A model generated the notes under the pieces. It worked only from the letters and a program-made list of their open reading frames with translations, was not told the DNA's origin and searched no databases. Position numbers and translations under genes: made by a program. 64,000 nt of DNA from Thermoplasmatales archaeon (GTDB lineage Archaea; Thermoplasmatota; Thermoplasmata; Thermoplasmatales; Thermoplasmataceae): assembly GCA_016806715.1 (NCBI GenBank), contig CP060531.1, positions 496,001 through 560,000 on the forward strand, read 5' to 3'. Below are positions 1 through 64,000 of this stretch, piece by piece (the first letter of the stretch is position 1; each line of letters opens with the position of its first letter).

Positions 1-415
1 GTATAAATCATAAATGTTTCAAGGGAAAGATACTAACCAATATTCAGGGCTGGATCAACCGGGAAACTGGTTCCGGTCGGTAAACTTACAGGCAGTGTGA
101 TGTTTGATAGTGCAGTGTCGTTGGTAACGTTAAGTGCATTACCATCCAAGACATAAATACAGCTTGTTTCAGGATCAAACGAGATTCAACTGATGAAGTT
201 ACACTGTGCTTTTACTCCGATTGTAGTGGCCATGCTGTTTGTGCAGGTATTAATGACCAACACGGACAGTGTAGATTCCTCATCACTAACAAAGTAAACA
301 TTGTCGTTGACGGGATCAAAAAGACCCATAGAAGTATTAGCCGGTACGCTTATTGTATGAAAAACAGTGGAACTGCCATAGTTTTAAACGTAGAGCATAT
401 TGGCATAAAATGAGG
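1..415 (-). pseudogene. Relic of a YVTN-type beta-propeller surface protein
   Basis: Read on the minus strand, this stretch encodes beta-propeller-like segments, including MLYV followed by NYGSS, then FDPVNDNVYFVSD, and further on FDPETSCIYVLDGN. This is the blade pattern of YVTN-repeat extracytoplasmic proteins, common on the surface of Thermoplasmata. The frame is broken by an in-frame TGA at 186-188 and by a one-base shift near 388, between MLYV and NYGSS. The 3' end lies beyond the window edge. It is probably a dead fragment of a larger secreted protein; the family call rests on the repeat pattern only. Confidence 0.55.
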
Positions 416-459
416 GAGGATATCAGTTTATTATCTCCATTTTTTCTGGCGACACGCTA

Positions 460-1485
460 CTAGAGCAGCAGGTTCTCAATGTTCAGCCCATGCCCATTTT
501 GTTTGTCTTTCGAGGCAAGTAATTTTTTGTACTGGTTGACAGTATGCATCTCGGGCATGTCCACGAGTTCACCCGATTCCAGTTTCTCCACTATTTCCCT
601 GACGCCTTCTTCAATAGATATCTTCGCTTCGAATCCCAACTCTTCCTTTGCCCTCCTGAAGGAAGCCCTGTAAGACCTGGTATCCGGGTCACCGTACCAC
701 TCAATTTCTGACTCAATGCCCACAGCTTTCCTGACTGTTTCCGCCAGATCGCTCAGTTTAACGTTCAGCTTGTCCGATCCAATGTTGTATATCTTTCCTG
801 AAACAGTCTCGGGTTCCGATTCAAGCGTTTGTAAAAGTGCTGCAGAAATATCCTTGATATGAACAAACGGCCTGTACTGGGTGCCATCCCTCATCAGGCG
901 CACCTTCCTGTCTTTATAGGCATACACTGTCATGGCATTTATTGCAATGTCCAGCCTCATCCTCTTGGAATAACCGAACGCTGTTGCCAGTCTCAGAGCA
1001 GTGGCGGTGAAGTTCCTGTCTGCTATTTTAGTGTTATCCTCCTCGACTGCAACATTGGCCTGGGCATATGCGGTGAGGGGATTGGTAGGGGTATTCTCAT
1101 CCGCTATAGAGTCAAGAAAGCCATACACACTACAAGATGAGGAAACAACATACCTGGAAACCCCAAGCTTTTTTGCAAGTCTTGCTACCCTGACCCTGCC
1201 AAGATAATTGATGTCCCAAGTCTTAATGGGGTCCAGGTCGCCACTGGGATCATTGGAAAGAGCAGCAAGATCGATGACGCCATCGTGTCCTTTCAGCAGG
1301 TTTGGATCAAAGTACCTGATGTCACCGGTTATGAAGTTACACCCCATATCCCGGTACTCGCTTTCAACATCATCATAGTTAAGGAATTTTCTGTCTATAA
1401 CCGTGACCTTGTGCCCCTTCTCAACAAGCATCGGCACGAGAGCCCTGCCTATATATCCTGCTCCTCCGGTTACAAAGATTTTCAT
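460..1485 (-). CDS. NAD-dependent nucleotide-sugar epimerase/dehydratase (extended SDR)
   Basis: A 341-residue extended short-chain dehydrogenase. The N-terminus carries the NAD-binding glycine motif GGAGYIG (residues 7-13), followed by a SSSCSVYG strand and a C-terminal substrate domain. Enzymes of this family act in the cytoplasm on nucleotide-activated sugars. It is the last gene of a four-gene sugar operon: its ATG overlaps the rfbC stop codon (ATGA). The usual catalytic YxxxK appears as YAQAN, with Asn in place of Lys. The substrate cannot be told; it does not look like RmlB, so it is probably a 4-epimerase, a reductase or a divergent relative. Confidence 0.85.
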   Translation of the reverse strand: MKIFVTGGAGYIGRALVPMLVEKGHKVTVIDRKFLNYDDVESEYRDMGCNFITGDIRYFDPNLLKGHDGVIDLAALSNDPSGDLDPIKTWDINYLGRVRVARLAKKLGVSRYVVSSSCSVYGFLDSIADENTPTNPLTAYAQANVAVEEDNTKIADRNFTATALRLATAFGYSKRMRLDIAINAMTVYAYKDRKVRLMRDGTQYRPFVHIKDISAALLQTLESEPETVSGKIYNIGSDKLNVKLSDLAETVRKAVGIESEIEWYGDPDTRSYRASFRRAKEELGFEAKISIEEGVREIVEKLESGELVDMPEMHTVNQYKKLLASKDKQNGHGLNIENLLL

Positions 1486-2045
1486 TGTCTATCACCATAT
1501 TCGAATACATTCTTAATTTCCTTCAGCCCTGGCCACTTTGTATCCTTCTCAGATATAACCGGCTTATCAAAAGGCCACTCCACTCCGACATCAGGGTCAT
1601 TCCATATCAACCCTCCCTCGGAATTTTTGTTATACTCCGACGTTGCCTTGTACAGCACCACTGCATCTGTCAAAGCAAGAAATCCGTGAGCGAAGCCTTC
1701 CGGCACCCACAGAATCAGATGGTTCTCCGAAGATAGTTCTCTGGATACATACTTCCCATATGTAGGGGACCCTGCCCTAACATCCACAGCAACATCAATT
1801 ATCTTACCATGTACTACCCGCATCAGTTTTCCCTGGGAATATGGCGGTTTCTGGAAATGCAATCCCCTCAAAGTACCCGCAACTGAAAAAGAATGGTTAT
1901 CCTGCCTGAAATACCTCTTTATGCCCATGCCAGAGAAGTCGGACTCCTTGAAAGACTCCAGAAAGTAACCTCGTTCGTCTGGAAACGCAATGGGTTCAAT
2001 AACCTTGACGTCAGGGATTTCTGTGTTAGTTAGCTTGAATGGCAT
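1482..2045 (-). CDS. rfbC: dTDP-4-dehydrorhamnose 3,5-epimerase
   Basis: A 187-residue RmlC-type cupin, the typical family length. The N-terminal part has the signature PDERGYFLESF and the core LRGLHFQKPPYSQGKL, which contains the conserved active-site histidine; WVPEGFAHGFLAL is the second cupin signature. The enzyme epimerises C3 and C5 of dTDP-4-keto-6-deoxyglucose. It lies 38 bp downstream of rfbD, and its stop overlaps the start of the next epimerase gene, consistent with one transcript. The product probably feeds surface polysaccharide or protein glycosylation. Confidence 0.95.
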   Translation of the reverse strand: MPFKLTNTEIPDVKVIEPIAFPDERGYFLESFKESDFSGMGIKRYFRQDNHSFSVAGTLRGLHFQKPPYSQGKLMRVVHGKIIDVAVDVRAGSPTYGKYVSRELSSENHLILWVPEGFAHGFLALTDAVVLYKATSEYNKNSEGGLIWNDPDVGVEWPFDKPVISEKDTKWPGLKEIKNVFEYGDRQ

Positions 2046-2083
2046 GTCTGTGTATCGTCAAGCAATATATGAATTTTGCAAAA

Positions 2084-2920
2084 TCACTTATCCACCGTTT
2101 TCCGGAATTGCTCAAGATTTGATTTGACCGAATAGAAATCAGTATTGAGCAAGGACTTCGCCTTTTCTATGTTAAGAGAGGAGTCAAAAGGTCTTCTCGC
2201 CACCATCGTTTTAACTTCGCCAGGCTCTCTTATCAGGTCTTTAGGCAGATCAAAGAATTCAGCAATCTGGATTGCCAGGTCATTTCTTGATATTCTTTCA
2301 CCAGCAACGTTTATTATGCCTCTCTGTCCGAGAGAAACGAGATCCCGTATTGCCGCTGCAAGGTTCCTTGCGTGTATTGGAGAGTAATACCCTGGTATAG
2401 CGTTAACTGTTTTTCCCTCACTGAGTGTATTATAAACGAACCTTGGAAAATTACTAGTATGACCAAACACTCCCGATGTCCTGACTATAAGCGAATTCTC
2501 ATATGAATCCGCAAAGACATCGCCAACCAGTTTTGACAGTCCATAGTAGTTAATCGGGTTCGGGAAATCACATTCAGAATAATTGCCTTCATTTCCATCA
2601 AAAATGTAATCTGTGGACACATGCACAAATGGTATTCCAAGCGATCTTGAGCACGAGGCCATGGTCCCAACCGAAAGGCCGTTGACCTTATAGGCATAGC
2701 CTTTCTCCCTTTCACACCTGTCAACATTTGCAAGAGCTGAAGCGTTTATGAGCAGATCAGGGTCAATGGAGATTATTTTCCTTTCCAACTCCCCCATGTT
2801 TACTGCATCAACTTGAAATTCGCCTGAATTTCCATGGTAAAGTTTGATCGATTCAGGATACAGTTCTGAAAGCTCTCTGCCAAGCTGTCCGCCGGCACCG
2901 ATAATAAGAATTCTGTCCAA
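2084..2920 (-). CDS. rfbD: dTDP-4-dehydrorhamnose reductase
   Basis: A 278-residue SDR of the RmlD family. It has the nucleotide-binding motif IGAGGQLGREL near the N-terminus and the catalytic pair in NYYGLSK (YxxxK). It reduces dTDP-4-keto-rhamnose to dTDP-rhamnose. The start is a TTG (2918-2920) preceded by an AGGTGAT ribosome-binding site, 10 bp after the rfbA stop, so it is translated as an internal operon gene. It is the only gene of the sugar operon with a visible Shine-Dalgarno sequence. Confidence 0.93.
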   Translation of the reverse strand: MDRILIIGAGGQLGRELSELYPESIKLYHGNSGEFQVDAVNMGELERKIISIDPDLLINASALANVDRCEREKGYAYKVNGLSVGTMASCSRSLGIPFVHVSTDYIFDGNEGNYSECDFPNPINYYGLSKLVGDVFADSYENSLIVRTSGVFGHTSNFPRFVYNTLSEGKTVNAIPGYYSPIHARNLAAAIRDLVSLGQRGIINVAGERISRNDLAIQIAEFFDLPKDLIREPGEVKTMVARRPFDSSLNIEKAKSLLNTDFYSVKSNLEQFRKTVDK

Positions 2921-2930
2921 GATAAATCAC

Positions 2931-3998
2931 CTACAACTTGACACGTGAATCCCTGCCAAGTACAAAGGTGTATCCTGCAGTAACGGATTTACCATGCTCG
3001 ATGACTACATTGGGTCCAATGAGGCTACTGATCATTCTGTTTCCGTTGGGTAAGGATATCTGGGCATTGTCCATGACAATTGAGTCGTCAATTTCGCTAC
3101 TGCTGATAACACACTTTCTTCCTATGCTTGTATATGGTCCTATCCTGCTGCTTTCAATCCTGGAACCACTGCCGATGAAGCATGGACCCTGTATGATAGA
3201 ATCATCAGATACGGTTGCCCCTTCCTCTATATTTACCCTCCCAAGGATCTTTGCGCTGGTCTTTATGCTGGAATGGTTCTCGGGAAGCTTGTCCATAACC
3301 ATCCTGTTGCAATCGAGGAACTCATCGACTGTTCCAGTATCTTTCCACCAGCCATGGATAACTGAATACGTAACTCTGCTTCCCTCGGTTATAAGGTTCT
3401 GTATTGCATCGGTAATTTCGAGTTCTCCCCTGGCGGAGGGCTTTAGCTTCTCAATGATAGGAAAAATCTTCTGGTTAAGGAAATAAACACCTGCTATGGC
3501 TAAGTTTGACCTGGGTTCCTTTGGCTTCTCCACCAGCCTGATTATTTTCTTTCCTTCCACCTCGGCGATTCCAAACCTTTTAGGGTCATTCACCGGTGTC
3601 AAAGCTATAAGGGCGTCGTAATTTTTAGAATCATACTCTTCATAGAGGGATGTGAAACCATTCTGAAAGTAATTGTCTCCGAGCGCTACGACAAATTCAT
3701 CATTTCCCACAAAATCAGATACCATGCCGATGGCATGAGCTATTCCCAGGGGCTTACCCTGATAAGTGTAAGATATCTTGACTCCCCACCTGCTGCCATC
3801 TCCGTAATATTCCTGCACTTCCCTGCCGCCGACCTCGCCGATAATGACATTTATGTCTTTTATTCCCAACTCTATGATATTATTTAGAACGTATTCACTG
3901 ACAGGTTTACCAGCGATTGGCAGCAGTTGCTTGACATCGGTATAGGTCAGTGGTCTAAGCCTTGTTCCACTTCCACCATGGAGAATAACACCTTTCAT
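2931..3998 (-). CDS. rfbA: Glucose-1-phosphate thymidylyltransferase, long archaeal form
   Basis: The N-terminal nucleotidyltransferase domain begins MKGVILHGGSGTRLRPLT (pyrophosphorylase signature GGxGTRLxP) and also carries ALGDNYF and VEKPKEPRS. The C-terminal third has isoleucine-patch beta-helix repeats (SIIQGPCFIGSGSRI, IGPYTSIG), as in the long archaeal RmlA/GlmU-like enzymes. It makes dTDP-glucose from Glc-1-P and dTTP. A GTG 13 codons upstream (4037) is open, but the TATA box lies over it; ATG at 3998 is about 28 nt from the TATA box and gives a leaderless transcript. First gene of the sugar operon. Confidence 0.92.
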   Translation of the reverse strand: MKGVILHGGSGTRLRPLTYTDVKQLLPIAGKPVSEYVLNNIIELGIKDINVIIGEVGGREVQEYYGDGSRWGVKISYTYQGKPLGIAHAIGMVSDFVGNDEFVVALGDNYFQNGFTSLYEEYDSKNYDALIALTPVNDPKRFGIAEVEGKKIIRLVEKPKEPRSNLAIAGVYFLNQKIFPIIEKLKPSARGELEITDAIQNLITEGSRVTYSVIHGWWKDTGTVDEFLDCNRMVMDKLPENHSSIKTSAKILGRVNIEEGATVSDDSIIQGPCFIGSGSRIESSRIGPYTSIGRKCVISSSEIDDSIVMDNAQISLPNGNRMISSLIGPNVVIEHGKSVTAGYTFVLGRDSRVKL

Positions 3999-4020
3999 TC
4001 TATTCTCCCAAGCGATAGAG

Positions 4021-4034
4021 GATATATTATTTTT
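4021..4034 (-). promoter_or_regulatory. TATA box of the rfb operon
   Basis: Minus strand reads AAAAATAATATATC, centred about 28 nt upstream of the ATG at 3998. The spacing suits a leaderless archaeal promoter and decides the rfbA start. Confidence 0.6.
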
Positions 4035-4165
4035 CACTCTCCTTCATTGCACTGATACTTTACTACCGTGTATACAATCTGCTCATGGAACACGATGCAG
4101 TGAAAAGGTATTCTCCTTTATATAGGCTCAGCCTATGATCATATACGGCGTCCAACAAGGATGAG

Positions 4166-4516
4166 ATGTCAAGGGTCACGGACCACATGGCCAATGAGCG
4201 TACATACCTGGCATGGGTACGCACGGGAATAACCATAATGGCTCTTGGTTTCGTTGTGGCAAAGTTCGGGATTATAATCAGGGAACTTGTGCCTAATGCA
4301 CCCGCCACATCCTATCATTTATCAGCAGCAATTGGCATCGCTCTTGTTGTGGCCGGTGGATTCATGCAGGTCCTTGCACTACGCAGTTTCCTGCGGAATA
4401 GAGCAAGCATAGAAAGAGGGACATTTGAGCCATCCACAGCAGGGGAAATTTCGGCTGGAATAATCACCCTTCTTATCGCTGTTTTGCTGATAGTATATCT
4501 CATCATAACTCTCTGA
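4166..4516 (+). CDS. DUF202 family small membrane protein
   Basis: A 116-residue membrane protein with the DUF202 hallmark ANERTYLAWVRTG at residues 9-21, followed by three hydrophobic segments (about residues 22-40, 50-72 and 92-115). The family is found in bacteria and archaea (YidH-like) and has no firmly established function. It is transcribed divergently from rfbA. A TTTATATA stretch near 4116-4123 lies about 45 nt upstream of the ATG. No partner gene is evident. Confidence 0.85.
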   Translation: MSRVTDHMANERTYLAWVRTGITIMALGFVVAKFGIIIRELVPNAPATSYHLSAAIGIALVVAGGFMQVLALRSFLRNRASIERGTFEPSTAGEISAGIITLLIAVLLIVYLIITL

Positions 4517-4732
4517 TTGTAACAATCGGTTCCTTCGCCTTATTGTCTATCATTTAGGCTATTTCAGCCTTCATGCACAGTTACTGGGACAGATGAAGAC
4601 TCTTGCTTTAACAGTCATTGCACTTTTATTACAGTTAGCTCCAGTTGTGGATAAATTTAGGAATTAAACTATTGTTTTGTGCCTAAATTTCTATTCTGAA
4701 AACATTTTACTTTGGTTATCGGAGAAACCAAA

Positions 4733-5965
4733 TTACAGCTGCATCACCGTGTCGGAAGATAAAACTTCGGTCATCCTTCGGGAGAACATGTTGCTCAAAA
4801 ATACGTAAAATACAGCCACCACCAGGGTACCGATGCCTATATACGTCCAGTACAGTGCCGCAATGTTCTGCAGTATGAAAAGTAAATAAAGCCCTATTAT
4901 AGCGCCAGCAAACCCTCCAAAACTTGTATACAGGTTGTAGACCCCTACATACGACCCCCTCATGTTTGCAGGTGCCATGGTAGTAATTATGCTCTGTGTG
5001 GTCGGTGAAAGCAAATCCTCCCCAAAGGTGGAAATTGTCATGAACACAACCAGGATGAGGAATACCGGCGATGATGTCAGTATGAAGAAGGAAATGGCAT
5101 AGAAAAGAGTTCCAACTCCTCTCCACATCATCGGGTTGCCGAATTTTGTCATCAGCCTCAGAAATGGGAACTGAAGGGCAACAACTAAAGCGCCATTAAG
5201 CGCCCAGACATAACCGAGATAAGAGTATGGGAGATTCTCGATCACTATGGTATACACAGTAAAGGAGGACCCTCTCTGCCGCATGAACACGCCGAGGATT
5301 ATGCCTATTATTATAAAGAAGACGAAGAACCTGTCCTGCCCGTACGCCTTCCTGAGATCACCCTTCATCATGGGTTTATGATCAGCAGGAACGTACGTCT
5401 CCTTGAAAAGAGCATAAAGCATTACTATCTCCACTACGGTGACCACAGCCGAGACAAGAAAAATGTACTGTAACCCATAGTATGCAAGGTACGCTCCCAA
5501 AAGTGGGCCAATCGCTATTCCAAGGTTTGCCATTATTCTCATGACAGTATAACCAGAGAGCCTGTCGCTCACCGAAGTAACGTCTGCAACAGCAGCCTGG
5601 ACAGCCGGGTACTGTATGGAATTGATTATTATTGTTCCGTACCATGATGCCAGTAACGGGATGAAATAATAAGGCACTGCAATGGTGTAAAATATCAGGA
5701 GGTAGAAGATGACTGCAGGAATCTGGGAATAGACAAGTATAGTCCTCCTGCCGACCTTATCTGTGAGTATGCCTGAGTAATACTGCACAAATGCCATCAG
5801 CAGCGTTGCGAATCCAAGAAAGAGGCCGGTTTCTATAAAGTCAACATGGTAAACAATTATGAATATAAGTGGAACGAAAATGAAGGATGAACCTCTTCCA
5901 AAGGCTCTTATGAACCTTGTCGCGCTTAAGATCCAGATCCTTCTGTCCAGACCATGTACCTTGTA
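4733..5965 (-). CDS. MFS transporter; N-terminus encoded but without a start codon
   Basis: A major facilitator superfamily permease. The loop-2/3-type motif GILTDKVGRRTILVYS follows helix 2, and further helices alternate to the C-terminus. The first in-frame ATG is at 5797, but the frame upstream clearly encodes helix 1 (RFIRAFGRGSSFIFVPLIF) preceded by YKVHGLDRRIW. The frame is open up to a TAA at 6011-6013 and contains no ATG, GTG or TTG before 5797. Full length would be about 410 residues, normal for MFS. Either a non-canonical start is used, or the start was lost by a small mutation. Substrate unknown; the upstream end given is an estimate. Confidence 0.75.
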   Translation of the reverse strand, partial: YKVHGLDRRIWILSATRFIRAFGRGSSFIFVPLIFIIVYHVDFIETGLFLGFATLLMAFVQYYSGILTDKVGRRTILVYSQIPAVIFYLLIFYTIAVPYYFIPLLASWYGTIIINSIQYPAVQAAVADVTSVSDRLSGYTVMRIMANLGIAIGPLLGAYLAYYGLQYIFLVSAVVTVVEIVMLYALFKETYVPADHKPMMKGDLRKAYGQDRFFVFFIIIGIILGVFMRQRGSSFTVYTIVIENLPYSYLGYVWALNGALVVALQFPFLRLMTKFGNPMMWRGVGTLFYAISFFILTSSPVFLILVVFMTISTFGEDLLSPTTQSIITTMAPANMRGSYVGVYNLYTSFGGFAGAIIGLYLLFILQNIAALYWTYIGIGTLVVAVFYVFLSNMFSRRMTEVLSSDTVMQL

Positions 5966-6252
5966 TGCATAAGGAGAATTTGTCGTTCTAGCTGTATGAC
6001 AGATTACTACTTAACTGAATCTTTCAGGGATAAACAACATGCATTTGATTAGATAGTGTACAGGAATGGCTGTAAAAATGAAGAGGTCCGGCATAATTCA
6101 GTTTTGAGAGGTAAGAAAACACAGGTTCAAATGAGGTTGACTGGAAAAGTGTTATGTCAAAAGATAGAGGGATTGACCAGATTATGATACCATTTCGAAG
6201 TGGGCTGAGGGTATCATGGAAAAAATAGCCTCCGCAAAATAAAAAAATGTGG

Positions 6253-7392
6253 CTAATTTTCAAAAATATCATCCTGTTTTTCAATCCATTCAACCTCGTC
6301 CCTGCGTATTATCTGGGCAGGAATTTCCAGTTTGTTCCGGATTTTATCCCTGATCAGTGATGCACTGAACCTCAATACGTGATCGAGGCCATGAGGGCAG
6401 TTGTTTATGGTGGTGATCCAGCCACATGAATTGCAATAAACTACCTCTTCAAAGGGGAGGATTTCTATTCCAAGATCATCAAAACTTAGTAAGTTCTCCT
6501 GTGCAGCATATGGTTTATAAAAATTGCCGGTACCGGCATGATCTCTCCCAACTATGAAATGAGTGCAACCAAAATTCTTCCTCATTATCGCGTGTAATAC
6601 GGCTTCCCTGGGTCCTGCGTAATACATCTCATAATTCAGGGTGGAAAATAAAACATTCTCTGCGGCATAATATGAATCCAGCACCAGTTGGTATGCCCCC
6701 AATATTATCTCATCCCTGAAGTCTCCTCTCTTTTTCTTTCCTATAACCGGATTTATGAATAAGCCATCCACAAAATTAAGTGCTGATTTCTGTATGTATT
6801 CATGCCCCAGATGAGGAATATTCCGTGTTTGGAATGCAGCTATTTTTTTCCAGGACTTTTTAGCGAATGCTTCCCTAGTTTGGGCTGGAGACAGAAAGTA
6901 TTCTGAGAATGGCAGAGGTTCTCCCGATATACTGACAAGCTTTCCTGATACCAATTTCTGTCCCATTTCCAGTGTTCTCATCACTCCCGGATGCCCGGGG
7001 TCATTTGTGCCAAATATTTTTTTGCAAAATTCACTTTTGTCGAAATCCCATATATCGTCTACCAACATCTCAGCAAGAATGCTGCCGTTCCGCGTAAGGT
7101 TGATCAGATCCCCTTTGGAAATCGCATACCTCGAAGGGTCTATGTCAAGCACTATGGGTATTGACCAAGGTATCCCGTTCTCCAGCCTCTGATTCTGCAA
7201 TATGCTCATATAATCGTTGTAGCTGCTGAAGGAAGACAATGGGCTGTAGACCCCTGTCTTAATAAGAAAGAGGTTTACTGCGGTTCTGGAATCTACCTCC
7301 ACGGATTGAGCCTTCTGGTCATGTGAGGAAGCCTTTAAATCAGGTAAGTTAACCAGGATACCCCCATGTGGTTTTGCCACCATTTCAATCAT
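6253..7392 (-). CDS. sat: Sulfate adenylyltransferase (ATP sulfurylase)
   Basis: A 379-residue monofunctional ATP sulfurylase that makes adenosine 5'-phosphosulfate (APS) from sulfate and ATP. Signatures present: QTRNIPHLGHEY (QxRNxxHxxH), GRDHAGTGNFY, and a C-terminal cysteine cluster CNSC near a CPHG, a metal-binding feature of archaeal and many bacterial Sat proteins. Its ATG overlaps the end of cysH by 8 bp, so the two are co-transcribed and probably translationally coupled; an alternative ATG lies at 7383. No APS kinase gene is present, which agrees with direct APS reduction by the upstream CysH. Confidence 0.95.
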   Translation of the reverse strand: MIEMVAKPHGGILVNLPDLKASSHDQKAQSVEVDSRTAVNLFLIKTGVYSPLSSFSSYNDYMSILQNQRLENGIPWSIPIVLDIDPSRYAISKGDLINLTRNGSILAEMLVDDIWDFDKSEFCKKIFGTNDPGHPGVMRTLEMGQKLVSGKLVSISGEPLPFSEYFLSPAQTREAFAKKSWKKIAAFQTRNIPHLGHEYIQKSALNFVDGLFINPVIGKKKRGDFRDEIILGAYQLVLDSYYAAENVLFSTLNYEMYYAGPREAVLHAIMRKNFGCTHFIVGRDHAGTGNFYKPYAAQENLLSFDDLGIEILPFEEVVYCNSCGWITTINNCPHGLDHVLRFSASLIRDKIRNKLEIPAQIIRRDEVEWIEKQDDIFEN

Positions 7393-8095
7393 CCTCTCTT
7401 AGTTTTGCATGAAATGGCAAAGAGGTATGAATGCCGCATTCCCTGATGCTGTCTTCCCACCACCATCTGCCGCTCCTTTCATTTTCATTTGGCAAGACCG
7501 CTCTGGTGCACGGAGCACATCCTATACTCTTGTAACCTCTTGCGTAAAGGGCGTTGAATGGTATATCAAAAAGTTTAGTGTATTCCCACACTTCCACGGA
7601 AGTCCAGTTTAGAAGCGGGTTGAATTTCTTCACTCCGTAATGCAGGGTATCCAGCTCCTCCACCTTACTGTATTTTCTTGTGCTCGTCTGATCTAGTCTT
7701 ATTCCAGTCATCCAGGCTGCATATCCAGACAGCAGGTGATTGAGCGGTTCCACTTTCCTGAGTCTGCAACAGAGTTCTCTCAAATAGACGGATTTCCTGA
7801 ACAGGTTGATTCCATTCGTCCTTACCATGTCTTCGATTGAATCCGTCTCCGGGAACAGGATTTCCGGAGTAATTCCATATCTTCCGGCAATCGCATCCAT
7901 GACATCATATGTCTCCTGCGGCAATCGACCAGTGTCCAGCGTGACATGCCTGATTTGAATTTTTTCCCTGGCTATCAAATCCGTTATGACATTGTCCTCC
8001 ACGCTGAAACTGGTCAAGAAAACTACCCTATTCCCAAATTCTCTATTAGCTTTCCGCAGAATTTCAGATGACTCATTTACCCTATCATCAAGCAT
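7385..8095 (-). CDS. cysH: APS/PAPS reductase, 4Fe-4S type
   Basis: A 236-residue CysH-family reductase. The N-terminal PP-loop-like region reads LTSFSVEDN, and TLDTGRLP is the nucleotide-binding strand. A cysteine pair in ELCCRLRK and a CAPC motif (IGCAPCTRAV) together match the CC...CxxC set of iron-sulfur APS reductases. ECGIH near residue 220 carries the catalytic Cys. The iron-sulfur form usually prefers APS to PAPS (family knowledge). It releases AMP and sulfite. First gene of the sat operon; TATA box about 21 nt upstream. Confidence 0.92.
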   Translation of the reverse strand: MLDDRVNESSEILRKANREFGNRVVFLTSFSVEDNVITDLIAREKIQIRHVTLDTGRLPQETYDVMDAIAGRYGITPEILFPETDSIEDMVRTNGINLFRKSVYLRELCCRLRKVEPLNHLLSGYAAWMTGIRLDQTSTRKYSKVEELDTLHYGVKKFNPLLNWTSVEVWEYTKLFDIPFNALYARGYKSIGCAPCTRAVLPNENERSGRWWWEDSIRECGIHTSLPFHAKLREDD

Positions 8096-8108
8096 GCGGA
8101 ATCATCGT

Positions 8109-8123
8109 CTTATTATATATATG
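8109..8123 (-). promoter_or_regulatory. TATA box of cysH-sat
   Basis: Minus strand reads CATATATATAATAAG, centred about 21 nt upstream of the cysH ATG at 8095, giving a near-leaderless mRNA. It directly abuts the 20-bp palindrome at 8124-8143. Confidence 0.6.
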
Positions 8124-8143
8124 AATTTACAAGTATGTAAATT
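8124..8143. promoter_or_regulatory. Perfect palindrome, candidate operator between cysH and comA-like gene
   Basis: AATTTACA-AGTA-TGTAAATT: two perfect 8-bp arms around a 4-nt centre, immediately upstream of the cysH TATA box in the divergent promoter region. Further copies of the half-site occur at 8155-8162 (ATGTAAAT) and 8192-8200. A dimeric winged-helix regulator is the obvious type of binder, and the neighbouring ComA-like protein carries one (inference). Confidence 0.6.
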
Positions 8144-8191
8144 TCCATTAATACATGTAAATAACCGCACTTATTATATCATAAATAGCAA

Positions 8192-8203
8192 AATTTACAT
8201 ATT
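8192..8203 (+). promoter_or_regulatory. Half-site overlapping the TATA-like element of the comA-like gene
   Basis: AATTTACATATT lies about 24 nt upstream of the ATG at 8223, where a TATA box is expected, and repeats the AATTTACA arm of the palindrome at 8124. With ATGTAAAT at 8155-8162 it forms a wide inverted repeat. This arrangement would suit autorepression. Confidence 0.45.
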
Positions 8204-8222
8204 CTTTTTTACTTGCAATCTT

Positions 8223-9197
8223 ATGTCATTGTTTTTTGACGAATATCCCAGGCAAACCCTGATTCCGGATCCAAAAACCATGGTCATCGACCGGTTGCTT
8301 CCTGGCATTGATGAATTGCTTGCCCGTTCATGGAGATATTTTACTGTCGCCAAAATAGGCTGGGGGCTGCCACTCCTGATTGAGAATCAACAGCTCAGGG
8401 ACAGGGTAAAAGTATACCGGGATAAGGGCATAGATGTCTCTAATGGGGGTACACTACTCGAACTTGCATCTTCCAAGAACAAGGTTGGCATAGTGCTTGA
8501 TCACCTGCTTCAATCCGGATTCTCTACCATAGAGATGAGCGAAGGTGTAATAGATATCTCGAAAAAGGAAAAGAAAACCATTGCTGAGTTTGCACGGCAG
8601 AACTCAATGAAGCTGCATATTGAGGTTGGAAGGAAGAATGTTGGAAACCAGCTTTCGCTTGAGGAGACAATTGACAGGGTCAACTCTGCGCTTGATTTTG
8701 ACCCGGACGTTGTGATAATTGAGGGCAGGGAAACTGGCAAGAGTGTGGAGATATATGACAGCGAGGGCCACATAAAGTGGGATTGGGTTTCGAGGATAAT
8801 GGAGACATTTGATTCTTCAAAGATAATGTTCGAAGCACCCCTCGAGGAGCAGCAGGCACAGCTGATCACGAGGATCGGGCCATCTGTAAATCTTGGAAAC
8901 ATATCACTGCATAGCGTTTTACCACTTCAGAGCCAGAGAATGGGTTTCAGGGGAGATACATTTGGAGGGCACGTGAGCCCGGAAATAATAACAGGGAGTC
9001 CTGCGGCCAAATTCGTATATCACATCATAGCTTCGCACATGTCCATTGACCAGGGTCAGATCAGCAGGATCTCAGGGCTTAGCAGGAGAACCGTGCAGAT
9101 AGCCATAGATTCATTGACCTCGCAAGAAGTCATAAAAGTTGCAAATGATCCAAGGGATATGCGCCATCACATCTATTCGGTGGAGAGAATTTCCTGA
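8223..9197 (+). CDS. Phosphosulfolactate synthase (ComA)-like protein fused to a winged-helix domain
   Basis: 324 residues. Residues 1 to about 250 match the ComA TIM-barrel family: KIGWG, NGGTLLE, EMSEG, EVGRKNVG, VIIEGRETGK, FEAPLEEQQ, SVNLGNI and FRGDTFGG. ComA condenses sulfite with phosphoenolpyruvate, the first step of coenzyme M synthesis in methanogens. The last ~65 residues form a winged helix-turn-helix (IDQGQISRISGLSRRTVQIA, then a wing ending in HHIYSVE). The gene is divergent from the sulfite-producing sat-cysH operon, and palindromic sites lie between them. It could be an enzyme, a sulfite/PEP-sensing regulator, or both. The frame is open further upstream (to 7986), but ATG 8223 is where ComA similarity begins and where the promoter fits. 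Confidence 0.85.
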   Translation: MSLFFDEYPRQTLIPDPKTMVIDRLLPGIDELLARSWRYFTVAKIGWGLPLLIENQQLRDRVKVYRDKGIDVSNGGTLLELASSKNKVGIVLDHLLQSGFSTIEMSEGVIDISKKEKKTIAEFARQNSMKLHIEVGRKNVGNQLSLEETIDRVNSALDFDPDVVIIEGRETGKSVEIYDSEGHIKWDWVSRIMETFDSSKIMFEAPLEEQQAQLITRIGPSVNLGNISLHSVLPLQSQRMGFRGDTFGGHVSPEIITGSPAAKFVYHIIASHMSIDQGQISRISGLSRRTVQIAIDSLTSQEVIKVANDPRDMRHHIYSVERIS

Positions 9198-9399
9198 AGG
9201 AAATTGAAGTGAGATCAAATGAAAAATAAAGTAGAGGATAGACGCCCTTAATTTTGGGGGGAGTGTATTATTCCCAGAACAGACAATACCCAGGATACAA
9301 AACGAAAACGCCATTCTGGTTCCTAATTACCAAATAGTATCATAATTTTGGCAATCGGTACCCAAAAGTGATAAAAACTGGTAATAAATTACCATTCAA

Positions 9400-10723
9400 T
9401 GGAGTTTAGTGCAATAATCCTGCAGAACCCATGGTGGAAAACTCTCTCTCAATCAATGAGGACAGAAAGGTAAGAACTGCACTGTAATCGACTCCCCATT
9501 ACATTTACCCATACAGGGATGAGAACCTGCCCATAATTGGCCCTAGGCAGGCGGGAAAACAACAATTGTCAAGCTTGGAATAAGGGACCTGATCATAAAC
9601 AAAAGGGTAGATCCGAAGAATATAATCTTCCTGTCATGCGACTTTGTCGACAATAAAGACGATCTACTTCAGGCTCTTTTCCTGTTTGAGGAACAATCTG
9701 ACAAGAAGTCCATGAGATACATATTTCTGGATGAAATCAGTTTCGTCAAGGACTGGAACGCACTCGTCCTTGGGCTTTTCAATTCCGGTTTTCTTGAAAA
9801 TAAGAGAAACTATCTGACCGGGTCATCATCCACTTCCCTGCTGAAGAAAACTTTCCCGGGAAGGGAAATTACGAGAAGGGTATTCACCCCGCTTCAGTTT
9901 CGGGAATATTTCAACACGTTCTATGAAAAGATTCCATTGGAGTTCGAAAATGTGAATTTAGAAGACATTCGATCGACCTACGAGAAGAGCCTGAGGCTGA
10001 TGCCTTACATCAGTGACCTCAACATTGCCCTATTGTCATACGTTATGGCCGGGGGGGCTGCTGGCTCCGTCTTACAGCTTTAAATTTTCAGGGCATGATC
10101 CCTTGGACAGTCTGTTTGAAACCTATAGGGACGCCAGCATTAGTGACATAGCAAAACTGGAAAGAAGCCAAAAATCCTTCAGGGAAATCCTGAATGTCCT
10201 TGTCACCAGTTATACTACCAGACTTTCTGCGAACTCCATAGCAAGTAAGACTTCAGTCGGATCACATTAGACTGTTGAATCGTACCTGGAACTCATGGAG
10301 CAATTATTTCTCATTAAGATCGTTTACTTCAGCAGGGATGGAAAAGTATCACCGAGAAGCAACATGAAGGTCTACTTCCTGGACCCTTTCATATATCGCA
10401 TACTGAAATTGTACTCTACTGGAATTTCCGAATACGGCGAGAACGAGGTCTCGAAAATTATAGAGGGAATTGTAGGCACACACCTTGCAAATCTGGGAAA
10501 GGAAATTTATTACCAGCACACAAAAAGTGGAAAGGAAGTTGCTTTCCTCATAAACAATATATGCGTTGAAGTAAAGTGGGGAAACAGAGATACGAGAGAG
10601 TTGTTCTGCGAAAAAGGCTATCTACTAACGCGTGATGCAATTCCTGAGATCACAGGAGAAAGAGCGTCTATTCCAGTATCAATTTTCCTGTACACGAACA
10701 GTGCTGTGAACCCACTGAGTTAG
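9400..10723 (+). pseudogene. Broken AAA-type ATPase with DUF4143-like C-terminus
   Basis: Pieces in different frames add up to one ATPase. They are a degraded Walker A (IGPRQAGK near 9540, followed by a frameshift into TTIVKLG), a Walker B-like YIFLDEISFVKDW (about 9720), a sensor-like LTGSSSTSLL, and a C-terminal nuclease-fold part (TKSGKEVAFLINN, VEVKWG). Lesions: a TAA near 9470, a shift near 9556, a shift at the G7 run near 10050, and an in-frame TAG at 10268-10270. An intact relative is at 39463-40734. These ATPases are frequent, often solitary archaeal genes of uncertain function. Confidence 0.75.
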
Positions 10724-10751
10724 GGAAATTGGATTCTCCCGAGAACTATAA

Positions 10752-11429
10752 CTAAATATGCACACGCATATTTTTGGTATAGTGGTTTAGGCATTTGCCA
10801 TTTAGCCTTTTCAGGTCAATCATGTCACCAATGCTGTGAACTGCATATGCTTTGTTGATGTACCACATTTTTAACCCAGAGGATTTAGCTAATGACTGTG
10901 AGGTTCGAATTATGCTGTCATAAATTTCAACAGCAGAATTATTAGAATCCCTTCCGTAGAACTCTCTTACTGGTGAATCTAAGACCATGAAATTATCCTC
11001 ATCATTGGCAAACAATATTGCGGTAAGCAGGAATACCGACTGCCCGTTGAAATGGTTTTTGCTTCCAGAACTACTAAAGGTAGTGAGGTACTCTTTGACT
11101 TCACCGACATTTCCCTTCGATCGTAAAAGAGTAATAACGTTTTCATAAAGGATTCCGATGTTTGCTTCTATATCCGGTTTGTGTCTAGCCAGGCCACTCC
11201 AACTGCCGTTTCCACTCTCTGGAAGAAAATCATGAATGTAAGATGCAAAGCCATTCTCACCAACCTGCTTAAGGTTTGTGAGACTGAATTTATTCTTCCA
11301 GCCAGAAAAGATGCCATATGAACAATCGAGATAGTCCTTTGTGTTCATGCTGTCTTTTGAAAGTATCTTTCCAGACACTATGTCTCTCACACGCTCCAAG
11401 AGTGAATTGAAACTAACTGAATTCGGCAT
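10752..11429 (-). CDS. Hypothetical protein, no recognised family
   Basis: A protein of about 225 residues with no motif that I recognise; it appears soluble, with no signal peptide or membrane segment. The open frame continues to 11477, but a TATA box (GTGTTATAAT, 11451-11460) sits inside that extension and lies 26 nt from the ATG at 11429. That makes MPNSVSFNSL the likely N-terminus. It is transcribed alone, convergent with the broken ATPase, in a region rich in orphan genes. Possibly accessory or of mobile origin. Confidence 0.55.
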   Translation of the reverse strand: MPNSVSFNSLLERVRDIVSGKILSKDSMNTKDYLDCSYGIFSGWKNKFSLTNLKQVGENGFASYIHDFLPESGNGSWSGLARHKPDIEANIGILYENVITLLRSKGNVGEVKEYLTTFSSSGSKNHFNGQSVFLLTAILFANDEDNFMVLDSPVREFYGRDSNNSAVEIYDSIIRTSQSLAKSSGLKMWYINKAYAVHSIGDMIDLKRLNGKCLNHYTKNMRVHI

Positions 11430-11450
11430 TACATATAGATTAACAATTGG

Positions 11451-11460
11451 ATTATAACAC
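11451..11460 (-). promoter_or_regulatory. TATA box of the 225-residue orphan gene
   Basis: GTGTTATAAT on the minus strand, 26 nt from the ATG at 11429. It supports the shorter start and a leaderless mRNA. Confidence 0.5.
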
Positions 11461-11737
11461 TTTCCTTGTAAAGTCAAGTTAAAGGGTACACAAGATGGCG
11501 TTTAACGCACCAATGGTGGAACTGTGTGATTTTCGCATTGTGAATGGGGCTTCCGGGTCCGTGTTTCGCCAGAAAGCAACTTGAGTTTCTAGAGCGTCCA
11601 ATTATTTGTCGCATTTTCTATTTCATCGACTTTTTGAGAGTCACAATCCGCGTCGTCAGATATCATGTAAAGGTCAGGTAATGATACTTGGTAAGCCCGA
11701 ACCGTAATGGCTATGGCACAAATAACCGCCTGATTTA

Positions 11738-12400
11738 TCACGGTAATATGTCTACTGTAAACATTATGGAAATAGGTAATGCATTCCAATAGGTTCGATA
11801 TGGTCCAGAGTAAACAAAGGGATTGATCGTGAAGTTAAGCCAGTAATGATGCACTCCATAAAGGCCTGTAAAATTGTAAAATGTTATGGAAGGACTGCCC
11901 AATTGATACCCGCTGGATTCCGTCACCAGTTTGCCGTTAGTATACGTGATTCCATTAGGAAAATATCCAGACACGGACAAAGGTGTCACAATAAATGGTG
12001 TATCAAAATTGAGAGAAAAGTTCGTTACGAAGAATGAGAAACCCGAATCGGTGTTTGGCAAAGAGACGTTGTCGTAAGTTACTTCGGCATACATGTCGCT
12101 ATAGGTTATGCCTAGAAACCACCGTGGCAATGTAAGATTACTCATGTCGTACAGTCCTCCGGGGAAGAGAAAGTAAAAAGATGAAGAATCAGAACCCGAT
12201 CTGGCTGTGATTGTGTAGTTACTGGTCCCCGGATCGTATGAAAAGTTTTCGCCAACAGTCCTGGAATCGACGCCAAAAACCTCTTTCATCGGAGAAGGTT
12301 CGTTCATTTCAGATGCGACTTCATAGGATATAATGTATGAGATGAAGCCAAAAACTATGATTAATGATATGATAATTCCCCACATTTTTTTCCTGTTCAT
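11738..12400 (-). CDS. Membrane-anchored extracytoplasmic protein, unknown function
   Basis: A 220-residue protein with one N-terminal hydrophobic anchor (about residues 8-28, IIISLIIVFGFISYIISY) and a polar, Asn/Thr/Ser/Tyr-rich remainder with many potential N-glycosylation sequons. This is the style of archaeal exported proteins. No domain is recognised. It follows the similarly built 201-residue protein gene on the same strand (gap about 40 bp), so the two may form an operon. The last residues may be changed by a frameshift, since short open reading continues downstream in another frame. Confidence 0.6.
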   Translation of the reverse strand: MNRKKMWGIIISLIIVFGFISYIISYEVASEMNEPSPMKEVFGVDSRTVGENFSYDPGTSNYTITARSGSDSSSFYFLFPGGLYDMSNLTLPRWFLGITYSDMYAEVTYDNVSLPNTDSGFSFFVTNFSLNFDTPFIVTPLSVSGYFPNGITYTNGKLVTESSGYQLGSPSITFYNFTGLYGVHHYWLNFTINPFVYSGPYRTYWNALPISIMFTVDILP

Positions 12401-12438
12401 TTTTCACACGATCCTAGGGCCCTGTATCATTGTATAGT

Positions 12439-13044
12439 CTAATCAGGTGGTTGAAAGTAATGGTGTTGCCCGAAACAATGCCCCCCCCCATTCAGCACTT
12501 CAGGGGTAAAGGTAAACGAAAATATGAAAGGTGATATTACCGGCCACAACGTCCCGTACGAAATCATTGAGTATTCAAAGAACAGCGCTTTCTCGTGGTC
12601 TATGCCAACATTTGAGTAGATGGCACTTCCTCTCAATTGAAAAGTGAGGGCACCAGAGGTGAGGTTGTAATATTGTTTATCCATATTCATGAACACAGAA
12701 TCGACCGAAATGCTGAATCCACTCGAAGATGTTCCCAAATGTTGCATTATATTAAAGAATACGATCTCCACATCCGGCACGTAGCTTTTCAAAAGATATG
12801 AATCATTAGGAACAACAGCAACATAGGCGAGTTCAGCGCTAGAGCCTCCAAATGAAACGTTGAAAAAGCCTGATGCAGCAGGATATGAGTTGTTCTGGTA
12901 AAATTCATACAGAGGCAATCCCGAGGGTTGAATAAGAGTGATATTACTCGGTTCTGTCTGGCTCGACAGGACGTCAACTGTGATTCCCGCACCGATGATC
13001 ACGACAGCTGTTATTATTGCAATAATTATTCTGCGTTGCAACAT
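12439..13044 (-). CDS. Exported protein with N-terminal anchor; C-terminus set by a G9 tract
   Basis: 201 residues: an N-terminal transmembrane segment or uncleaved signal (residues 5-25), then a beta-rich, sequon-containing domain. The end of the reading frame passes through nine G on the minus strand (12481-12489). With nine G it ends HCFGQHHYFQPPD. With eight or eleven it would continue as GIVSGNTITFNHLIRLYNDTG and stop at 12414-12416, which looks more like a native exported protein. Function unknown; paired with the following anchored protein gene. Confidence 0.6.
   Translation of the reverse strand: MLQRRIIIAIITAVVIIGAGITVDVLSSQTEPSNITLIQPSGLPLYEFYQNNSYPAASGFFNVSFGGSSAELAYVAVVPNDSYLLKSYVPDVEIVFFNIMQHLGTSSSGFSISVDSVFMNMDKQYYNLTSGALTFQLRGSAIYSNVGIDHEKALFFEYSMISYGTLWPVISPFIFSFTFTPEVLNGGGHCFGQHHYFQPPD
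12481..12489. repeat. C9/G9 homopolymer inside a coding region
   Basis: Nine C on the plus strand (nine G in the sense of the 12439-13044 gene) near the 3' end of the gene. A tract of this length is prone to slippage and decides between two C-termini. Confidence 0.8.
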
Positions 13045-13232
13045 TTGTAACTCCTGTGTAGAATAAAAAGCCTTCCATTTTGAAGGAATTGAGCGCTATG
13101 AAGTGATTAACCTATATTCTTCTGCGTTTTGCGTTTGCACAATCCGGGATGCGATGGGAATATCAATTTGTCTGGTGTCGGATAGTTGTAAGCTATCTTA
13201 CTTGAATTGTAAAATTGAAAAAGCATATTTCG

Positions 13233-13871
13233 TCAGAAAACCAAAAGTTTGCTATTGGGTTCCCTATCAACCTTATTCTTTTCGCTACTGTGGTTATGCT
13301 TGACCGGCGGATAATGAATGTGGAATATTCGGTTGCTCCCGACCTTTTCATATAATCTTAGAGATAGCCATGAATCGATTATATCCCATCTTTCTAGGTC
13401 ATACAATTTAGGGAAATCTACAAGTTTCTGTGCCTTCAATCCTATCTTGGTCAGTCCAAATCCTGATAGACCACAGTATTCAGGTTTAGTTTCTATCCCG
13501 ACTCTGTCAATGTATTCCGAACCGTCAAAGGTCTTCCAGTTGTCTGGTTTTGAGCGGTCAGTAAAGTTAAAGATAGAATATGTGTCAACCCTGTCACTCT
13601 TCACCAGGTATGGAAAACAGCATAAGCTTTCGTGACATGAAATAAGGCACCGGATATGCCAGGGAGATGCAACTATGTCCTGCTCAATTAACACAAGATC
13701 GTGGCCCAATCCCCAATAGTCTCTTATGGTGTCCGCATAATCGTTTACTCCAAGGGCATGGACGTGTTCAACGCTGTATACAGAATCTATCTGTTCAAAT
13801 GCTTCCCAAGTCTCTTTCTGCTCTTCATTTCTAATATCGGAATACACGTGGAGTATTTTCTCTGAAGTCAA
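13233..13871 (-). CDS. Hypothetical protein, possibly nucleotide-sugar transferase-like
   Basis: 212 residues, starting at a TTG (13869-13871) with a TATA box (TTTTATAGTATCCC on the minus strand, 13893-13906) about 30 nt upstream. It appears soluble. The segment HDLVLIEQDIVASPWHI places an acidic pair after a hydrophobic strand, reminiscent of the acidic metal site of GT-A glycosyltransferases; a conserved-looking GLSGFGLTKIG follows. The neighbourhood becomes a glycosylation island downstream, which fits weakly. No confident family assignment. Confidence 0.5.
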   Translation of the reverse strand: MTSEKILHVYSDIRNEEQKETWEAFEQIDSVYSVEHVHALGVNDYADTIRDYWGLGHDLVLIEQDIVASPWHIRCLISCHESLCCFPYLVKSDRVDTYSIFNFTDRSKPDNWKTFDGSEYIDRVGIETKPEYCGLSGFGLTKIGLKAQKLVDFPKLYDLERWDIIDSWLSLRLYEKVGSNRIFHIHYPPVKHNHSSEKNKVDREPNSKLLVF

Positions 13872-13937
13872 ATTCCAGCAAAAAAATAACGAGGGATACT
13901 ATAAAAATGTTAGCAAGGAAACAATTGTGTTGCATAG

Positions 13938-14393
13938 CTACCCATATGTCTTTGTTTTTTCCCTCATCATGTTGTAATAGAGCTCCTTCAGTCCCACTTC
14001 CTGGATCATATAATCCGTTCTTCTTGCCCTTATTATCTCGCCCATTACTCTCTTCAGGCCTGAGAAGTATATCTCCACAGTCCATCTTTTTCAATATTCA
14101 TGAACGCGCTTCCATTCCTCTTCCCCCAATCTTCCTGATATCCCTTGCTGTCTTTCCCTCAGGGGGGATGTTCTTGATAATGCGCTGAAGTTCTTTATCA
14201 GGGGAATAATGGCTTCAGTGCTACAATTCCTCAAAATATTGAATATCTTCCTGGAATCTTATGCCTTGTCTGCAAATACCCTCTGTTCTGATCCAGTGAT
14301 CAGCCTGGTGATCTGAGTGACATCATGGCTGTTATCCATTGAGATGGAGATGCGTGAAACATTTCCGACTCTTGATCTATTGGGTAAGATTAT
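13938..14393 (-). pseudogene. C-terminal relic of an IS4/IS5-type DDE transposase
   Basis: Minus-strand pieces read DNSHDVTQITRL, DSRKIFNILRNC, EAIIPLIKNFS, EEEWKRVHEY and then KRWTVEIYFSGLKRVMGE. The last contains the conserved Y-x-R/K-x2-VE-x2-F-x2-LKR region with the catalytic Glu of DDE_Tnp_1 transposases. The frame is interrupted by stops (after FADKA and after VHEY) and by shifts. Only the C-terminal half remains, and no terminal repeats were found. Confidence 0.65.
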
Positions 14394-15090
14394 GTATTCA
14401 GTGGTATTTTATATTATAACATTTTTGTTTTTAAGCTTATACTCTATTTTTCACATCCTTAAGGGCAGCAGCTGTGGACAAAGATAGTCTGCATGACTAA
14501 CAACTCACATCAATTTTTTCTGAATTTCTTATAGCAATTTCTGCCCTATAGTTTTGTCGAATTGCAGATAGCCTAAATCAATCCGCTAATCATACCCATA
14601 GCATTTATGGTCGGAGCTCCATGCTATTGTGTTGACTTTTCTCGAAAGGGAATGGAACTCTAAAGTCCAAGCATACGCACAGATATACTCATTAACAATT
14701 CAAATCTAATCGAAATTATTCCCTTAGTTTATGAGGGGCAATGGAGACAGGTTCACCAGTATAAAATTCACAGGTGTATTAAGCATGGGAGATGTGTTCG
14801 TTCATGAATAGGGGAGAGGAGTGTTGGGGAAATTACGAATTCTACATGCAGCCCTTCTCTAAAAGGATCAGGTTATTAATGGAAAGCAAGTTGTTTCAGG
14901 ATACTTTCATGGAAGGATTTCATAAGAGTAAATACTTAAACATAGGTATGGTGGAATATTTACCGTTGAATTCTTTGATTAAGTTGTTAGCAGCTTAAAG
15001 TCTATGGCTTAAATCTAGAGTCTGTATATTCAAAAGAACAAGAGGCTAGAAAGGTTTAAATGAAATATTCATATAACAGAATACTAATTT
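14394..15090. other. Intergenic stretch without a convincing gene
   Basis: About 700 bp. It contains T-rich runs near 14400-14450 and a 68-codon open frame on the plus strand (14792-14998, ending EYLPLNSLIKLLAA). That frame looks like a fragment, but I recognise no family. A TATA-like TTTAAATG at 15054-15061 probably serves the following glycosyltransferase. Confidence 0.4.
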
Positions 15091-15897
15091 ATGCTGATTG
15101 AGACCATGGAACATGTCCAGACGAATCTGGTTGACCCCTTATTAATGAAGAAGTTTTCCATAATAATACCTGCTTACAATGAGGATAAGCGGATCACTCC
15201 AGTGCTGAATTCCGTGGTTGAATTCATATCTTCCAATTTGCTGCCATGGCAAGTCATCGTTTCAATCGACGGTGAGGACGGTACAGAGGCAATTGTTAGA
15301 AAATATTCAATATTATACCCATTTATTCAGCTTCAAAAAGCTGATGGTAGGAATGGCAAGGGGGGAGCCATCAAGCGCTCACTCTATTATCAATCAGATT
15401 ATACTATCCTGATGGATGCCGATAATAGTGTATCTTTTGATTCTGTTGTTTCAGCCTTGCCATTGCTTAAGGATCACGATCTTGTTATACTCTCAAGATA
15501 CAATACCAGGGAGAACAGGATACCTGTTATAAGAAGATTCCTAAGTTGGGGATTTAGCACACTATCCAGTTTATTGCTCGGGATAAAGGTAAGAGACAAA
15601 CAGAGCGGGTACAAGATATTCAGGACTGAACTATTTTTGAATTCAATAAGAAATCTATCGGTAACTAATGCCTTCTTTGATGCAGGTGTACTATATTACG
15701 TCAAGAAGCTGGGTGGTAAAGTTATTGAGGTCCCAGTTAAATACAATCATGATAACGGAAGCACATTCACACCTGCTCTTCTCACAATCGGAATGGGAGT
15801 ATCGCTGTTCGCATTCGCTGCTGTGCATTCTAGATTCGCTCGTTTTATCCCCGTAGTTTTGAAAGAATTGTATTACCAGAAGTTTAAGTGGATATAG
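15091..15897 (+). CDS. Glycosyltransferase family 2 (dolichyl-phosphate sugar synthase type)
   Basis: 268 residues. The GT-A domain begins FSIIIPAYNEDKRI, with SIDGEDGT and the metal-binding DAD in LMDADNS, then DKQSGYKIFR and EVPVKYNHDNGS as in dolichyl-phosphate glucose/mannose synthase-like enzymes. Such enzymes move a sugar from a nucleotide donor to polyprenyl phosphate at the inner membrane face, supplying N-glycosylation or S-layer sugar assembly. The C-terminus has a modest hydrophobic patch but no clear multi-spanning domain. First gene of the glycosylation island. The ATG at 15091 is chosen; an in-frame ATG 18 codons on is an alternative. Confidence 0.88.
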   Translation: MLIETMEHVQTNLVDPLLMKKFSIIIPAYNEDKRITPVLNSVVEFISSNLLPWQVIVSIDGEDGTEAIVRKYSILYPFIQLQKADGRNGKGGAIKRSLYYQSDYTILMDADNSVSFDSVVSALPLLKDHDLVILSRYNTRENRIPVIRRFLSWGFSTLSSLLLGIKVRDKQSGYKIFRTELFLNSIRNLSVTNAFFDAGVLYYVKKLGGKVIEVPVKYNHDNGSTFTPALLTIGMGVSLFAFAAVHSRFARFIPVVLKELYYQKFKWI

Positions 15898-16120
15898 AAT
15901 CATGCCAAATCTAGTTCATTCGTTTGCCAGCTTCACATTTTGCCTTCGCCTTTTCTTGTCGAGGCGAAATCTGTTTGCCTTAGATACAAGTATGTAGTCG
16001 CTACCCCTAGTTAGAAGATTTAGAACGACCAGTTATTAAAAAATTAAGCATTAAGATGGCACGAATCATGCTATTTTGCTTGTAAGAATCCGTTTTCTAA
16101 ACACAAGAACTGAACAATTC

Positions 16121-17393
16121 CATAGCGTCCCGAAAGTTGTGTATTTATAAAGGATACCTCTCCTGGAACATCTCTCTTATCTCATCCATGCATTTATAAT
16201 ATCACCTCAATGTTCTCAGAGACCATCTCTCGTTGATCTCCGCAACTCTCAGATAGATTATCTTCATTGCACTCTCCTCTGTCGGGAGAGAGTCAATGAT
16301 CTTTATCCTCCTGCGTATTTCCTTGTTCATTCTTTCTATGAGATTGGTAGAGTGTTTCGATCTCCTGATTGATCCAGGGTATTCATAGTATTTCAGCAAT
16401 ATGGAAAGATTCTTCTCCATATTGTACACCGGCTTTGGATACTTCAAGGACCATTTATCCTTGAGCATATTGAACTGATCAAGGGCTTCCTCTCTTGATC
16501 TGGAGAGGAATACGCTCTTCAGACCGGAATCGATATCATTCCTCTCCTGCACCCTCACATGGGATTCAAAATTCCTGGATGCATGTACCGTCCACAACTG
16601 GAAATCAGCCCTTGGATACAATTGTTTGATCTCCTCCTCTATTCCCGGCAATCCGTCTGCTATGAATAATAGTGGTTCTTCAACACCTCTTTCATGCAGG
16701 CCCATGAGTACATTCCGGTAGGCGATATGGTTCTCAACAGGATTCATGTAGAATCCGAGTATCTCATAGTTCCCGGATTCCCTTATTCCCATTGCAAATA
16801 TCACGCACTCCTTCTGCACCGTATCCCTTCTGAGGGAGAAGAACATTGCATCCATGAATATTGCAATGTACCTCTTCTCCAATGGCCTTGTCAACCATTT
16901 CTGTATTTCAGGAACAGTGATGTCGGTGATCCGGGAGATTGTTGATTTGCTGTATTTATTGTGGAACAGTTCCTCAAGAATCTCAGCCATCTTTCTTGTG
17001 GATATGCCCTTTGAATACATCGATACAACAAGGCCGTCAATTCCAACATTCCTCTGATACCTGTCAAAAAGGGCGGTCTGGAACTCATTGTCCCGATCTC
17101 TGGGTACGCGGAGATCATCTATCTTTCCGTATCTGGTGCCAATGTCGCGTTCGTAATATCCGTTGCGCTGTCTGTTGTTTTGTTCAATAAAGGCCTGAAT
17201 TTCTCCCTTAAGGAGAGATTCCATGAACTCCTTCACTGTCGATCTCACAATTTCAGAAATTCTTTTATCCAGTTCTTCCATTGTTTATTGCCTCCTGGGT
17301 GGTTCCTGGAGGCATCCTTTCATTTTTCATGAAATTTCTCTCATGATCTAGGACTGGTCCTATTTTCTCTTACACAAAATTCGGGATACTATC
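16121..17393 (-). mobile_element. Complete IS256-family insertion sequence
   Basis: About 1.27 kb. Imperfect terminal inverted repeats: left end ATAGCGTCCCGAA(AG)TTGTGTA from 16122, and on the minus strand from 17392 ATAGTATCCCGAATTTTGTGTA. Flanks carry CAATTC at 16115-16120 and again at 17394-17399, a target duplication of at least 6 bp. The single transposase gene is intact, so the element may be active. It landed between two glycosyltransferase genes without breaking either. Confidence 0.8.
16202..17281 (-). CDS. IS256 (mutator-type) transposase
   Basis: 359 residues, family-typical length and uninterrupted. DDE residues are visible: Asp in IAIFMDAMFFS, Asp in LFIADGLPGIEEEI, and Glu in NLIERMNKEIRRR. 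The N-terminal region has the RNGYYERDIGTRYGKI stretch characteristic of mutator transposases. It catalyses excision and insertion of the surrounding element. Confidence 0.95.
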   Translation of the reverse strand: MEELDKRISEIVRSTVKEFMESLLKGEIQAFIEQNNRQRNGYYERDIGTRYGKIDDLRVPRDRDNEFQTALFDRYQRNVGIDGLVVSMYSKGISTRKMAEILEELFHNKYSKSTISRITDITVPEIQKWLTRPLEKRYIAIFMDAMFFSLRRDTVQKECVIFAMGIRESGNYEILGFYMNPVENHIAYRNVLMGLHERGVEEPLLFIADGLPGIEEEIKQLYPRADFQLWTVHASRNFESHVRVQERNDIDSGLKSVFLSRSREEALDQFNMLKDKWSLKYPKPVYNMEKNLSILLKYYEYPGSIRRSKHSTNLIERMNKEIRRRIKIIDSLPTEESAMKIIYLRVAEINERWSLRTLR

Positions 17394-17487
17394 CAATTCA
17401 AATCCATGACTACAGAGATTGTTAAAAATTAGGAATATTGAGCATTGCAGAATGTAAAAATTATTAGGCCCTTTCAAATCAATATAA

Positions 17488-18645
17488 ATGCGTATCGCAT
17501 ATGTTGGTAACTTCCACAACTTTGGAAACTCAGTGGCTACTGCAGGAACTGCGATCGTGTATCTTATGTCTGAATTAGAGGAAGTAGATGGTATTGATGT
17601 TTTCTGTGCGGTTCCAAACTTTAAAAAGGAACAAACATTCGTATCGGATAAAGTAAAGATCTATCCAACGTTTGATCCTAGGAAGCCATTATCAACAATA
17701 AATTTGTATGGGATCAAATGGAAGAATTACGACAAGATCATCTTTAACATTCTGCCTACGGCATTTGGAAAATCTGCCCTTTTGAACATGATAGGGGTAC
17801 TTGCCCCTTATATTCTAACGAAGTTTGGCCACAGAAACATCAGGGTTGTATATCACAACTCTACCTTTACAAACGATGTCGAGAGACTAGGCTACAATTC
17901 ACGAACGGATAGAATTAAGAAGATAATACTGTCCAAGGTTGAAATGCGTATGTTTGAGTCATTACCTGTCTACATGCCTCTTAAGATCTATGTCAACAGG
18001 ATACTGTCCAAGAAAAATAAAGCACTCGTAAAGCATATAGATATGAGATACTTTGAGGCTATTCCAACCATCTACATAAACGCCTTATCTAGGAAAAAAT
18101 TCATCGAAAGGAGTAAAAACTCAAATAAAACTATTCTACTACATGGATACTGGGGTCCACAAAAGAACCTTGAACTTGCACTTGAAAATCTTTTGAAGTT
18201 GAGGAGTGAAGGGTTGGAATTTTACCTTATCCTGAGCGGTGGCGTCAACGGCAATTTTCCAGATTATGTGAATCGCTTCAATGAATTGGTTAAAAAGTAC
18301 TCCAGCACAATTGATGAAAGGCTCGGATATGTAGTGGAAAGAGACATCTTGAAACTTTTCAAACGTTCCGATCTTGTCGTGATTCCATACAATGCACCTG
18401 GAGGACATTCTGGAGTTTTAGAGACTGCTATTGCATTCGATAACTCCGTGATATGTATCAAACATCCTGAATACGAGGAACAATCTACTGGGCTTGATGG
18501 CATAGTACTAACTGATCCGGACCATTTTCATGAAGACTTGAAAATGTGTCTGAAAGAGAATAGTCAGTGTAACATTAAGACGACTATTAATATTTCAGAG
18601 AAAATTGACCGGGCAGTCGATTCAGTGAGACATCTTTTGGAATGA
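17488..18645 (+). CDS. GT-B fold glycosyltransferase
   Basis: 385 residues. Rossmann-like start MRIAYVGNFHNFGNS; the C-terminal half reads LLHGYWGPQKNLELAL (donor-binding strand and helix), then SDLVVIPYNAPGGHSGVLETA, the acidic E-containing motif of GT4-like enzymes. The acceptor is unknown. It is the first gene after the IS256 element, with an A/T-rich promoter near 17457-17467. Part of the surface glycan cluster with downstream methyltransferase and GT4 genes. Confidence 0.8.
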   Translation: MRIAYVGNFHNFGNSVATAGTAIVYLMSELEEVDGIDVFCAVPNFKKEQTFVSDKVKIYPTFDPRKPLSTINLYGIKWKNYDKIIFNILPTAFGKSALLNMIGVLAPYILTKFGHRNIRVVYHNSTFTNDVERLGYNSRTDRIKKIILSKVEMRMFESLPVYMPLKIYVNRILSKKNKALVKHIDMRYFEAIPTIYINALSRKKFIERSKNSNKTILLHGYWGPQKNLELALENLLKLRSEGLEFYLILSGGVNGNFPDYVNRFNELVKKYSSTIDERLGYVVERDILKLFKRSDLVVIPYNAPGGHSGVLETAIAFDNSVICIKHPEYEEQSTGLDGIVLTDPDHFHEDLKMCLKENSQCNIKTTINISEKIDRAVDSVRHLLE

Positions 18646-18710
18646 GGTGAAATGAATATTACTTTGATAAAAACCCGAGCTTGACCTTATCTCAAATTGA
18701 TCGCGAAACA

Positions 18711-18720
18711 TAATATATAC
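18711..18720 (+). promoter_or_regulatory. TATA box of the methyltransferase-GT4 operon
   Basis: TAATATATAC, about 27 nt upstream of the ATG at 18743. Leaderless-type spacing. Confidence 0.55.
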
Positions 18721-18742
18721 CTCCACTTCATTTCATTAGTAC

Positions 18743-19452
18743 ATGCGCGCCAATCAAAATATAGTGAACTTTGACACTTTTATGCCTATTTACAAAAAAG
18801 ACAGGAAAGCTGAAAAGAGTAAGGACGCTGACATAGAATCGTTCGCCATGCCATTCAGCTCAAATTCAGCTAAGCGGTATTGTGTTTTCGCCAAATACAG
18901 GGCAATAACCAAATTCATGCTTAAAAAACGGCCGGGGAATGTGGCTTTTGACTTTGGACCTAGCTTTGGCGCCTTTTTACCCAGGCTTTTTAGCAGGTTT
19001 AACGATGTCATAGCAGTAGATACTTTTGATATTCAGGTAATTGCAGCAAGAGAGCTCGTAACATTTATGGAACTTCCCAAGATAAAAGTGGAAAAAGTTA
19101 GAAAAGACAAGGGACTGTTACATTTTGATGACGGTAAGTTTGATATTAAACTGGCAGCAGATGCAATGGAACATAATCCGAATTACAAAGATATTGCGAT
19201 GGAACTTAAAATGGTGTTAAGGCTGGGAGGATCACTGATTGTTTCGCTTCCCATGGAACATTTGCTTTATCGCCTCTTTGCGGGAAGGAGGGTGAACACA
19301 ATGAAGAAAGATGGCGTGTCTAACATTCAAGATAGGGAGATGATCAGGTCGGCCCCTTCATTTCCAATAACTTCAAGAGAGTTTACACAGTCAATGTGTA
19401 TACATTTATTCATGTCACATATTTTGCCAAGGAGTGGAAGTTCCTAAAATGA
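18743..19452 (+). CDS. SAM-dependent methyltransferase, frameshifted near the C-terminus
   Basis: A class I SAM methyltransferase: motif I appears as FDFGPSFGAFLPRL, followed by VIAVDTFD (ribose-binding acid), KLAADAMEHN and a GGSLIVSLPMEH strand. In the frame as given, translation ends at 19447 with an unlikely tail. A one-base shift in the CCCC run near 19352-19355 restores FISNNFKRVYTVNVYTFIHV and ends WKFLK with TGA at 19450-19452. That TGA overlaps the ATG of the next gene (ATGA), the usual sign of translational coupling. So the full-length gene is probably 18743-19452 and the shift is recent, regulated or a sequence error. Confidence 0.75.
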
Positions 19453-20597
19453 GAATAATTATCTTCTCAAGACGATTGGCGAGTGCTGGGATGACAAAAG
19501 CCATTGCTAAGGAATATAATGGTCTCAAAGTAATGGGAAATGATGTTATCGTCATTACCATGAATAAGGACGTACCCGAGTTTTACAAGAGATATTATGA
19601 AAATATGGATGTCGATGTGTTAGGAGGAGGCCAACCTTCAATGTCAACCGATAGCGTCAGGGCGAGCCAAATTATCACGGTTTCCGGAATAAGAGCTTTG
19701 GATTACGTCCGTTCAACCATCATGGTATTTAAGAAACTCAAAATAGAGGAATCAGAAATAATTTTGTTCCATGAAATAGCTCCTGCTGTTCTCGCATTGC
19801 CTTACTTATTTATTTCCAAAAGAAAGTATGCTATCTATCTTCATGACAATTCTTTCATGGCTCTTTCAAAGACCAAATCAATGTGCACATTGATAAAGAA
19901 GAGGCTTTCTGAAATTGCTTTGAAGTGGCTAATAACAAGGTCTGCGATTACTTTGTGTGTTTCACCCACGCTTGAGGTAAATATAAAGGAAAGAGTAGGC
20001 AGTGGGAATGTAGTCTGCCTTCCGTTAGGAATTGACACTGCTGAAGAACTTCCGCAAATTGACCAAAGGAAAGATGTGATCACATACTCTTTCTGGGACC
20101 GCTGGAGGAAGCCGGAGATATACCTGAAAGTGGCCTCCTTATTACCGAATAATACAAAGATGATAATTGCAGGTAGATGGCATGATGTGAAATATCTGAA
20201 TGAATTCAGACAAAGAATAGATGATTTAAAGTTGGCGCACAAGGTTATCCTTCGCCCTGATATTCCAGAAGAGGAGAAGAACAGGATGTTGTCCACCTCG
20301 ATCGCCTATGTTAGATTCGGATTTGACGAGGAAGGTATGCCTGGTGGAGTCTTGGAAGCATTGGGTTTTGGTTGTCCCGTCATTGTTAATAAAGGCCTTG
20401 GTGCCTTATCGTATCTGGAAAATGGAAAGAACGGGTTTATTGTGGAATCTCCAGAGCAGGCTGCAGATGTCGTTGTAAGGTTAAGTAAGGATAGGGATCT
20501 GCTTGAAATATTTTCTCGCGCTTCTTATCTCTGTTCAAAAAAACATGGTTGGCGTGATCATAACATACAGCTTAACAGGTTTTTGTCGAAAACCTAG
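19449..20597 (+). CDS. Glycosyltransferase family 4
   Basis: 382 residues from the ATG at 19449 (MRIIIFSRRLASAGMTKAIA). An upstream in-frame ATG at 19434 lies inside the end of the methyltransferase gene and is less likely. The C-terminal GT-B domain has KVILRPDIPEEEKNRM and GGVLEALGFGCPVIVNK, the E-x7-E-type nucleotide-sugar motif of GT4. Coupled to the methyltransferase by ATGA overlap. It probably adds a sugar to a lipid- or protein-linked surface glycan that the neighbour methylates. Convergent with the next gene, 2 bp apart. Confidence 0.88.
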   Translation: MRIIIFSRRLASAGMTKAIAKEYNGLKVMGNDVIVITMNKDVPEFYKRYYENMDVDVLGGGQPSMSTDSVRASQIITVSGIRALDYVRSTIMVFKKLKIEESEIILFHEIAPAVLALPYLFISKRKYAIYLHDNSFMALSKTKSMCTLIKKRLSEIALKWLITRSAITLCVSPTLEVNIKERVGSGNVVCLPLGIDTAEELPQIDQRKDVITYSFWDRWRKPEIYLKVASLLPNNTKMIIAGRWHDVKYLNEFRQRIDDLKLAHKVILRPDIPEEEKNRMLSTSIAYVRFGFDEEGMPGGVLEALGFGCPVIVNKGLGALSYLENGKNGFIVESPEQAADVVVRLSKDRDLLEIFSRASYLCSKKHGWRDHNIQLNRFLSKT

Positions 20598-20599
20598 TT

Positions 20600-21706
20600 T
20601 TACCTTGCCTTATTGTCTGACCGTCTCCTTAATATTTCAAGATATAGTTCTCTTGTTCTAGATATGACCCAGTGAAGCGAATATTCTTCGGTTTCAGTTA
20701 TTCTCAGTATGGAAGACAACTCAGGAGACTCTTTACAATAATTTCGTATTAATTTACAGATAATAATAGATGTCTCTTCTATTTTCAAGGGATCAATTAT
20801 GTGGCCGCACGAACGTTCGTAGACCAACTCATGGGAACCAGCATATCTAGAAACGATAGGTATGGTGCCGCAATACATTGCTTCCAGAACAATCCTACCA
20901 AAACCTTCTGAGTTACTTGTTGAAGGAAGTATCAGGTACTTGGCCCTGTTAAGAAGTTTAATCAATTCTTCATTGCAGGCATCTTTTAAAAATTGTATCC
21001 CTATTCCTATCTTGCTGGATTCTTCTCTGAATCGAGAGAAGTCTTCACCCCCTCCAACAATGTAAACCCGAAGGTCAGTTCCGCAATCTTGAGCCAGTTT
21101 ATGCAATATTTTCAGAAAGTTCCAGTGTCCTTTGTAACTGTGCTCTTTGTCCATTCTTCCAACAAAGACCAGATCAATGTCTCTCTCATGATCGTCATCC
21201 AACTTTCTGTACATAGTTGTATCAATACCGTTGAATGTTAACTTTTTGATACGCTTCGGCAACAACATTCGACTAAGTAGCTTGTTCATATCTGACTGTG
21301 TCTGTACAATAACCGTATCAATGGAAAATTGAAAAAAACCAAACATTGAATTATAAAGCCTACCCAGTTTACTTGGAAAGTCAGCATGATATGTCATTAT
21401 TACGGGAATATTGAGAAACTTGGCAAGACTGGGAAGAATGAAGTCAATTTCAGTTGGACCAGAAATGTGGAGTATATCAGGTGAAATGCCCTTAAGGATC
21501 TTAGGCAGCTTCCAGACAGATACCACCTTATTGCCGGGAATGCGAATCACAGAGAATTTGAATTTTTCCTCAGAATCACTCCTGACAGGTGTTATTACAG
21601 TAACCTCATCTCCCTGTGCATTGAGAGAATTCGCTAGATCAAGATTGTATCTTTCTCCTCCTCCAGTGTTTGGAGAGAATGAATTCGCATAAATCACTAT
21701 TTTCAT
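20600..21706 (-). CDS. Glycosyltransferase family 4
   Basis: 368 residues. N-terminal GGGERYNLDLANSL is the classic GT4 glycine loop; VFVGRMDKEHSYKGHW and NSEGFGRIVLEAMYCGTIPI mark the donor-binding C-terminal domain. Third gene of an operon with the DUF2079-LamG protein and a methyltransferase-like protein (gaps about 20 bp). Probably a cytoplasmic, membrane-associated sugar transferase for the cell-surface glycan. Confidence 0.9.
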   Translation of the reverse strand: MKIVIYANSFSPNTGGGERYNLDLANSLNAQGDEVTVITPVRSDSEEKFKFSVIRIPGNKVVSVWKLPKILKGISPDILHISGPTEIDFILPSLAKFLNIPVIMTYHADFPSKLGRLYNSMFGFFQFSIDTVIVQTQSDMNKLLSRMLLPKRIKKLTFNGIDTTMYRKLDDDHERDIDLVFVGRMDKEHSYKGHWNFLKILHKLAQDCGTDLRVYIVGGGEDFSRFREESSKIGIGIQFLKDACNEELIKLLNRAKYLILPSTSNSEGFGRIVLEAMYCGTIPIVSRYAGSHELVYERSCGHIIDPLKIEETSIIICKLIRNYCKESPELSSILRITETEEYSLHWVISRTRELYLEILRRRSDNKAR

Positions 21707-21724
21707 TGTATTTACCAGACTCCT

Positions 21725-22474
21725 CTAGCGTTTCTCCTTTTTTCTTGCCTCGAAAAAAATAACAGCTATCCAGCTATTTGGAAGTAAATTCAATACTTTT
21801 CTGATTTTACTACTCCCGTATGGAGAAAATCGGTATTTATCCAAAACCTTGTATTCCTTCGACAAGAGTTCCGTAACTTCAGAATATGTATATGCTCTTA
21901 TGTGCCCAAACCCTCCAAAAACACCATCGACTGTCGCGTCCTTGGGCCAGTGAATGTTTCTTCCCAATAGAAAGTTTAATCGCCTTTCGGCCTTAACGGC
22001 ATTTGGAACGCTGCCAAGCAGGAGACCACCATTATTCAAGAACTTCGTTAAGTTGCGCGGGATCAATCCATCAGGGGCAAGAAGATGCTCAAGAGTTTCA
22101 TAGAAAAGCTCCATGCCATATTTAAGAGTAATTTCATGGTCTCCGTCATGAGCGATTGTAACATCATAAACCTCCTTTTTAATCTTGGAGTAGGATGCAT
22201 TTCGCACGACATCAAGATATTCAGCACCGGATATTATGCAATAATACTCGGCAGACTTTTTTTCGATTTCTTCCCTCATCAGCGGACCAAGAATTGAAAG
22301 AGCGATATTTGCGATACACATTTTAACAGAAACATGCGGCATTATCCTCCGGAGCATGAAGGAGAATCGGAATTTGTGGAACGATGCATAACTGCTCCCC
22401 TCATCGGACTCACAATATTTGAGAAGGTCACTATATACCCTATCTGGATGAAATGCAAAATCTTCATTTTTCAT
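21725..22474 (-). CDS. Methyltransferase-like protein with degenerate SAM motif
   Basis: 249 residues. The C-terminal half resembles class I methyltransferases of glycan clusters: LFYETLEHLL, a post-motif LNNGGLLLGSVPNAV and GFGHIRAYTYSEV. The expected glycine-rich motif I is replaced by ANIALSILGPLM, so SAM binding is uncertain. Operon position between the membrane protein and GT4 genes suggests glycan modification or a structural/regulatory role. Confidence 0.65.
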   Translation of the reverse strand: MKNEDFAFHPDRVYSDLLKYCESDEGSSYASFHKFRFSFMLRRIMPHVSVKMCIANIALSILGPLMREEIEKKSAEYYCIISGAEYLDVVRNASYSKIKKEVYDVTIAHDGDHEITLKYGMELFYETLEHLLAPDGLIPRNLTKFLNNGGLLLGSVPNAVKAERRLNFLLGRNIHWPKDATVDGVFGGFGHIRAYTYSEVTELLSKEYKVLDKYRFSPYGSSKIRKVLNLLPNSWIAVIFFEARKKEKR

Positions 22475-22494
22475 AACTCAATTGCGACCCCCAA

Positions 22495-24993
22495 TCACTT
22501 TCCACTCCCGTTAACCCAATCTGCGAAAGCTGTACCAGAATTCGAACCCAGTTGATCCAACAATGCCTGTGGACTTTGCGTTGCCTGATAGGATATCGTA
22601 GCATTAGAAATGACAAAATCAGCAATTGAAGCGTTCAGTGGATTCGAATTTGGATAAGTCTTATTGTAATGCAGGAATGGGTGCATTCCGCCGATCATTA
22701 GAATATTTCCGCTTCCTACCTGCACCCCCTTGGGAAAAATCTGTCCCGAGAAAACGATCACACTGTTAACAAAAATTTGAGCGTACCCACTGTTGAATGT
22801 TACCACAACGTAAGTCCATTTTTCCGGAACAATATTAAAGTCCTCAAGGTAAATGTTAAAAGACGCATTTTCTGTCCTGAATCCGAATTCGAACTTACCT
22901 GTATTTTCCACCTGGTTCCACACGTAGGGATATTTTCCGTCTATTGAGAATACCTGTGAATCATTACCCAATTTGACAGGTACTCTGTAGCCATCCTCGT
23001 AGGAAGTGAGATTTATCAGATATGCATAGTAAAAGGAGTCAGGTTTTACTGAAATGCGGCTGATCAAGTTTGAGAAATGGGTGTAATTTGACTGAAATGT
23101 GTGAACATTCGTGGGTGCACTATATGAGTAACCGCTGCCAATAGTCACTGCTGGAGATGATTCATTGAGGTCTATCGTCATCACGTTTCCAGAGTCAAGA
23201 GTCAGGGAAAAAGAGGAAAATACGTAAAGTGGTACCTTGAATTGAACATTCTCGCTATTCCCAGTTAGATCAGATATTAATATGTTTCCGAAATGCAGGG
23301 TACCATTCATGCTTCCTTTAGAGGTTATATTCAGGTTGTAAATTCCTGGTGAAATCAGAGAATTTGGGGTGCTATAACTGTTCGCAGTCGTATGCCTAAC
23401 CGGTATGCCTATGTTTAGGGGTACATAATATACGGGGTTGCCAGTATAATCATGTTTAAATAAGATTGCACCACCTGCTTCAGCATAGACCCCGTATGAC
23501 GAATTTTGAAGGAACATGTTCGAAAGCTGCATCATATTATAGTTGTAGAAATCCGAACCTGTGTCCCTAACAGAAACCGTGAACCATGGTGACATCGGAT
23601 CATTTAGGGCATAGTCTATGGGATTGGCTGGATTATATTGCCCAGGGTACGTGAAATAATATCTATTAGCAAATTGTGGCATATTGAAGCCGCTAAGTAC
23701 GGAGGCTTTATTTGGTACCAGAGAAATCATATGACCAAGATTCTGATCATAACTTGACACAGAAAGACTTCCATACCATCCGTACCCCCCATTTGCAGGT
23801 GGATTGTTATTGAAGTCAGTCTTCATCAACTGATTTCCGGGACTTATAGGGGAGTAAATAAAAAAAAGAGACGCGTTCAATACTACAAATACCAAGGCAA
23901 ATGCAACGAGGCGTTTGCTCTTAATTAGGCCACGCCATTTCTCCTTCAGACCGGTCGCTTTTCGTTGAAATCTAATTAACCTGAGAATAACGAAAATTAA
24001 TGCAATGAAAAGAATGGGGGAAGCAAGAGAGGAATACTGCATTGGATAGTAGAATCTTACCAATCCAGAATATCCAACCAAATAATATAGGAATGAGGGG
24101 ATAGCAGGTAGTATGAATCGATATTCTATGAAAACAGAAAAAAGAAGAGGGAACGTCAGGAAAAAGATATACAACAGGCCATTCACAACCCTAGTCGCTG
24201 TCAGCCTAGTCAATATAACGTTCAGGAAGGTTCCCTCGGAAGTTGTCGAAACAACATTCCCAGTGTAAATAGCAGGTCCGGAGACTATATAATTTACTAG
24301 AAGAATGGCGACGGAAAATGTTATTAGAACTCCCATAAATAATAGAATAGTCCTGCGTTTATAGGAAATTTTACCAAAAAAAGACTTAACCGAATATAAT
24401 AAAACCGGTATTGAGAGCAGAATTATCACCGGAGAAAGGAGATCAGTCATTACTGATAATGAGAATGAAAGAGCAGCCCAACCTAACTTGCCCTTGAAGA
24501 ATAGGTAGAAGCCTAATATGTAAAATAAAGGAAATAGCGTCATATAATGGAATGGATACCCATTGGCTGCTGAATTGGGATAGTACAACACCCATGCAAC
24601 CTGTACCAGAAGCGCCATGTATGGTTTCTTCAACAACTTATTTGCCAGCAAATAAAGGAGGAATCCTGAGAAAGCTATAATAAAACTCTGCAAAATCAAC
24701 AAGCTGTATGTAGAAGGGAATGCCCAAATGTAAGGAACGAGAAGAAAACTAATCAGCTTCGTTGTGTAATAAAGTGGAAGGTACCCAACACTTGAAGGGT
24801 AAGAAGAAACCATATAAGCCTCCCTCCATACAAGATTGTAGCTCACTCCATAGTCAAATATTCCAACGTTGAAAGTTTCCATCTGTATTATTAGGAAGTA
24901 ACTCCAGACAGCAGTGTATATTGCCACAACCAACAACGAGATCAAAGTGGAGGAGAGACCACGATGAGAGGTACAATCAGTTATTCGGGACAT
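22495..24993 (-). CDS. DUF2079 polytopic membrane protein with C-terminal LamG-like domain
   Basis: 832 residues. The N-terminal ~380 residues hold about ten hydrophobic segments with FNVGIFDYGVSYNLVWRE, the DUF2079 signature near the end of helix 1; this family resembles GT-C membrane glycosyltransferases. The remainder is extracytoplasmic and contains a concanavalin-like LamG domain (FRTENASFNIYLEDF, WTYVVVTFNSGYAQIFVN, LMIGGMHPF). First gene of the operon with a methyltransferase-like gene and a GT4 gene; TATA box (ATATTTTTAA, about 25015-25027) lies about 27 nt upstream. It may transfer or bind sugars on the outer face of the membrane (inference). Confidence 0.8.
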   Translation of the reverse strand: MSRITDCTSHRGLSSTLISLLVVAIYTAVWSYFLIIQMETFNVGIFDYGVSYNLVWREAYMVSSYPSSVGYLPLYYTTKLISFLLVPYIWAFPSTYSLLILQSFIIAFSGFLLYLLANKLLKKPYMALLVQVAWVLYYPNSAANGYPFHYMTLFPLFYILGFYLFFKGKLGWAALSFSLSVMTDLLSPVIILLSIPVLLYSVKSFFGKISYKRRTILLFMGVLITFSVAILLVNYIVSGPAIYTGNVVSTTSEGTFLNVILTRLTATRVVNGLLYIFFLTFPLLFSVFIEYRFILPAIPSFLYYLVGYSGLVRFYYPMQYSSLASPILFIALIFVILRLIRFQRKATGLKEKWRGLIKSKRLVAFALVFVVLNASLFFIYSPISPGNQLMKTDFNNNPPANGGYGWYGSLSVSSYDQNLGHMISLVPNKASVLSGFNMPQFANRYYFTYPGQYNPANPIDYALNDPMSPWFTVSVRDTGSDFYNYNMMQLSNMFLQNSSYGVYAEAGGAILFKHDYTGNPVYYVPLNIGIPVRHTTANSYSTPNSLISPGIYNLNITSKGSMNGTLHFGNILISDLTGNSENVQFKVPLYVFSSFSLTLDSGNVMTIDLNESSPAVTIGSGYSYSAPTNVHTFQSNYTHFSNLISRISVKPDSFYYAYLINLTSYEDGYRVPVKLGNDSQVFSIDGKYPYVWNQVENTGKFEFGFRTENASFNIYLEDFNIVPEKWTYVVVTFNSGYAQIFVNSVIVFSGQIFPKGVQVGSGNILMIGGMHPFLHYNKTYPNSNPLNASIADFVISNATISYQATQSPQALLDQLGSNSGTAFADWVNGSGK

Positions 24994-25014
24994 TTACACA
25001 GTATACGGCATTAT

Positions 25015-25027
25015 GATTAAAAATATT
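25015..25027 (-). promoter_or_regulatory. TATA box of the DUF2079 operon
   Basis: Minus strand AATATTTTTAATC, about 27 nt upstream of the ATG at 24993. Confidence 0.5.
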
Positions 25028-25316
25028 GGGATGTGTTGACATTGTCCAAAAAAATAGAACTCATCTGACTCTCATTTGAGTTCATGGGTAAAGCCGTATA
25101 TTACCATATCAGGAGTATATGACTGTACTCACGTCCTCCTGTTCCATTATCCGAATGCCATTTTTTGAATGAGTGCAATCTCTGAATGTAATAGGTTAGC
25201 TTTCTGAAGGTAAATTGCTTCCAGACCCTGTCTTTTACGGAACCAAAAAGTCAGTATAAAATGAATACATTATATTAATGAAATGATTAAATTCCTTGCA
25301 GAAACGTTAGGGGATC

Positions 25317-26400
25317 ATGGACAACCTCCAAGGATCTGTTGATCTGCTAAAAAAACACCTTGAAAAGGGGAAAGAGAAATTGCAGGAGGAGAACAGGTAT
25401 CTCAGAGAACAGCTAGACGAATACAAGAAGGAACATCCGTCAAGTATTGGAGAGAAGAATGGCACGTCCTTTGAGATAAAGCCTGGGATCATGCCACAAC
25501 ATCTGAAAAGAAGAAGCCCGGACAGAACAATGGTCACAGGGATTCTTCGGAAAATCGCCCGGCGGCGTAGATCGGATTGTAAGGGCACCGGTACACTAAT
25601 GCCCAAACTGTTCACGAAACTCAGCAGAGTTCAGGAGATGCGTGAACGCATAATTGAAGACATACCTTTACCGGAAACCATTGTCACAAAGTACCGAAAA
25701 GAGACGCGGTACTGCGAGCACTGCAAGATGGTGGCCGAATCCCAGATAGAGGATGCATTTCCAAATACCCGTCTATCCATCAGAGCCATGCTCGCCGTCA
25801 ATTACCTTAAGATCGGCAAGAGGGTTAGCGGGTAGAATGTTCCCAAAACAATGAAAGAACTGTTCGGCATCACTATACACAGGAGAGACGTTCCCAACGT
25901 ATCAGATGCGGAGGAGCTGAAGAAATTCAACAGAAACTATGGCAACAGGATCCTCAGATCCCTGAGAAAGGCATACAATGAGGTAAAAGAGTTCCGTTGA
26001 CGCGGGATCATGGAGGTTGTTGAAAATCTCTACCATGAACTGGGCTTCTTCATGGACAGTGATTACGAACACGGGAGATGCAAGGACTTCGCAGGCATCC
26101 TGAAAAGGAAAAGGGAATGGTTATTCAGGTTCGTTGTTGAAAAGGATGTTGAACCAACAAACGACAGTGCGGAGAGATTACCCATACCCTCTGGTTATGT
26201 ATCGGAGGACAAATAGTGAAACTTGCTTAGATATGGGGGATCGAACATACGAGACCCCTGCATCCGTCAGTACACCTCAGAACTGAGAAAAAGCAATAGA
26301 GTCAGGGACAAGCCAACAGAAGTAAGAAGTTGGATGGCAAAAAGTACCTGAAGAAGAAGATGCAGAAACTGAATAGAATTACGAAAACTACAGGTCTCGC
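25317..26400 (+). pseudogene. IS66-like transposase, fragmented
   Basis: The start of the gene (25317-25835) has an N-terminal coiled coil (EENRYLREQLDEYKKE) and the zinc-finger-like YCEHCKMVAES of IS66 transposases, then a TAG. Later pieces read MKELFGITIHR, VVENLYHELGFF (26010 on) and VEPTNDSAERLP, the C-terminal 'TNN-AER' region with the catalytic Glu. Internal parts are missing or shifted, so the transposase is dead. It separates two surface-glycan gene groups. Confidence 0.7.
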
Positions 26401-26510
26401 TTCATAGGGCTAACCCTTCACTATTAGGAAAAGGTCTTTAATAGTGAGGCGATATTCCGTTTGTTGGGAAATCTAAGGGCTCTCCTGCATTAATAATGAG
26501 GGGTTGAATA

Positions 26511-27671
26511 TTGAAAGCTATTGCTACTAACAAAAAGAAGGTCGAAGTATATTATTGGTCTCGGTTTGATTCTGACAAGAAATTGGCAGGTGGGGATATC
26601 AGGGCATTATATATGCTACCTGAAATGGCCAAGATCAGCAAAAATGAAGTCATGATAGTAAGACCGGATCATGTTCTTTCTCAACAAACGTTGAATCATA
26701 GGACGCTAATGAAGGTGGCAATGGTCTTCGCCCTACCATTCTTGCTGATTAAGAAAAGCATAATGGGAGAGAACAGCATAGAATTTATCTATTGCACAAC
26801 ATGTTATGCGTGGGATACCCTACCTGCAATTTTGACTAAATTTATTACAGGATCAAAGGTGATATGTGTATCCCATGATACTCCTTTGCAGAAAGTAGGG
26901 TTTGGGTTTTTTCGGAAACATGAAAATATGTCCATCTCCAGTTCTTTGCTGTTTACAGTCATAGAAAGACTTCAGGAGTTTCTATTAAGGTTTGTTGACA
27001 TTCCAATAGCCATTTCTGAATTTGCAAAGTCATTTTTCGGTGAGGATCTCAACGGTGACAGGATTATCCTATCTTCTAATGGGGTCCCTTCTGTTGTGTC
27101 GTGCGATGAAATAGATCAGCAACGCATTTTCGATGTGGTTTACGTGGGGAGAGTAATATATAGGAAGAATATTCCAAATTTGCTTAAGGCACTATCCCTC
27201 AATGAGTTCTCCCCGCCCTTGAAATTAGCTTTAATTTCAAATTCTGATGAAGCTAAGATTAAAGAGATTTTTGATGAAAATCTAAAGTCTGACACGGTAA
27301 AAACTGTCGTTTATCATGAAGCTTCTGAAGAAGAGAAGTATAAGGTACTTAAGAAAAGCAAGATTTCTATAAATATATCGAACGATGAAAATTTTTCAAT
27401 TTCTACCATAGAATCTGCATCATGTGGCACTGCATTAATTCTCTCAGATTCTGATTTTTTCAGAGAAATTTACAATGATTCAGCAATATATGTGCAATCT
27501 GACGATCCTGTGCAGATCCGGAATGCTCTGGATTTGTTGCTCAATGACGTAAACCTTTTGAAGGTGATGCAGGCAAGAGCAGTTAAAATCGCGGAAAATT
27601 ATAAATACGAGAACGTTGCAACAAAAGAGTATGGTTACATTTTGGATCGTATGTCTGAGAATGGTGGGTGA
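26511..27671 (+). CDS. Glycosyltransferase family 4
   Basis: 386 residues. N-terminal YYWSRFDSDKKLAGGDIRAL carries the GG loop; VVYVGRVIYRKNIPNLLKAL opens the donor-binding domain, and DENFSISTIESASCGTALI is the E-rich motif. The start is a TTG at 26511; an in-frame stop at 26505-26507 limits the frame, and a GAGGGG sequence lies 7-12 nt upstream as a possible ribosome-binding site. It stands alone between IS66 and ISL3 relics. Confidence 0.85.
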   Translation: MKAIATNKKKVEVYYWSRFDSDKKLAGGDIRALYMLPEMAKISKNEVMIVRPDHVLSQQTLNHRTLMKVAMVFALPFLLIKKSIMGENSIEFIYCTTCYAWDTLPAILTKFITGSKVICVSHDTPLQKVGFGFFRKHENMSISSSLLFTVIERLQEFLLRFVDIPIAISEFAKSFFGEDLNGDRIILSSNGVPSVVSCDEIDQQRIFDVVYVGRVIYRKNIPNLLKALSLNEFSPPLKLALISNSDEAKIKEIFDENLKSDTVKTVVYHEASEEEKYKVLKKSKISINISNDENFSISTIESASCGTALILSDSDFFREIYNDSAIYVQSDDPVQIRNALDLLLNDVNLLKVMQARAVKIAENYKYENVATKEYGYILDRMSENGG

Positions 27672-27771
27672 ATGGAAATTTATATAGGTTTACAGATAGA
27701 TCTTAATGAAGATTGGTTCTTTCTAGAATGGCCGTGAAAAGTTAATCTTCATCTCTCCATTACTTTTTTTC

Positions 27772-28383
27772 ATGGAGGACAACCAGGTTTGGGAGAATCT
27801 CCATGAGATTGACGATCCTTGATTCATTTCCCTTGAGGTATTAAATAACGATGGAATGCACCTTCACTTATTTTTGCGGTACGTGGATGGATGCTGATCA
27901 CACTGTCCGACGTGCTACGGGGAATACTGTATCTTTGATCACGTGTAGGAACGGATTTGGCGGGTCTGGACATTAGAGCATAAGGCATGGTCCTACACGC
28001 GAAGATACAGAGAACCCAATGTCCAGAGAACGAAAAACTAGAAGTTGACCGAGAGATTCAGGGCACATGTCATTGATCTCCTAGGATCAACTTATGTAAA
28101 GAATCCATCCGTGATCTTGGGCAACACGTGAAAGATGGGATTCAGCATCTTGGGCAGGGCGGTGAAACATGACCTCGTCCATATAGGAGAACATCCTAGA
28201 AGGATCGGCGTTTATGAGAAATCCAACTAAAGGAGTCACCGCTTAGTCACAATCGTGTACAACCTCGATGGTCTGGGAGTCGAGTACGCGGAAATCTAAC
28301 AAAAGAAGGAGTCACTAGATTCGTATCACATGGTGCTTGGAGAAGATACAGCATCTTGGATTTTTTACTGTTTATCTCAATTC
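27772..28383 (+). pseudogene. ISL3-like transposase relic
   Basis: Short in-frame pieces broken by many stops: CPTCYGEYCIFDHV (N-terminal zinc finger), RIWRVWTLEHKAWSYTRR, then KHDLVHIGEHPRRIGVYEKS and VTIVYNLDGLGVEYAE, matching the 'GVDEKS...ITIVYNLD' catalytic region of ISL3 transposases. The 3' end is cut off at 28383 by the IS3-like element. Confidence 0.65.
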
Positions 28384-28403
28384 TGGACAGATCGCAAAAA
28401 GAA

Positions 28404-29358
28404 TTATGACACTGTTCCTGTCGTTTCACCCCCTTTCCTTCTTGTCATATTCTCTTCCCTCTTTAAGGCTCTTTCCTTCTCTATCTCTGCTTCCCTTATG
28501 ACCAGTAGAACCTCAGGGTTTCCCATGTAATACTGTATCGGCGTGAGATAATGCAGTGAGGGATGTCTTCTTTCGTTATTGTAGTGCCGGATGATCCTAG
28601 AAACCTCTGATTTCGCCTGTTCGTAATCCATCAGGATCACCGGTACCAGGGATTCTCGCATGGTCTTGTTGGCTCTTTCCACAATGCCATTCTGTTCAGG
28701 TGTACATGGCCTTATTAATTTCTGTGTGAGATGGTTCTCCTCAGGACAAGCCCGAACTCCATGGCGATGAATGATGAGCCATTGTCGCTCTGTATCACTG
28801 GCTCTGCGAGTGATTCCTTCCTCATGTTGTCGATGGCATTCTGCGCTTCCAGAGACGCGGAATCTGCATCCATGGATTTCAGCAGTGAATGATGGACTAT
28901 GTACCTGGAATACTTGTCTATGAAAATCAGAAGATAGAAGAATCTTCCATTTATTTTGACGTACATAATGTCTGTCTGCCATCTTTCGTCAGGCCTCTTC
29001 GTCTTTTCCGGGCGGGTGGATTCCCACAAAGGCCGTTTCCATTCAACAATGAGGTTGTTCCTCTTCAGAATACGGTATATAGTGCTTGGCGACAGGTACA
29101 CAATGTCCTCGTCTAACCTTGCGTATGCAAGCTACCTGAAGGACATGTCCAGGTGTTTATGCTTGTATCCTATCACGATCCACTCCTCCTCTGTTGCAGC
29201 GAAGGAGTTGAACCCTCCGTCCAGTAGGGGTGCGAAGTCCATCTGGGTATAGTACCAGGACCTTGGTATGCCAAGACCTTCGGCGCTATTTTCACTGAAT
29301 ATCCCCTTTCAATGGCATTCATGACAGTCCGGTGGATGTCATGGAAAAGTGATCTCAT
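28404..29358 (-). pseudogene. orfB of the IS3-like element (integrase core), frameshifted
   Basis: The rve-type catalytic core is present in pieces: DERWQTDIMYVKI (first Asp), EPVIQSDNGSSFIAMEFG (second Asp), then, after a frameshift near 28745, CTPEQNGIVERANKTMRES (Glu). A further in-frame TAG lies near 29137 and another shift near 29215. The N-terminal part reads MRSLFHDIHRTVMNAIE. It cannot make a full transposase as written. Confidence 0.7.
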
Positions 29359-29675
29359 GTCCGTTCCCTCCTCTGAAAGATGCTTCCATACTTTTTTTTG
29401 ATCTCCAGGTTCTCCTGCGCGATCTCAGCAATGACATCCTTAAGCCTCAGGATCTCCTGATCCTTTTCGGACCTTATGCGGTCTTCATCGACTTTTCTGT
29501 CCCTGTTCTCAAATATCTCAGAGGCGCTGTTAATGAGCTGATCCTTCCAGTAGTAGAACCGTGCAGGCTTGACGTCATACTTCCTGCACAGATCCGCCAC
29601 TGAGATGGTTCCGCTCATTCCTTCAAGGACTATCCTCAACTTTTCTTCAGCTTTGTATGCTCTCTTCTCTCCCAT
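29355..29675 (-). CDS. orfA of the IS3-like element (HTH transposase subunit)
   Basis: 106 residues: helix-turn-helix of the HTH_Tnp_1 type (EEKLRIVLEGMSGTISVADL, CRKYDVKPARFYYWKDQL), followed by a C-terminal coiled coil (KDQEILRLKDVIAEIAQEN). It overlaps the start of orfB by 4 bp (ATGA). Expressed alone it may only bind the element ends. Confidence 0.8.
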   Translation of the reverse strand: MGEKRAYKAEEKLRIVLEGMSGTISVADLCRKYDVKPARFYYWKDQLINSASEIFENRDRKVDEDRIRSEKDQEILRLKDVIAEIAQENLEIKKKYGSIFQRRERT

Positions 29676-29726
29676 TTATATAGCATGGAACACAAATGGA
29701 TCATAATTAATTTTGTAATTTGTCCA

Positions 29727-30277
29727 TCTGCGATGAACATTTCAGATTTCAATTCAATAGGTCTTGATTCATCTATTGGATTTCTGCACGGGATTGCACC
29801 GTCTACGCACCATTTAGCTACGATTTAAAGGAACTGTTTGGTATGTTGTTGATTATTCTGTTTATCCAGATGTTTGAATCAGGCGTAAAAAAATCAGACT
29901 TTATTACCACTGAGAATTACTACATCCGGCTAAGACCTGAAACAGCTAAAGGATTGATTGTTAAAATACAGGAAAACTTCAATAAACGATATGAATTCAG
30001 GAATAAACATAATATGCTTGAGAACATTGTATTTGAGAAATGCACGGCATTCAGCGAATCCATACCGGGCCAAACAAAATCACCTGACTTCCAGATTCCT
30101 GAACTCAGTACATCAAGAAACGATAATAGTATATTCAGGGGAAGGATAATTTCCATTGACCATGAGGGAGGGGAGTCGCTAGGGATAAACGGGCCGACGT
30201 TATGGTATCAACAAAAGAAGATTAAAGAGAGAAAGCCGATTATGGGTTATGATAAGACAAGGGTGAAAATTGATTGA
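29727..30277 (+). pseudogene. cas1: 3' part of a cas1 gene (CRISPR integrase), truncated by an IS
   Basis: The reading begins at the IS edge with FNSIGLDSSIGFLHGIAPS, the central Cas1 core that contains the metal-binding His (GFLH). After a one-base loss near 29820 it continues YDLKELFG, FIQMFESGVKKSDFITTENY, IRLRPETAKGLI and the C-terminal LGINGPTLWYQQKKIKE, a typical Cas1 tail. The stop is at 30275-30277. The N-terminal domain is missing, and no other cas gene or repeat array was found. Identification rests on motif order; confidence is good but not absolute. Confidence 0.65.
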
Positions 30278-31296
30278 AAGAAGAAAAATACCAGCTAGCA
30301 TCACGTGCATTTGTCGGTTGTCCTATATGTGGAAATCACGCAATTAAAATATACACTGCTTTTCCTGGATACGTTGTTAACACTAAATATGATATTTATA
30401 AATGTAATCAGTGCATTACTCAATTTATAGTAGCACCTGATACTCCCGAAGAAATATATAATGCTATTTATTCATTAGATTGTGTACCGGGTTATGACAG
30501 ATATAAAAAATATGCAAATGAAATAATAAGATATTCAGATCCATTTAAGTATCTATCTAAGCAAGAATCAGCATATCATTTTATTTACGATTTCTTAGAA
30601 AAAGCGAATGTAAAATTACGTAGAATTCTAGAAATAGGTTCAGGTCTTGGTTATTTGACTTACGCGTTGAACAAAGCCGGCTACTCAGCAACAGGAATAG
30701 ATATTTCAAACTCTAGCGTTGACAAAGCTATAAATAGATTTGGTAATTATTATAAACATTCAGACTTGAAAGACCTAAGACAAAATACCACTGACGAAGC
30801 CTCAAAATTTGATTTAATTATTGCGACAGAATTAATAGAGCACGTTGTTAATCCGGTAGAACTGATTAAAGAATGCATTCCCTTGTTAAAAAGCGGGGGT
30901 TTTATTCTGTTAACCACTCCGAATTATTACGTAGAAAAACGGATATGGCAGACGGATCCCCCACCGATACACAGGTTTTGGTTTAGCAGAAGAAGTTTTG
31001 AAGTAATTGCGGGTGTTCTTGATTTAAATTTATCATTTTTAACTGATAACTATCCAAACCTTTTAACAACTTCCCTAGGTTCTAAATCTACACCGGTTTC
31101 ATTACCTCATCCTATTTTATGTGAGAATTTGCGTGATTGTTGTATCACAATTAGAAATCATAACCATCCTTTTATTCACAGACTTATGTATATTGAGAAA
31201 ATAAAACTTATAATTAATTTTTTTCTCAAGCATTTTATCCGCAACACAGATAATTTGGGAGTTGCATTACAACTATCCCCCCCACCTAAACAGTGA
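30274..31296 (+). CDS. Methyltransferase with N-terminal zinc ribbon
   Basis: 340 residues. N-terminal CPIC...CNQC zinc ribbon (residues 13-43), then a class I SAM fold: RILEIGSGLGYLTYAL (motif I), GIDISNSS, DLIIATELIEHVVNP and GGFILLTTPNYY. The layout is typical of sugar or polyketide methyltransferases of surface glycan clusters. It starts at a TTG overlapping the cas1 relic stop, so it may ride on that transcript. The gene is visibly more AT-rich than most neighbours, a sign of transfer. Its C-terminus (LSPPPKQ) may be altered by a C-run shift. Confidence 0.85.
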   Translation: MKEEKYQLASRAFVGCPICGNHAIKIYTAFPGYVVNTKYDIYKCNQCITQFIVAPDTPEEIYNAIYSLDCVPGYDRYKKYANEIIRYSDPFKYLSKQESAYHFIYDFLEKANVKLRRILEIGSGLGYLTYALNKAGYSATGIDISNSSVDKAINRFGNYYKHSDLKDLRQNTTDEASKFDLIIATELIEHVVNPVELIKECIPLLKSGGFILLTTPNYYVEKRIWQTDPPPIHRFWFSRRSFEVIAGVLDLNLSFLTDNYPNLLTTSLGSKSTPVSLPHPILCENLRDCCITIRNHNHPFIHRLMYIEKIKLIINFFLKHFIRNTDNLGVALQLSPPPKQ

Positions 31297-31466
31297 GGCA
31301 ACAAGTTTGAAATCTTATAAGGCAATTATGTCTCTAATTAGGCGACTTAACCGGTGTTGATCAGAGCCATCATCGAACTGGAACACCATGATTATAATAT
31401 TATAGAGATGAACAGATACATAAAGAGCATGCAAAGAGCTGATTTCACTCACATGGAGGTGTATTC

Positions 31467-31730
31467 ATGAATTCAAAACATTCAACGGACGAGAAACTCC
31501 AGATTGTTATGGAATCTTTAATAGATTATGTTTCACAGGCAGAGATATGCCGCAGGCATGGCATATACCCTGTGCAGTTGATCAGGTGGGAGGAACAGTT
31601 CATACAGGGCGGAAAGACAGCACTGGCTCAGAGAAGGAGTTCCGACAGCAGAGACGAAGAGATCGCGGACCTGAAGAAGATCATTGGAGATCAGAGCCTG
31701 GTCATAGATGCTTTTAAAAAACATTCATGA
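31467..31730 (+). CDS. IS3-family orfA
   Basis: 87 residues, helix-turn-helix (DEKLQIVMESLIDYVSQAEI, CRRHGIYPVQLIRWEEQF) plus a C-terminal DEEIADLKKIIGDQSLV leucine-zipper-like segment. Overlaps orfB, as usual for IS3 elements, which express the fused OrfAB by frameshifting. A GGAGGT ribosome-binding site precedes the ATG by about 9 nt. Confidence 0.85.
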   Translation: MNSKHSTDEKLQIVMESLIDYVSQAEICRRHGIYPVQLIRWEEQFIQGGKTALAQRRSSDSRDEEIADLKKIIGDQSLVIDAFKKHS

Positions 31731-32515
31731 GAGCAAAATGATGGTCATTGAAGATCTGAAATCCACGATGTCCCTGAGGAATATCTCAAGAATATCAGGA
31801 ATCTCTCTATCCGGATATTATTACAAACCTAAGGAGAAGCACATTCAGAGGCTTGATTCTTCTACAAAGGAAAGGATCAAGGAGATTACCTCTGAAAGGC
31901 CAACATACGGATACAGGAGAGTGTGGGCAATACTGAGGAATCATGGAACGAGGGTGAACCAGAAGACTGTCAGGAAAGTGCTGAATGAGAGCAATCTAAG
32001 CCTTCCTGCATCGAAGCACAGAGGAAGAACAAAGTCCAGGAATCTTTACACGCCCACTGCACCTGATCAGCTCTGGGAAACGGATATAACCTATATTCCA
32101 ACAGAATCAGGAATGACGTACCTGATGTGCATAAAGGACTGCTTCACGAAAGAATGGCAGGGATACCATAAGATCCGTGGAGAATGCCGTCCTTATGGCA
32201 CTTGATAGATCTGTTCCAGAAGGCCTGGTACTGAGGACAGATAACGGTCCACAGTACATATCACACGAGTTCAGGAATGCCATGAAATTACTTGGAATCA
32301 AGCCGGAATATATCCAGAAGCATATTCCGGAGGATAATGGAGATATTGAGTCGTTCCGTAATTCAATCAAGACAGACTATATCTAGCCTAATAAATTCAA
32401 GGACTTCCATGATACATCAATTGCCATAGGTAAAGCATTGTAACCGCCAAATGAAAATTGTCCAAAATCGGCAGATGAAATCTGTCCACCCATATTTATG
32501 TTTTCCATTTTCTTT

Positions 32516-33277
32516 TCACTTCTCCTTATACGGCGGAGGATTGCCCTTCCGCCTGTCCTTTAGCCTGTAAGACTCACCTTTGATGTTCAACACCGTGCAG
32601 TGATGCAGTATCCTGTCAAGGATGGCCGAAGCCATCACCTGATCTCCCATGACTTCACCCCATTCAGAGAAAGACTTGTTCGAGGTGAAGATAGTGGACG
32701 ATTTCTCATACCTGTGTGAGACAAGCTGGAACATGAGATTGCTCTCCTCACGATTCAGCGGGAGATAGCCGATCTCATCCACTATCATGAGCGCGTATCT
32801 CGAATAACTGCGGAGAAGAATGTTCAGCCTGTCTCTCAGGTATTCCTTCCTGAGGGACTGCACCAGCTTTACAGCAGAGATATAATATGTGGAAACATCG
32901 GACTGGAGTGCCCTCATTCCCAGTGCAACCGACAGGTGTGTCTTGCCGACACCCGGTGGACCCAGAAATACGAGGTTCTCCCTGTTGTGCACAAACCTGA
33001 GGGTCATGAGATCATCAATCACTGACATGTCAATGGATTTCTGGAAGGAGAAATCGAACTCTTCCATTGTTTTCCTGAAGGGAAAACCTGCATACTTCAG
33101 CTTCGTCTCATATCTCTTTGATCGCTTGCTCTTCACCTCCTCAGAAAGGAGGTGGTCCAGGACATCGATGACACTCCTGTCCCTCGCGTTTTCCAGATAA
33201 TTGTCAATGGTATGCTCAATGGTGTCCAGTCCTAGGGTGATTAGGCTCTCATGCACTCTTTCGTATGGATCCATCAC
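32516..33277 (-). CDS. istB: IS21 helper ATPase
   Basis: 253 residues, AAA+ DnaC-like ATPase. Walker A GPPGVGKTHLSVALG near residue 105 and Walker B ALMIVDEIGYLP near residue 170. Helps the IstA transposase to select and capture targets. Its start overlaps the istA stop by 4 bp (translational coupling). Confidence 0.95.
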   Translation of the reverse strand: MMDPYERVHESLITLGLDTIEHTIDNYLENARDRSVIDVLDHLLSEEVKSKRSKRYETKLKYAGFPFRKTMEEFDFSFQKSIDMSVIDDLMTLRFVHNRENLVFLGPPGVGKTHLSVALGMRALQSDVSTYYISAVKLVQSLRKEYLRDRLNILLRSYSRYALMIVDEIGYLPLNREESNLMFQLVSHRYEKSSTIFTSNKSFSEWGEVMGDQVMASAILDRILHHCTVLNIKGESYRLKDRRKGNPPPYKEK

Positions 33278-34467
33278 ATCACGCCCTCATATTCTGAGAG
33301 ATCACGCTTCTCAACCCTTGTCTGGAAGTTCTCGATGTTCTGTTCCCTGATCGCTTTGAGAAGGCCCTCAAAATGCTCCTTCTTCCTTGATATCCTACCA
33401 GTTCCGGGGAGAATATCATGTTCCGCCACGGTCCGGGAATCAACCCGTATCTTCAGGGTCGATGATTCTATGACCCTGGCCACCCTGCCTGCATGTATCC
33501 AGGGAACTGAATATCTGTTACCCTTGTACGAGATGTAGCAGTCCCTTGATATCTTCCTTATCTCCTCTATCCTTATGGGGTAGGCCTGCACTGAATCCAG
33601 TGGATTGAGCTGCTCCTTCCTCAGCCTTTCCTGCGGGATTTCATGCGTGGTGCCATGGGTCTGGGAATTGACCTTCTGAAGCCATTCATCGCACCGGGCA
33701 TTAATATCCGGGAGAGACTCAAATGTCCTGCCTGCCCAGAAGTTGTATCTGAGATACTTGATGGTGTTCTCGATCTTGCCCTTTGTCTGGGGACGATAGG
33801 GATAACAGAGCCTTACAATGATGCCATAGTACTCGGAGAAGCTCATGAATTCGCCGTTGAACGTAGAATCTGAGGTCTTCAGCTTCCTGTCAAGGACAAC
33901 CTGTTTCATATTGTCATAAAGGATTGCATCAGTGTATCCTCCGAAGTAGCGGAAGGCATTGAGATGCAGCCTGATCACATTGTGGGTTGAGATATCTGTA
34001 GTGAATTCGGCATATCTCATCCTGGAAAATCCAAGGATCATGCTGAATGCATACAGCTTCCTTCTTTTCCCATCAATTTCGATGTATCCGAATTCTCCGA
34101 AATCCACCTGTGATTGTTTTCCTGGATCCGTCTCGTAACGGTAGACTGCAAGGATCTTCCTGTCATTACGCATAGGCCTGCTGTACTGTTTCACGAGGGA
34201 ATATGATCCTTTGAAGCCTTTCTTCTTAAGTTCCTCATATATCCTGACGGCTGAGAGGTTGTGCCGATCTATCATCTCCCTCACCAGCGGCAGGAATGAC
34301 TTGATCATGGAGCCTGCAGGATCCCTGTGATATTGCAGTACCTTACCCGATTTGAGATACTTCCTCACTGTTGTCCTGCTTATCCCCAGCCTCCTGGCGA
34401 TCTCGCTGATCGAAAGTCCCTGATCCTTCAAGCTCCTTATCATGTACCATCCCTCCTGTTCAAGCAA
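33274..34467 (-). CDS. istA: IS21 transposase
   Basis: 397 residues. N-terminal helix-turn-helix (SISEIARRLGISRTTVRKYL); rve-type catalytic core with QSQVDFGEFGYIEI (Asp), AILYDNMKQV (Asp) and PQTKGKIENTIKYLR (Glu). Full length and uninterrupted, so the element is probably functional. Confidence 0.95.
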   Translation of the reverse strand: MLEQEGWYMIRSLKDQGLSISEIARRLGISRTTVRKYLKSGKVLQYHRDPAGSMIKSFLPLVREMIDRHNLSAVRIYEELKKKGFKGSYSLVKQYSRPMRNDRKILAVYRYETDPGKQSQVDFGEFGYIEIDGKRRKLYAFSMILGFSRMRYAEFTTDISTHNVIRLHLNAFRYFGGYTDAILYDNMKQVVLDRKLKTSDSTFNGEFMSFSEYYGIIVRLCYPYRPQTKGKIENTIKYLRYNFWAGRTFESLPDINARCDEWLQKVNSQTHGTTHEIPQERLRKEQLNPLDSVQAYPIRIEEIRKISRDCYISYKGNRYSVPWIHAGRVARVIESSTLKIRVDSRTVAEHDILPGTGRISRKKEHFEGLLKAIREQNIENFQTRVEKRDLSEYEGVM

Positions 34468-34843
34468 TCCGCTGCACCTATGTTCAGCATGATATACTGG
34501 CTATTTTTCGATTGCCAGAACTGGATACTTTTCGTTTGCCATAATTGGACAGAATTCACTTGCCATTTACAAGCATTCACAGACTACAATGAATGCAGAC
34601 AACATTCATCCATTGATTATCCTCAGTGACAATCAGGAGTAAGTACATGGATGGTCCAGCTTTTAGGGAGAAGTTTGAGAAAAAAGAAGTTGAGGTGACA
34701 CTAGATGATTAGAGAGGAGAAGTGTTCTAATTTCTGGTGGAGCAGGTCAGATGGGAGTCCTTTCGGGGAATAGTACTATAGTAAGTTCAACCACCACACT
34801 AAGGTTATTGATTGGGTTATAGCAAAAAGAAATGTTCATGATT

Positions 34844-35800
34844 CTAAATTATCTCATTAGCCCGTTTACTATGGATATTCCATACGTTATTACTGATGTA
34901 TTTACGAGACCTGGGGTAAACCTTAATTAATATACATGATAAAAAGAATGCAACTCTATATTTTAAACTACCTAACCGACTACCTGAGCTGTTTATTACA
35001 TAATTTATTAATTTGCTCGGGACTTCGTTTGCCCCAAATATATACTTTTGTATTTGCACATGTGTTATTCGCGAATTCAGGTAATTAATGGATTTTTTGG
35101 AATGAACTAAGCTTTTAAAAAATACGAAGTTATTTAAAACTAAATCTGAACTAGTGAAGACAAATTTTCTATATTCTTCAAAATTACTCGATACAATATT
35201 TGAGGCGCTATTATGAAACATATGATGAGTCAATTTTTCTTTTCCTTTTATTATTTTTTTATTCGATTCTAATGCATATAAATACATTAATATATCGGGA
35301 GCCATTAATATATTAATTATATTCGCTCTATTGAATTTTACAATAGATTTTCTTATTGAAATAGATGACATATTAGAGTCTATAGAAATATTCACACTGT
35401 TGATATTTATTGCTTTTCCATTTCTATTAATAGGTACAGACAAATTATGATAATAAACAACATTATTATCTTTTTTAAATTCATTATAGACAATATCCAG
35501 TTTGTTTTCAAAAAATAAATCATCATCTTCTAAAAATGATATTATGTCCCCAGTTGCGACATTCAATGCCTCAATCAGTTTTCCACCGAGTGAATTATCA
35601 TTACTTATTATACCTTTAATATTATTTTTTACTATGTAATTATCTATCATATCATCTTGAAAATTTTTTATAACTATTATCTCATAATTTTTTTTCTCCA
35701 ACGTTTGGTTAACAGCACTTTTTATAGCATTCAATAAAAATTCTTTTCTATTATATGCAGTGATTATAACACTTAAATATGGTAAATTATCATTTTCCAT
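34844..35800 (-). CDS. Glycosyltransferase family 2
   Basis: 318 residues. YLSVIITAYNRKEFLLNAI opens the GT-A domain, SLGGKLIEALNVATGD follows, and FLEDDDLFFENKL contains the metal-binding acidic motif. The gene is strikingly AT-rich compared with the flanking IS21 genes, suggesting horizontal acquisition. A TATA sequence (TGTATAAAAGG on the minus strand near 35820) lies about 20 nt upstream of the ATG. It probably adds a sugar to a surface glycan. Confidence 0.85.
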   Translation of the reverse strand: MENDNLPYLSVIITAYNRKEFLLNAIKSAVNQTLEKKNYEIIVIKNFQDDMIDNYIVKNNIKGIISNDNSLGGKLIEALNVATGDIISFLEDDDLFFENKLDIVYNEFKKDNNVVYYHNLSVPINRNGKAININSVNISIDSNMSSISIRKSIVKFNRANIINILMAPDILMYLYALESNKKIIKGKEKLTHHMFHNSASNIVSSNFEEYRKFVFTSSDLVLNNFVFFKSLVHSKKSINYLNSRITHVQIQKYIFGANEVPSKLINYVINSSGSRLGSLKYRVAFFLSCILIKVYPRSRKYISNNVWNIHSKRANEII

Positions 35801-36122
35801 TCAAATGTTTATACCTTTTATACACATAAAATTTGTTATCAGAAATACTGTGTTGATAATGAATGAATACTAAATTCTCCGGCAGTCTGCCTTCCGAGGC
35901 AACTCCTAAACAGTCGTAAAAGCCACTAGGAGGGTTAAAGGCAGATAAATAGAGTGAGCGTATAGATTTCATGAATAGTCTCGAAGTTGTAATAGGTCTT
36001 GGATAGAAAGAAAGTGTTGCGACCTAAATGGCACCTGATGGAGATATAGGGGAGCAATACACATTCACCTATTCTCGTTTGTTGACAACTTTATAATACA
36101 CTCGTTTCTTAGGCGCAGAAAC

Positions 36123-36775
36123 ATGTTAAGCACATCACCAATTTGGGAGGAAATTTATGCCTCGTACAAGAAGATCATCAAGCTGGCAGGGAAATTTGTA
36201 TTAAACTTTTCAAGGGAAATCGCTGCTATGACTGAATATGCAAAGAATGTCCTCGTGGAGATATACCGAATTGACAAGAATAAGATCGTAGCATGGCCAG
36301 CTGGTGTCGACCATGGTGCATTTTACTCTCCAGATCTAAACAAAGTTAAAAATAACTTTTTGGGGTATATTGAGTTTCAAGTATTTACTTAGGGTAGCAC
36401 GAATAGACATAGTTAAAGCGCAGAAATCCGTTGTAAAGTGCTTTCAAATTTTCATGATTTGTGCTACGTTATAGCAGACGTTTTCTATGACAGTGCCCAT
36501 TTAAAGATATTGAAAGAAATCGCAGATAAATTTGGTGTTTCTGAGCGATTAATATTTACAGGAGAGATAAACAAAGATGTAAAGAACTTCCTGCTTCAAC
36601 TTGCCGTTTTCTATTTGTTGCACAACCATGAAATGTTTGGAATTACAACGGGGGAAGCAATGGTCCAAGAGATAGCGGTCTAGCAGCCAATGTGAAAGAG
36701 TACACCGGAATAATATTTGGTAACATCAATTCATTGATGTACGTACATGGATCGTTGAAGCTGAAAGGAGAAAGA
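36123..36775 (+). pseudogene. Glycosyltransferase family 4 relic
   Basis: Two pieces of one GT4. The first (36123-36392) reads FSREIAAMTEYAKNVLVEIY and PAGVDHGAFYSP. The second (36438 on) reads ILKEIADKFGVSERLIFTGE, NHEMFGITTGEAMVQ (E-motif), and after a shift NVKEYTGIIFGN. The loss of the middle of the donor-binding domain and several shifts make it non-functional. Confidence 0.75.
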
Positions 36776-37510
36776 CACTGCGCCTGACAAACAATGATGT
36801 ACGAAGGAAGGAACTGGGAGAAAATAGGAGAGACGCAACATGAAAAAACTTCATTTGAGACAATCTTTTGGGTATTATAGAAAAGATTTACAGTGTTCAG
36901 TTGACGGTCACGCTTTAGGCTAAGGGTCTAAAATGATATTTGAATACACTGATATGAAAGATGCAAAGAAATACGCAACAGGTTCATCATCCTGCAGATA
37001 TTCACTGTAAATCCACAGAGTCGTTCTTTATAGCATCGAAGGCTGGCTCCTCGTCTTCACGGAGGATATAGATAAGACGTAACTGGTTACTGCTCTGAAG
37101 TTGAAGCCGACATTTGCCAATCTGCTTAGCCTCTCTTTCATTTTATTCTTTTGTTTCTTATCCATCCATCTTCTGTTTCATACGGAACATCCACCATTAT
37201 ATTTCCAGTTCCGCATCTGGAGCTATTCAAAACTGAAGCTAGAGTTTAGTATAGCTTGTCACCAGTATCGGGACCAAGTTGCTCCGTTTATTTTCTCGAA
37301 TAGACTGAAGGTATAAGTGACCTTTCCCCCTATTATGTGTGAAATTCACATCAGGATTTAACCACTCTTAATCAAATGAGCAGTCATGCTACCTTGATAT
37401 TCGGCGGACCAAAAAGATCATTCCAAACCGGGAATACAATATGCATAAAAGAATTAACACTGTATAACAATAGTTATACGGTATGTTGTATACTGAATAA
37501 GAATAAATTA
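36776..37510. other. Gene-poor stretch with a short relic frame
   Basis: About 730 bp. A plus-strand reading from 36933 starts MIFEYTDMKDAKKYA and, past a TAA, continues VLYSIEGWLLVFTED, which looks like a decayed small gene of unknown family. Nothing else is recognisable apart from the hairpin at 37462-37479. Confidence 0.35.
37462..37479. repeat. Perfect inverted repeat
   Basis: GTATAAC-AATA-GTTATAC, 7-bp arms around AATA, about 30 nt beyond the stop codon of the nucleotidyltransferase gene at 37511. Could be an operator-like site or an RNA hairpin at the transcript end. Confidence 0.5.
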
Positions 37511-38137
37511 TCACAAACGTTGCCCCTCTATGGTCTCGAGAGTTTGCTTCTTTATCCTGGAATAGGATAATTCATTGAGGTTCAGGTATGGAAGAAGGCG
37601 CCGATCAATGTTCTCTATGGCCTTTATAAGAAGTCCAATGTATGATATTTTTCCATAGCCATCCAAAATATTCCTGAGGCGTTCATAATCTATACTGGAA
37701 TAAAACGCAAGGCCAGCTATGTCCAGGCGGTCCTTTTGTCCCTTTATAGAATTCATCCTTTCATCAAAGGCTCCAATTTTCAAGACTAAAAGTTCTTCAA
37801 CCCTGGGCACCATAATGTTCTCAATTACGGTGTGGTTATTTATCAGATCCTGGGGAGGAACGGATAACCTGGAGAAAAATGGAGTATAAATATCTATGTC
37901 AAACTTTTCAAATTTGATCTCATATTTCCTCAGAGACTGGTTCTTTCGCATCTCGAAGTCAGTGGACAGTAAATTGAATTGATCATAATCTACCACCATG
38001 TCAATATCTCTGGACTTTTGCAGCTTCGTATACATATAGATTGCCCATCCGCCAATGAGAACGAACTTGTATTTAGCTGAAAGGAGTAGCAATTCCTTCC
38101 AGGATTCGTTTGTTACATCACTATTCCAGAATTCCAT
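37511..38137 (-). CDS. AbiEii-like nucleotidyltransferase (putative toxin)
   Basis: 208 residues. The nucleotidyltransferase motif appears as LIGGWAIYMYT followed by SRDIDMVVDYD (GG...DxD), and the third acid probably lies in FDIDIYTPF. It matches the AbiEii/MNT superfamily used as toxin or modifying partner in toxin-antitoxin loci. It follows the winged-helix gene and overlaps it by 17 bp; that order, antitoxin first, is that of AbiE-type systems. Activity (NMP transfer to RNA or protein) is inferred from the family. Confidence 0.75.
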   Translation of the reverse strand: MEFWNSDVTNESWKELLLLSAKYKFVLIGGWAIYMYTKLQKSRDIDMVVDYDQFNLLSTDFEMRKNQSLRKYEIKFEKFDIDIYTPFFSRLSVPPQDLINNHTVIENIMVPRVEELLVLKIGAFDERMNSIKGQKDRLDIAGLAFYSSIDYERLRNILDGYGKISYIGLLIKAIENIDRRLLPYLNLNELSYSRIKKQTLETIEGQRL

Positions 38138-38747
38138 CTTTTATCTCCGCTATTTTCTTTTCCAGCAGTGCAATATACTCTTTGCTATACCATGAAGGAA
38201 TGTTCCATAGGTCCACGTACAGTTGGGGAACACTTACCAAGTTCATTCCTTTCGAGAAACGCCTCGCATTTTCAAGGAGCAGTGTGTCACTCTTAAGAAT
38301 ATACAAATTACTTGGAAGATTATTAGGAGGAAATCTTGTCTTGACTTCTGGTAGAATGTTCTCCGGTATATAGGCCCACACCTCACTGTAGTCGGCCGGA
38401 GCTTCATTAAACATGTAATTAAAGGCGGAATATGCGCTAAGAATTGATCCATCTGGTAAATCACGTTCAATCTCGCGAACTGGCAAAATAACCCTAGTCA
38501 TATACACTATATCTCGCTGCAAATTCCTGAGTGAAGACCAAAGCATGAGAACTTTCTTAAAAGATGTAACAGAGTATTTCTTGCCGGTTTTAGACATCGC
38601 GCCGATCTGTTCTAACCTGCCTACTGTTTTATTTACTAAGCCAATCGACACCCGCAATAACTGTGAAATTCGTTTCTGTTCAATCATATTATCTCCGTAA
38701 AGAACTTCACAGAGTATCTCCCTGATCACAGCTTCTTCCTTGAACAT
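38121..38747 (-). CDS. Winged-helix partner (putative antitoxin) of the nucleotidyltransferase
   Basis: 208 residues. N-terminal winged helix (KRISQLLRVSIGLVNKTVGR, LEQIGAMSKTGKKYSV), then an alpha/beta domain ending SVPQLYVDLWNIP, which resembles AbiEi-like antitoxin C-termini. Its 3' end overlaps the nucleotidyltransferase gene by 17 bp, indicating co-expression. AbiEi-type proteins repress their own operon; no clear operator was seen. Confidence 0.65.
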   Translation of the reverse strand: MFKEEAVIREILCEVLYGDNMIEQKRISQLLRVSIGLVNKTVGRLEQIGAMSKTGKKYSVTSFKKVLMLWSSLRNLQRDIVYMTRVILPVREIERDLPDGSILSAYSAFNYMFNEAPADYSEVWAYIPENILPEVKTRFPPNNLPSNLYILKSDTLLLENARRFSKGMNLVSVPQLYVDLWNIPSWYSKEYIALLEKKIAEIKDGILE

Positions 38748-38989
38748 GTACTTTCACTTTAATCACATCTGTCTATTAATATGTTTCACTATTTAGTGAA
38801 TCATGTCTGATACAACTAATAGCTCTATGAATTTTAATTTTGTTCTCTAGATAATTAACTGAAACAGTGCTAGACCATAATTACATGGCGTTATGCCCAG
38901 ATACCAATCAGTGATTTGTTAGCAACAAAGAAATTCTTGTACCTTAGCGGCGCAATATTACGGAGATCTAGCAAAGAAAGCTCCGATCT

Positions 38990-39345
38990 TCAGGGAGTAG
39001 TACTAGAGAAGCAGCCAATCTGGAATCAAGCACGAAACTACTATGGGCAAAGTTCCCGGAGGAAGTCGTTGCGGAAAATCCCCATGAATCGATTGCTCCG
39101 AAAGGACTTCATCACGAGGTTGGGAACGTTCCCATTCAACGCAGAGAAATGGATCCGAAACTTATCTCGATAGCATACAGACAGGGATGCATGCAAAGGG
39201 AACACTGATATCCCTAAAGAGGCAACGCTAAGGACTGGAGCGACCCCAAAACTCTGTAATAGGTTCCCGCAAAACTGTCCAGACCGTGAGGAATGAATGC
39301 AAAAACAATGAAAAAGCGAGAACCTCCGAAGCTTTAGCGAGTAGA
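38990..39345 (+). pseudogene. Putative IS200/IS605-type relic (TnpB tail and right end)
   Basis: No intact gene. One plus-strand frame from about 39008 reads EAANLESSTKLLWAKFPEEV on to REMDPKLISIAYRQGCM and a TGA, resembling the tail end of a TnpB-like protein. It is followed by CTCCGAAGCTTTAGCGAG (39324-39341), which recurs with one change at 52322-52339. The shared block resembles right ends of archaeal IS605-type elements, where guide RNA and protein 3' end overlap. The assignment is tentative. Confidence 0.35.
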
Positions 39346-39462
39346 GTATGCCAAATTTCACAACAACCTACCGATCAGTCCTCGAACCGCTGTTTTATAA
39401 TGTTTCAATAACCATAATTTTGAGCGATTTCATTGATATGGACTAAAGAGCAATGGAAAAAT

Positions 39463-40734
39463 CTAGTCCAGTAGCCATTCCCAAAGTCGTCGGTACTTTA
39501 CATTCTGCCCGCCAAATTGCTTTACATCACTCACGTCCCACGTCAATACGGTCAGGTTCTCGCAGTGTAGCAGTTTTCCTACCTTAAGCAGGGAATCCAC
39601 CTCTCTGTTTTTGATATTGTCAGAATTTGATTGATACGTAACCTGGATCAGTTCTGATACTGCGGAGTCGCGCTTGATTACGAAATCAACCTCCATATTT
39701 TTATTGTCCCTATAGTAATAAATCTCTTCAGCGGCTTCAGAGGTCTGTCTTCGCTTCAATTGTTGGAAAACCAAATTTTCCTTCAATCGGCCCATATCGA
39801 GTGGGAGTCTCCATGCCAGGCCATTATCAGCCAAATACACCTTCTTAGGCCAGCTGGATCTTGTGGAAACCTTGGAAGAGTATCTATCGACAAAAAAGAA
39901 AATCATTGTATCCTGGAGTTTGTCAAAGTAATCATAAACAGTGTTACTCCCGTGCCTAATTCCATGCGAACCCATTTCCTGAATGATTTTTCTGACTGTT
40001 ATCTCGCTCGCAAAACATTGCGTTATGTAGTTGAAGAGAAATCTCGCTACCTCGATACTTTTGATGTTATGTCTTTCAACAAAGTCTTTGAAGAAAATGA
40101 GGTCCTTGTATTCGCTAAGGAGTTTGTCCTTTAACTCAGTCATCAGCGTAGGTTCAGGGTATCCTCCCGCCTCCATATATGACTGAAGATAATTTTTTAT
40201 CATGCCAACGTCTGCAAGTTGGTTTCTGTCCAGGTTGCCCGCTCCCACGGCTCTCAGGTATTCCCTGAATGAGAATGGTAAAAGGAGGTAGGAAATGCTC
40301 CTTCCTCTAAGCTGTGTCGCGATTTCTCTTGATAACAATTGAGAGGAGGAACCCGATGCAAAGACAATATAACCTCTATCCAAAAGGGTTCTTACCAAAC
40401 TTTGCCAGTTGTTTACCTTTTGTATCTCGTCCAGAAAAATGTTCTTCACTACTTTGCCACTCACTTCCGTGAACAACTCCGTGAGGATCTTCAAGCAATC
40501 CGGGCCATCAACGTTATCAAAAGCCAGGTCTTCAAAATCAAGCAGCACAGTCTCTCTCCTATCAAGACGTGATATGATCTGCCACATCAGTGTCGTTTTA
40601 CCAGCTCTCCTATGTCCAATAATGGTCACTGCCTTTCCCGGTAAAGCCCTAGGCTCAAAATCACGTGCAATACTCACAGGCAAAAGTTTGCTGATGTTTT
40701 GAGCTAGGTAATCTCGAATCAATTGAACCTGCAT
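39463..40734 (-). CDS. AAA-type ATPase with DUF4143-like C-terminal domain
   Basis: About 423 residues from the ATG at 40734. Walker A is TIIGHRRAGKTTLMW, Walker B is KNIFLDEIQKVNNW, and FASGSSSQLLSREIATQLRG is the sensor region. The C-terminal part has a nuclease-like fold (MEVDFVIKRDS, ELIQVTYQS). An ATG at 40749 is possible but lies only about 13 nt from the TATA-like TATTTTAT, whereas 40734 lies about 28 nt away. An upstream inverted repeat may be its operator. These ATPases are abundant in archaea; their role is unsettled, with defence or mobile-element links suspected. Confidence 0.85.
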   Translation of the reverse strand: MQVQLIRDYLAQNISKLLPVSIARDFEPRALPGKAVTIIGHRRAGKTTLMWQIISRLDRRETVLLDFEDLAFDNVDGPDCLKILTELFTEVSGKVVKNIFLDEIQKVNNWQSLVRTLLDRGYIVFASGSSSQLLSREIATQLRGRSISYLLLPFSFREYLRAVGAGNLDRNQLADVGMIKNYLQSYMEAGGYPEPTLMTELKDKLLSEYKDLIFFKDFVERHNIKSIEVARFLFNYITQCFASEITVRKIIQEMGSHGIRHGSNTVYDYFDKLQDTMIFFFVDRYSSKVSTRSSWPKKVYLADNGLAWRLPLDMGRLKENLVFQQLKRRQTSEAAEEIYYYRDNKNMEVDFVIKRDSAVSELIQVTYQSNSDNIKNREVDSLLKVGKLLHCENLTVLTWDVSDVKQFGGQNVKYRRLWEWLLD

Positions 40735-40771
40735 TGTATTGTGAATCATTTACAACAATAAAATATTTTGT

Positions 40772-40784
40772 ATCAGTAACTGAT
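40772..40784. promoter_or_regulatory. Inverted repeat upstream of the ATPase promoter
   Basis: ATCAGT-A-ACTGAT, perfect 6-bp arms, immediately upstream of the TATA-like element of the ATPase gene. Candidate operator. Confidence 0.4.
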
Positions 40785-41012
40785 GCAATATTGTGGATAA
40801 ATGAATCAGTTGTCGCGTCTTATAATTACAACGGAAGTGGACGCAATCACCATAATTCATCGCAGACCGGGTATATGCCATATCCAGTGCGTAACATTTC
40901 AACGATAAGTCCAGCGCTATTCAAGGTTTAGAATACGCACCTGTGCAGGAGAGAGCAGACAAAGTATTTGATATTAAATCCACCATCTCAAATAGACCGA
41001 ACCCGCTAAGAT

Positions 41013-41438
41013 CTAACTGTTACTGAGAATTATATGCTCTTTCACAAGGTCAAGGATTTGTTCTACAGGTTCAGGATACTGATTGGCCTTCCCAATAAAG
41101 AATTGCTTCCTGAATGAAGACTCATAAGAGTATCCGCTGGCCTCTTAAGGTCGAGAAGAGTGTGTAATGTTGAAAAGATCAGTTCACTGTTTCCTTTCAT
41201 TTTTGGATCATCAAAATCGTCAGACGAGATCAAGGCCACTACTGCAGTGAGGATGTTTTGTGTTTTGGGGAAGTTTATCCCATGGTAAAGTAGAAAGGCT
41301 TTAAGGCTCAACTCAACCCCATTTCAAGTGAATAAAGTATCTTCGGACCCGCATTTATCTCGCTCAATTTTTTTTTGCAGATTGAACCCATTCTTCAGCA
41401 TCTGCTATGGCTCGTACTGCAAGTTGCGTGTTTACCAT
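41013..41438 (-). pseudogene. HEPN-domain partner of the nucleotidyltransferase, frameshifted
   Basis: Starting at an ATG that overlaps the stop of the upstream nucleotidyltransferase, the pieces read MVNTQLAVRAIADAEEWVQS, LSEINAGPKILYSLEMG, LSLKAFLLYHGINFPKTQ, ILTAVVALISSDDFDD, and, after a shift, GYSYESSFRKQFFIGKAN and EPVEQILDLVKEHI. This is the helical HEPN pattern of minimal-nucleotidyltransferase partners. Shifts lie at the A9 run near 41380, the GGGG near 41320 and close to 41150. Read as is, it is inactive. Confidence 0.65.
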
Positions 41439-42001
41439 GTTAGCACCTCTCCGTTTTCAGTAAATTTCCTGCTGTGGGGGAGTGAAGTATATCTGTCAAC
41501 AAAATCAGAGGCAACCAAATTGCGATCAAATAAGATTATTCCGCTATCGGCAATATCAAAGAATATTGGTCTAACGAAACCAACTTCTTCCAGGCTGCAC
41601 ATAAATGGGGCAAAATATGCCGGAAGTTTATTGCCTGCGAGGCGGTCAAAAAATTCTATTTCTGTTCGCCTGGCAGACTTCTCAACGTAATCGAAAGTCT
41701 CTGAATCGGTTCTTTCTGCTAAGATGAAGAGATCAACATCGCTGTAAGCGTGAGAAATACCTTTAGCAACGGACCCAAATAGTATGACACCGTGGATACT
41801 ATTATGCTGTGAGAGCTGCTCGATGAGGTGCCTGACGGCGGCCATCAAGGTACTATCAATCAAAAGTGGCCCAAGAGGTCTACGAATTGCCTCCTCCAAT
41901 AATTTGCTGAAGGTCACGGACGTACCCCTAATGCGATTTACAGTAGATTTCAGTTTCAGCAGTTTTGCATAAACTGTGTTCTCTACAGCAATGGTCTTCA
42001 T
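41432..42001 (-). CDS. Nucleotidyltransferase with N-terminal ribbon-helix-helix-like segment
   Basis: 189 residues. Residues 1-42 (TIAVENTVYAKLLKLKS, RGTSVTFSKLLEEAI) look like the short DNA-binding antitoxins of the VapB/DUF217 type. Residues 70-110 hold the minimal nucleotidyltransferase motif VILFGSVAKGISHAYSDVDL, with a third acid probably in TEIEFFD. The combination suggests an autoregulating antitoxin/transferase. The HEPN partner gene follows with overlapping codons, but is broken. Confidence 0.75.
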   Translation of the reverse strand: MKTIAVENTVYAKLLKLKSTVNRIRGTSVTFSKLLEEAIRRPLGPLLIDSTLMAAVRHLIEQLSQHNSIHGVILFGSVAKGISHAYSDVDLFILAERTDSETFDYVEKSARRTEIEFFDRLAGNKLPAYFAPFMCSLEEVGFVRPIFFDIADSGIILFDRNLVASDFVDRYTSLPHSRKFTENGEVLTW

Positions 42002-42131
42002 TATAATATTATTATTGTCTCATTATAAAACTTTTCTATAGCTACGAATCATCCTTAAACAGGTATTGGAACTGAAGTGGAAGCAAAATCCCCACTTTCT
42101 TATGCAGCAAATTTTTCATAACCTACCGCAA

Positions 42132-43247
42132 TTAACCCTTTATTTCATTCTCATAAATTTCTGCAACATATTCGCCTATAGCCGGTGATGCAGTCAATCC
42201 CGGAGACTCGATTCCTATTAGGTTGATGAATCCCTGTAACCCGAGGTCTTTCTCATGTCTTATGACGAAATCCCTGAACCCATCTCCTGGACCCTGAAGC
42301 TTTGGTCGAATGCCTGAGGAGTCATCCTGTAATTCCATTTTAGCTATGGATGGCATGAACTTGCTGACGTCATCCCTGAACTCTGAAGCACTTGATTTCA
42401 GAGCGTAGTCAAGCCGGTCCACGTAATATGCATTGGGACCCAGCCTTATTGATCCGGACATATCCGGTGTAAGATGTATTCCAAGGCCTGGGCCACTGGG
42501 AATGGGATAAACAAGAGACTTCACCATGGGAGGGTCGGGTAACCTGAAATAATCTCCTTTGCAAAAGTGCAATCTGTATACCATAGTGTCTATATCAATG
42601 CCGGCCATTGCAGCGATGTCGTCAGAAAAGAGCCCCGCGCTGTTTATAACGGTTTTAGCTTTTACAGTAAATTTTTGTCCGGAACTTAACCCGCTAAGTT
42701 CATATCCATCAGCTCTGTCAAGGATTTCTGTAACCCTGGTATCAGTAACTAGGGTTGCTCCATTGAGTGTTGCCATACCACGGAAATAATTCAAGAGATC
42801 GTCCGGTTCAATGATGCCGGTGGAAGGCGAAAATATTGCCCTTTCAGCAGTTATGTTTGGCTCCATCGATCTTATCTGGTCGCCGTTCAACATCCTCAGA
42901 TCCAGGATACCGTTCTTTTCCCCGTTCCTCTTCAGTTTTTCAAGTTCCGCCAGGCCAAATTCATCGGTTGCAACGATAAGCTTCCCCAGCTTCTTGTAAG
43001 GTATCCTGTATTTCTCGCAAATGTCATAGATAGCGGCATTCCCTTTCTTGCTCAGGATAGCTTTCAGGGATCCTGGCGGGTAGTAAATGCCTGAATGGAT
43101 CACCCCGCTGTTGTGGCTACTGGTTTCCTGGCCGAAATTCCTGTTTTTTTCGAAGACATAAACACCACTGTTATTCTTCGACAGCTCGGCAGCAATGGAA
43201 AAGCCTACAATTCCACCACCGATGATAACTATGTTGACTGATTCCAT
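42132..43247 (-). CDS. lhgO: FAD-dependent oxidoreductase, L-2-hydroxyglutarate oxidase (LhgO)-like
   Basis: 371 residues. FAD-binding VIIGGGIVGFSIAAELS at the N-terminus with the second acid in VYVFEKNRNFGQETS; SSHNSGVIHSGIYYPPGSLK is the LhgO/GlpA-type signature (His-Ser-Gly-hydrophobic-Tyr-Tyr), and a C-terminal GIESPGLTASPAIG closes the fold. The family oxidises L-2-hydroxyglutarate or similar 2-hydroxyacids and passes electrons to FAD and often the membrane. It is a single gene with no obvious partner. Confidence 0.85.
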   Translation of the reverse strand: MESVNIVIIGGGIVGFSIAAELSKNNSGVYVFEKNRNFGQETSSHNSGVIHSGIYYPPGSLKAILSKKGNAAIYDICEKYRIPYKKLGKLIVATDEFGLAELEKLKRNGEKNGILDLRMLNGDQIRSMEPNITAERAIFSPSTGIIEPDDLLNYFRGMATLNGATLVTDTRVTEILDRADGYELSGLSSGQKFTVKAKTVINSAGLFSDDIAAMAGIDIDTMVYRLHFCKGDYFRLPDPPMVKSLVYPIPSGPGLGIHLTPDMSGSIRLGPNAYYVDRLDYALKSSASEFRDDVSKFMPSIAKMELQDDSSGIRPKLQGPGDGFRDFVIRHEKDLGLQGFINLIGIESPGLTASPAIGEYVAEIYENEIKG

Positions 43248-43355
43248 TCATGAATTGCATAGTTCAACGTCTAATGAATCTTATCCGCACGGAATTGACC
43301 AAAACCTTTTTGCCGGATAAAAGTTAGGTAAGATCATACTGCCAAAACATCGGGA

Positions 43356-43437
43356 TATACTCCCACGGCTAAACGGCAAACCAAAAAACCTCTAAAGTGC
43401 CTGTTTGACAGAACAAGATTTGTGGCGAATGGATTTG
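43356..43437. repeat. Diverged repeat, copy 1 (partner at 55948-56034)
   Basis: Shares an ordered set of blocks with 55948-56034: ATACTCCC, GCT(A/G)AAC(G/A)GCA, AGTGCCTGTTTGA, AAGATT and GTGGCGAA. Both copies lie between genes. Probably the same end of a lost mobile element. Confidence 0.45.
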
Positions 43438-43443
43438 TTTTAG

Positions 43444-43697
43444 TTAGTACTTGCAAGTATATTCCTGGGCTCCCTCCAGGATTTTCTTGATATCTATTTT
43501 CTTGTCAAGTTTCCAGGAACAGGATCCGCTGTAAAAACCAACATAAGATACAGATTCCAGTTTTATTTTCCTGATTATGACTGCGTCTTCGATAATATCC
43601 CCTATTACCTCCGAATATTCTTTATCCCGACCTTTTCCCTCATCTCTTCAGGTATTACGGCCTGTCCCTTGGACCCAGTTGTCGTCTTCTTTTCCAA
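43444..43697 (-). pseudogene. AbrB/SpoVT-type regulator relic (frameshifted)
   Basis: From a TTG at 43697 the reading is EKKTTTGSKGQAVIPEEMRE and KVGIK, the swapped-hairpin AbrB signature 'G-x-KGQ-x-VIP'. After a one-base shift near 43620 it continues EYSEVIGDIIEDAVIIRKIK and ends ILEGAQEYTCKY. This is an antitoxin-like DNA-binding protein; no toxin gene is adjacent. Confidence 0.6.
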
Positions 43698-43699
43698 AA

Positions 43700-44341
43700 A
43701 AATAGTAATTTGTGTAACTGAGATTTATACCATGCCTGAGGCCGGTTTGCATCTTTGAATGCTCAAGCGTATTTGCGAAAAGGTTGGTATGGGAGATTTA
43801 GTAGCGGTACAAAGGACATGTTCATAAACGAGGTTGATTTAACATTGTAATAACTGATGGCTTTCCTGAGGATTTACCTGCGTGTCTACATGTAATAGCC
43901 AAACGTTGAGTTCTGTTTCCCTACCCGGGTGATCGAAATCCAAGTACGTACAGTTAGTAGGATGGTGATAGCTATAGTAGCAATATACTACTTATTCTAT
44001 CACTATAAACATAGTTCTATTTAATGCCGCATAGTTTGTATACATTCATGAATATTATACATGACTAATTTATAAACGATTCTTCAGTTTAATTTATTGT
44101 CTGACATTATTTAACCCAGTCCAAATCATGAGCGGATACAAACCGTGCGATCCAGATATGAATAATTATAAGTTGTTTAACCCATTCCATTTTTCTACTT
44201 ATTAAATTTCATGCAAATGGTGAATGGGGAAGGTGATTTAGAAAGATCAATGCTTCGCGATCGTGATAGGTCTAATGACATTTCTCTGGTGCATTTGAAA
44301 TTGGGAGAAAATGTCTTCCCCTTGCGGTAAGAAGGGGCGAT
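43700..44341. other. Intergenic stretch without a recognised gene
   Basis: About 640 bp, increasingly AT-rich from 43980. It holds scattered stops in all frames and no motif I recognise. Confidence 0.4.
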
Positions 44342-45091
44342 CTAGATCAGGTTAACGAGGAACCCCAGTACAAACCCAAGGAACGTGCCCATATATATCA
44401 TCTTCATTGCCAACCCGTCTGAGTCTTTCATCAGGCTTCTCAGGATTGGGAGGATGACGTACAGCATGGCTCCAATGGCAAGCCCATCAAATACCAGATT
44501 GAGAACCGTAGATGAAAAGAAATACCCAACTCCTCCACCTATTATGGTTGGAAGGCCCCCGACAAGAAACAACAGAGCCATTGGAAACATTTTCTGCCCA
44601 GTCTTCCCGAGGAATGGTGATGCTATAGGGAAACCCTCCGTAATGTTCTGCAGAATGAAGCCAACAAGTATAACAAGTGTGATTCCCACCAGCCCTATTG
44701 AATTGTAGGATGCCCCAAACACAAGCCCTTCGGTAAGGTTCTGGAATCCAATACCCATCGCAATGAAGAGCGACAGCATGTAGGGAGATGCAGAGTTCTT
44801 TGAATGGTTCTCCGCAAAATAGAGAACTATGAAACCTGCAATCAGCGAAAGAGAGAATACTGCATCGTAAAAACCATTGGTCCCGTAACCCGCAAGGGTG
44901 TTATTATACATAATGCTTGCAGAGTCCGTGAACACATCAGCAATCAGGAATATGAGAATTCCAACTGCAACAGCACCAAGGAACCTTGCCTTAATGCTAC
45001 TTATGCGCCTGCCAACTATGAACGGCAGTGTTATAAAAATCGAAAGCCCCATTATAGCGGAAAGGAGTAATACTACCAGAATTGTTACCAT
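44342..45091 (-). CDS. ZIP-family divalent metal transporter
   Basis: 249 residues with about eight hydrophobic helices. The ZIP metal-site motifs are visible in helices 4 and 5: IGFQNLTEGLVFGAS and ILQNITEGFPIAS (N-x2-EG). The first lacks the usual HN, with QN in its place. ZIP proteins bring zinc, iron or manganese into the cytoplasm. The promoter is unusual: TATA box at 45108-45121 and a perfect palindrome between it and the ATG, suggesting metal-dependent repression. Confidence 0.88.
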   Translation of the reverse strand: MVTILVVLLLSAIMGLSIFITLPFIVGRRISSIKARFLGAVAVGILIFLIADVFTDSASIMYNNTLAGYGTNGFYDAVFSLSLIAGFIVLYFAENHSKNSASPYMLSLFIAMGIGFQNLTEGLVFGASYNSIGLVGITLVILVGFILQNITEGFPIASPFLGKTGQKMFPMALLFLVGGLPTIIGGGVGYFFSSTVLNLVFDGLAIGAMLYVILPILRSLMKDSDGLAMKMIYMGTFLGFVLGFLVNLI

Positions 45092-45092
45092 T

Positions 45093-45108
45093 GTAAGGAA
45101 AACCTTAC
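45093..45108. promoter_or_regulatory. Palindrome between TATA box and start of the ZIP gene
   Basis: GTAAGG-AAAA-CCTTAC, perfect 6-bp arms, directly 5' of the ATG (45091) and next to the TATA element. A repressor there would block transcription initiation. The form recalls DtxR/MntR-type metalloregulator boxes (inference). Confidence 0.55.
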
Positions 45109-45121
45109 AGTATATTTAAAC
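45108..45121 (-). promoter_or_regulatory. TATA box of the ZIP gene
   Basis: Minus strand GTTTAAATATACTG, about 24 nt upstream of the ATG. Leaderless-type spacing. Confidence 0.55.
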
Positions 45122-45321
45122 TTATTTTAACTAAAAATGAACAAAATAATAATCATTGGTTTTAACTGTGGTTGTTTACACCAGAATAAAGAATGCACCC
45201 GACTGTGAAAGTCTATTGCTTGGACTTTTCCCTCGCAGTTCAATGTGTGCTTAAGCGATATCAACATTTGCAACATATGCTGAAAAGAGCCTTATTGATT
45301 TTTCCTTTTCAGTGATACGTC

Positions 45322-45331
45322 ATTTATATAA
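45322..45331 (+). promoter_or_regulatory. TATA box of the pyruvate-oxidase-like gene
   Basis: ATTTATATAA, about 26 nt upstream of the ATG at 45353. Confidence 0.6.
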
Positions 45332-45352
45332 CATAAGCGCGTAACATTCAAC

Positions 45353-47011
45353 ATGAGTGGAAAGGTAGCTAATACAGTTATAGATACCCTGGTAGCCCTG
45401 GGAATTGAAAGGATATACGGCATTCCGGGAGATTCACTGAATCCGTTGATGGATGCAATTAGACAGAACCCCGGGATCAAATTCATACAGGCAAGGCACG
45501 AGGAAGGTGCAGCGCTTGAAGCTGCATTCGAGTCAAAATTTACTGGCAAGGTCACGGTGTGTGTCGGCACATCAGGACCTGGGTCAATTCATCTGCTTAA
45601 TGGGCTGTACGATGCAAAAATGGAGGGAGTCCCCGTCATTGCACTTACAGGCCAGGTAGAGACTGACCTAATAGGTAGTGACTACTTCCAGGAGATCAAT
45701 ACTAACCGACTATTTGATGATGTCTCAATTTTCAACGAAAGAATAGTGAACCCTGAAAATGCAGGTAAAATCGTTTTGAGGGCATACAGGGAGGCGCTTT
45801 ACAAGAGAGGAGTTGCCCACATTAACCTGCCGGTGGATGTGCTAAGACTCCCGGCGCCTAAGTCAGCGAATGTTTCCCCAGAAATGTTTCCTAGCGTGGA
45901 TTTTTTCCCAGACCTCACGACGGCAAGAAATGCCATAAATAAATCCAAGAAGCCTGTATTGTTTATTGGGAGAGGCTGTACAGGCCTTGAGAAAGAACTT
46001 TACTCTCTTTCCGATAGCATCGGAGCCCCAATAGTCTATGCGCTCAATGGAAAGGGGATAGTCGATGATTATGACCCACGGGTCATGGGAAGCATTGGGC
46101 TTCTTGGTACGAAACCCTCCGTTGATGCCTTCAGGGATTCTGATCTTCTTGTAATGATTGGTACATCTTTCCCGTATGTGCAATTCATACCTGAGGGGGT
46201 GAAGAAGATCCAGGTGGACATCGATCCGAACAGGCTAGGTAAGCGTGTTCCGGTCAATATTTCTCTTGTTTGTACGGCAAAATATTTTCTCGACAATATC
46301 AAGCCTGACATAAAAAAGGCAAAATTCTATTCTGACCTGGAATCAGCTAAAGAAAAGTGGATAAAGGATCAGGTTGCGATAGAGAGCAAGAAATCAGATC
46401 CGATCCTGCCTGAGTCAGTAGCTGCAGAGATATCAAAAAAGGCAGCCAGCGATGCGGTAATCATTGGTGACACGGGAAACGTTACTGTGTGGACAGTAAG
46501 GAATTTCAGGACAAATGCGGGTAGAAGGTTCATCTATTCCTCATGGCTCGGGAGCATGGGGGTTGGAATACCGGGTGCGGTAGGAGTATCCTTTGCAACC
46601 GACAGGCAGGTTATAGCCCTCGTAGGGGACGGAAGCTTTGCGATGACCATGATGGAACTGATAACTGCTGCAAAGTACGAGAGGCCAATAAAGATAGTAG
46701 TTTTTAACAACTCGAAGCTCGGAATGATCAAGTTTGAGGAGGAAGTCATGGGATACCCGGATTTTGGCGTCGATCTGTATCCTCAGAATTTTGCGGCCAT
46801 AGCCAGTGCGATTGGGATCAAAGGGATCAGGGTGGAAAAATATGCAGACCTGCCCGGATCAGTATCTGATTTCCTTTCAACCAGCGGGCCTGCTGTGCTT
46901 GATGTGGTAGTTAGCTCAGATGAAAGGCCCATGCCGCCGAAGCTGCAATTCTCACAGGTGAAGGGTTATGTCACCTCAATACTGCGCGAGAACCTGAGTT
47001 TCCTAGATTAG
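45353..47011 (+). CDS. ThDP-dependent pyruvate oxidase/dehydrogenase-like enzyme
   Basis: 552 residues, the usual length for the POX/acetolactate synthase superfamily. The N-terminal PYR domain holds the catalytic Glu in ARHEEGAAL (about residue 50) and GTSGPGSIHLLNGL. The central domain binds FAD or is structural. The C-terminal domain has the ThDP motif LVGDGSFAMTMMELITA...VVFNNSKLG (from about residue 425). PoxB-like enzymes decarboxylate pyruvate to acetate, passing electrons to quinone or oxygen. Acetolactate synthase is the main alternative. Monocistronic; leaderless. Confidence 0.85.
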   Translation: MSGKVANTVIDTLVALGIERIYGIPGDSLNPLMDAIRQNPGIKFIQARHEEGAALEAAFESKFTGKVTVCVGTSGPGSIHLLNGLYDAKMEGVPVIALTGQVETDLIGSDYFQEINTNRLFDDVSIFNERIVNPENAGKIVLRAYREALYKRGVAHINLPVDVLRLPAPKSANVSPEMFPSVDFFPDLTTARNAINKSKKPVLFIGRGCTGLEKELYSLSDSIGAPIVYALNGKGIVDDYDPRVMGSIGLLGTKPSVDAFRDSDLLVMIGTSFPYVQFIPEGVKKIQVDIDPNRLGKRVPVNISLVCTAKYFLDNIKPDIKKAKFYSDLESAKEKWIKDQVAIESKKSDPILPESVAAEISKKAASDAVIIGDTGNVTVWTVRNFRTNAGRRFIYSSWLGSMGVGIPGAVGVSFATDRQVIALVGDGSFAMTMMELITAAKYERPIKIVVFNNSKLGMIKFEEEVMGYPDFGVDLYPQNFAAIASAIGIKGIRVEKYADLPGSVSDFLSTSGPAVLDVVVSSDERPMPPKLQFSQVKGYVTSILRENLSFLD

Positions 47012-47154
47012 TGCTTAATTGAACTCGACCCATTTTATTTTTCTCTTGAGCTTGAGTTTCGCAGGCCAGTTTTGACCTGAGACCGTAAAATAGCCTCTCT
47101 GTTGTTTATTCCATATCATGCACCATGGTGAATATCTTATTATATAATATTGTG

Positions 47155-48159
47155 AGATCCTTGCGTGTTCCTCAGGTTTGCGGAGAAGAAACATAAACAT
47201 GGGACTGAGGTTTATGCACAGATAGCGGAAAAGTACAGGGAGAATGGAAAGCAGATAACACGTGTGATCAGGCATCTTGGTCCTGTCAGGAATGAAGCTG
47301 ACAGGGAGAGATAAAGTACAATTGCAGATCGCGCATTCGGAAGACCCAGGTCACTCACTCTTCTCGATCGGGATCTGTATATTACCGCAGCTTACAGGTG
47401 AGATCAGCCTTACCGAAGGATCCTCATGGCCACGGATTTCTCTGATGGTATTGTGATGGACGGCCTCATCATAAAGAGGATCGAAATAAGTGTGGATCAG
47501 TTGATTAAGGGCTATTCATCAAACTAAGAGAGAAAACTCGCCGGGAACAGGGGATATATCGCAGTATACAACAAAAATAGGGAGGAACTTGACCTGAAGG
47601 ATCTTGGCAGGAAGATTGATATCGTGAAGAGTAAGATGTCAGAAATCACGGATCGGAAAGAACTGAAAAGGTCTCTGGGGAAATCGGAATCACTGGTGAA
47701 ATTCACAAAGAGCGATGCAATGCTGAACGAAAAACACATAGGGGTACTTAAGAAGCTTGCAGGAAGGTTCCTCATTGTCACCAATACCGATCTTAATGAT
47801 AAGGAGGCGGTGTCAGCATACAAGGAGCAGTGGACCATAGAGAGATCGTTCCGGACGATAAAATCATTCCTTGAGATCCGTCCCGTATATCACTGGAAAG
47901 TAGATCGGATCAAGTCTCATGTGTTTGTCTGTGAGCTGTCGCTATTGCTTTCAAGACTTATAGAGGAGGGATGACCGAATCGAAGCTTACAATAGGGAGA
48001 ACTGCAGAGATGCTCTCGGAAATAAACGCAATTCCCGTTAAATCTCCAAATACCATCGCCTATAGATCAGAATCAGAAGAGGGGATGAAAGTGCTTGAGG
48101 AATTAAAAATCGCACCACCTGATCGGATATTGGTTGGTGCACTACCAAAATCAGATTAA
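47155..48159 (+). pseudogene. IS1634-like DDE transposase, degraded
   Basis: Pieces: FAEKKHKHGTEVYAQIAEKY and ITRVIRHLGPV (N-terminal domain, 47170-47290); a region full of stops; KLAGRFLIVTNTDLND and EQWTIERSFRTIKSFLEIRP (47624-47974, catalytic Glu region typical of IS1634/IS4); then a C-terminal part in another frame (47971-48159). Not functional. Confidence 0.7.
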
Positions 48160-48285
48160 AAATATAGCTATAACTTGGTAGTTTGCGGCATGAGTGTTAA
48201 CTTTCTACCTCAAATTGTTGCGAAACTCAAGTTTAAAATGACTTACCGCTCTAGTGAGCGTAACCTCGTGATAAAAAGGAAATTT

Positions 48286-48295
48286 GTTAAATACC
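48286..48295 (+). promoter_or_regulatory. TATA-like element of the copper regulator gene
   Basis: GTTAAATACC, about 30 nt upstream of the ATG at 48321. It favours that start over a TTG at 48306. Confidence 0.4.
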
Positions 48296-48320
48296 TCTCA
48301 TTCTTTTGAGAAAAGGAATC

Positions 48321-48863
48321 ATGACGAGAATCAACTTGACGCAAAACGAGTCAAAAGTACTACGAGCACTGGTTGAAGACTCGAGATTGACAGTAAATGA
48401 AATAGCGGGAATTACCAACCTTAATCGCAATACCGTACGGTCCGCTATAAAATCGTTGATATCTAACAAGGTTATTACGCAATTTACTGTCAGCATTTTA
48501 CACCCGGATGGCGAAAAATTGGTTCTGCTGGAATTAGACAACCTGGAACAGGTACCCGAAGGAGACAGGATAGAAGTTCTTGAACTTGCCAATGGCAGAT
48601 ACGTTGTTCTGTCCACCCTGGATTCACTCCAAAGGAATATCAAGTATATCAGTGTGAATATAGTGAGCAAATGGCAGAGTTTTAACAACATATCGACCAG
48701 TGTTAGAACTTATTGCGACTACTGTGGCAAAGAAATAAGAGAAGGTATACTGATTGTAAAGCACAAAAACCACGAATACTATGCCTGTTGCAAAAACTGT
48801 AAGAATGATTTGGAAAAGAAACTGGCAAGAGCAGACGACTGGCATCCTCCACCAACGATTTGA
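48321..48863 (+). CDS. copR: Lrp-type HTH regulator with C-terminal TRASH metal-sensing domain
   Basis: 180 residues. An N-terminal AsnC/Lrp helix-turn-helix (LTVNEIAGITNLNRNTVRSA) is followed by a linker domain and a TRASH domain with the cysteines YCDYCGKEI...YACCKNCKNDL. This is the architecture of archaeal CopR/CopT, which controls copper export genes in response to copper. The neighbouring YHS and copA genes agree. Symbol assigned by architecture and context. Confidence 0.88.
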   Translation: MTRINLTQNESKVLRALVEDSRLTVNEIAGITNLNRNTVRSAIKSLISNKVITQFTVSILHPDGEKLVLLELDNLEQVPEGDRIEVLELANGRYVVLSTLDSLQRNIKYISVNIVSKWQSFNNISTSVRTYCDYCGKEIREGILIVKHKNHEYYACCKNCKNDLEKKLARADDWHPPPTI

Positions 48864-48952
48864 CGGGGTTACCTTGGAAAAGTTCTGTAATGATGCCATT
48901 GATGGTTCAAAGCTGATAGATCTACCTGCCATGGGCTGAAATTCCAACCTCA

Positions 48953-48991
48953 TGTGCACAATTAGGCTTAACATATTAGGCATGTTGCACA
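48953..48991. promoter_or_regulatory. Candidate operator/promoter of the YHS-copA operon
   Basis: TGTGCA (48953-48958) and TGCACA (48986-48991) form an inverted repeat around two direct ATTAGGC copies and a TATA-like TAACATATTA (48969-48978). A site for the CopR-like regulator is plausible. The mRNA would then carry a leader of roughly 40 nt, with GGTGAT as ribosome-binding site just before the ATG at 49036. Confidence 0.45.
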
Positions 48992-49035
48992 GAGTGTGTT
49001 TTAATAATGGTGAGTGATGAAGTTCTGGTGATATA

Positions 49036-49230
49036 ATGTTTGGTAAGAAAAACTTGGAAAAGGATGTGGTGTGTGGAATGATGGTAGATACTAAAACTGC
49101 CATCAGCGAAGAGCATATGGGAAAGAAATTCTATTTTTGTAGCAATGACTGCAAGAAACAGTTTGACGCGGATCCGCACAAATATGCATCTGAATCGATG
49201 GGACATACACACAGCAGCGGATGCTGCTGA
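49036..49230 (+). CDS. Small YHS-domain metal-binding protein (copper chaperone-like)
   Basis: 64 residues, almost all a YHS/TRASH domain: VCGMMVDTKTAISEEHMG and FYFCSNDCKKQFDADPHKY, followed by a tail HTHSSGCC rich in possible Cu ligands. Between the regulator and the copper ATPase it is the likely metallochaperone of the operon, as CopM-type small proteins are in other archaea. Overlaps or precedes copA closely on the same strand. Confidence 0.85.
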   Translation: MFGKKNLEKDVVCGMMVDTKTAISEEHMGKKFYFCSNDCKKQFDADPHKYASESMGHTHSSGCC

Positions 49231-49259
49231 TCCAACTCCGATTTAAAGGGGCAACCGGA

Positions 49260-51329
49260 ATGGCTAGAGATCCAGTTTGTGGAATGTACGTCGACGAAAC
49301 GACAGCAACAATTAAGAGCTTCAAGTATGGGAAGAACTACTACTTTTGCAGCGAGTCCTGCAAAGACCAGTTTGAACAACCAGAGAAGGAACTAAAGAAA
49401 TTGAAGCGGCTTCTTACTCTATCTTGGATCCTGACCATACCGGTCATTTTGTTTACTTATATCGTTCACTTTAAAGAATGGCCTTATGTCACTTTGATCC
49501 TGGCCTCGGTAGTGCAATTCTATCCAGGGTTAAGGTTCTACAAGGGAACAATCGATGCCTTTAAGAATAGAGCAGGAAACATGGACTCTCTAATCGCCAT
49601 CGGTACATCTGCCGCATGGGCATACAGTGCGGGAGTGGTCCTTTTCCCCACCTTATTTCCTTCCACGGGGATTTACTTCGATACCTCTACGGCCATAGTA
49701 TCCCTGATTCTAACCGGAACTCTGATGGAACACCTGACGAAGACCAGAGCATCAGAAGCTCTTAGTAAACTCGTAGCGCTTCTTCCCAAAACTGCTCACC
49801 TCGTCAAGAACGGTGATATAGTGGAGGTCAGGGCTGAAGATGTAAAGGTAAATGATGTACTTCTCGTCAAACCAGGGGAAGGCATACCGACCGATTCCAA
49901 AATTGTAGAAGGGTTCACCTCTATTGACGAATCGATGATAACTGGGGAGAGTCTACCGGTTGACAAGAACATTGGAGATAGAGTCATCGGTGGGACCTTA
50001 AACCAGTCTGGCGCAATTAGAATAGTAGCAGAAAAAGTGGGTGAAGACACCGCTCTCTCCGAAATCGTCGAAACGGTGAGGAATGCAAACTCTGCCAAGG
50101 TTCCTATCCAGAGACTTGCCGACAGGGTTTCGTCCTATTTCGTTCCTGCCGTTGTCTTGGTGGGAATTCTATCCTTCTTGTACTGGTATTATATCGGTAA
50201 CATAGGACTGACTTTCTCACTGCTAGTTTTTGTTTCAGTCCTTATAATAGCCTGTCCGTGTGCACTTGGGATTGCCACACCAGCGGCTCTGATGGTAGCA
50301 TCAGGAAAAGCTGCGGAGAATGGAATTCTGGTCAAGGGAGGTGAATACCTCGAAGTTGCGAGCAAGATCGACACGGTCGCATTCGATAAAACGGGAACAA
50401 TCACTAAGGGACAGCTGGAGGTCACCGATATCATTGAACTCACAGCCGTAAGCAAGAAAGAAATTCTCAAATATGCGGCAGCAGCTGAGGCCAACTCTGA
50501 ACACCCTGTGGGCAAAGCGGTGATAAAGAGGGCAAAGGAAGATCATATCGAAGTTCAGTTCCCAAAAGAATTCAATTACATACCTGGCAAGGGAATTTCG
50601 AGCAAGTTAGACAAGGGAATACTTATTGGAAACAGAGACTTGCTCTCAGATAATGGTATTGCGACAGCCGGCTTCGAAGATTCAATAAAGAACATGGAAG
50701 CGGATGGAAAGACTGTCCTGATCCTCTCATTAGATTCAAAGGTGGTGGGGTTGATTGCCCTTGCTGATACAGTCAAGGAAGATAGCACAAAAGCCATCCA
50801 GGCGCTAGACAAGATTCATATTGAGACTTGGATGATAAGCGGAGACAACGAGACCACAGCCAGGGCAATAGGCAGAAAAGTGGGGATCACAAACATAGTT
50901 GCAAACGTTAAACCGGGTCAAAAGTTGGAGAAAATTGAGGAACTCCAGAAGATCGGTAAGAAAGTGGCAATGGTTGGCGATGGTATCAATGATGCACCTT
51001 CGCTTGCCAAGGCAGATCTGGGAATAGCAATTGGAAGCGGCACGGACATCGCCAAGGAAACCGGAGGAATGGTACTGATGAAAAACAAACTTTACGATGT
51101 CTATGTTGGGCTCAAGATTGGGAAAATGACAATCAGGAAGATCAAACAGAACCTAATGTGGGCGTTTTTATACAACATCGTACTTATCCCTATCGCGGCT
51201 GGAGCACTGATTCCGCTGCTCGGAGCCGAAATATACAACACTCTGCCTTTTCTGGCAGCTTTCGCCATGGCATTTAGCTCAACCACCGTTTTACTGAACT
51301 CTCTTCTCCTCAAGAGGTTTAGACCATGA
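49260..51329 (+). CDS. copA: Copper-exporting P1B-type ATPase with N-terminal YHS domain
   Basis: 689 residues from the ATG at 49260; an in-frame upstream ATG at 49221 overlaps the YHS gene and would add 13 unlikely residues. The N-terminus is a YHS domain (DPVCGMYVDET, FCSESCKDQF) instead of the usual HMA domain. P-type ATPase features: TGES loop; IACPCALGIATPAA in the metal-transport helix; phosphorylation Asp in DKTGTITKG; SEHPVGKAV; hinge VGDGINDAP. Pumps Cu(I) (or Ag) out of the cell. Confidence 0.95.
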   Translation: MARDPVCGMYVDETTATIKSFKYGKNYYFCSESCKDQFEQPEKELKKLKRLLTLSWILTIPVILFTYIVHFKEWPYVTLILASVVQFYPGLRFYKGTIDAFKNRAGNMDSLIAIGTSAAWAYSAGVVLFPTLFPSTGIYFDTSTAIVSLILTGTLMEHLTKTRASEALSKLVALLPKTAHLVKNGDIVEVRAEDVKVNDVLLVKPGEGIPTDSKIVEGFTSIDESMITGESLPVDKNIGDRVIGGTLNQSGAIRIVAEKVGEDTALSEIVETVRNANSAKVPIQRLADRVSSYFVPAVVLVGILSFLYWYYIGNIGLTFSLLVFVSVLIIACPCALGIATPAALMVASGKAAENGILVKGGEYLEVASKIDTVAFDKTGTITKGQLEVTDIIELTAVSKKEILKYAAAAEANSEHPVGKAVIKRAKEDHIEVQFPKEFNYIPGKGISSKLDKGILIGNRDLLSDNGIATAGFEDSIKNMEADGKTVLILSLDSKVVGLIALADTVKEDSTKAIQALDKIHIETWMISGDNETTARAIGRKVGITNIVANVKPGQKLEKIEELQKIGKKVAMVGDGINDAPSLAKADLGIAIGSGTDIAKETGGMVLMKNKLYDVYVGLKIGKMTIRKIKQNLMWAFLYNIVLIPIAAGALIPLLGAEIYNTLPFLAAFAMAFSSTTVLLNSLLLKRFRP

Positions 51330-51631
51330 TTAAGATCACAAAGGAAGCAAAGGGCTTCATAGTAAACAAGGGCTTCAGGGCAATATATTTAGATCTCACT
51401 TATGTCAAAGGGCCCTGCGCCGACAACCTATGCAAAGCAATCCCTAAAGTTGCTGTCTCTACGGAGAAGCATTCGAATTCTTATCTCATCTCACTCGATG
51501 ATCCTGAAATCAAGGTTTATGCTGTTCCACCAATAGCGGCCTCTATTAACAGACACAACGATACCATCACTATTTCCAAATCAAGAGTAGGGGATAAACT
51601 GAAGGTCTCTGGGATGACGTATTCTTTTTAG
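51326..51631 (+). CDS. Small HesB/IscA-like protein coupled to copA
   Basis: 101 residues. Its ATG overlaps the copA stop (ATGA), so the two are co-translated. The N-terminal ITKEAKGFIVNKGFRAIYLD resembles HesB/IscA-type iron-sulfur carriers, followed by KGPCADNLCKAI, a Cys-x4-Cys that could bind copper or iron-sulfur clusters. The C-terminus is short and lacks the CxC typical of IscA. The function in copper handling is inferred from position only. Confidence 0.6.
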   Translation: MIKITKEAKGFIVNKGFRAIYLDLTYVKGPCADNLCKAIPKVAVSTEKHSNSYLISLDDPEIKVYAVPPIAASINRHNDTITISKSRVGDKLKVSGMTYSF

Positions 51632-51719
51632 TTCGATTGAAATAGGCTCTCAAAAGAGTCTTGGAATTTCCACCAAATTTCAAACTATAATATTTCCCGA
51701 GATACTGTTATTTCCCATT

Positions 51720-51995
51720 GATTGCCGCCGAGTACGGTCTTCTCAAAAACGTAGTTGAAGATTCCACTACGTTTGGAATGTCATATTTGAGGGAGCCTGT
51801 CAGAAAAAATAAGAACAGTACAGATGCAACGTGTTACGAGGGAGTTGATTTTCAACGTGTCAATGGAAGAGTTGTGGGCTCATCCCAGTCCCTGCCGATG
51901 TATTTCAGGTGACTCTGCACAACCTTTCCGTTTGCCCTAACATTCTCAACCTTAGAATAATAGATTCTATCACCTACCTTCTTGGCGCTTATGCA
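51720..51995 (-). pseudogene. N-terminal fragment of an IS1634-like transposase
   Basis: Minus strand reads KKVGDRIYYSKVENVRANGK and VVQSHLKYIGRDWDEP, the N-terminal pattern of IS1634/ISC-type transposases ('YYxxVExxRxxGKVxQRHxxYLG'). Beyond a stop near 51853 the reading decays; LKYDIPNVVES may belong to it. Only a fragment remains. Confidence 0.45.
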
Positions 51996-52069
51996 TCGTG
52001 AGCGGGAAAACTCCGACCTTTAGGTATGAGATGAGAGCGAACCAATAATTAAAAGATAAATATGTATTC

Positions 52070-52345
52070 ATATCATGTTCACACCTGAAATGGTAAGGCA
52101 CTCCCTTGAGGAGTAAGACGGTTAAGGGGACTGTTCGAAAGGACATTGGTTTCGGTGGCATGCTCTCCGTGAGGAGATGGGATATACGCCTATGCCCTCT
52201 GCTGAAACCAGGCTGTGGAGCGTTGTCCGAAAGGGATAAGGAATAGCCTCCTTCCTCCGGCAAAGGAAAGTCAACCAGCCAATAGTTGAGGCTTGATCCA
52301 CAAAACCCTGACAGCAACAAGCTCCGAAGCTTTAGTGAGGAGTTG
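52070..52345 (+). mobile_element. IS605-like relic sharing an end with 38990-39345
   Basis: No intact frame. A plus-strand reading HWFRWHALREEMGYTPMPSA followed by SVVRKG and a stop suggests a protein tail. CTCCGAAGCTTTAGTGAG at 52322-52339 repeats the block at 39324-39341. Two stem-forming segments (CTCCCTTGAGGAG, CTCTCCGTGAGGAG) could be folded-RNA or transposon-end hairpins. Confidence 0.35.
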
Positions 52346-52526
52346 TTGACAAATGACAGTAGTAGTACATGGTAGACCCTACTATTTAACCACTACGGAC
52401 GCTTAAAAAAACACTTTGAAATTACGATAGATTAAGGAAAATTAGAAATATATATGATCATAGGAAACTAAGAGTATTTTGATACAATATTATACATAGC
52501 GCAGTAAGTTTTGCCGCATGTATCCC

Positions 52527-53102
52527 TCACTCCATGTGACATAGCGTCTTGAGGCTTTCATTCTCTCTAGTCCACAACAGGAACTGTTTTGCAACCACCC
52601 TTATAACTTCTTTCAGATCAGGAAAATACTGGTTGTGTAACCTTAATTTCTTGAGGAGTTTCCACGTCCGCTCAATGGGATTCAGTTTAGGTGAGTATGG
52701 TGGCAGAAAGTCAAGGAACAGTTGATTTTTGTGATCCTCCAGCCATGGCAGGAGCAATTTTGCATGATGGTACCTGGCGTTGTCGAGGATGATCTGCATC
52801 TTCTTTCCTTTTCCCCTTTTCATCAGGACGGTAAGAAATCTGCCGAAGGTTATGGCGTTGAATACATTTGATACCATTCCGACGAATTCACCGGTCCTGA
52901 TGTTCACTGCACCGAATACACTGACACCTTTTCTTGTGGGATACTGCAGCATTGTTGGATCTTTGTCTTCAGGCGGTATCCACATGGCCAGGGTGGTTCC
53001 ATGCTGATAGAAGTGGCATTCATCAAGAGACCATATGTCCGTATCGCCTCTCTTCAGATCCTCAGAGAGTTTTTTTAAAAGCGTCCTGTTCATCAGGAAC
53101 AC
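52527..53102 (-). CDS. IS630 transposase, catalytic part (orfB)
   Basis: 191 residues. DDE integrase-like core of the Tc1/mariner-IS630 type: SLDECHFYQHG (first Asp), MQIILDNARYHHAKLL (second Asp) and PPYSPKLNPIERTWKLLKK (Glu). The native protein is probably fused to orfA by a -1 slip at the A7 tract (53070-53076), giving ...DAFKK-KLSEDLKRG. The first ATG of this frame lies upstream of that point and is unlikely to be the true start. Confidence 0.92.
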   Translation of the reverse strand: MFLMNRTLLKKLSEDLKRGDTDIWSLDECHFYQHGTTLAMWIPPEDKDPTMLQYPTRKGVSVFGAVNIRTGEFVGMVSNVFNAITFGRFLTVLMKRGKGKKMQIILDNARYHHAKLLLPWLEDHKNQLFLDFLPPYSPKLNPIERTWKLLKKLRLHNQYFPDLKEVIRVVAKQFLLWTRENESLKTLCHME

Positions 53103-53562
53103 CTTTGGCTATGACACCCCTTGGTTTTCTCCTCCTGAATTCAAGCCTGTGAAATATGATCTGGCATGTCCTTACACCGATTCTCACATGAAACTTCTCC
53201 CATATGTGGTGCATGAGAAGTTTCCCGTCCCAGAGGTTCTGTTCATATCCGAATTCTCCCGGATTCTTTCTCAGATCAACACCTATCTGTTCCATTTGCT
53301 GGGGTGTAAGTCTTGAATGCCTTCCGGATCTCACTCCTTCCCTGAGACCGTTGAAACCTTTCTCGTTGAATCTCTTGACCCATCTCTCCACTGTTCTGGG
53401 ATCTTCTCCGAATATATTTCCGGCATCGTAGCAGCTCATTCCCTCACTTACAAGCAGAATGCCGTGCAGTCGGTGATCATATCTCGATTCCTCTGAGCGT
53501 GATATCTCATTCCGTATAGCCACAGACAACTCCTTTGCATTGTTTATTTCAAGCCGTTTCAT
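53062..53562 (-). CDS. IS630 transposase, DNA-binding part (orfA)
   Basis: 166 residues with two helix-turn-helix segments: GMSCYDAGNIFGEDPRTVER, WVKRFNEKGFNGL, and RTCQIIFHRLEFRRRKPRG. Ends DAFKKTL at a TGA just after TTTTAAAAAAAC, a classic slip site. Alone it could bind the element ends and act as a repressor; with the slip it yields the full transposase. Confidence 0.88.
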   Translation of the reverse strand: MKRLEINNAKELSVAIRNEISRSEESRYDHRLHGILLVSEGMSCYDAGNIFGEDPRTVERWVKRFNEKGFNGLREGVRSGRHSRLTPQQMEQIGVDLRKNPGEFGYEQNLWDGKLLMHHIWEKFHVRIGVRTCQIIFHRLEFRRRKPRGVIAKGVPDEQDAFKKTL

Positions 53563-53764
53563 AGTTATATAACGATATTAAGTATTTAAAAATATACGGC
53601 AGTAATTATTACGTTATGTATAGTCATGTTATTAATATAAGGCAATTGTTACACATAGATCCTTTGACCCCGTGAAATAGCGGTTCTGGCGATGATTCAA
53701 TTTCATAACAGTAACCTGTTGCACCTATAGAAAAGAATTTCTGACGGTTGCGCATTTGTCAATT

Positions 53765-54727
53765 ATGAAAATTTATAATAACGTTCTGGAAACAATAGGT
53801 AATACGCCGTTAGTAAAGATAAATAGGATCAACGATGGTGATAATAATATACTTGCCAAACTCGAATTTTTCAATCCTGGAGGCAGTATTAAGGATAGAA
53901 TGGCACTATATATGCTGGATAAAGCGGAAAAAGAGGGAAAATTAAAAGAGACAATTGTGGAAAACTCTTCTGGAAACACAGGGGCAGCTCTATCCATGAT
54001 TTCAGCAATCAGATCATACCGATGCATAGTAACAATTCCTAACAAGATGAGCCAAGAAAAAATAGACCTGATGAAAGCGTTTGGAGCAGAAGTCCTGATT
54101 ACTAAAACGGATGTTCCTTATAACTCTCCTGAAAGTTATTACAGTGTTGCCCGAAACAAAGCCAAGGAACTTAATGCCTTCTATCCAAACCAATATGATA
54201 ATCCTGACAACACAGAAGCCCATTACAGGATGACCGGTCCAGAGATATGGGAACAAACAGACGGCGAAATAGACGTGTTGGTTGCCGGCATAGGTACGGG
54301 AGGGACTATCTCAGGGGTTGGTAGATACCTGAAGGAGAAGAATCCAGACGTAAAGATAATAGGGGTTGACCCAGAGGGGTCGGTCTTTTATGATTATTTT
54401 AAAACAAAGACTATCCCCGTTCCCCATACCTACAAAGTTGAAGGAATAGGGGAAGATTACCTTGTCAAGGCTGTAGATTTCTCGGTGATAGATGATATAA
54501 TACAAGTGAACGATAGAAACTCCTTCCTGATGGCAAGGAGATTGGCGCGTGAGGAAGGCATCCTGGGAGGAGGGTCTTCAGGTTCGGCCATGTGGGCGGC
54601 CATGGAATATTCGAAAAGAGTGGAAAAAAAGAACATGGTTGTAATATTCCCCGATTCTGGATTCAGATACTTGAGCAAGTTTTATAGCGATGACTGGATG
54701 ATGAAGAATGGTTTTTTGGAGGGATAA
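53765..54727 (+). CDS. cysK: Cysteine synthase / cystathionine beta-synthase-like PLP enzyme
   Basis: About 320 residues. NNVLETIGNTPLVKINRI starts the fold; PGGSIKDRMA carries the PLP lysine; ENSSGNTGAAL is the substrate loop; GIGTGGTISGVGRYL binds the cofactor phosphate. Such enzymes make cysteine from O-acetyl- or O-phosphoserine and sulfide, or cystathionine from serine and homocysteine; there is no CBS domain. The ATG at 53765 is preferred over an in-frame TTG three codons upstream. It is followed after 3 bp by a cystathionine gamma-synthase/lyase gene, indicating a transsulfuration operon. Confidence 0.92.
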   Translation: MKIYNNVLETIGNTPLVKINRINDGDNNILAKLEFFNPGGSIKDRMALYMLDKAEKEGKLKETIVENSSGNTGAALSMISAIRSYRCIVTIPNKMSQEKIDLMKAFGAEVLITKTDVPYNSPESYYSVARNKAKELNAFYPNQYDNPDNTEAHYRMTGPEIWEQTDGEIDVLVAGIGTGGTISGVGRYLKEKNPDVKIIGVDPEGSVFYDYFKTKTIPVPHTYKVEGIGEDYLVKAVDFSVIDDIIQVNDRNSFLMARRLAREEGILGGGSSGSAMWAAMEYSKRVEKKNMVVIFPDSGFRYLSKFYSDDWMMKNGFLEG

Positions 54728-54730
54728 GTT

Positions 54731-55882
54731 ATGAGATTCTCCACGGGATCAATCCATAAGGGGGAGGAAGTCGATCTTTTAAACTCAGCAGGCGATGTTA
54801 TTAAACCCATACATCTTTCCACAACCTTTGCACGGGAGTTTGCGGAATCTCCAACCCATGGATACGAGTACACAAGGACGGGAAATCCAACCCGTGCGGC
54901 TCTCGAAAGTAAAATCGCCTTTCTGGAAAATGCGAAGCATGGACTGGCGTTTTCATCAGGATTAGCAGCTGAAACTTCGCTTCTCCTGAGCCTTCTAAAA
55001 AAAGGAGACCATATACTTGCATCTGATGATTTGTACGGCGGCACTAGACGGATTTTTGAGAATGTCCTGAGTAAATTTGGGGTAAGCTATGGCTCGGTTG
55101 ATTTCACTGCATTAGATAATCTAAAATCTGTACCTAGTGGAACGAAACTTTTCTGGATTGAGACTCCGTCGAACCCATTGCTGAAGATTATAGATATAGA
55201 AGGAGTTGCTAGAATTGCCCACGAAAATGGGTCACTCCTTGTATGTGACAATACTTTTGCGACACCATACTTTCAAAATCCATTGAAACTAGGTAGTGAT
55301 ATTATCCTCCACAGCACGACCAAATACATAAACGGCCACAGCGACTCGCTCGGGGGCGCAATTGCTGTTAGTAATGACGAAATCTATAATAAATTGAAAT
55401 ACAATCAAAATGCAGTCGGGGCGGTGTTGAGTCCCTTCGACAGTTACCTGACTATGCGAGGAATTAAAACTCTTTCTGTTCGAATGAGGGAGCATGAGAG
55501 AAACGCATCTGCAATAGTAGAGTTTCTTTCCAGAAGAAAGGAAGTAGACAAGATCTACTACCCGGGCCTAAAAAGTCACAAGAATCATGATATTGCAAAG
55601 AAACAAATGAGGGGGTATGGTGGAATTGTTTCATTTTCGTTGAACCTGACAGCGTCTCAAGTAAGGCAGTTTTTAAAAAATTTAAAATACATCTCCTTAG
55701 GAGAAAGTTTAGGGGGCGTGGAATCTTTGATAGAAATTCCCTCCTTGATGACACATGCCGGAATTCCGAAAGAAATAAGGGAAGGTATGGGAATAACAGA
55801 CAATCTAGTCAGGCTTTCGACCGGGATAGAGGATGTTGAAGACCTGATTGACGACATAGATCATGCCTTAGGGAAGGTCTAG
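54731..55882 (+). CDS. metB: Cystathionine gamma-synthase/lyase-family PLP enzyme
   Basis: 383 residues, Cys/Met metabolism PLP family. EYTRTGNPTRAALE, FSSGLAAETSLL, ASDDLYGGTRRIF and the PLP lysine in HSTTKYINGHSDSLGG, with the C-terminal SLMTHAGIPKEIREGMGIT. It could be cystathionine gamma-synthase, gamma-lyase or O-acylhomoserine sulfhydrylase; sequence motifs do not separate these here. With the upstream cysK-like gene it links cysteine and methionine via cystathionine. Confidence 0.92.
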   Translation: MRFSTGSIHKGEEVDLLNSAGDVIKPIHLSTTFAREFAESPTHGYEYTRTGNPTRAALESKIAFLENAKHGLAFSSGLAAETSLLLSLLKKGDHILASDDLYGGTRRIFENVLSKFGVSYGSVDFTALDNLKSVPSGTKLFWIETPSNPLLKIIDIEGVARIAHENGSLLVCDNTFATPYFQNPLKLGSDIILHSTTKYINGHSDSLGGAIAVSNDEIYNKLKYNQNAVGAVLSPFDSYLTMRGIKTLSVRMREHERNASAIVEFLSRRKEVDKIYYPGLKSHKNHDIAKKQMRGYGGIVSFSLNLTASQVRQFLKNLKYISLGESLGGVESLIEIPSLMTHAGIPKEIREGMGITDNLVRLSTGIEDVEDLIDDIDHALGKV

Positions 55883-56270
55883 GAAAGTCGTTGAAACTTG
55901 ACTTTCGGCAACTGCTTTAGCCAATAATATCCTGAATTCCCGCTGACATACTCCCCTAGCTGAACAGCAGATCAAAAATCACCTCCAGAGTGCCTGTTTG
56001 ATTGGATAAGATTAGTGGCGAAAGGATTGGTCCTGATCAATATTGAGGCGATGAATATCCTCAGATTATCTGCTATTATTCCCACCCTTGATGCCAATAT
56101 TCAAGCGTCCTGTCTGGCATGTTTCCCATCATTAAAACTGGTAGATTTATGTCAGACATTTTTCACACGAAATATATTTCTGATCTACTGTGAAGGCATG
56201 GGGTTTTCTGCTCACATTTCTGTAAATTTAACAGGATTGTTTGGAAATTCCTGTTTATAAAAAGTGCCGG
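55883..56270. other. Intergenic stretch containing a diverged repeat
   Basis: About 390 bp downstream of metB. It holds copy 2 of the repeat that also occurs at 43356-43437 and otherwise no recognisable gene. Confidence 0.4.
55948..56034. repeat. Diverged repeat, copy 2 (partner at 43356-43437)
   Basis: ATACTCCC, GCTGAACAGCA, GAGTGCCTGTTTGA, AAGATT and GTGGCGAAAGGAT align in order with copy 1. Likely a mobile-element end or an untranslated element; not enough is left to assign a family. Confidence 0.45.
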
Positions 56271-56852
56271 TCAGGAAACCACAATTTTTCCATACATTCC
56301 GTTCTCAGCATGTCCCGGGTAGTTGCACAGATACCAGTAAGTTCCAGAATCTGAAAAGGTATAGCTGAAGTTCAGGTATGCATAATTACCTGAGTGCACA
56401 GGAGGAAGATACTGCATCGAATTCAAGAAGCCGTTCCCTCCCATCATGCTGCCCATGATACCATAAGGTGGGCCAAAATGGCTCAGGACGAAATTATGAT
56501 AGGAATCCGTATCGACATTTATCACGGTGAAATGCACTTCCGATCCCGGCTTTATCACGAGTGTAGGGTTTATTATGCCACGAATCTCAAAACTGTACAT
56601 GTTTGGTGCGTTCATGGGGCCCATCAATATGGGCAGATCAGTGGTTCCGTTGATGAAGATTGTTGAGTTTGCCTGGGAAACATATACTCCAGAAGAAGTT
56701 ACATTTATCGCCACCAACTGCGATTCAGTCAGATAACCACTGTTTTGGCGTCCTGGATTTCCAAATCCTCCTGAGAAGTAAATTGCTGAAAATATGACTA
56801 CGGCAATAAGGAATAGCACTGACACCAACCCGGTTGCTCTATACTTATTCAA
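56271..56852 (-). CDS. Membrane-anchored blue copper protein (rusticyanin/sulfocyanin-like)
   Basis: 193 residues: an N-terminal transmembrane anchor (residues 8-28), a Ser/Asn-rich linker, then a cupredoxin domain. Copper ligands are visible: His in DSYHNFVLSH, then Cys, His and Met in YLCNYPGHAENGM (C-x4-H-x4-M). Such proteins carry electrons on the outer face of the membrane in acidophile respiratory chains. It follows a SHOCT protein gene by 5 bp on the same strand, probably one transcript. Confidence 0.88.
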   Translation of the reverse strand: MNKYRATGLVSVLFLIAVVIFSAIYFSGGFGNPGRQNSGYLTESQLVAINVTSSGVYVSQANSTIFINGTTDLPILMGPMNAPNMYSFEIRGIINPTLVIKPGSEVHFTVINVDTDSYHNFVLSHFGPPYGIMGSMMGGNGFLNSMQYLPPVHSGNYAYLNFSYTFSDSGTYWYLCNYPGHAENGMYGKIVVS

Positions 56853-56857
56853 TTATA

Positions 56858-57217
56858 TTACCTCCTTATCTTTTCAATTAGTCTATTGTATTCCTCGTCT
56901 GTGATCTCACCTTTGGCCAGCCTTTCCTTGACTATATCCTCTGCCGCTCCAGAAGATGGGTTACCATGGCTGCTATCATGCCCCAACAAGGCTTCAAAGA
57001 TAAAGTAGATAAACACGATGACAAAGATCACCGAGATGGTTCCTAATACCGGCATAATTATTCCCATGCCATAATAACCTCCCATCAACCCCCATGGACC
57101 AGAGGTGCCACCTGAATACCGGCCATCAAGGAGTATGGATATTATTATGGCTACTGATGCAACAACAGCAAATAGTGCTACAAGAACCCATATCAGGTTC
57201 TCAAGTTTTTTCACCAT
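56858..57217 (-). CDS. Two-helix membrane protein with C-terminal SHOCT domain
   Basis: About 119 residues from the ATG at 57217. Two hydrophobic helices (about residues 8-28 and 52-76), separated by a Gly/Tyr/Met-rich loop (WGLMGGYYGMG), and the short C-terminal SHOCT helix pair (VKERLAKGEITDEEYNRLIE). A GTG at 57241 is open but lies within the promoter; the TATA-like GGTTTAAG is about 29 nt from the ATG. Co-transcribed with the blue copper protein; possibly an assembly or membrane partner. Confidence 0.75.
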   Translation of the reverse strand: MVKKLENLIWVLVALFAVVASVAIIISILLDGRYSGGTSGPWGLMGGYYGMGIIMPVLGTISVIFVIVFIYFIFEALLGHDSSHGNPSSGAAEDIVKERLAKGEITDEEYNRLIEKIRR

Positions 57218-57237
57218 AACTCTATTATGCTGAAAAG

Positions 57238-57250
57238 GCACTTAAACCTG
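57238..57250 (-). promoter_or_regulatory. TATA-like element of the SHOCT-cupredoxin operon
   Basis: Minus strand CAGGTTTAAGTGC, about 27-29 nt upstream of the ATG at 57217; supports the shorter start and leaderless transcription. Confidence 0.4.
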
Positions 57251-57929
57251 TCATGAAATACATTTCATGCGTCTTTCAGGGCTGTGGGACACTATTCTAG
57301 AATCGACCCATATTGAATAAATTGTGCCACGCATTGGTGCAGAATAGTGCATTATCGATCCTGTTATCTTCATTCCTCCATCCCGCATCTCCGTAATCAC
57401 TGACCACACCTCCACATCGAACAGCCGGATCCCCAGTTCCAATATGTAAGGTGGAAATAATTAACCGGCGCCGACAGGCAAATTCTAAACCCGCGTTGAC
57501 ACCTGGTGTTCAATGAAATCCGCAATCAGATCATAGTCAATCGAATCAGATCGCGGTGAATACGGTAAACCCAGAGGAAAGAATGGTACATTTGCAACTA
57601 AGAATCATGAACACCTTTCCAGATACAAGGAGCACACTCTCACCAACGAGATCAAGATAATAGAGTGTACTGTTTCTCACAATTCCCCCTAACTCCCTGA
57701 ACATGACAGCGTAGTAAGCTGTAGCTGCATCTGTCACAAGGACAAAATCTCTATTTTGAGTCACATCACTGTAAGCATAATGTCATAGCCACCTCCCTGT
57801 GCGGATAACACTGCTGTGAAATTAGTGGATGAAGTTCCATTGAAGTTATATCACATATGACCCAGGAAACGGCTGGCACTTTTCCGGAGACAGTAGTTCA
57901 AAAATTTATCTGTCTAACAATTATCTTGC
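57251..57929. other. Gene-poor stretch with traces of an exported protein gene
   Basis: About 680 bp. On the minus strand a short piece near 57770-57840 reads GTSSTNFTAVLSAQGGGYDI, and one at 57546-57764 starts TQNRDFVLVTDAATAYYAVM. They look like remains of an extracytoplasmic protein gene, split by shifts. No family assigned. Confidence 0.35.
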
Positions 57930-58318
57930 ATGAACCACCTCGCCCTGATTACAAGAAGCATGCCGGACGGAGTCCGTACCGCGGGATATTACACAAATTT
58001 TGTGCAGTCTATGAGCGATTCCATTGGTTTTGAAAATTCTAGGAGCAAAAGCTATGCCCTCAACACTATTCTACCGACGTGCAAGGAAATAAGGGTATAC
58101 CAGAATAAAGTGTACTGGACATGGGCAGGAGTGAACCATTACGGCACGAGATTGCCCGGAACGGAGGGCATATTCTCTGCAATGAAGAGGGAGTTCGGGG
58201 AGAACTGTGTAAGTTGATCCGTCCGAAGCATAGAAGCGGATGGGGTACCATATTATTGATATATGACTACATAAATGAGGGTGCAATGAAAAAAGTTAAG
58301 ATGAAAAATACGGCATAG
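57930..58318 (+). pseudogene. C-terminal relic of a DDE transposase
   Basis: Plus-strand pieces: MNHLALITRSMPDGVRTAGY, NHYGTRLPGTEGIFSAMKRE and FGENCVS, then, in another frame, GWGTILLIYDYINEGAMKKV. The GTEG-IFSAMKR-FGE region carries the last catalytic Glu of an IS4/IS5-like transposase. Truncated at both ends and shifted. Confidence 0.55.
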
Positions 58319-58426
58319 AGACAGGAAAAAGTGATGGAATTCTTGATTCATGGGAGGAGAACTAGATACTGGGGACTTGTTCAACAGAACAATCCAACAC
58401 AGAGTTATTATATCAACCCTAAATTC

Positions 58427-58436
58427 ACTTATAGTG
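58427..58436 (+). promoter_or_regulatory. TATA-like element of the HEPN-MNT pair
   Basis: ACTTATAGTG, about 28 nt upstream of the ATG at 58461; selects that start. Confidence 0.4.
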
Positions 58437-58460
58437 ACTGCGATTGACGAATATGAGTTA

Positions 58461-58832
58461 ATGAAATCCAGATCTTTAGAATTTCTGGATACTGCGAATT
58501 ACCAGTTTGGGAAAGAATTTTACACAGTAGCGGCTTTCAGCTTTCATCAGGCTCTTGAGCTTTTTGTCAAGAGCAAATTACTGCAACGTGGAGTTGCGTA
58601 CCCTCATACGCATTCACTGAAGACTCTTCTTGAGATAATGACAGAGGTGTCAGATGACAAATGTTCGGAACTTACTAGGACTGTCCTTGACAAATATATT
58701 CTTGAAATTGCTCTTCTGGAAGATGCGTATATCACTTCCAGATATGTTTCCAGAACTTTCTCTAAAAGTGAGGTGCTCAAGCTGCAGAAAGTAACAGAGG
58801 AGGTGTTAAGTACTCTTGGAATCAATTGCTAA
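58461..58832 (+). CDS. HEPN-domain protein (toxin-like)
   Basis: About 123 residues, all-helical HEPN fold: SLEFLDTANYQFGKEFYTVA, FSFHQALELFVKSKLLQRG, THSLKTLLEIM. The open frame begins at 58350, but domain and promoter point to ATG 58461. The canonical RNase motif R-x4-6-H is not evident, so it may be the non-RNase HEPN subtype. It overlaps the nucleotidyltransferase gene by 17 bp, the classic HEPN-MNT toxin-antitoxin arrangement. Confidence 0.8.
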   Translation: MKSRSLEFLDTANYQFGKEFYTVAAFSFHQALELFVKSKLLQRGVAYPHTHSLKTLLEIMTEVSDDKCSELTRTVLDKYILEIALLEDAYITSRYVSRTFSKSEVLKLQKVTEEVLSTLGINC

Positions 58833-59127
58833 ACGAGCAATAAGAAGGAAATGGGTGTTTGAGAACCTTCAGTATCATCTCAAAGGCATCAAAGCAGTTG
58901 CTCTCAAACTGGACGAGTCAGCAAAAGTATTCATATTTGGATCTGTAGCAAAGAGTGGGTATTTGCTTTCGAGTGACATAGATATTCTAATAATAACTGA
59001 CATAGCACCTGAGGTGGTCATCAGTTCCCTCTGGAAAGAGGGTTTCTCCGATCCATTCGAATTCCATGTCAGAAACAAGCAATTCGCAGCACTGTACAGA
59101 AAGGAATATGGATTAACAGAGGTCTGA
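58816..59127 (+). CDS. Minimal nucleotidyltransferase (MNT antitoxin-like)
   Basis: 103 residues, starting at a TTG inside the 3' end of the HEPN gene. The motif VFIFGSVAKSGYLLSSDIDI (GSx...SDxD) is complete, and FEFHVRNKQF may hold the third acid position. Family knowledge: MNT proteins silence HEPN toxins by AMPylation. Intact, unlike the second HEPN/MNT locus at 41013-42001. Confidence 0.85.
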   Translation: MESIAKRAIRRKWVFENLQYHLKGIKAVALKLDESAKVFIFGSVAKSGYLLSSDIDILIITDIAPEVVISSLWKEGFSDPFEFHVRNKQFAALYRKEYGLTEV

Positions 59128-59446
59128 TAACTCTCTCAAGCATAAAGGCACTTTTTGAAATACAACTGGGTAAATTGGGCGCTTTGATCTCTTCAGGGTT
59201 TTATTCAAAGTCCCTAGATCGTTCACAGGTAGTCTTGCACTAATTTTTGCACCTTCAGTGCATTGAATACAAACAGCACAATGGTAAGAGGAAATTCAGG
59301 ATTAAACCCGCGACCGGCAAATACTGCTTCTTTTTAAATTGAGGTGTGCCACAAAGCCAGTATTTCGCATTAGATCTGGAACTCCTGTTAACGCTGCTCT
59401 TCCATTTATTGATAATCGCCTCCAGTCTTGACATATCCAGTAATCT
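59128..59446. other. Intergenic stretch without a recognised gene
   Basis: About 320 bp with no convincing frame. A short plus-strand reading near 59365-59440 (LLLTLLFHLLIIASS) is hydrophobic and could be the lost N-terminal anchor of the following exported-type protein. Confidence 0.3.
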
Positions 59447-59935
59447 TTGACCACGCTTATGTCCTTCGATGGGGTCCACTCAATGGCTAGGCCATTTAAT
59501 CAAACTGTAAATTGCTCATATAGTTCGGATTCCCCTGCACCATGCTCGTATTGTAATCCCAAAGCGAAAATTTACACGTCCTCAAAGAGCATGGATTACA
59601 TCTCAGGAAGTATTACGGAGGCGGCAGCCTATGTTGAAGTTTCCCTGACCTATGACTCAAGTGGTGTAATTAGCGGGAGCCTTTCTGTTCTGGGTTCCTG
59701 GGATGCCTCTTTCTATACTCCGTTCTTTTCAGCAGGGCAAATAGTAACAGATACTGTGGGTTTCAACTGGCAACTGGATGTATCAACGAGTACTTCCTTT
59801 ACTGCAACACACGCCTATGCGGATCAGAACACACAACTGACATACGAAATCAAGATCACGCTCGGGCCGTACGTTACTCCGTGTTACGTATTCTTCACCT
59901 GCACCACATACTATGTGGTTGACCTCGGCATGTAA
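59447..59935 (+). CDS. Extracytoplasmic-type protein, probably N-terminally truncated
   Basis: 162 residues with no signal peptide but the composition of an exported beta-rich protein: Ser/Thr/Tyr-rich, VEVSLTYDSSGVISGSLSVL, FTATHAYADQNTQLTYEI, and two cysteines near the end (CYVFFTC). No family recognised. The true start may lie upstream in another frame, so it may be a damaged gene. It precedes a two-helix membrane protein gene by about 50 bp. Confidence 0.4.
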   Translation: MTTLMSFDGVHSMARPFNQTVNCSYSSDSPAPCSYCNPKAKIYTSSKSMDYISGSITEAAAYVEVSLTYDSSGVISGSLSVLGSWDASFYTPFFSAGQIVTDTVGFNWQLDVSTSTSFTATHAYADQNTQLTYEIKITLGPYVTPCYVFFTCTTYYVVDLGM

Positions 59936-59986
59936 ATAAACATACCTCAACTCTCATAGGTCGAGGCTATCTTATAGGTGTTAAGC

Positions 59987-60286
59987 ATGGATAAAAATAT
60001 GGAATTGCGCGGAGGGATAAGGGCAAGATGGGGAATAATTGCCTTTGTAGCAGCAGGAGCATCGGCAATTGTTTCTACGATTTCATACGAAACGACCCTT
60101 TTAGGGATGACTTTTCTGACAAAGTCAACCACATCAGAGCCGGGATATTTTATCAATAAATACGTTTATTATCCACATTTTTTTGGGCCAATTCTCTTTT
60201 TTGCCGCAGGAATCCTGGCCACTCTTGGGCTGGTATTCTTAATACTCTTCTTTATTGGGAAACAAAGGGTGAAAACTGAGTCGTAG
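59987..60286 (+). CDS. Two-helix membrane protein, unknown function
   Basis: About 99 residues from the ATG at 59987 (MDKNMELRGGIRARWG). Two transmembrane segments (WGIIAFVAAGASAIVST near residue 15, and ILFFAAGILATLGLVFLILF near residue 70) flank an extracytoplasmic loop. A GTG three codons upstream is also open. Follows the exported-type protein gene, and convergent with the large surface protein gene. Confidence 0.55.
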   Translation: MDKNMELRGGIRARWGIIAFVAAGASAIVSTISYETTLLGMTFLTKSTTSEPGYFINKYVYYPHFFGPILFFAAGILATLGLVFLILFFIGKQRVKTES

Positions 60287-60423
60287 ACTTCATGCGACCC
60301 TATCTGGCGGCTTTGCACTCAAATTCATTCAAAAGCGTCTTTTTTGGCTCAAAGTCAGTATCTGTTGACATATTCCTCTCCCCTTGCAGCCTATTCATTG
60401 GTAAACTGGAAGTAAAATATGGT

Positions 60424-63093
60424 TTACCCAAGTTTGCTTTCCTGGCCATTTTGATTCTTCTCGCGGCAGGCTCTGCAGACTCTTCTCTTCCTGGAAATCC
60501 TCATGCAGTCTGTGCAGACATAAAGGGTTGCCCTGCTCCTGTAGCGGAAGAATGCGAATCCTGAAATCACCAGTGTTCCAAGTATGATGGCATCGTACGC
60601 ATTACCATATGGAAATAAAGACGATGGCGGCTTTCCAGGCAGCCTGCTGAAAGGTACATTCAGGTAGACATTGGAATTGTTTACCGAGAAATTGATATGT
60701 TTTGTGGAAAAATTGGCACCATATACAGACAGAACGGCGGTGTAATTGCCGTTAGCCAGCGAGATATTAAGAGAGTTTCCAAAGCCACTATAGGTTTTGT
60801 TCATCACAGAGACAGACCAGACTGTATACAGCGGCAGTCCATGCTGCTGGAAATTTACAGTATGCAGGCCGGAGGAAACAACGGCAATTGAACTGTTGAA
60901 CTGAAACGTGTATGCAGGAGCGTTGTCCGTTTCAGGGTTCAGTGTAATTTTGAATCCGGAAACATTGAAGTTAGCGGCAAAAGGGATTGATACTTCCATT
61001 GTAGAATCAGGATTGAACATCAGATACTCAGTTTTGCTCTGCATCAATCCGTTAGAAAAATCCATTGTTCCATTTACAAGATAACTGCCAGGGCTCAGCC
61101 CGGTGTTTGTTACGTTAAACGATACTGTAATGTTATTTCCGAGCATTTTTGCTGAATAGCCCATCACAGTCAGGTCAATGTCCGGTTTCACAGTCACTGT
61201 GGACGAAAAGGTGAAATTCATGCCCTCAAGTGTATAATTCGTGCACCTGACGTTCAGCTGTGAAGAATGACTGCCCAGAATCGTGCCTGGAGGTATGTTT
61301 GAAATTGCCTGAAAGGTTTCAGGAACACCTGCTTCAAGTGTCTGTCCGGCAACAGGAAACAGAATGGAGACAGAGGTGCCACCGATACTTAGGCTTAGAT
61401 TTGAAATCGACACAGTTCCCGTCGACACAATTGTAACCTGCATTAGAGAACTGCCGATTGACAGCGATTTTGTGATCGAAGATATGTAAATATCGGGAAG
61501 GTCAAGGTTAAAATACCTTACTCCTGAGTTATCCGAAATAAACGGATACGGACTCAGTGAGAAGTATGAGGTTAATCCAGCGGCCTGCACCCTGTAATCT
61601 CCATAAAACACGGGCTTATTGGATGAATTAATGATGCTGTCTAACAGGATGAAGTAAAAACCCTGCCCACTCTTAGATGGAATTGCAATCCCCGCCGTGC
61701 GCAAAAGACCGGAGATTTCAGAATTTGACCTGTTGGAGATCATGTTCTCGTGCGATGAAAGCATTGCCGGAGATACTGAGCAACTCCCATTGGTGAAAAA
61801 ACCACCGGGGGTGAGGAACTTCAGGCTTTCCTGCCTGTACAGTGAAACACTTGATCCTTTAGAGATCAGGAAAGGCATGCCGGTTAAATCCTGCCCCCAG
61901 GTGATGTTGCTTCCATCAACAATATACCCGGTGCAATTCCCGTAGAACATAATCAGGTTCTTGTTCGGGTCAAGTATTTTCCCAACTGTATAGGTGCTCT
62001 GGAAACTTATGGGAATACTGTCTCTCACGGAAAGGAATGTTGTATTATGAAGGATGATGTTGTACTCACCATATCCGTACTTTGCCTCCGTGTCGTTTGA
62101 AAACAATTTGATTGACACGTTCTCTATAATGATAGTCGTTTTTCCGTTTATCCCATATCCTGCGGTGAAGCCGGATGTCGTATAGGCAAGGGATTGCTGC
62201 AAGGGAGTCAGGTTAGAGATAGGAATGGACACCGTTTCAAACGTATCAACGCTTCCAGTGCTTGGGAACGTGTAATTTTCAATTGTAGAGCCATTCTCCA
62301 TGAAATTTATGAAATCCTGTTCATTGCTGTCATTCCCACTAAAGGTGACATTGACAAGCAGTTCATCATCATATGCATCCGGAATAACTGCCTTTCCGGG
62401 TTTCAGGGGCACCATGTTATAACCCACTGTGCTAAGGGGCCCGGAAGCGCCTGAACCCGAGAAATTCAGGTAACCATTCACGTACGGTTTTACCACATTA
62501 CTCCTGTAAAAGCCATTATATGTTGTGTTGAACGAATATAGACTGCAATTAATCGCGTCGATGCCCAGTGAATCGTTCAAAGAGCTTGCGGATTCATTCT
62601 CAATGCCGATGCTGGACGAAAAGATGCTCAGTGTAGAGTTATATGCATTCATTGACCCGCCAAAATCAAGGGCGGAATTCTTCATGGAAAAGATCGCTGG
62701 TTCTGATGCGTTGCTGCTTCCCACGGTAAGCGATACGGAAACGTTACCAACTCCGCTGGCCGATAATGCCGAAATGTCTGAATCGTTAATGTATGAAGCA
62801 CCATAATCATGAATATACATTGAGGATCCCGGTTGCCCAACAATTACAAGGTTTGTGTCGTTTACTAACAGAGTTTCGCCAACCGGGACTGTAAGGTTCT
62901 GGAAAATATAATAGGTGGTTCTTGTAATTCCATTCCCTATAGTTACAGCCACCGTCTCCGGCAGGGAAAATCCGCCACCTTTTGTGTTGATTGATCCGGA
63001 ATAATGGGTCGCAGGGATCGAGTATGAGGGAAATAATACCATAATGGTTAGAATACCAATTACCATAATTAATACGATATTTCTTTTTCCCAT
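60424..63093 (-). CDS. Large surface protein with C-terminal membrane anchor and zinc-ribbon tail
   Basis: 889 residues. N-terminal signal/anchor (residues 5-25), a long extracytoplasmic region rich in N-x-S/T sequons with beta-sandwich (CARDB-like) repeats such as SLMQVTIVSTGTVSISNLSL and NNITVSFNVTNTGLSPGSY, then a FQQHGLPLYTVWSVSVMNKT repeat module frequent in Thermoplasmata surface proteins. Near the C-terminus a transmembrane helix (AIILGTLVISGFAFF) leads to a cytoplasmic tail with CTDCMRISRKRRVCRAC (two CxxC pairs). TATA box about 24 nt upstream of the ATG. Role unknown; possibly envelope structure or signalling. Confidence 0.8.
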   Translation of the reverse strand: MGKRNIVLIMVIGILTIMVLFPSYSIPATHYSGSINTKGGGFSLPETVAVTIGNGITRTTYYIFQNLTVPVGETLLVNDTNLVIVGQPGSSMYIHDYGASYINDSDISALSASGVGNVSVSLTVGSSNASEPAIFSMKNSALDFGGSMNAYNSTLSIFSSSIGIENESASSLNDSLGIDAINCSLYSFNTTYNGFYRSNVVKPYVNGYLNFSGSGASGPLSTVGYNMVPLKPGKAVIPDAYDDELLVNVTFSGNDSNEQDFINFMENGSTIENYTFPSTGSVDTFETVSIPISNLTPLQQSLAYTTSGFTAGYGINGKTTIIIENVSIKLFSNDTEAKYGYGEYNIILHNTTFLSVRDSIPISFQSTYTVGKILDPNKNLIMFYGNCTGYIVDGSNITWGQDLTGMPFLISKGSSVSLYRQESLKFLTPGGFFTNGSCSVSPAMLSSHENMISNRSNSEISGLLRTAGIAIPSKSGQGFYFILLDSIINSSNKPVFYGDYRVQAAGLTSYFSLSPYPFISDNSGVRYFNLDLPDIYISSITKSLSIGSSLMQVTIVSTGTVSISNLSLSIGGTSVSILFPVAGQTLEAGVPETFQAISNIPPGTILGSHSSQLNVRCTNYTLEGMNFTFSSTVTVKPDIDLTVMGYSAKMLGNNITVSFNVTNTGLSPGSYLVNGTMDFSNGLMQSKTEYLMFNPDSTMEVSIPFAANFNVSGFKITLNPETDNAPAYTFQFNSSIAVVSSGLHTVNFQQHGLPLYTVWSVSVMNKTYSGFGNSLNISLANGNYTAVLSVYGANFSTKHINFSVNNSNVYLNVPFSRLPGKPPSSLFPYGNAYDAIILGTLVISGFAFFRYRSRATLYVCTDCMRISRKRRVCRACREKNQNGQESKLG

Positions 63094-63110
63094 TCTGGGT
63101 CAAAGAAAGA

Positions 63111-63123
63111 GATAATTTAAAGG
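63111..63123 (-). promoter_or_regulatory. TATA box of the 889-residue surface protein gene
   Basis: Minus strand CCTTTAAATTATC, centred about 24 nt upstream of the ATG at 63093. Confidence 0.55.
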
Positions 63124-63213
63124 TTTTTTAACTAGAACCCTGATATCACATCGATTTGTTGACAAAATACGTTAAAATATACATAGCGCAGTAAGTTTTG
63201 CCGCATGTATCCC

Positions 63214-63789
63214 TCACTCCATGTGACATAGCGTCTTGAGGCTTTCATTCTCTCTAGTCCACAACAGGAACTGTTTTGCAACCACCCTTATAACTTCTTT
63301 CAGATCAGGAAAATACTGGTTGTGTAACCTTAATTTCTTGAGGAGTTTCCACGTCCGCTCAATGGGATTCAGTTTAGGTGAGTATGGTGGCAGAAAGTCA
63401 AGGAACAGTTGATTTTTGTGATCCTCCAGCCATGGCAGGAGCAATTTTGCATGATGGTACCTGGCGTTGTCGAGGATGATCTGCATCTTCTTTCCTTTTC
63501 CCCTTTTCATCAGGACGGTAAGAAATCTGCCGAAGGTTATGGCGTTGAATACATTTGATACCATTCCGACGAATTCACCGGTCCTGATGTTCACTGCACC
63601 GAATACACTGACACCTTTTCTTGTGGGATACTGCAGCATTGTTGGATCTTTGTCTTCAGGCGGTATCCACATGGCCAGGGTGGTTCCATGCTGATAGAAG
63701 TGGCATTCATCAAGAGACCATATGTCCGTATCGCCTCTCTTCAGATCCTCAGAGAGTTTTTTTAAAAGCGTCCTGTTCATCAGGAACAC
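63214..63789 (-). CDS. IS630 transposase, catalytic part (orfB), copy 2
   Basis: 191 residues, identical protein to the 52527-53102 copy, with the same DDE core (SLDECHF, ILDNARYHH, NPIERTW) and the same A7 slip site at 63757-63763 joining it to orfA. Confidence 0.92.
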   Translation of the reverse strand: MFLMNRTLLKKLSEDLKRGDTDIWSLDECHFYQHGTTLAMWIPPEDKDPTMLQYPTRKGVSVFGAVNIRTGEFVGMVSNVFNAITFGRFLTVLMKRGKGKKMQIILDNARYHHAKLLLPWLEDHKNQLFLDFLPPYSPKLNPIERTWKLLKKLRLHNQYFPDLKEVIRVVAKQFLLWTRENESLKTLCHME

Positions 63790-64000
63790 CTTTGGCTATG
63801 ACACCCCTTGGTTTTCTCCTCCTGAATTCAAGCCTGTGAAATATGATCTGGCATGTCCTTACACCGATTCTCACATGAAACTTCTCCCATATGTGGTGCA
63901 TGAGAAGTTTCCCGTCCCAGAGGTTCTGTTCATATCCGAATTCTCCCGGATTCTTTCTCAGATCAACACCTATCTGTTCCATTTGCTGGGGTGTAAGTCT
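63749..64000 (-). CDS. IS630 transposase, DNA-binding part (orfA), copy 2, partial
   Basis: The 3' part of orfA, same sequence as the 53062-53562 copy; the 5' end is outside the window. Ends DAFKKTL at the slip site. Confidence 0.88.
   Translation of the reverse strand, partial: RLTPQQMEQIGVDLRKNPGEFGYEQNLWDGKLLMHHIWEKFHVRIGVRTCQIIFHRLEFRRRKPRGVIAKGVPDEQDAFKKTL

Follow-up and report, generated by a model that had tools for sequence, protein, structure and literature searches.

Phosphosulfolactate synthase (ComA; PF02679/TIGR03849), as found in M. jannaschii (1qwg) and B. subtilis (1u83), is a TIM-barrel enzyme whose substrates are sulfite and phosphoenolpyruvate (PEP). The protein analyzed herein shares this barrel at about 35% identity, together with nearly all of the ComA invariants; unlike ComA, however, it carries a C-terminal winged helix and the substitutions K208E and L238Q, scores below the equivalog level, and is paired with cysH-sat in a genome without ComC. 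Its winged-helix fold and wing motif resemble those of the MarR family (ZitR, MarR 3bpv, BldR), as do the short, AT-rich, partly palindromic candidate operators and the divergent, autoregulatory-looking gene pair, but the shared portion is limited to a winged helix of 60–70 residues, and the fusion has an enzyme barrel in place of the MarR dimerization helices. The coupling of an enzyme domain to a DNA-binding domain that controls its own pathway is known from the enzyme-derived regulators, or trigger enzymes, BirA, PutA, and NadR; no earlier case built on a ComA barrel or concerned with sulfite was found among such regulators in the literature searched. The proteobacterial LysR-type sulfite sensors YeiE and FinR are comparable in the proposed response to sulfite, the divergent sulfite-handling gene, and autoregulation, and one member of the fusion family adjoins a YeiH-family gene. 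The fusion differs from them in being archaeal and in having unrelated domains and an unrelated DNA-binding fold, with no LysR domain.

The window, namely the whole 64,000-nucleotide stretch of DNA analyzed, derives from the genome of a Thermoplasmatales archaeon (hereafter the home genome), which consists of one contig and is 97% complete. The genes and domains of interest are as follows.

6253 to 7392, minus strand: sat, encoding ATP sulfurylase; it overlaps the cysH end and belongs to the same operon (Pfam/NCBIfam)
7385 to 8095, minus strand: cysH, the sulfite-making APS/PAPS reductase, with CC..R, CxxC, and ECGIH motifs (Pfam/NCBIfam and sequence)
8223 to 9197, plus strand: ComA-winged-helix fusion gene, 324 aa (Pfam/NCBIfam, 20-orthologue alignment, AlphaFold2)
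8277 to 8966, plus strand: ComA TIM-barrel domain, residues 19–248, retaining the ComA invariants, with K208E and L238Q as class switches
8997 to 9179, plus strand: MarR-like winged-helix domain, residues 259–319, with the recognition helix at 288–300 and the wing at 305–319

The motifs in CysH are presumably those expected in an active APS reductase. The divergence of the fusion gene from sat-cysH, pointed out in an earlier reading made from the sequence only, was confirmed by these coordinates. At 9541–10720 of the window, an ATPase-like gene appears to be split into several ORFs in different frames and is likely a pseudogene.

The fusion ORF begins at the ATG at 8223, a start common to the congeners, and ends with the stop codon at 9195–9197; the start at 8096 given in the sequence-only reading had included the intergenic region. 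That a full ComA domain is followed by a winged helix in one protein was in turn borne out by the agreement of Pfam, AlphaFold2, and Foldseek. The Pfam ComA model matched residues 19–245 (E 9e-59) at 199 bits, above its cut-off of 25.2, and the NCBIfam equivalog TIGR03849 reached 210 bits, below its cut-off of 280. HTH_36 and MarR-like Pfam models matched residues 259–315, the HTH_36 score being just under the curated cut-off of 25 bits with the full-length protein (24.3) and over it with the C-terminal piece alone (26.5), and neither LysR helix-turn-helix nor substrate-binding domains were among the Pfam matches of the fusion. AlphaFold2 predicted a TIM barrel and a clear winged helix with a mean pLDDT of 88 (92 for the tail alone); in this model only about 70 residues extend beyond the barrel, and the MarR dimerization helices are absent. 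Foldseek aligned the barrel with M. jannaschii ComA 1qwg (E 1.6e-22, TM 0.92 by target length) and the tail with MarR-family winged helices (E about 2e-4, TM about 0.85 by query length). Furthermore, the alignment of 20 orthologues revealed an invariant core in both barrel and tail, including residues of the recognition helix and the wing.

The survey of ComA-helix fusions and their neighborhoods across Thermoplasmata, as the sequence-only reading had proposed, was carried out by scanning GTDB genomes. A single-protein query gave no match to GTDB contigs, and an alignment query gave 80 loci, the best 80 of 187 relatives, with other ComA groups lying outside this sample. Among these best 80, 52 loci (L046–L097) were fusions, hosted within Thermoplasmata by Ferroplasma acidarmanus Fer1, Cuniculiplasma, E-plasma, Sysuiplasma, ASS_A1, and many bins, and beyond it by Nitrososphaerales/Thaumarchaeota (Nitrososphaeria) and one Thermoproteota bin, while the standalone ComAs of methanogens and Bacillota lacked the helix in 28 of 28 cases. 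An artefact of one genome or a frame fusion was ruled out by this conservation in more than 50 loci. Every orthologue whose C-terminus is complete kept the winged helix, and the search for same-context orthologues devoid of the C-terminal domain, which would have spoken against a regulator, produced none. In a barrel-only tree of the best 80 of 187, a single branch (SH-aLRT 97) separated all fusions from the other ComAs, and the fusion thus arose once. Independent bacterial fusions were rejected as well, the Pelotomaculum protein L118, which matched up to residue 310, having no helix. In a set of 61 relatives, PF02679 was found in 21, in open frames of at least 324 aa, and in a phylum sample fused frames occurred in 20 of 293 genomes, five short frames there belonging to another family.

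The cysH gene lies head-to-head with the fusion gene in 39 of the 52 loci, and four of the other 13 (L066, L082, L087, L095) end at contig edges. The only widely shared neighbors across loci were cysH (37) and sat (32), the next cluster numbering 9. Among the 61 relatives, CysH was detected in 20 genomes, all 20 of which have the fusion; of the others, G003 carries the fusion without CysH, and both are missing from 40 (Fisher p 3e-15, with shared ancestry ignored). Across the 293 phylum genomes, CysH was present in 16 of the 20 with a fused frame (p 5e-20) and UDP-sulfoquinovose synthase (SQD1) in 18 of the 20 (p 2e-16), shared ancestry again being ignored in both values.

The remaining contexts were also informative. 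At L086 and L088, the fusion gene diverges from a sulfonate ABC transporter of the SsuA/TauA-like (SsuABC-like) type, with TIGR01728 above its cut-off for L086; a UDP-sulfoquinovose synthase gene adjoins the fusion in L059 and L087; and the L051 fusion is divergent from a PF03601 protein, which we take to belong to the YeiH family, with UDP-sulfoquinovose synthase next to it. UDP-sulfoquinovose synthase consumes sulfite (PMC4388408), and YeiH of Salmonella provides sulfite resistance under the control of the sulfite-binding regulator YeiE (PMC12880088). The common thread of these contexts is sulfite. No sulfur-related neighbor was obvious at L036, L065, L083, L084, L096, or in the f7 clade (L158–L162, L164), in which cysH is not adjacent to the fusion. 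In L059, from a Nitrososphaerales bin, the UDP-sulfoquinovose synthase gene (7507–9792) contains an in-frame, intein-like LAGLIDADG insertion. Taken with the retention of the helix and the near-exact co-occurrence with CysH, the 39 divergent cysH pairs and the sulfite- or sulfonate-related alternative contexts strongly support the regulatory role tied to sulfite metabolism that the sequence-only reading had proposed.

Next, the intergenic DNA between cysH and the fusion gene was analyzed for candidate operators, which are listed below.

8113 to 8122, minus strand: cysH TATA-like element, read as ATATATATAA on the strand of that gene, between −18 and −27 relative to its ATG, a conserved block
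8124 to 8143, unstranded: palindrome AATTTACA-AGTA-TGTAAATT, candidate operator, −29 to −48, directly upstream of the cysH TATA
8156 to 8163, unstranded: additional half-site TGTAAATA, an 8-mer enriched in orthologous intergenic regions
8194 to 8202, unstranded: half-site TTTACATAT, candidate autoregulatory site overlapping the TATA position of the fusion gene (−29 to −21), an enriched 8-mer

The perfect palindrome lies exactly where the sequence-only reading had placed it, and the two further half-sites mentioned there were located as well, the one at 8194–8202 overlapping the fusion gene's own TATA position. Among 2000 dinucleotide shuffles of the AT-rich 127 bp, 230 (11%) contained a perfect inverted repeat with 8-bp arms and a spacer of 0–10, and 33 did so with a spacer of 4 only; the palindrome by itself is therefore within chance and constitutes weak evidence, and it is conservation that carries the weight. 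In this respect the expectation that the palindrome recurs in related genomes held in part: the core TTNCAN4TGNAA lies 96 bp before the fusion ATG in all three congeners having cysH and is partly conserved in L050, whereas the perfect 20-bp form is unique to the home genome, and more distant relatives have only half-site-like elements in common. Five of the six near relatives aligned retain the TTTACATAT block. Relative to shuffles, TTACATAT, TTTACATA, TTCATATA, and TTCACATA were enriched 6- to 11-fold in a non-redundant set of 35 orthologous intergenic regions, an enrichment that may come partly from TATA elements and shared ancestry.

Within the 1.96-Mb home genome, ATTTACAN4TGTAAAT occurs without mismatch only once, and the genome-wide search for further operators returned a sole one-mismatch match (L131), apparently within coding sequence; places within three mismatches of the palindrome numbered 198, versus 115 for the reversed control. 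No half-site cluster was found upstream of the home sqd1 gene, the nearest TTTACA being inside the upstream ABC-transporter gene, and no operator shared between unlinked fusion and cysH promoters was found in the f7 clade or in G034. The f7 cysH promoters (L169, L170, L171) have ATGCGCA-type repeats in common, including one perfect CACGCA-N5-TGCGTG, and these repeats were not found upstream of the f7 fusion gene. The position of candidate sites at both TATA boxes in the home locus suggests that the fusion protein would repress both promoters.

To compare enzyme and fusion, the residues of 39 main-clade fusions were set against those of 28 standalone ComAs. All ComA-invariant positions were kept in the fusions but two, K208→E and L238→Q, each substituted in 39 of 39 and invariant within either side; W186 is fusion-specific. 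Residue 208 comes after strand 7, at the C-terminal face of the barrel, which is where TIM-barrel enzymes have their active sites. The deepest fusion, L096, has T at 208 and L at 238, as expected of an intermediate. In a second fusion paralogue (L082, L083, L084, L095) the active site is degenerate: R243 is replaced by A in all four, D245 by E in L082–L084 (RGD to AGE), and L095 additionally shows R169G and E170D. This paralogue is divergent from a small GTPase gene in L083 and L084, and the four bins that harbor it also carry a cysH-linked copy (L085, L072, L070, L076). The distant L165 likewise shows R169A, E170D, R243A, and D245Q. All five of these proteins have retained the winged helix despite the broken active site, and this loss of active-site residues in two lineages with the helix kept favors a regulator over an enzyme; DNA binding thus appears to be the conserved function, with catalysis apparently dispensable in some members.

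Based on these observations, we consider it reasonably probable that the fusion is an enzyme-derived, one-component regulator of sulfite metabolism with sulfite as its most likely ligand. The foremost competing explanation, unlikely in our judgment, retains a regulator of sulfur assimilation but assigns it another ligand. Candidates would be APS, a sulfonate, an intermediate on the way to sulfosugars, or PEP acting by itself to signal carbon or energy status. The charge reversal at 208 suggests such an altered specificity, and the sulfonate-transporter and UDP-sulfoquinovose synthase contexts would suit a sulfonate or sulfosugar; however, the residues shared with ComA are otherwise intact, and no compound except sulfite links CysH, SQD1, YeiH, and sulfonate catabolism, which counts against a different ligand. 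Improbable to a greater degree is a trigger enzyme, in which an active phosphosulfolactate synthase would join sulfite to PEP while its helix represses sat-cysH according to substrate occupancy, making the protein detoxifier and regulator at once. Such activity would agree with the near-complete set of ComA-invariant residues in the main clade and with the ComB-like phosphatase family found in the home genome and 52 of 61 relatives, by which a two-step route to sulfolactate may exist in the home genome. Yet this family is present irrespective of ComA, ComC (PF02615) is absent from the home genome and from all 21 fusion relatives (0/21), the equivalog score is 70 bits short at 210 versus 280, and the uniform K208E and L238Q changes and the helix-bearing degenerate members argue in the same direction. 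An ordinary coenzyme M/sulfolactate enzyme whose C-terminal helical domain serves oligomerization instead of DNA binding would explain the conservation of the entire barrel, but is very improbable given the invariant recognition-helix and wing residues, the missing ComC in the fusion relatives searched, the strict divergent pairing with cysH, and the helix retained where the active site is lost. The suggestion in the sequence-only reading that the barrel senses or consumes sulfite/PEP accordingly remains plausible, and sensing is favored over catalysis because of K208E, the missing ComC, and the active-site-degenerate members.

The fate of the sulfite was then considered from the gene content. 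No NIR_SIR domain was detected in the home genome; it was present in only 3 of 21 fusion relatives, and of the 20 phylum-sample genomes with a fused frame, 18 lacked it. To our knowledge, every siroheme sulfite reductase carries this domain. As the home genome lacks it, and nearly all fusion genomes do too, sulfite is likely the end point of Sat-CysH in the home genome, and it is probably destined for sulfosugars by way of UDP-sulfoquinovose and not for cysteine. The home genome encodes UDP-sulfoquinovose synthase (sqd1) at 1014599–1015750. An ABC ATPase gene of the SsuB/TauB/NrtD type lies immediately upstream of it, in the region L140 5615–7760 (home positions 1013614–1015759).

In the mechanism we propose for the sulfite-responsive regulator, a protein evolved once from phosphosulfolactate synthase would detect sulfite through its ComA barrel, where PEP or another small molecule may also be bound in the former catalytic site. 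Its MarR-like winged helix would recognize short, AT-rich half-sites resembling TTTACATAT, located over or next to the TATA elements of cysH-sat and of the fusion gene itself. Repression of both promoters through a block of TBP/TFB would be the most likely mode, and the sulfite-liganded form would exert feedback control on sulfite production, with the Sat-CysH route presumably ending at sulfite, which would then feed UDP-sulfoquinovose synthesis. The fullest version of this proposal, an archaeal family of sulfite sensors that feedback-controls Sat-CysH in the absence of sulfite reductase and for sulfosugars only, is tentative, and we would place it somewhat short of an even chance.

No description of ComA-type regulators or of archaeal sulfite regulators was found in the literature searched, and the fusion, if the proposal is true, would be the first regulator built from ComA, and no sulfite-responsive regulator would have been proposed for archaea before it, as far as these searches show. 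It occurs in Ferroplasma, Cuniculiplasma, E-plasma, and numerous acidophiles not yet cultured, and reaches as far as Nitrososphaeria; it would offer a testable answer to how these archaea cope with sulfite, which is a toxic intermediate. A second testable point is that, where genomes encode Sat and CysH and lack a sulfite reductase, sulfate assimilation seems to serve sulfosugars (N-glycans or lipids) instead of cysteine. In view of K208E and L238Q, automatic pipelines that label members of the fusion clade as phosphosulfolactate synthase are probably in error for the clade as a whole. The association now holds over dozens of species, which makes the finding stronger than that of the sequence-only reading.

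Lastly, the congener that has the fusion without CysH (G003) encodes, on contig C6 (L141 3187–10546), a dissimilatory-type sulfite reductase pair, accompanied by genes resembling DsrMK and siroheme synthase and, close by, a separate Sat; its fusion gene (L036) adjoins gmhA and heptose genes.
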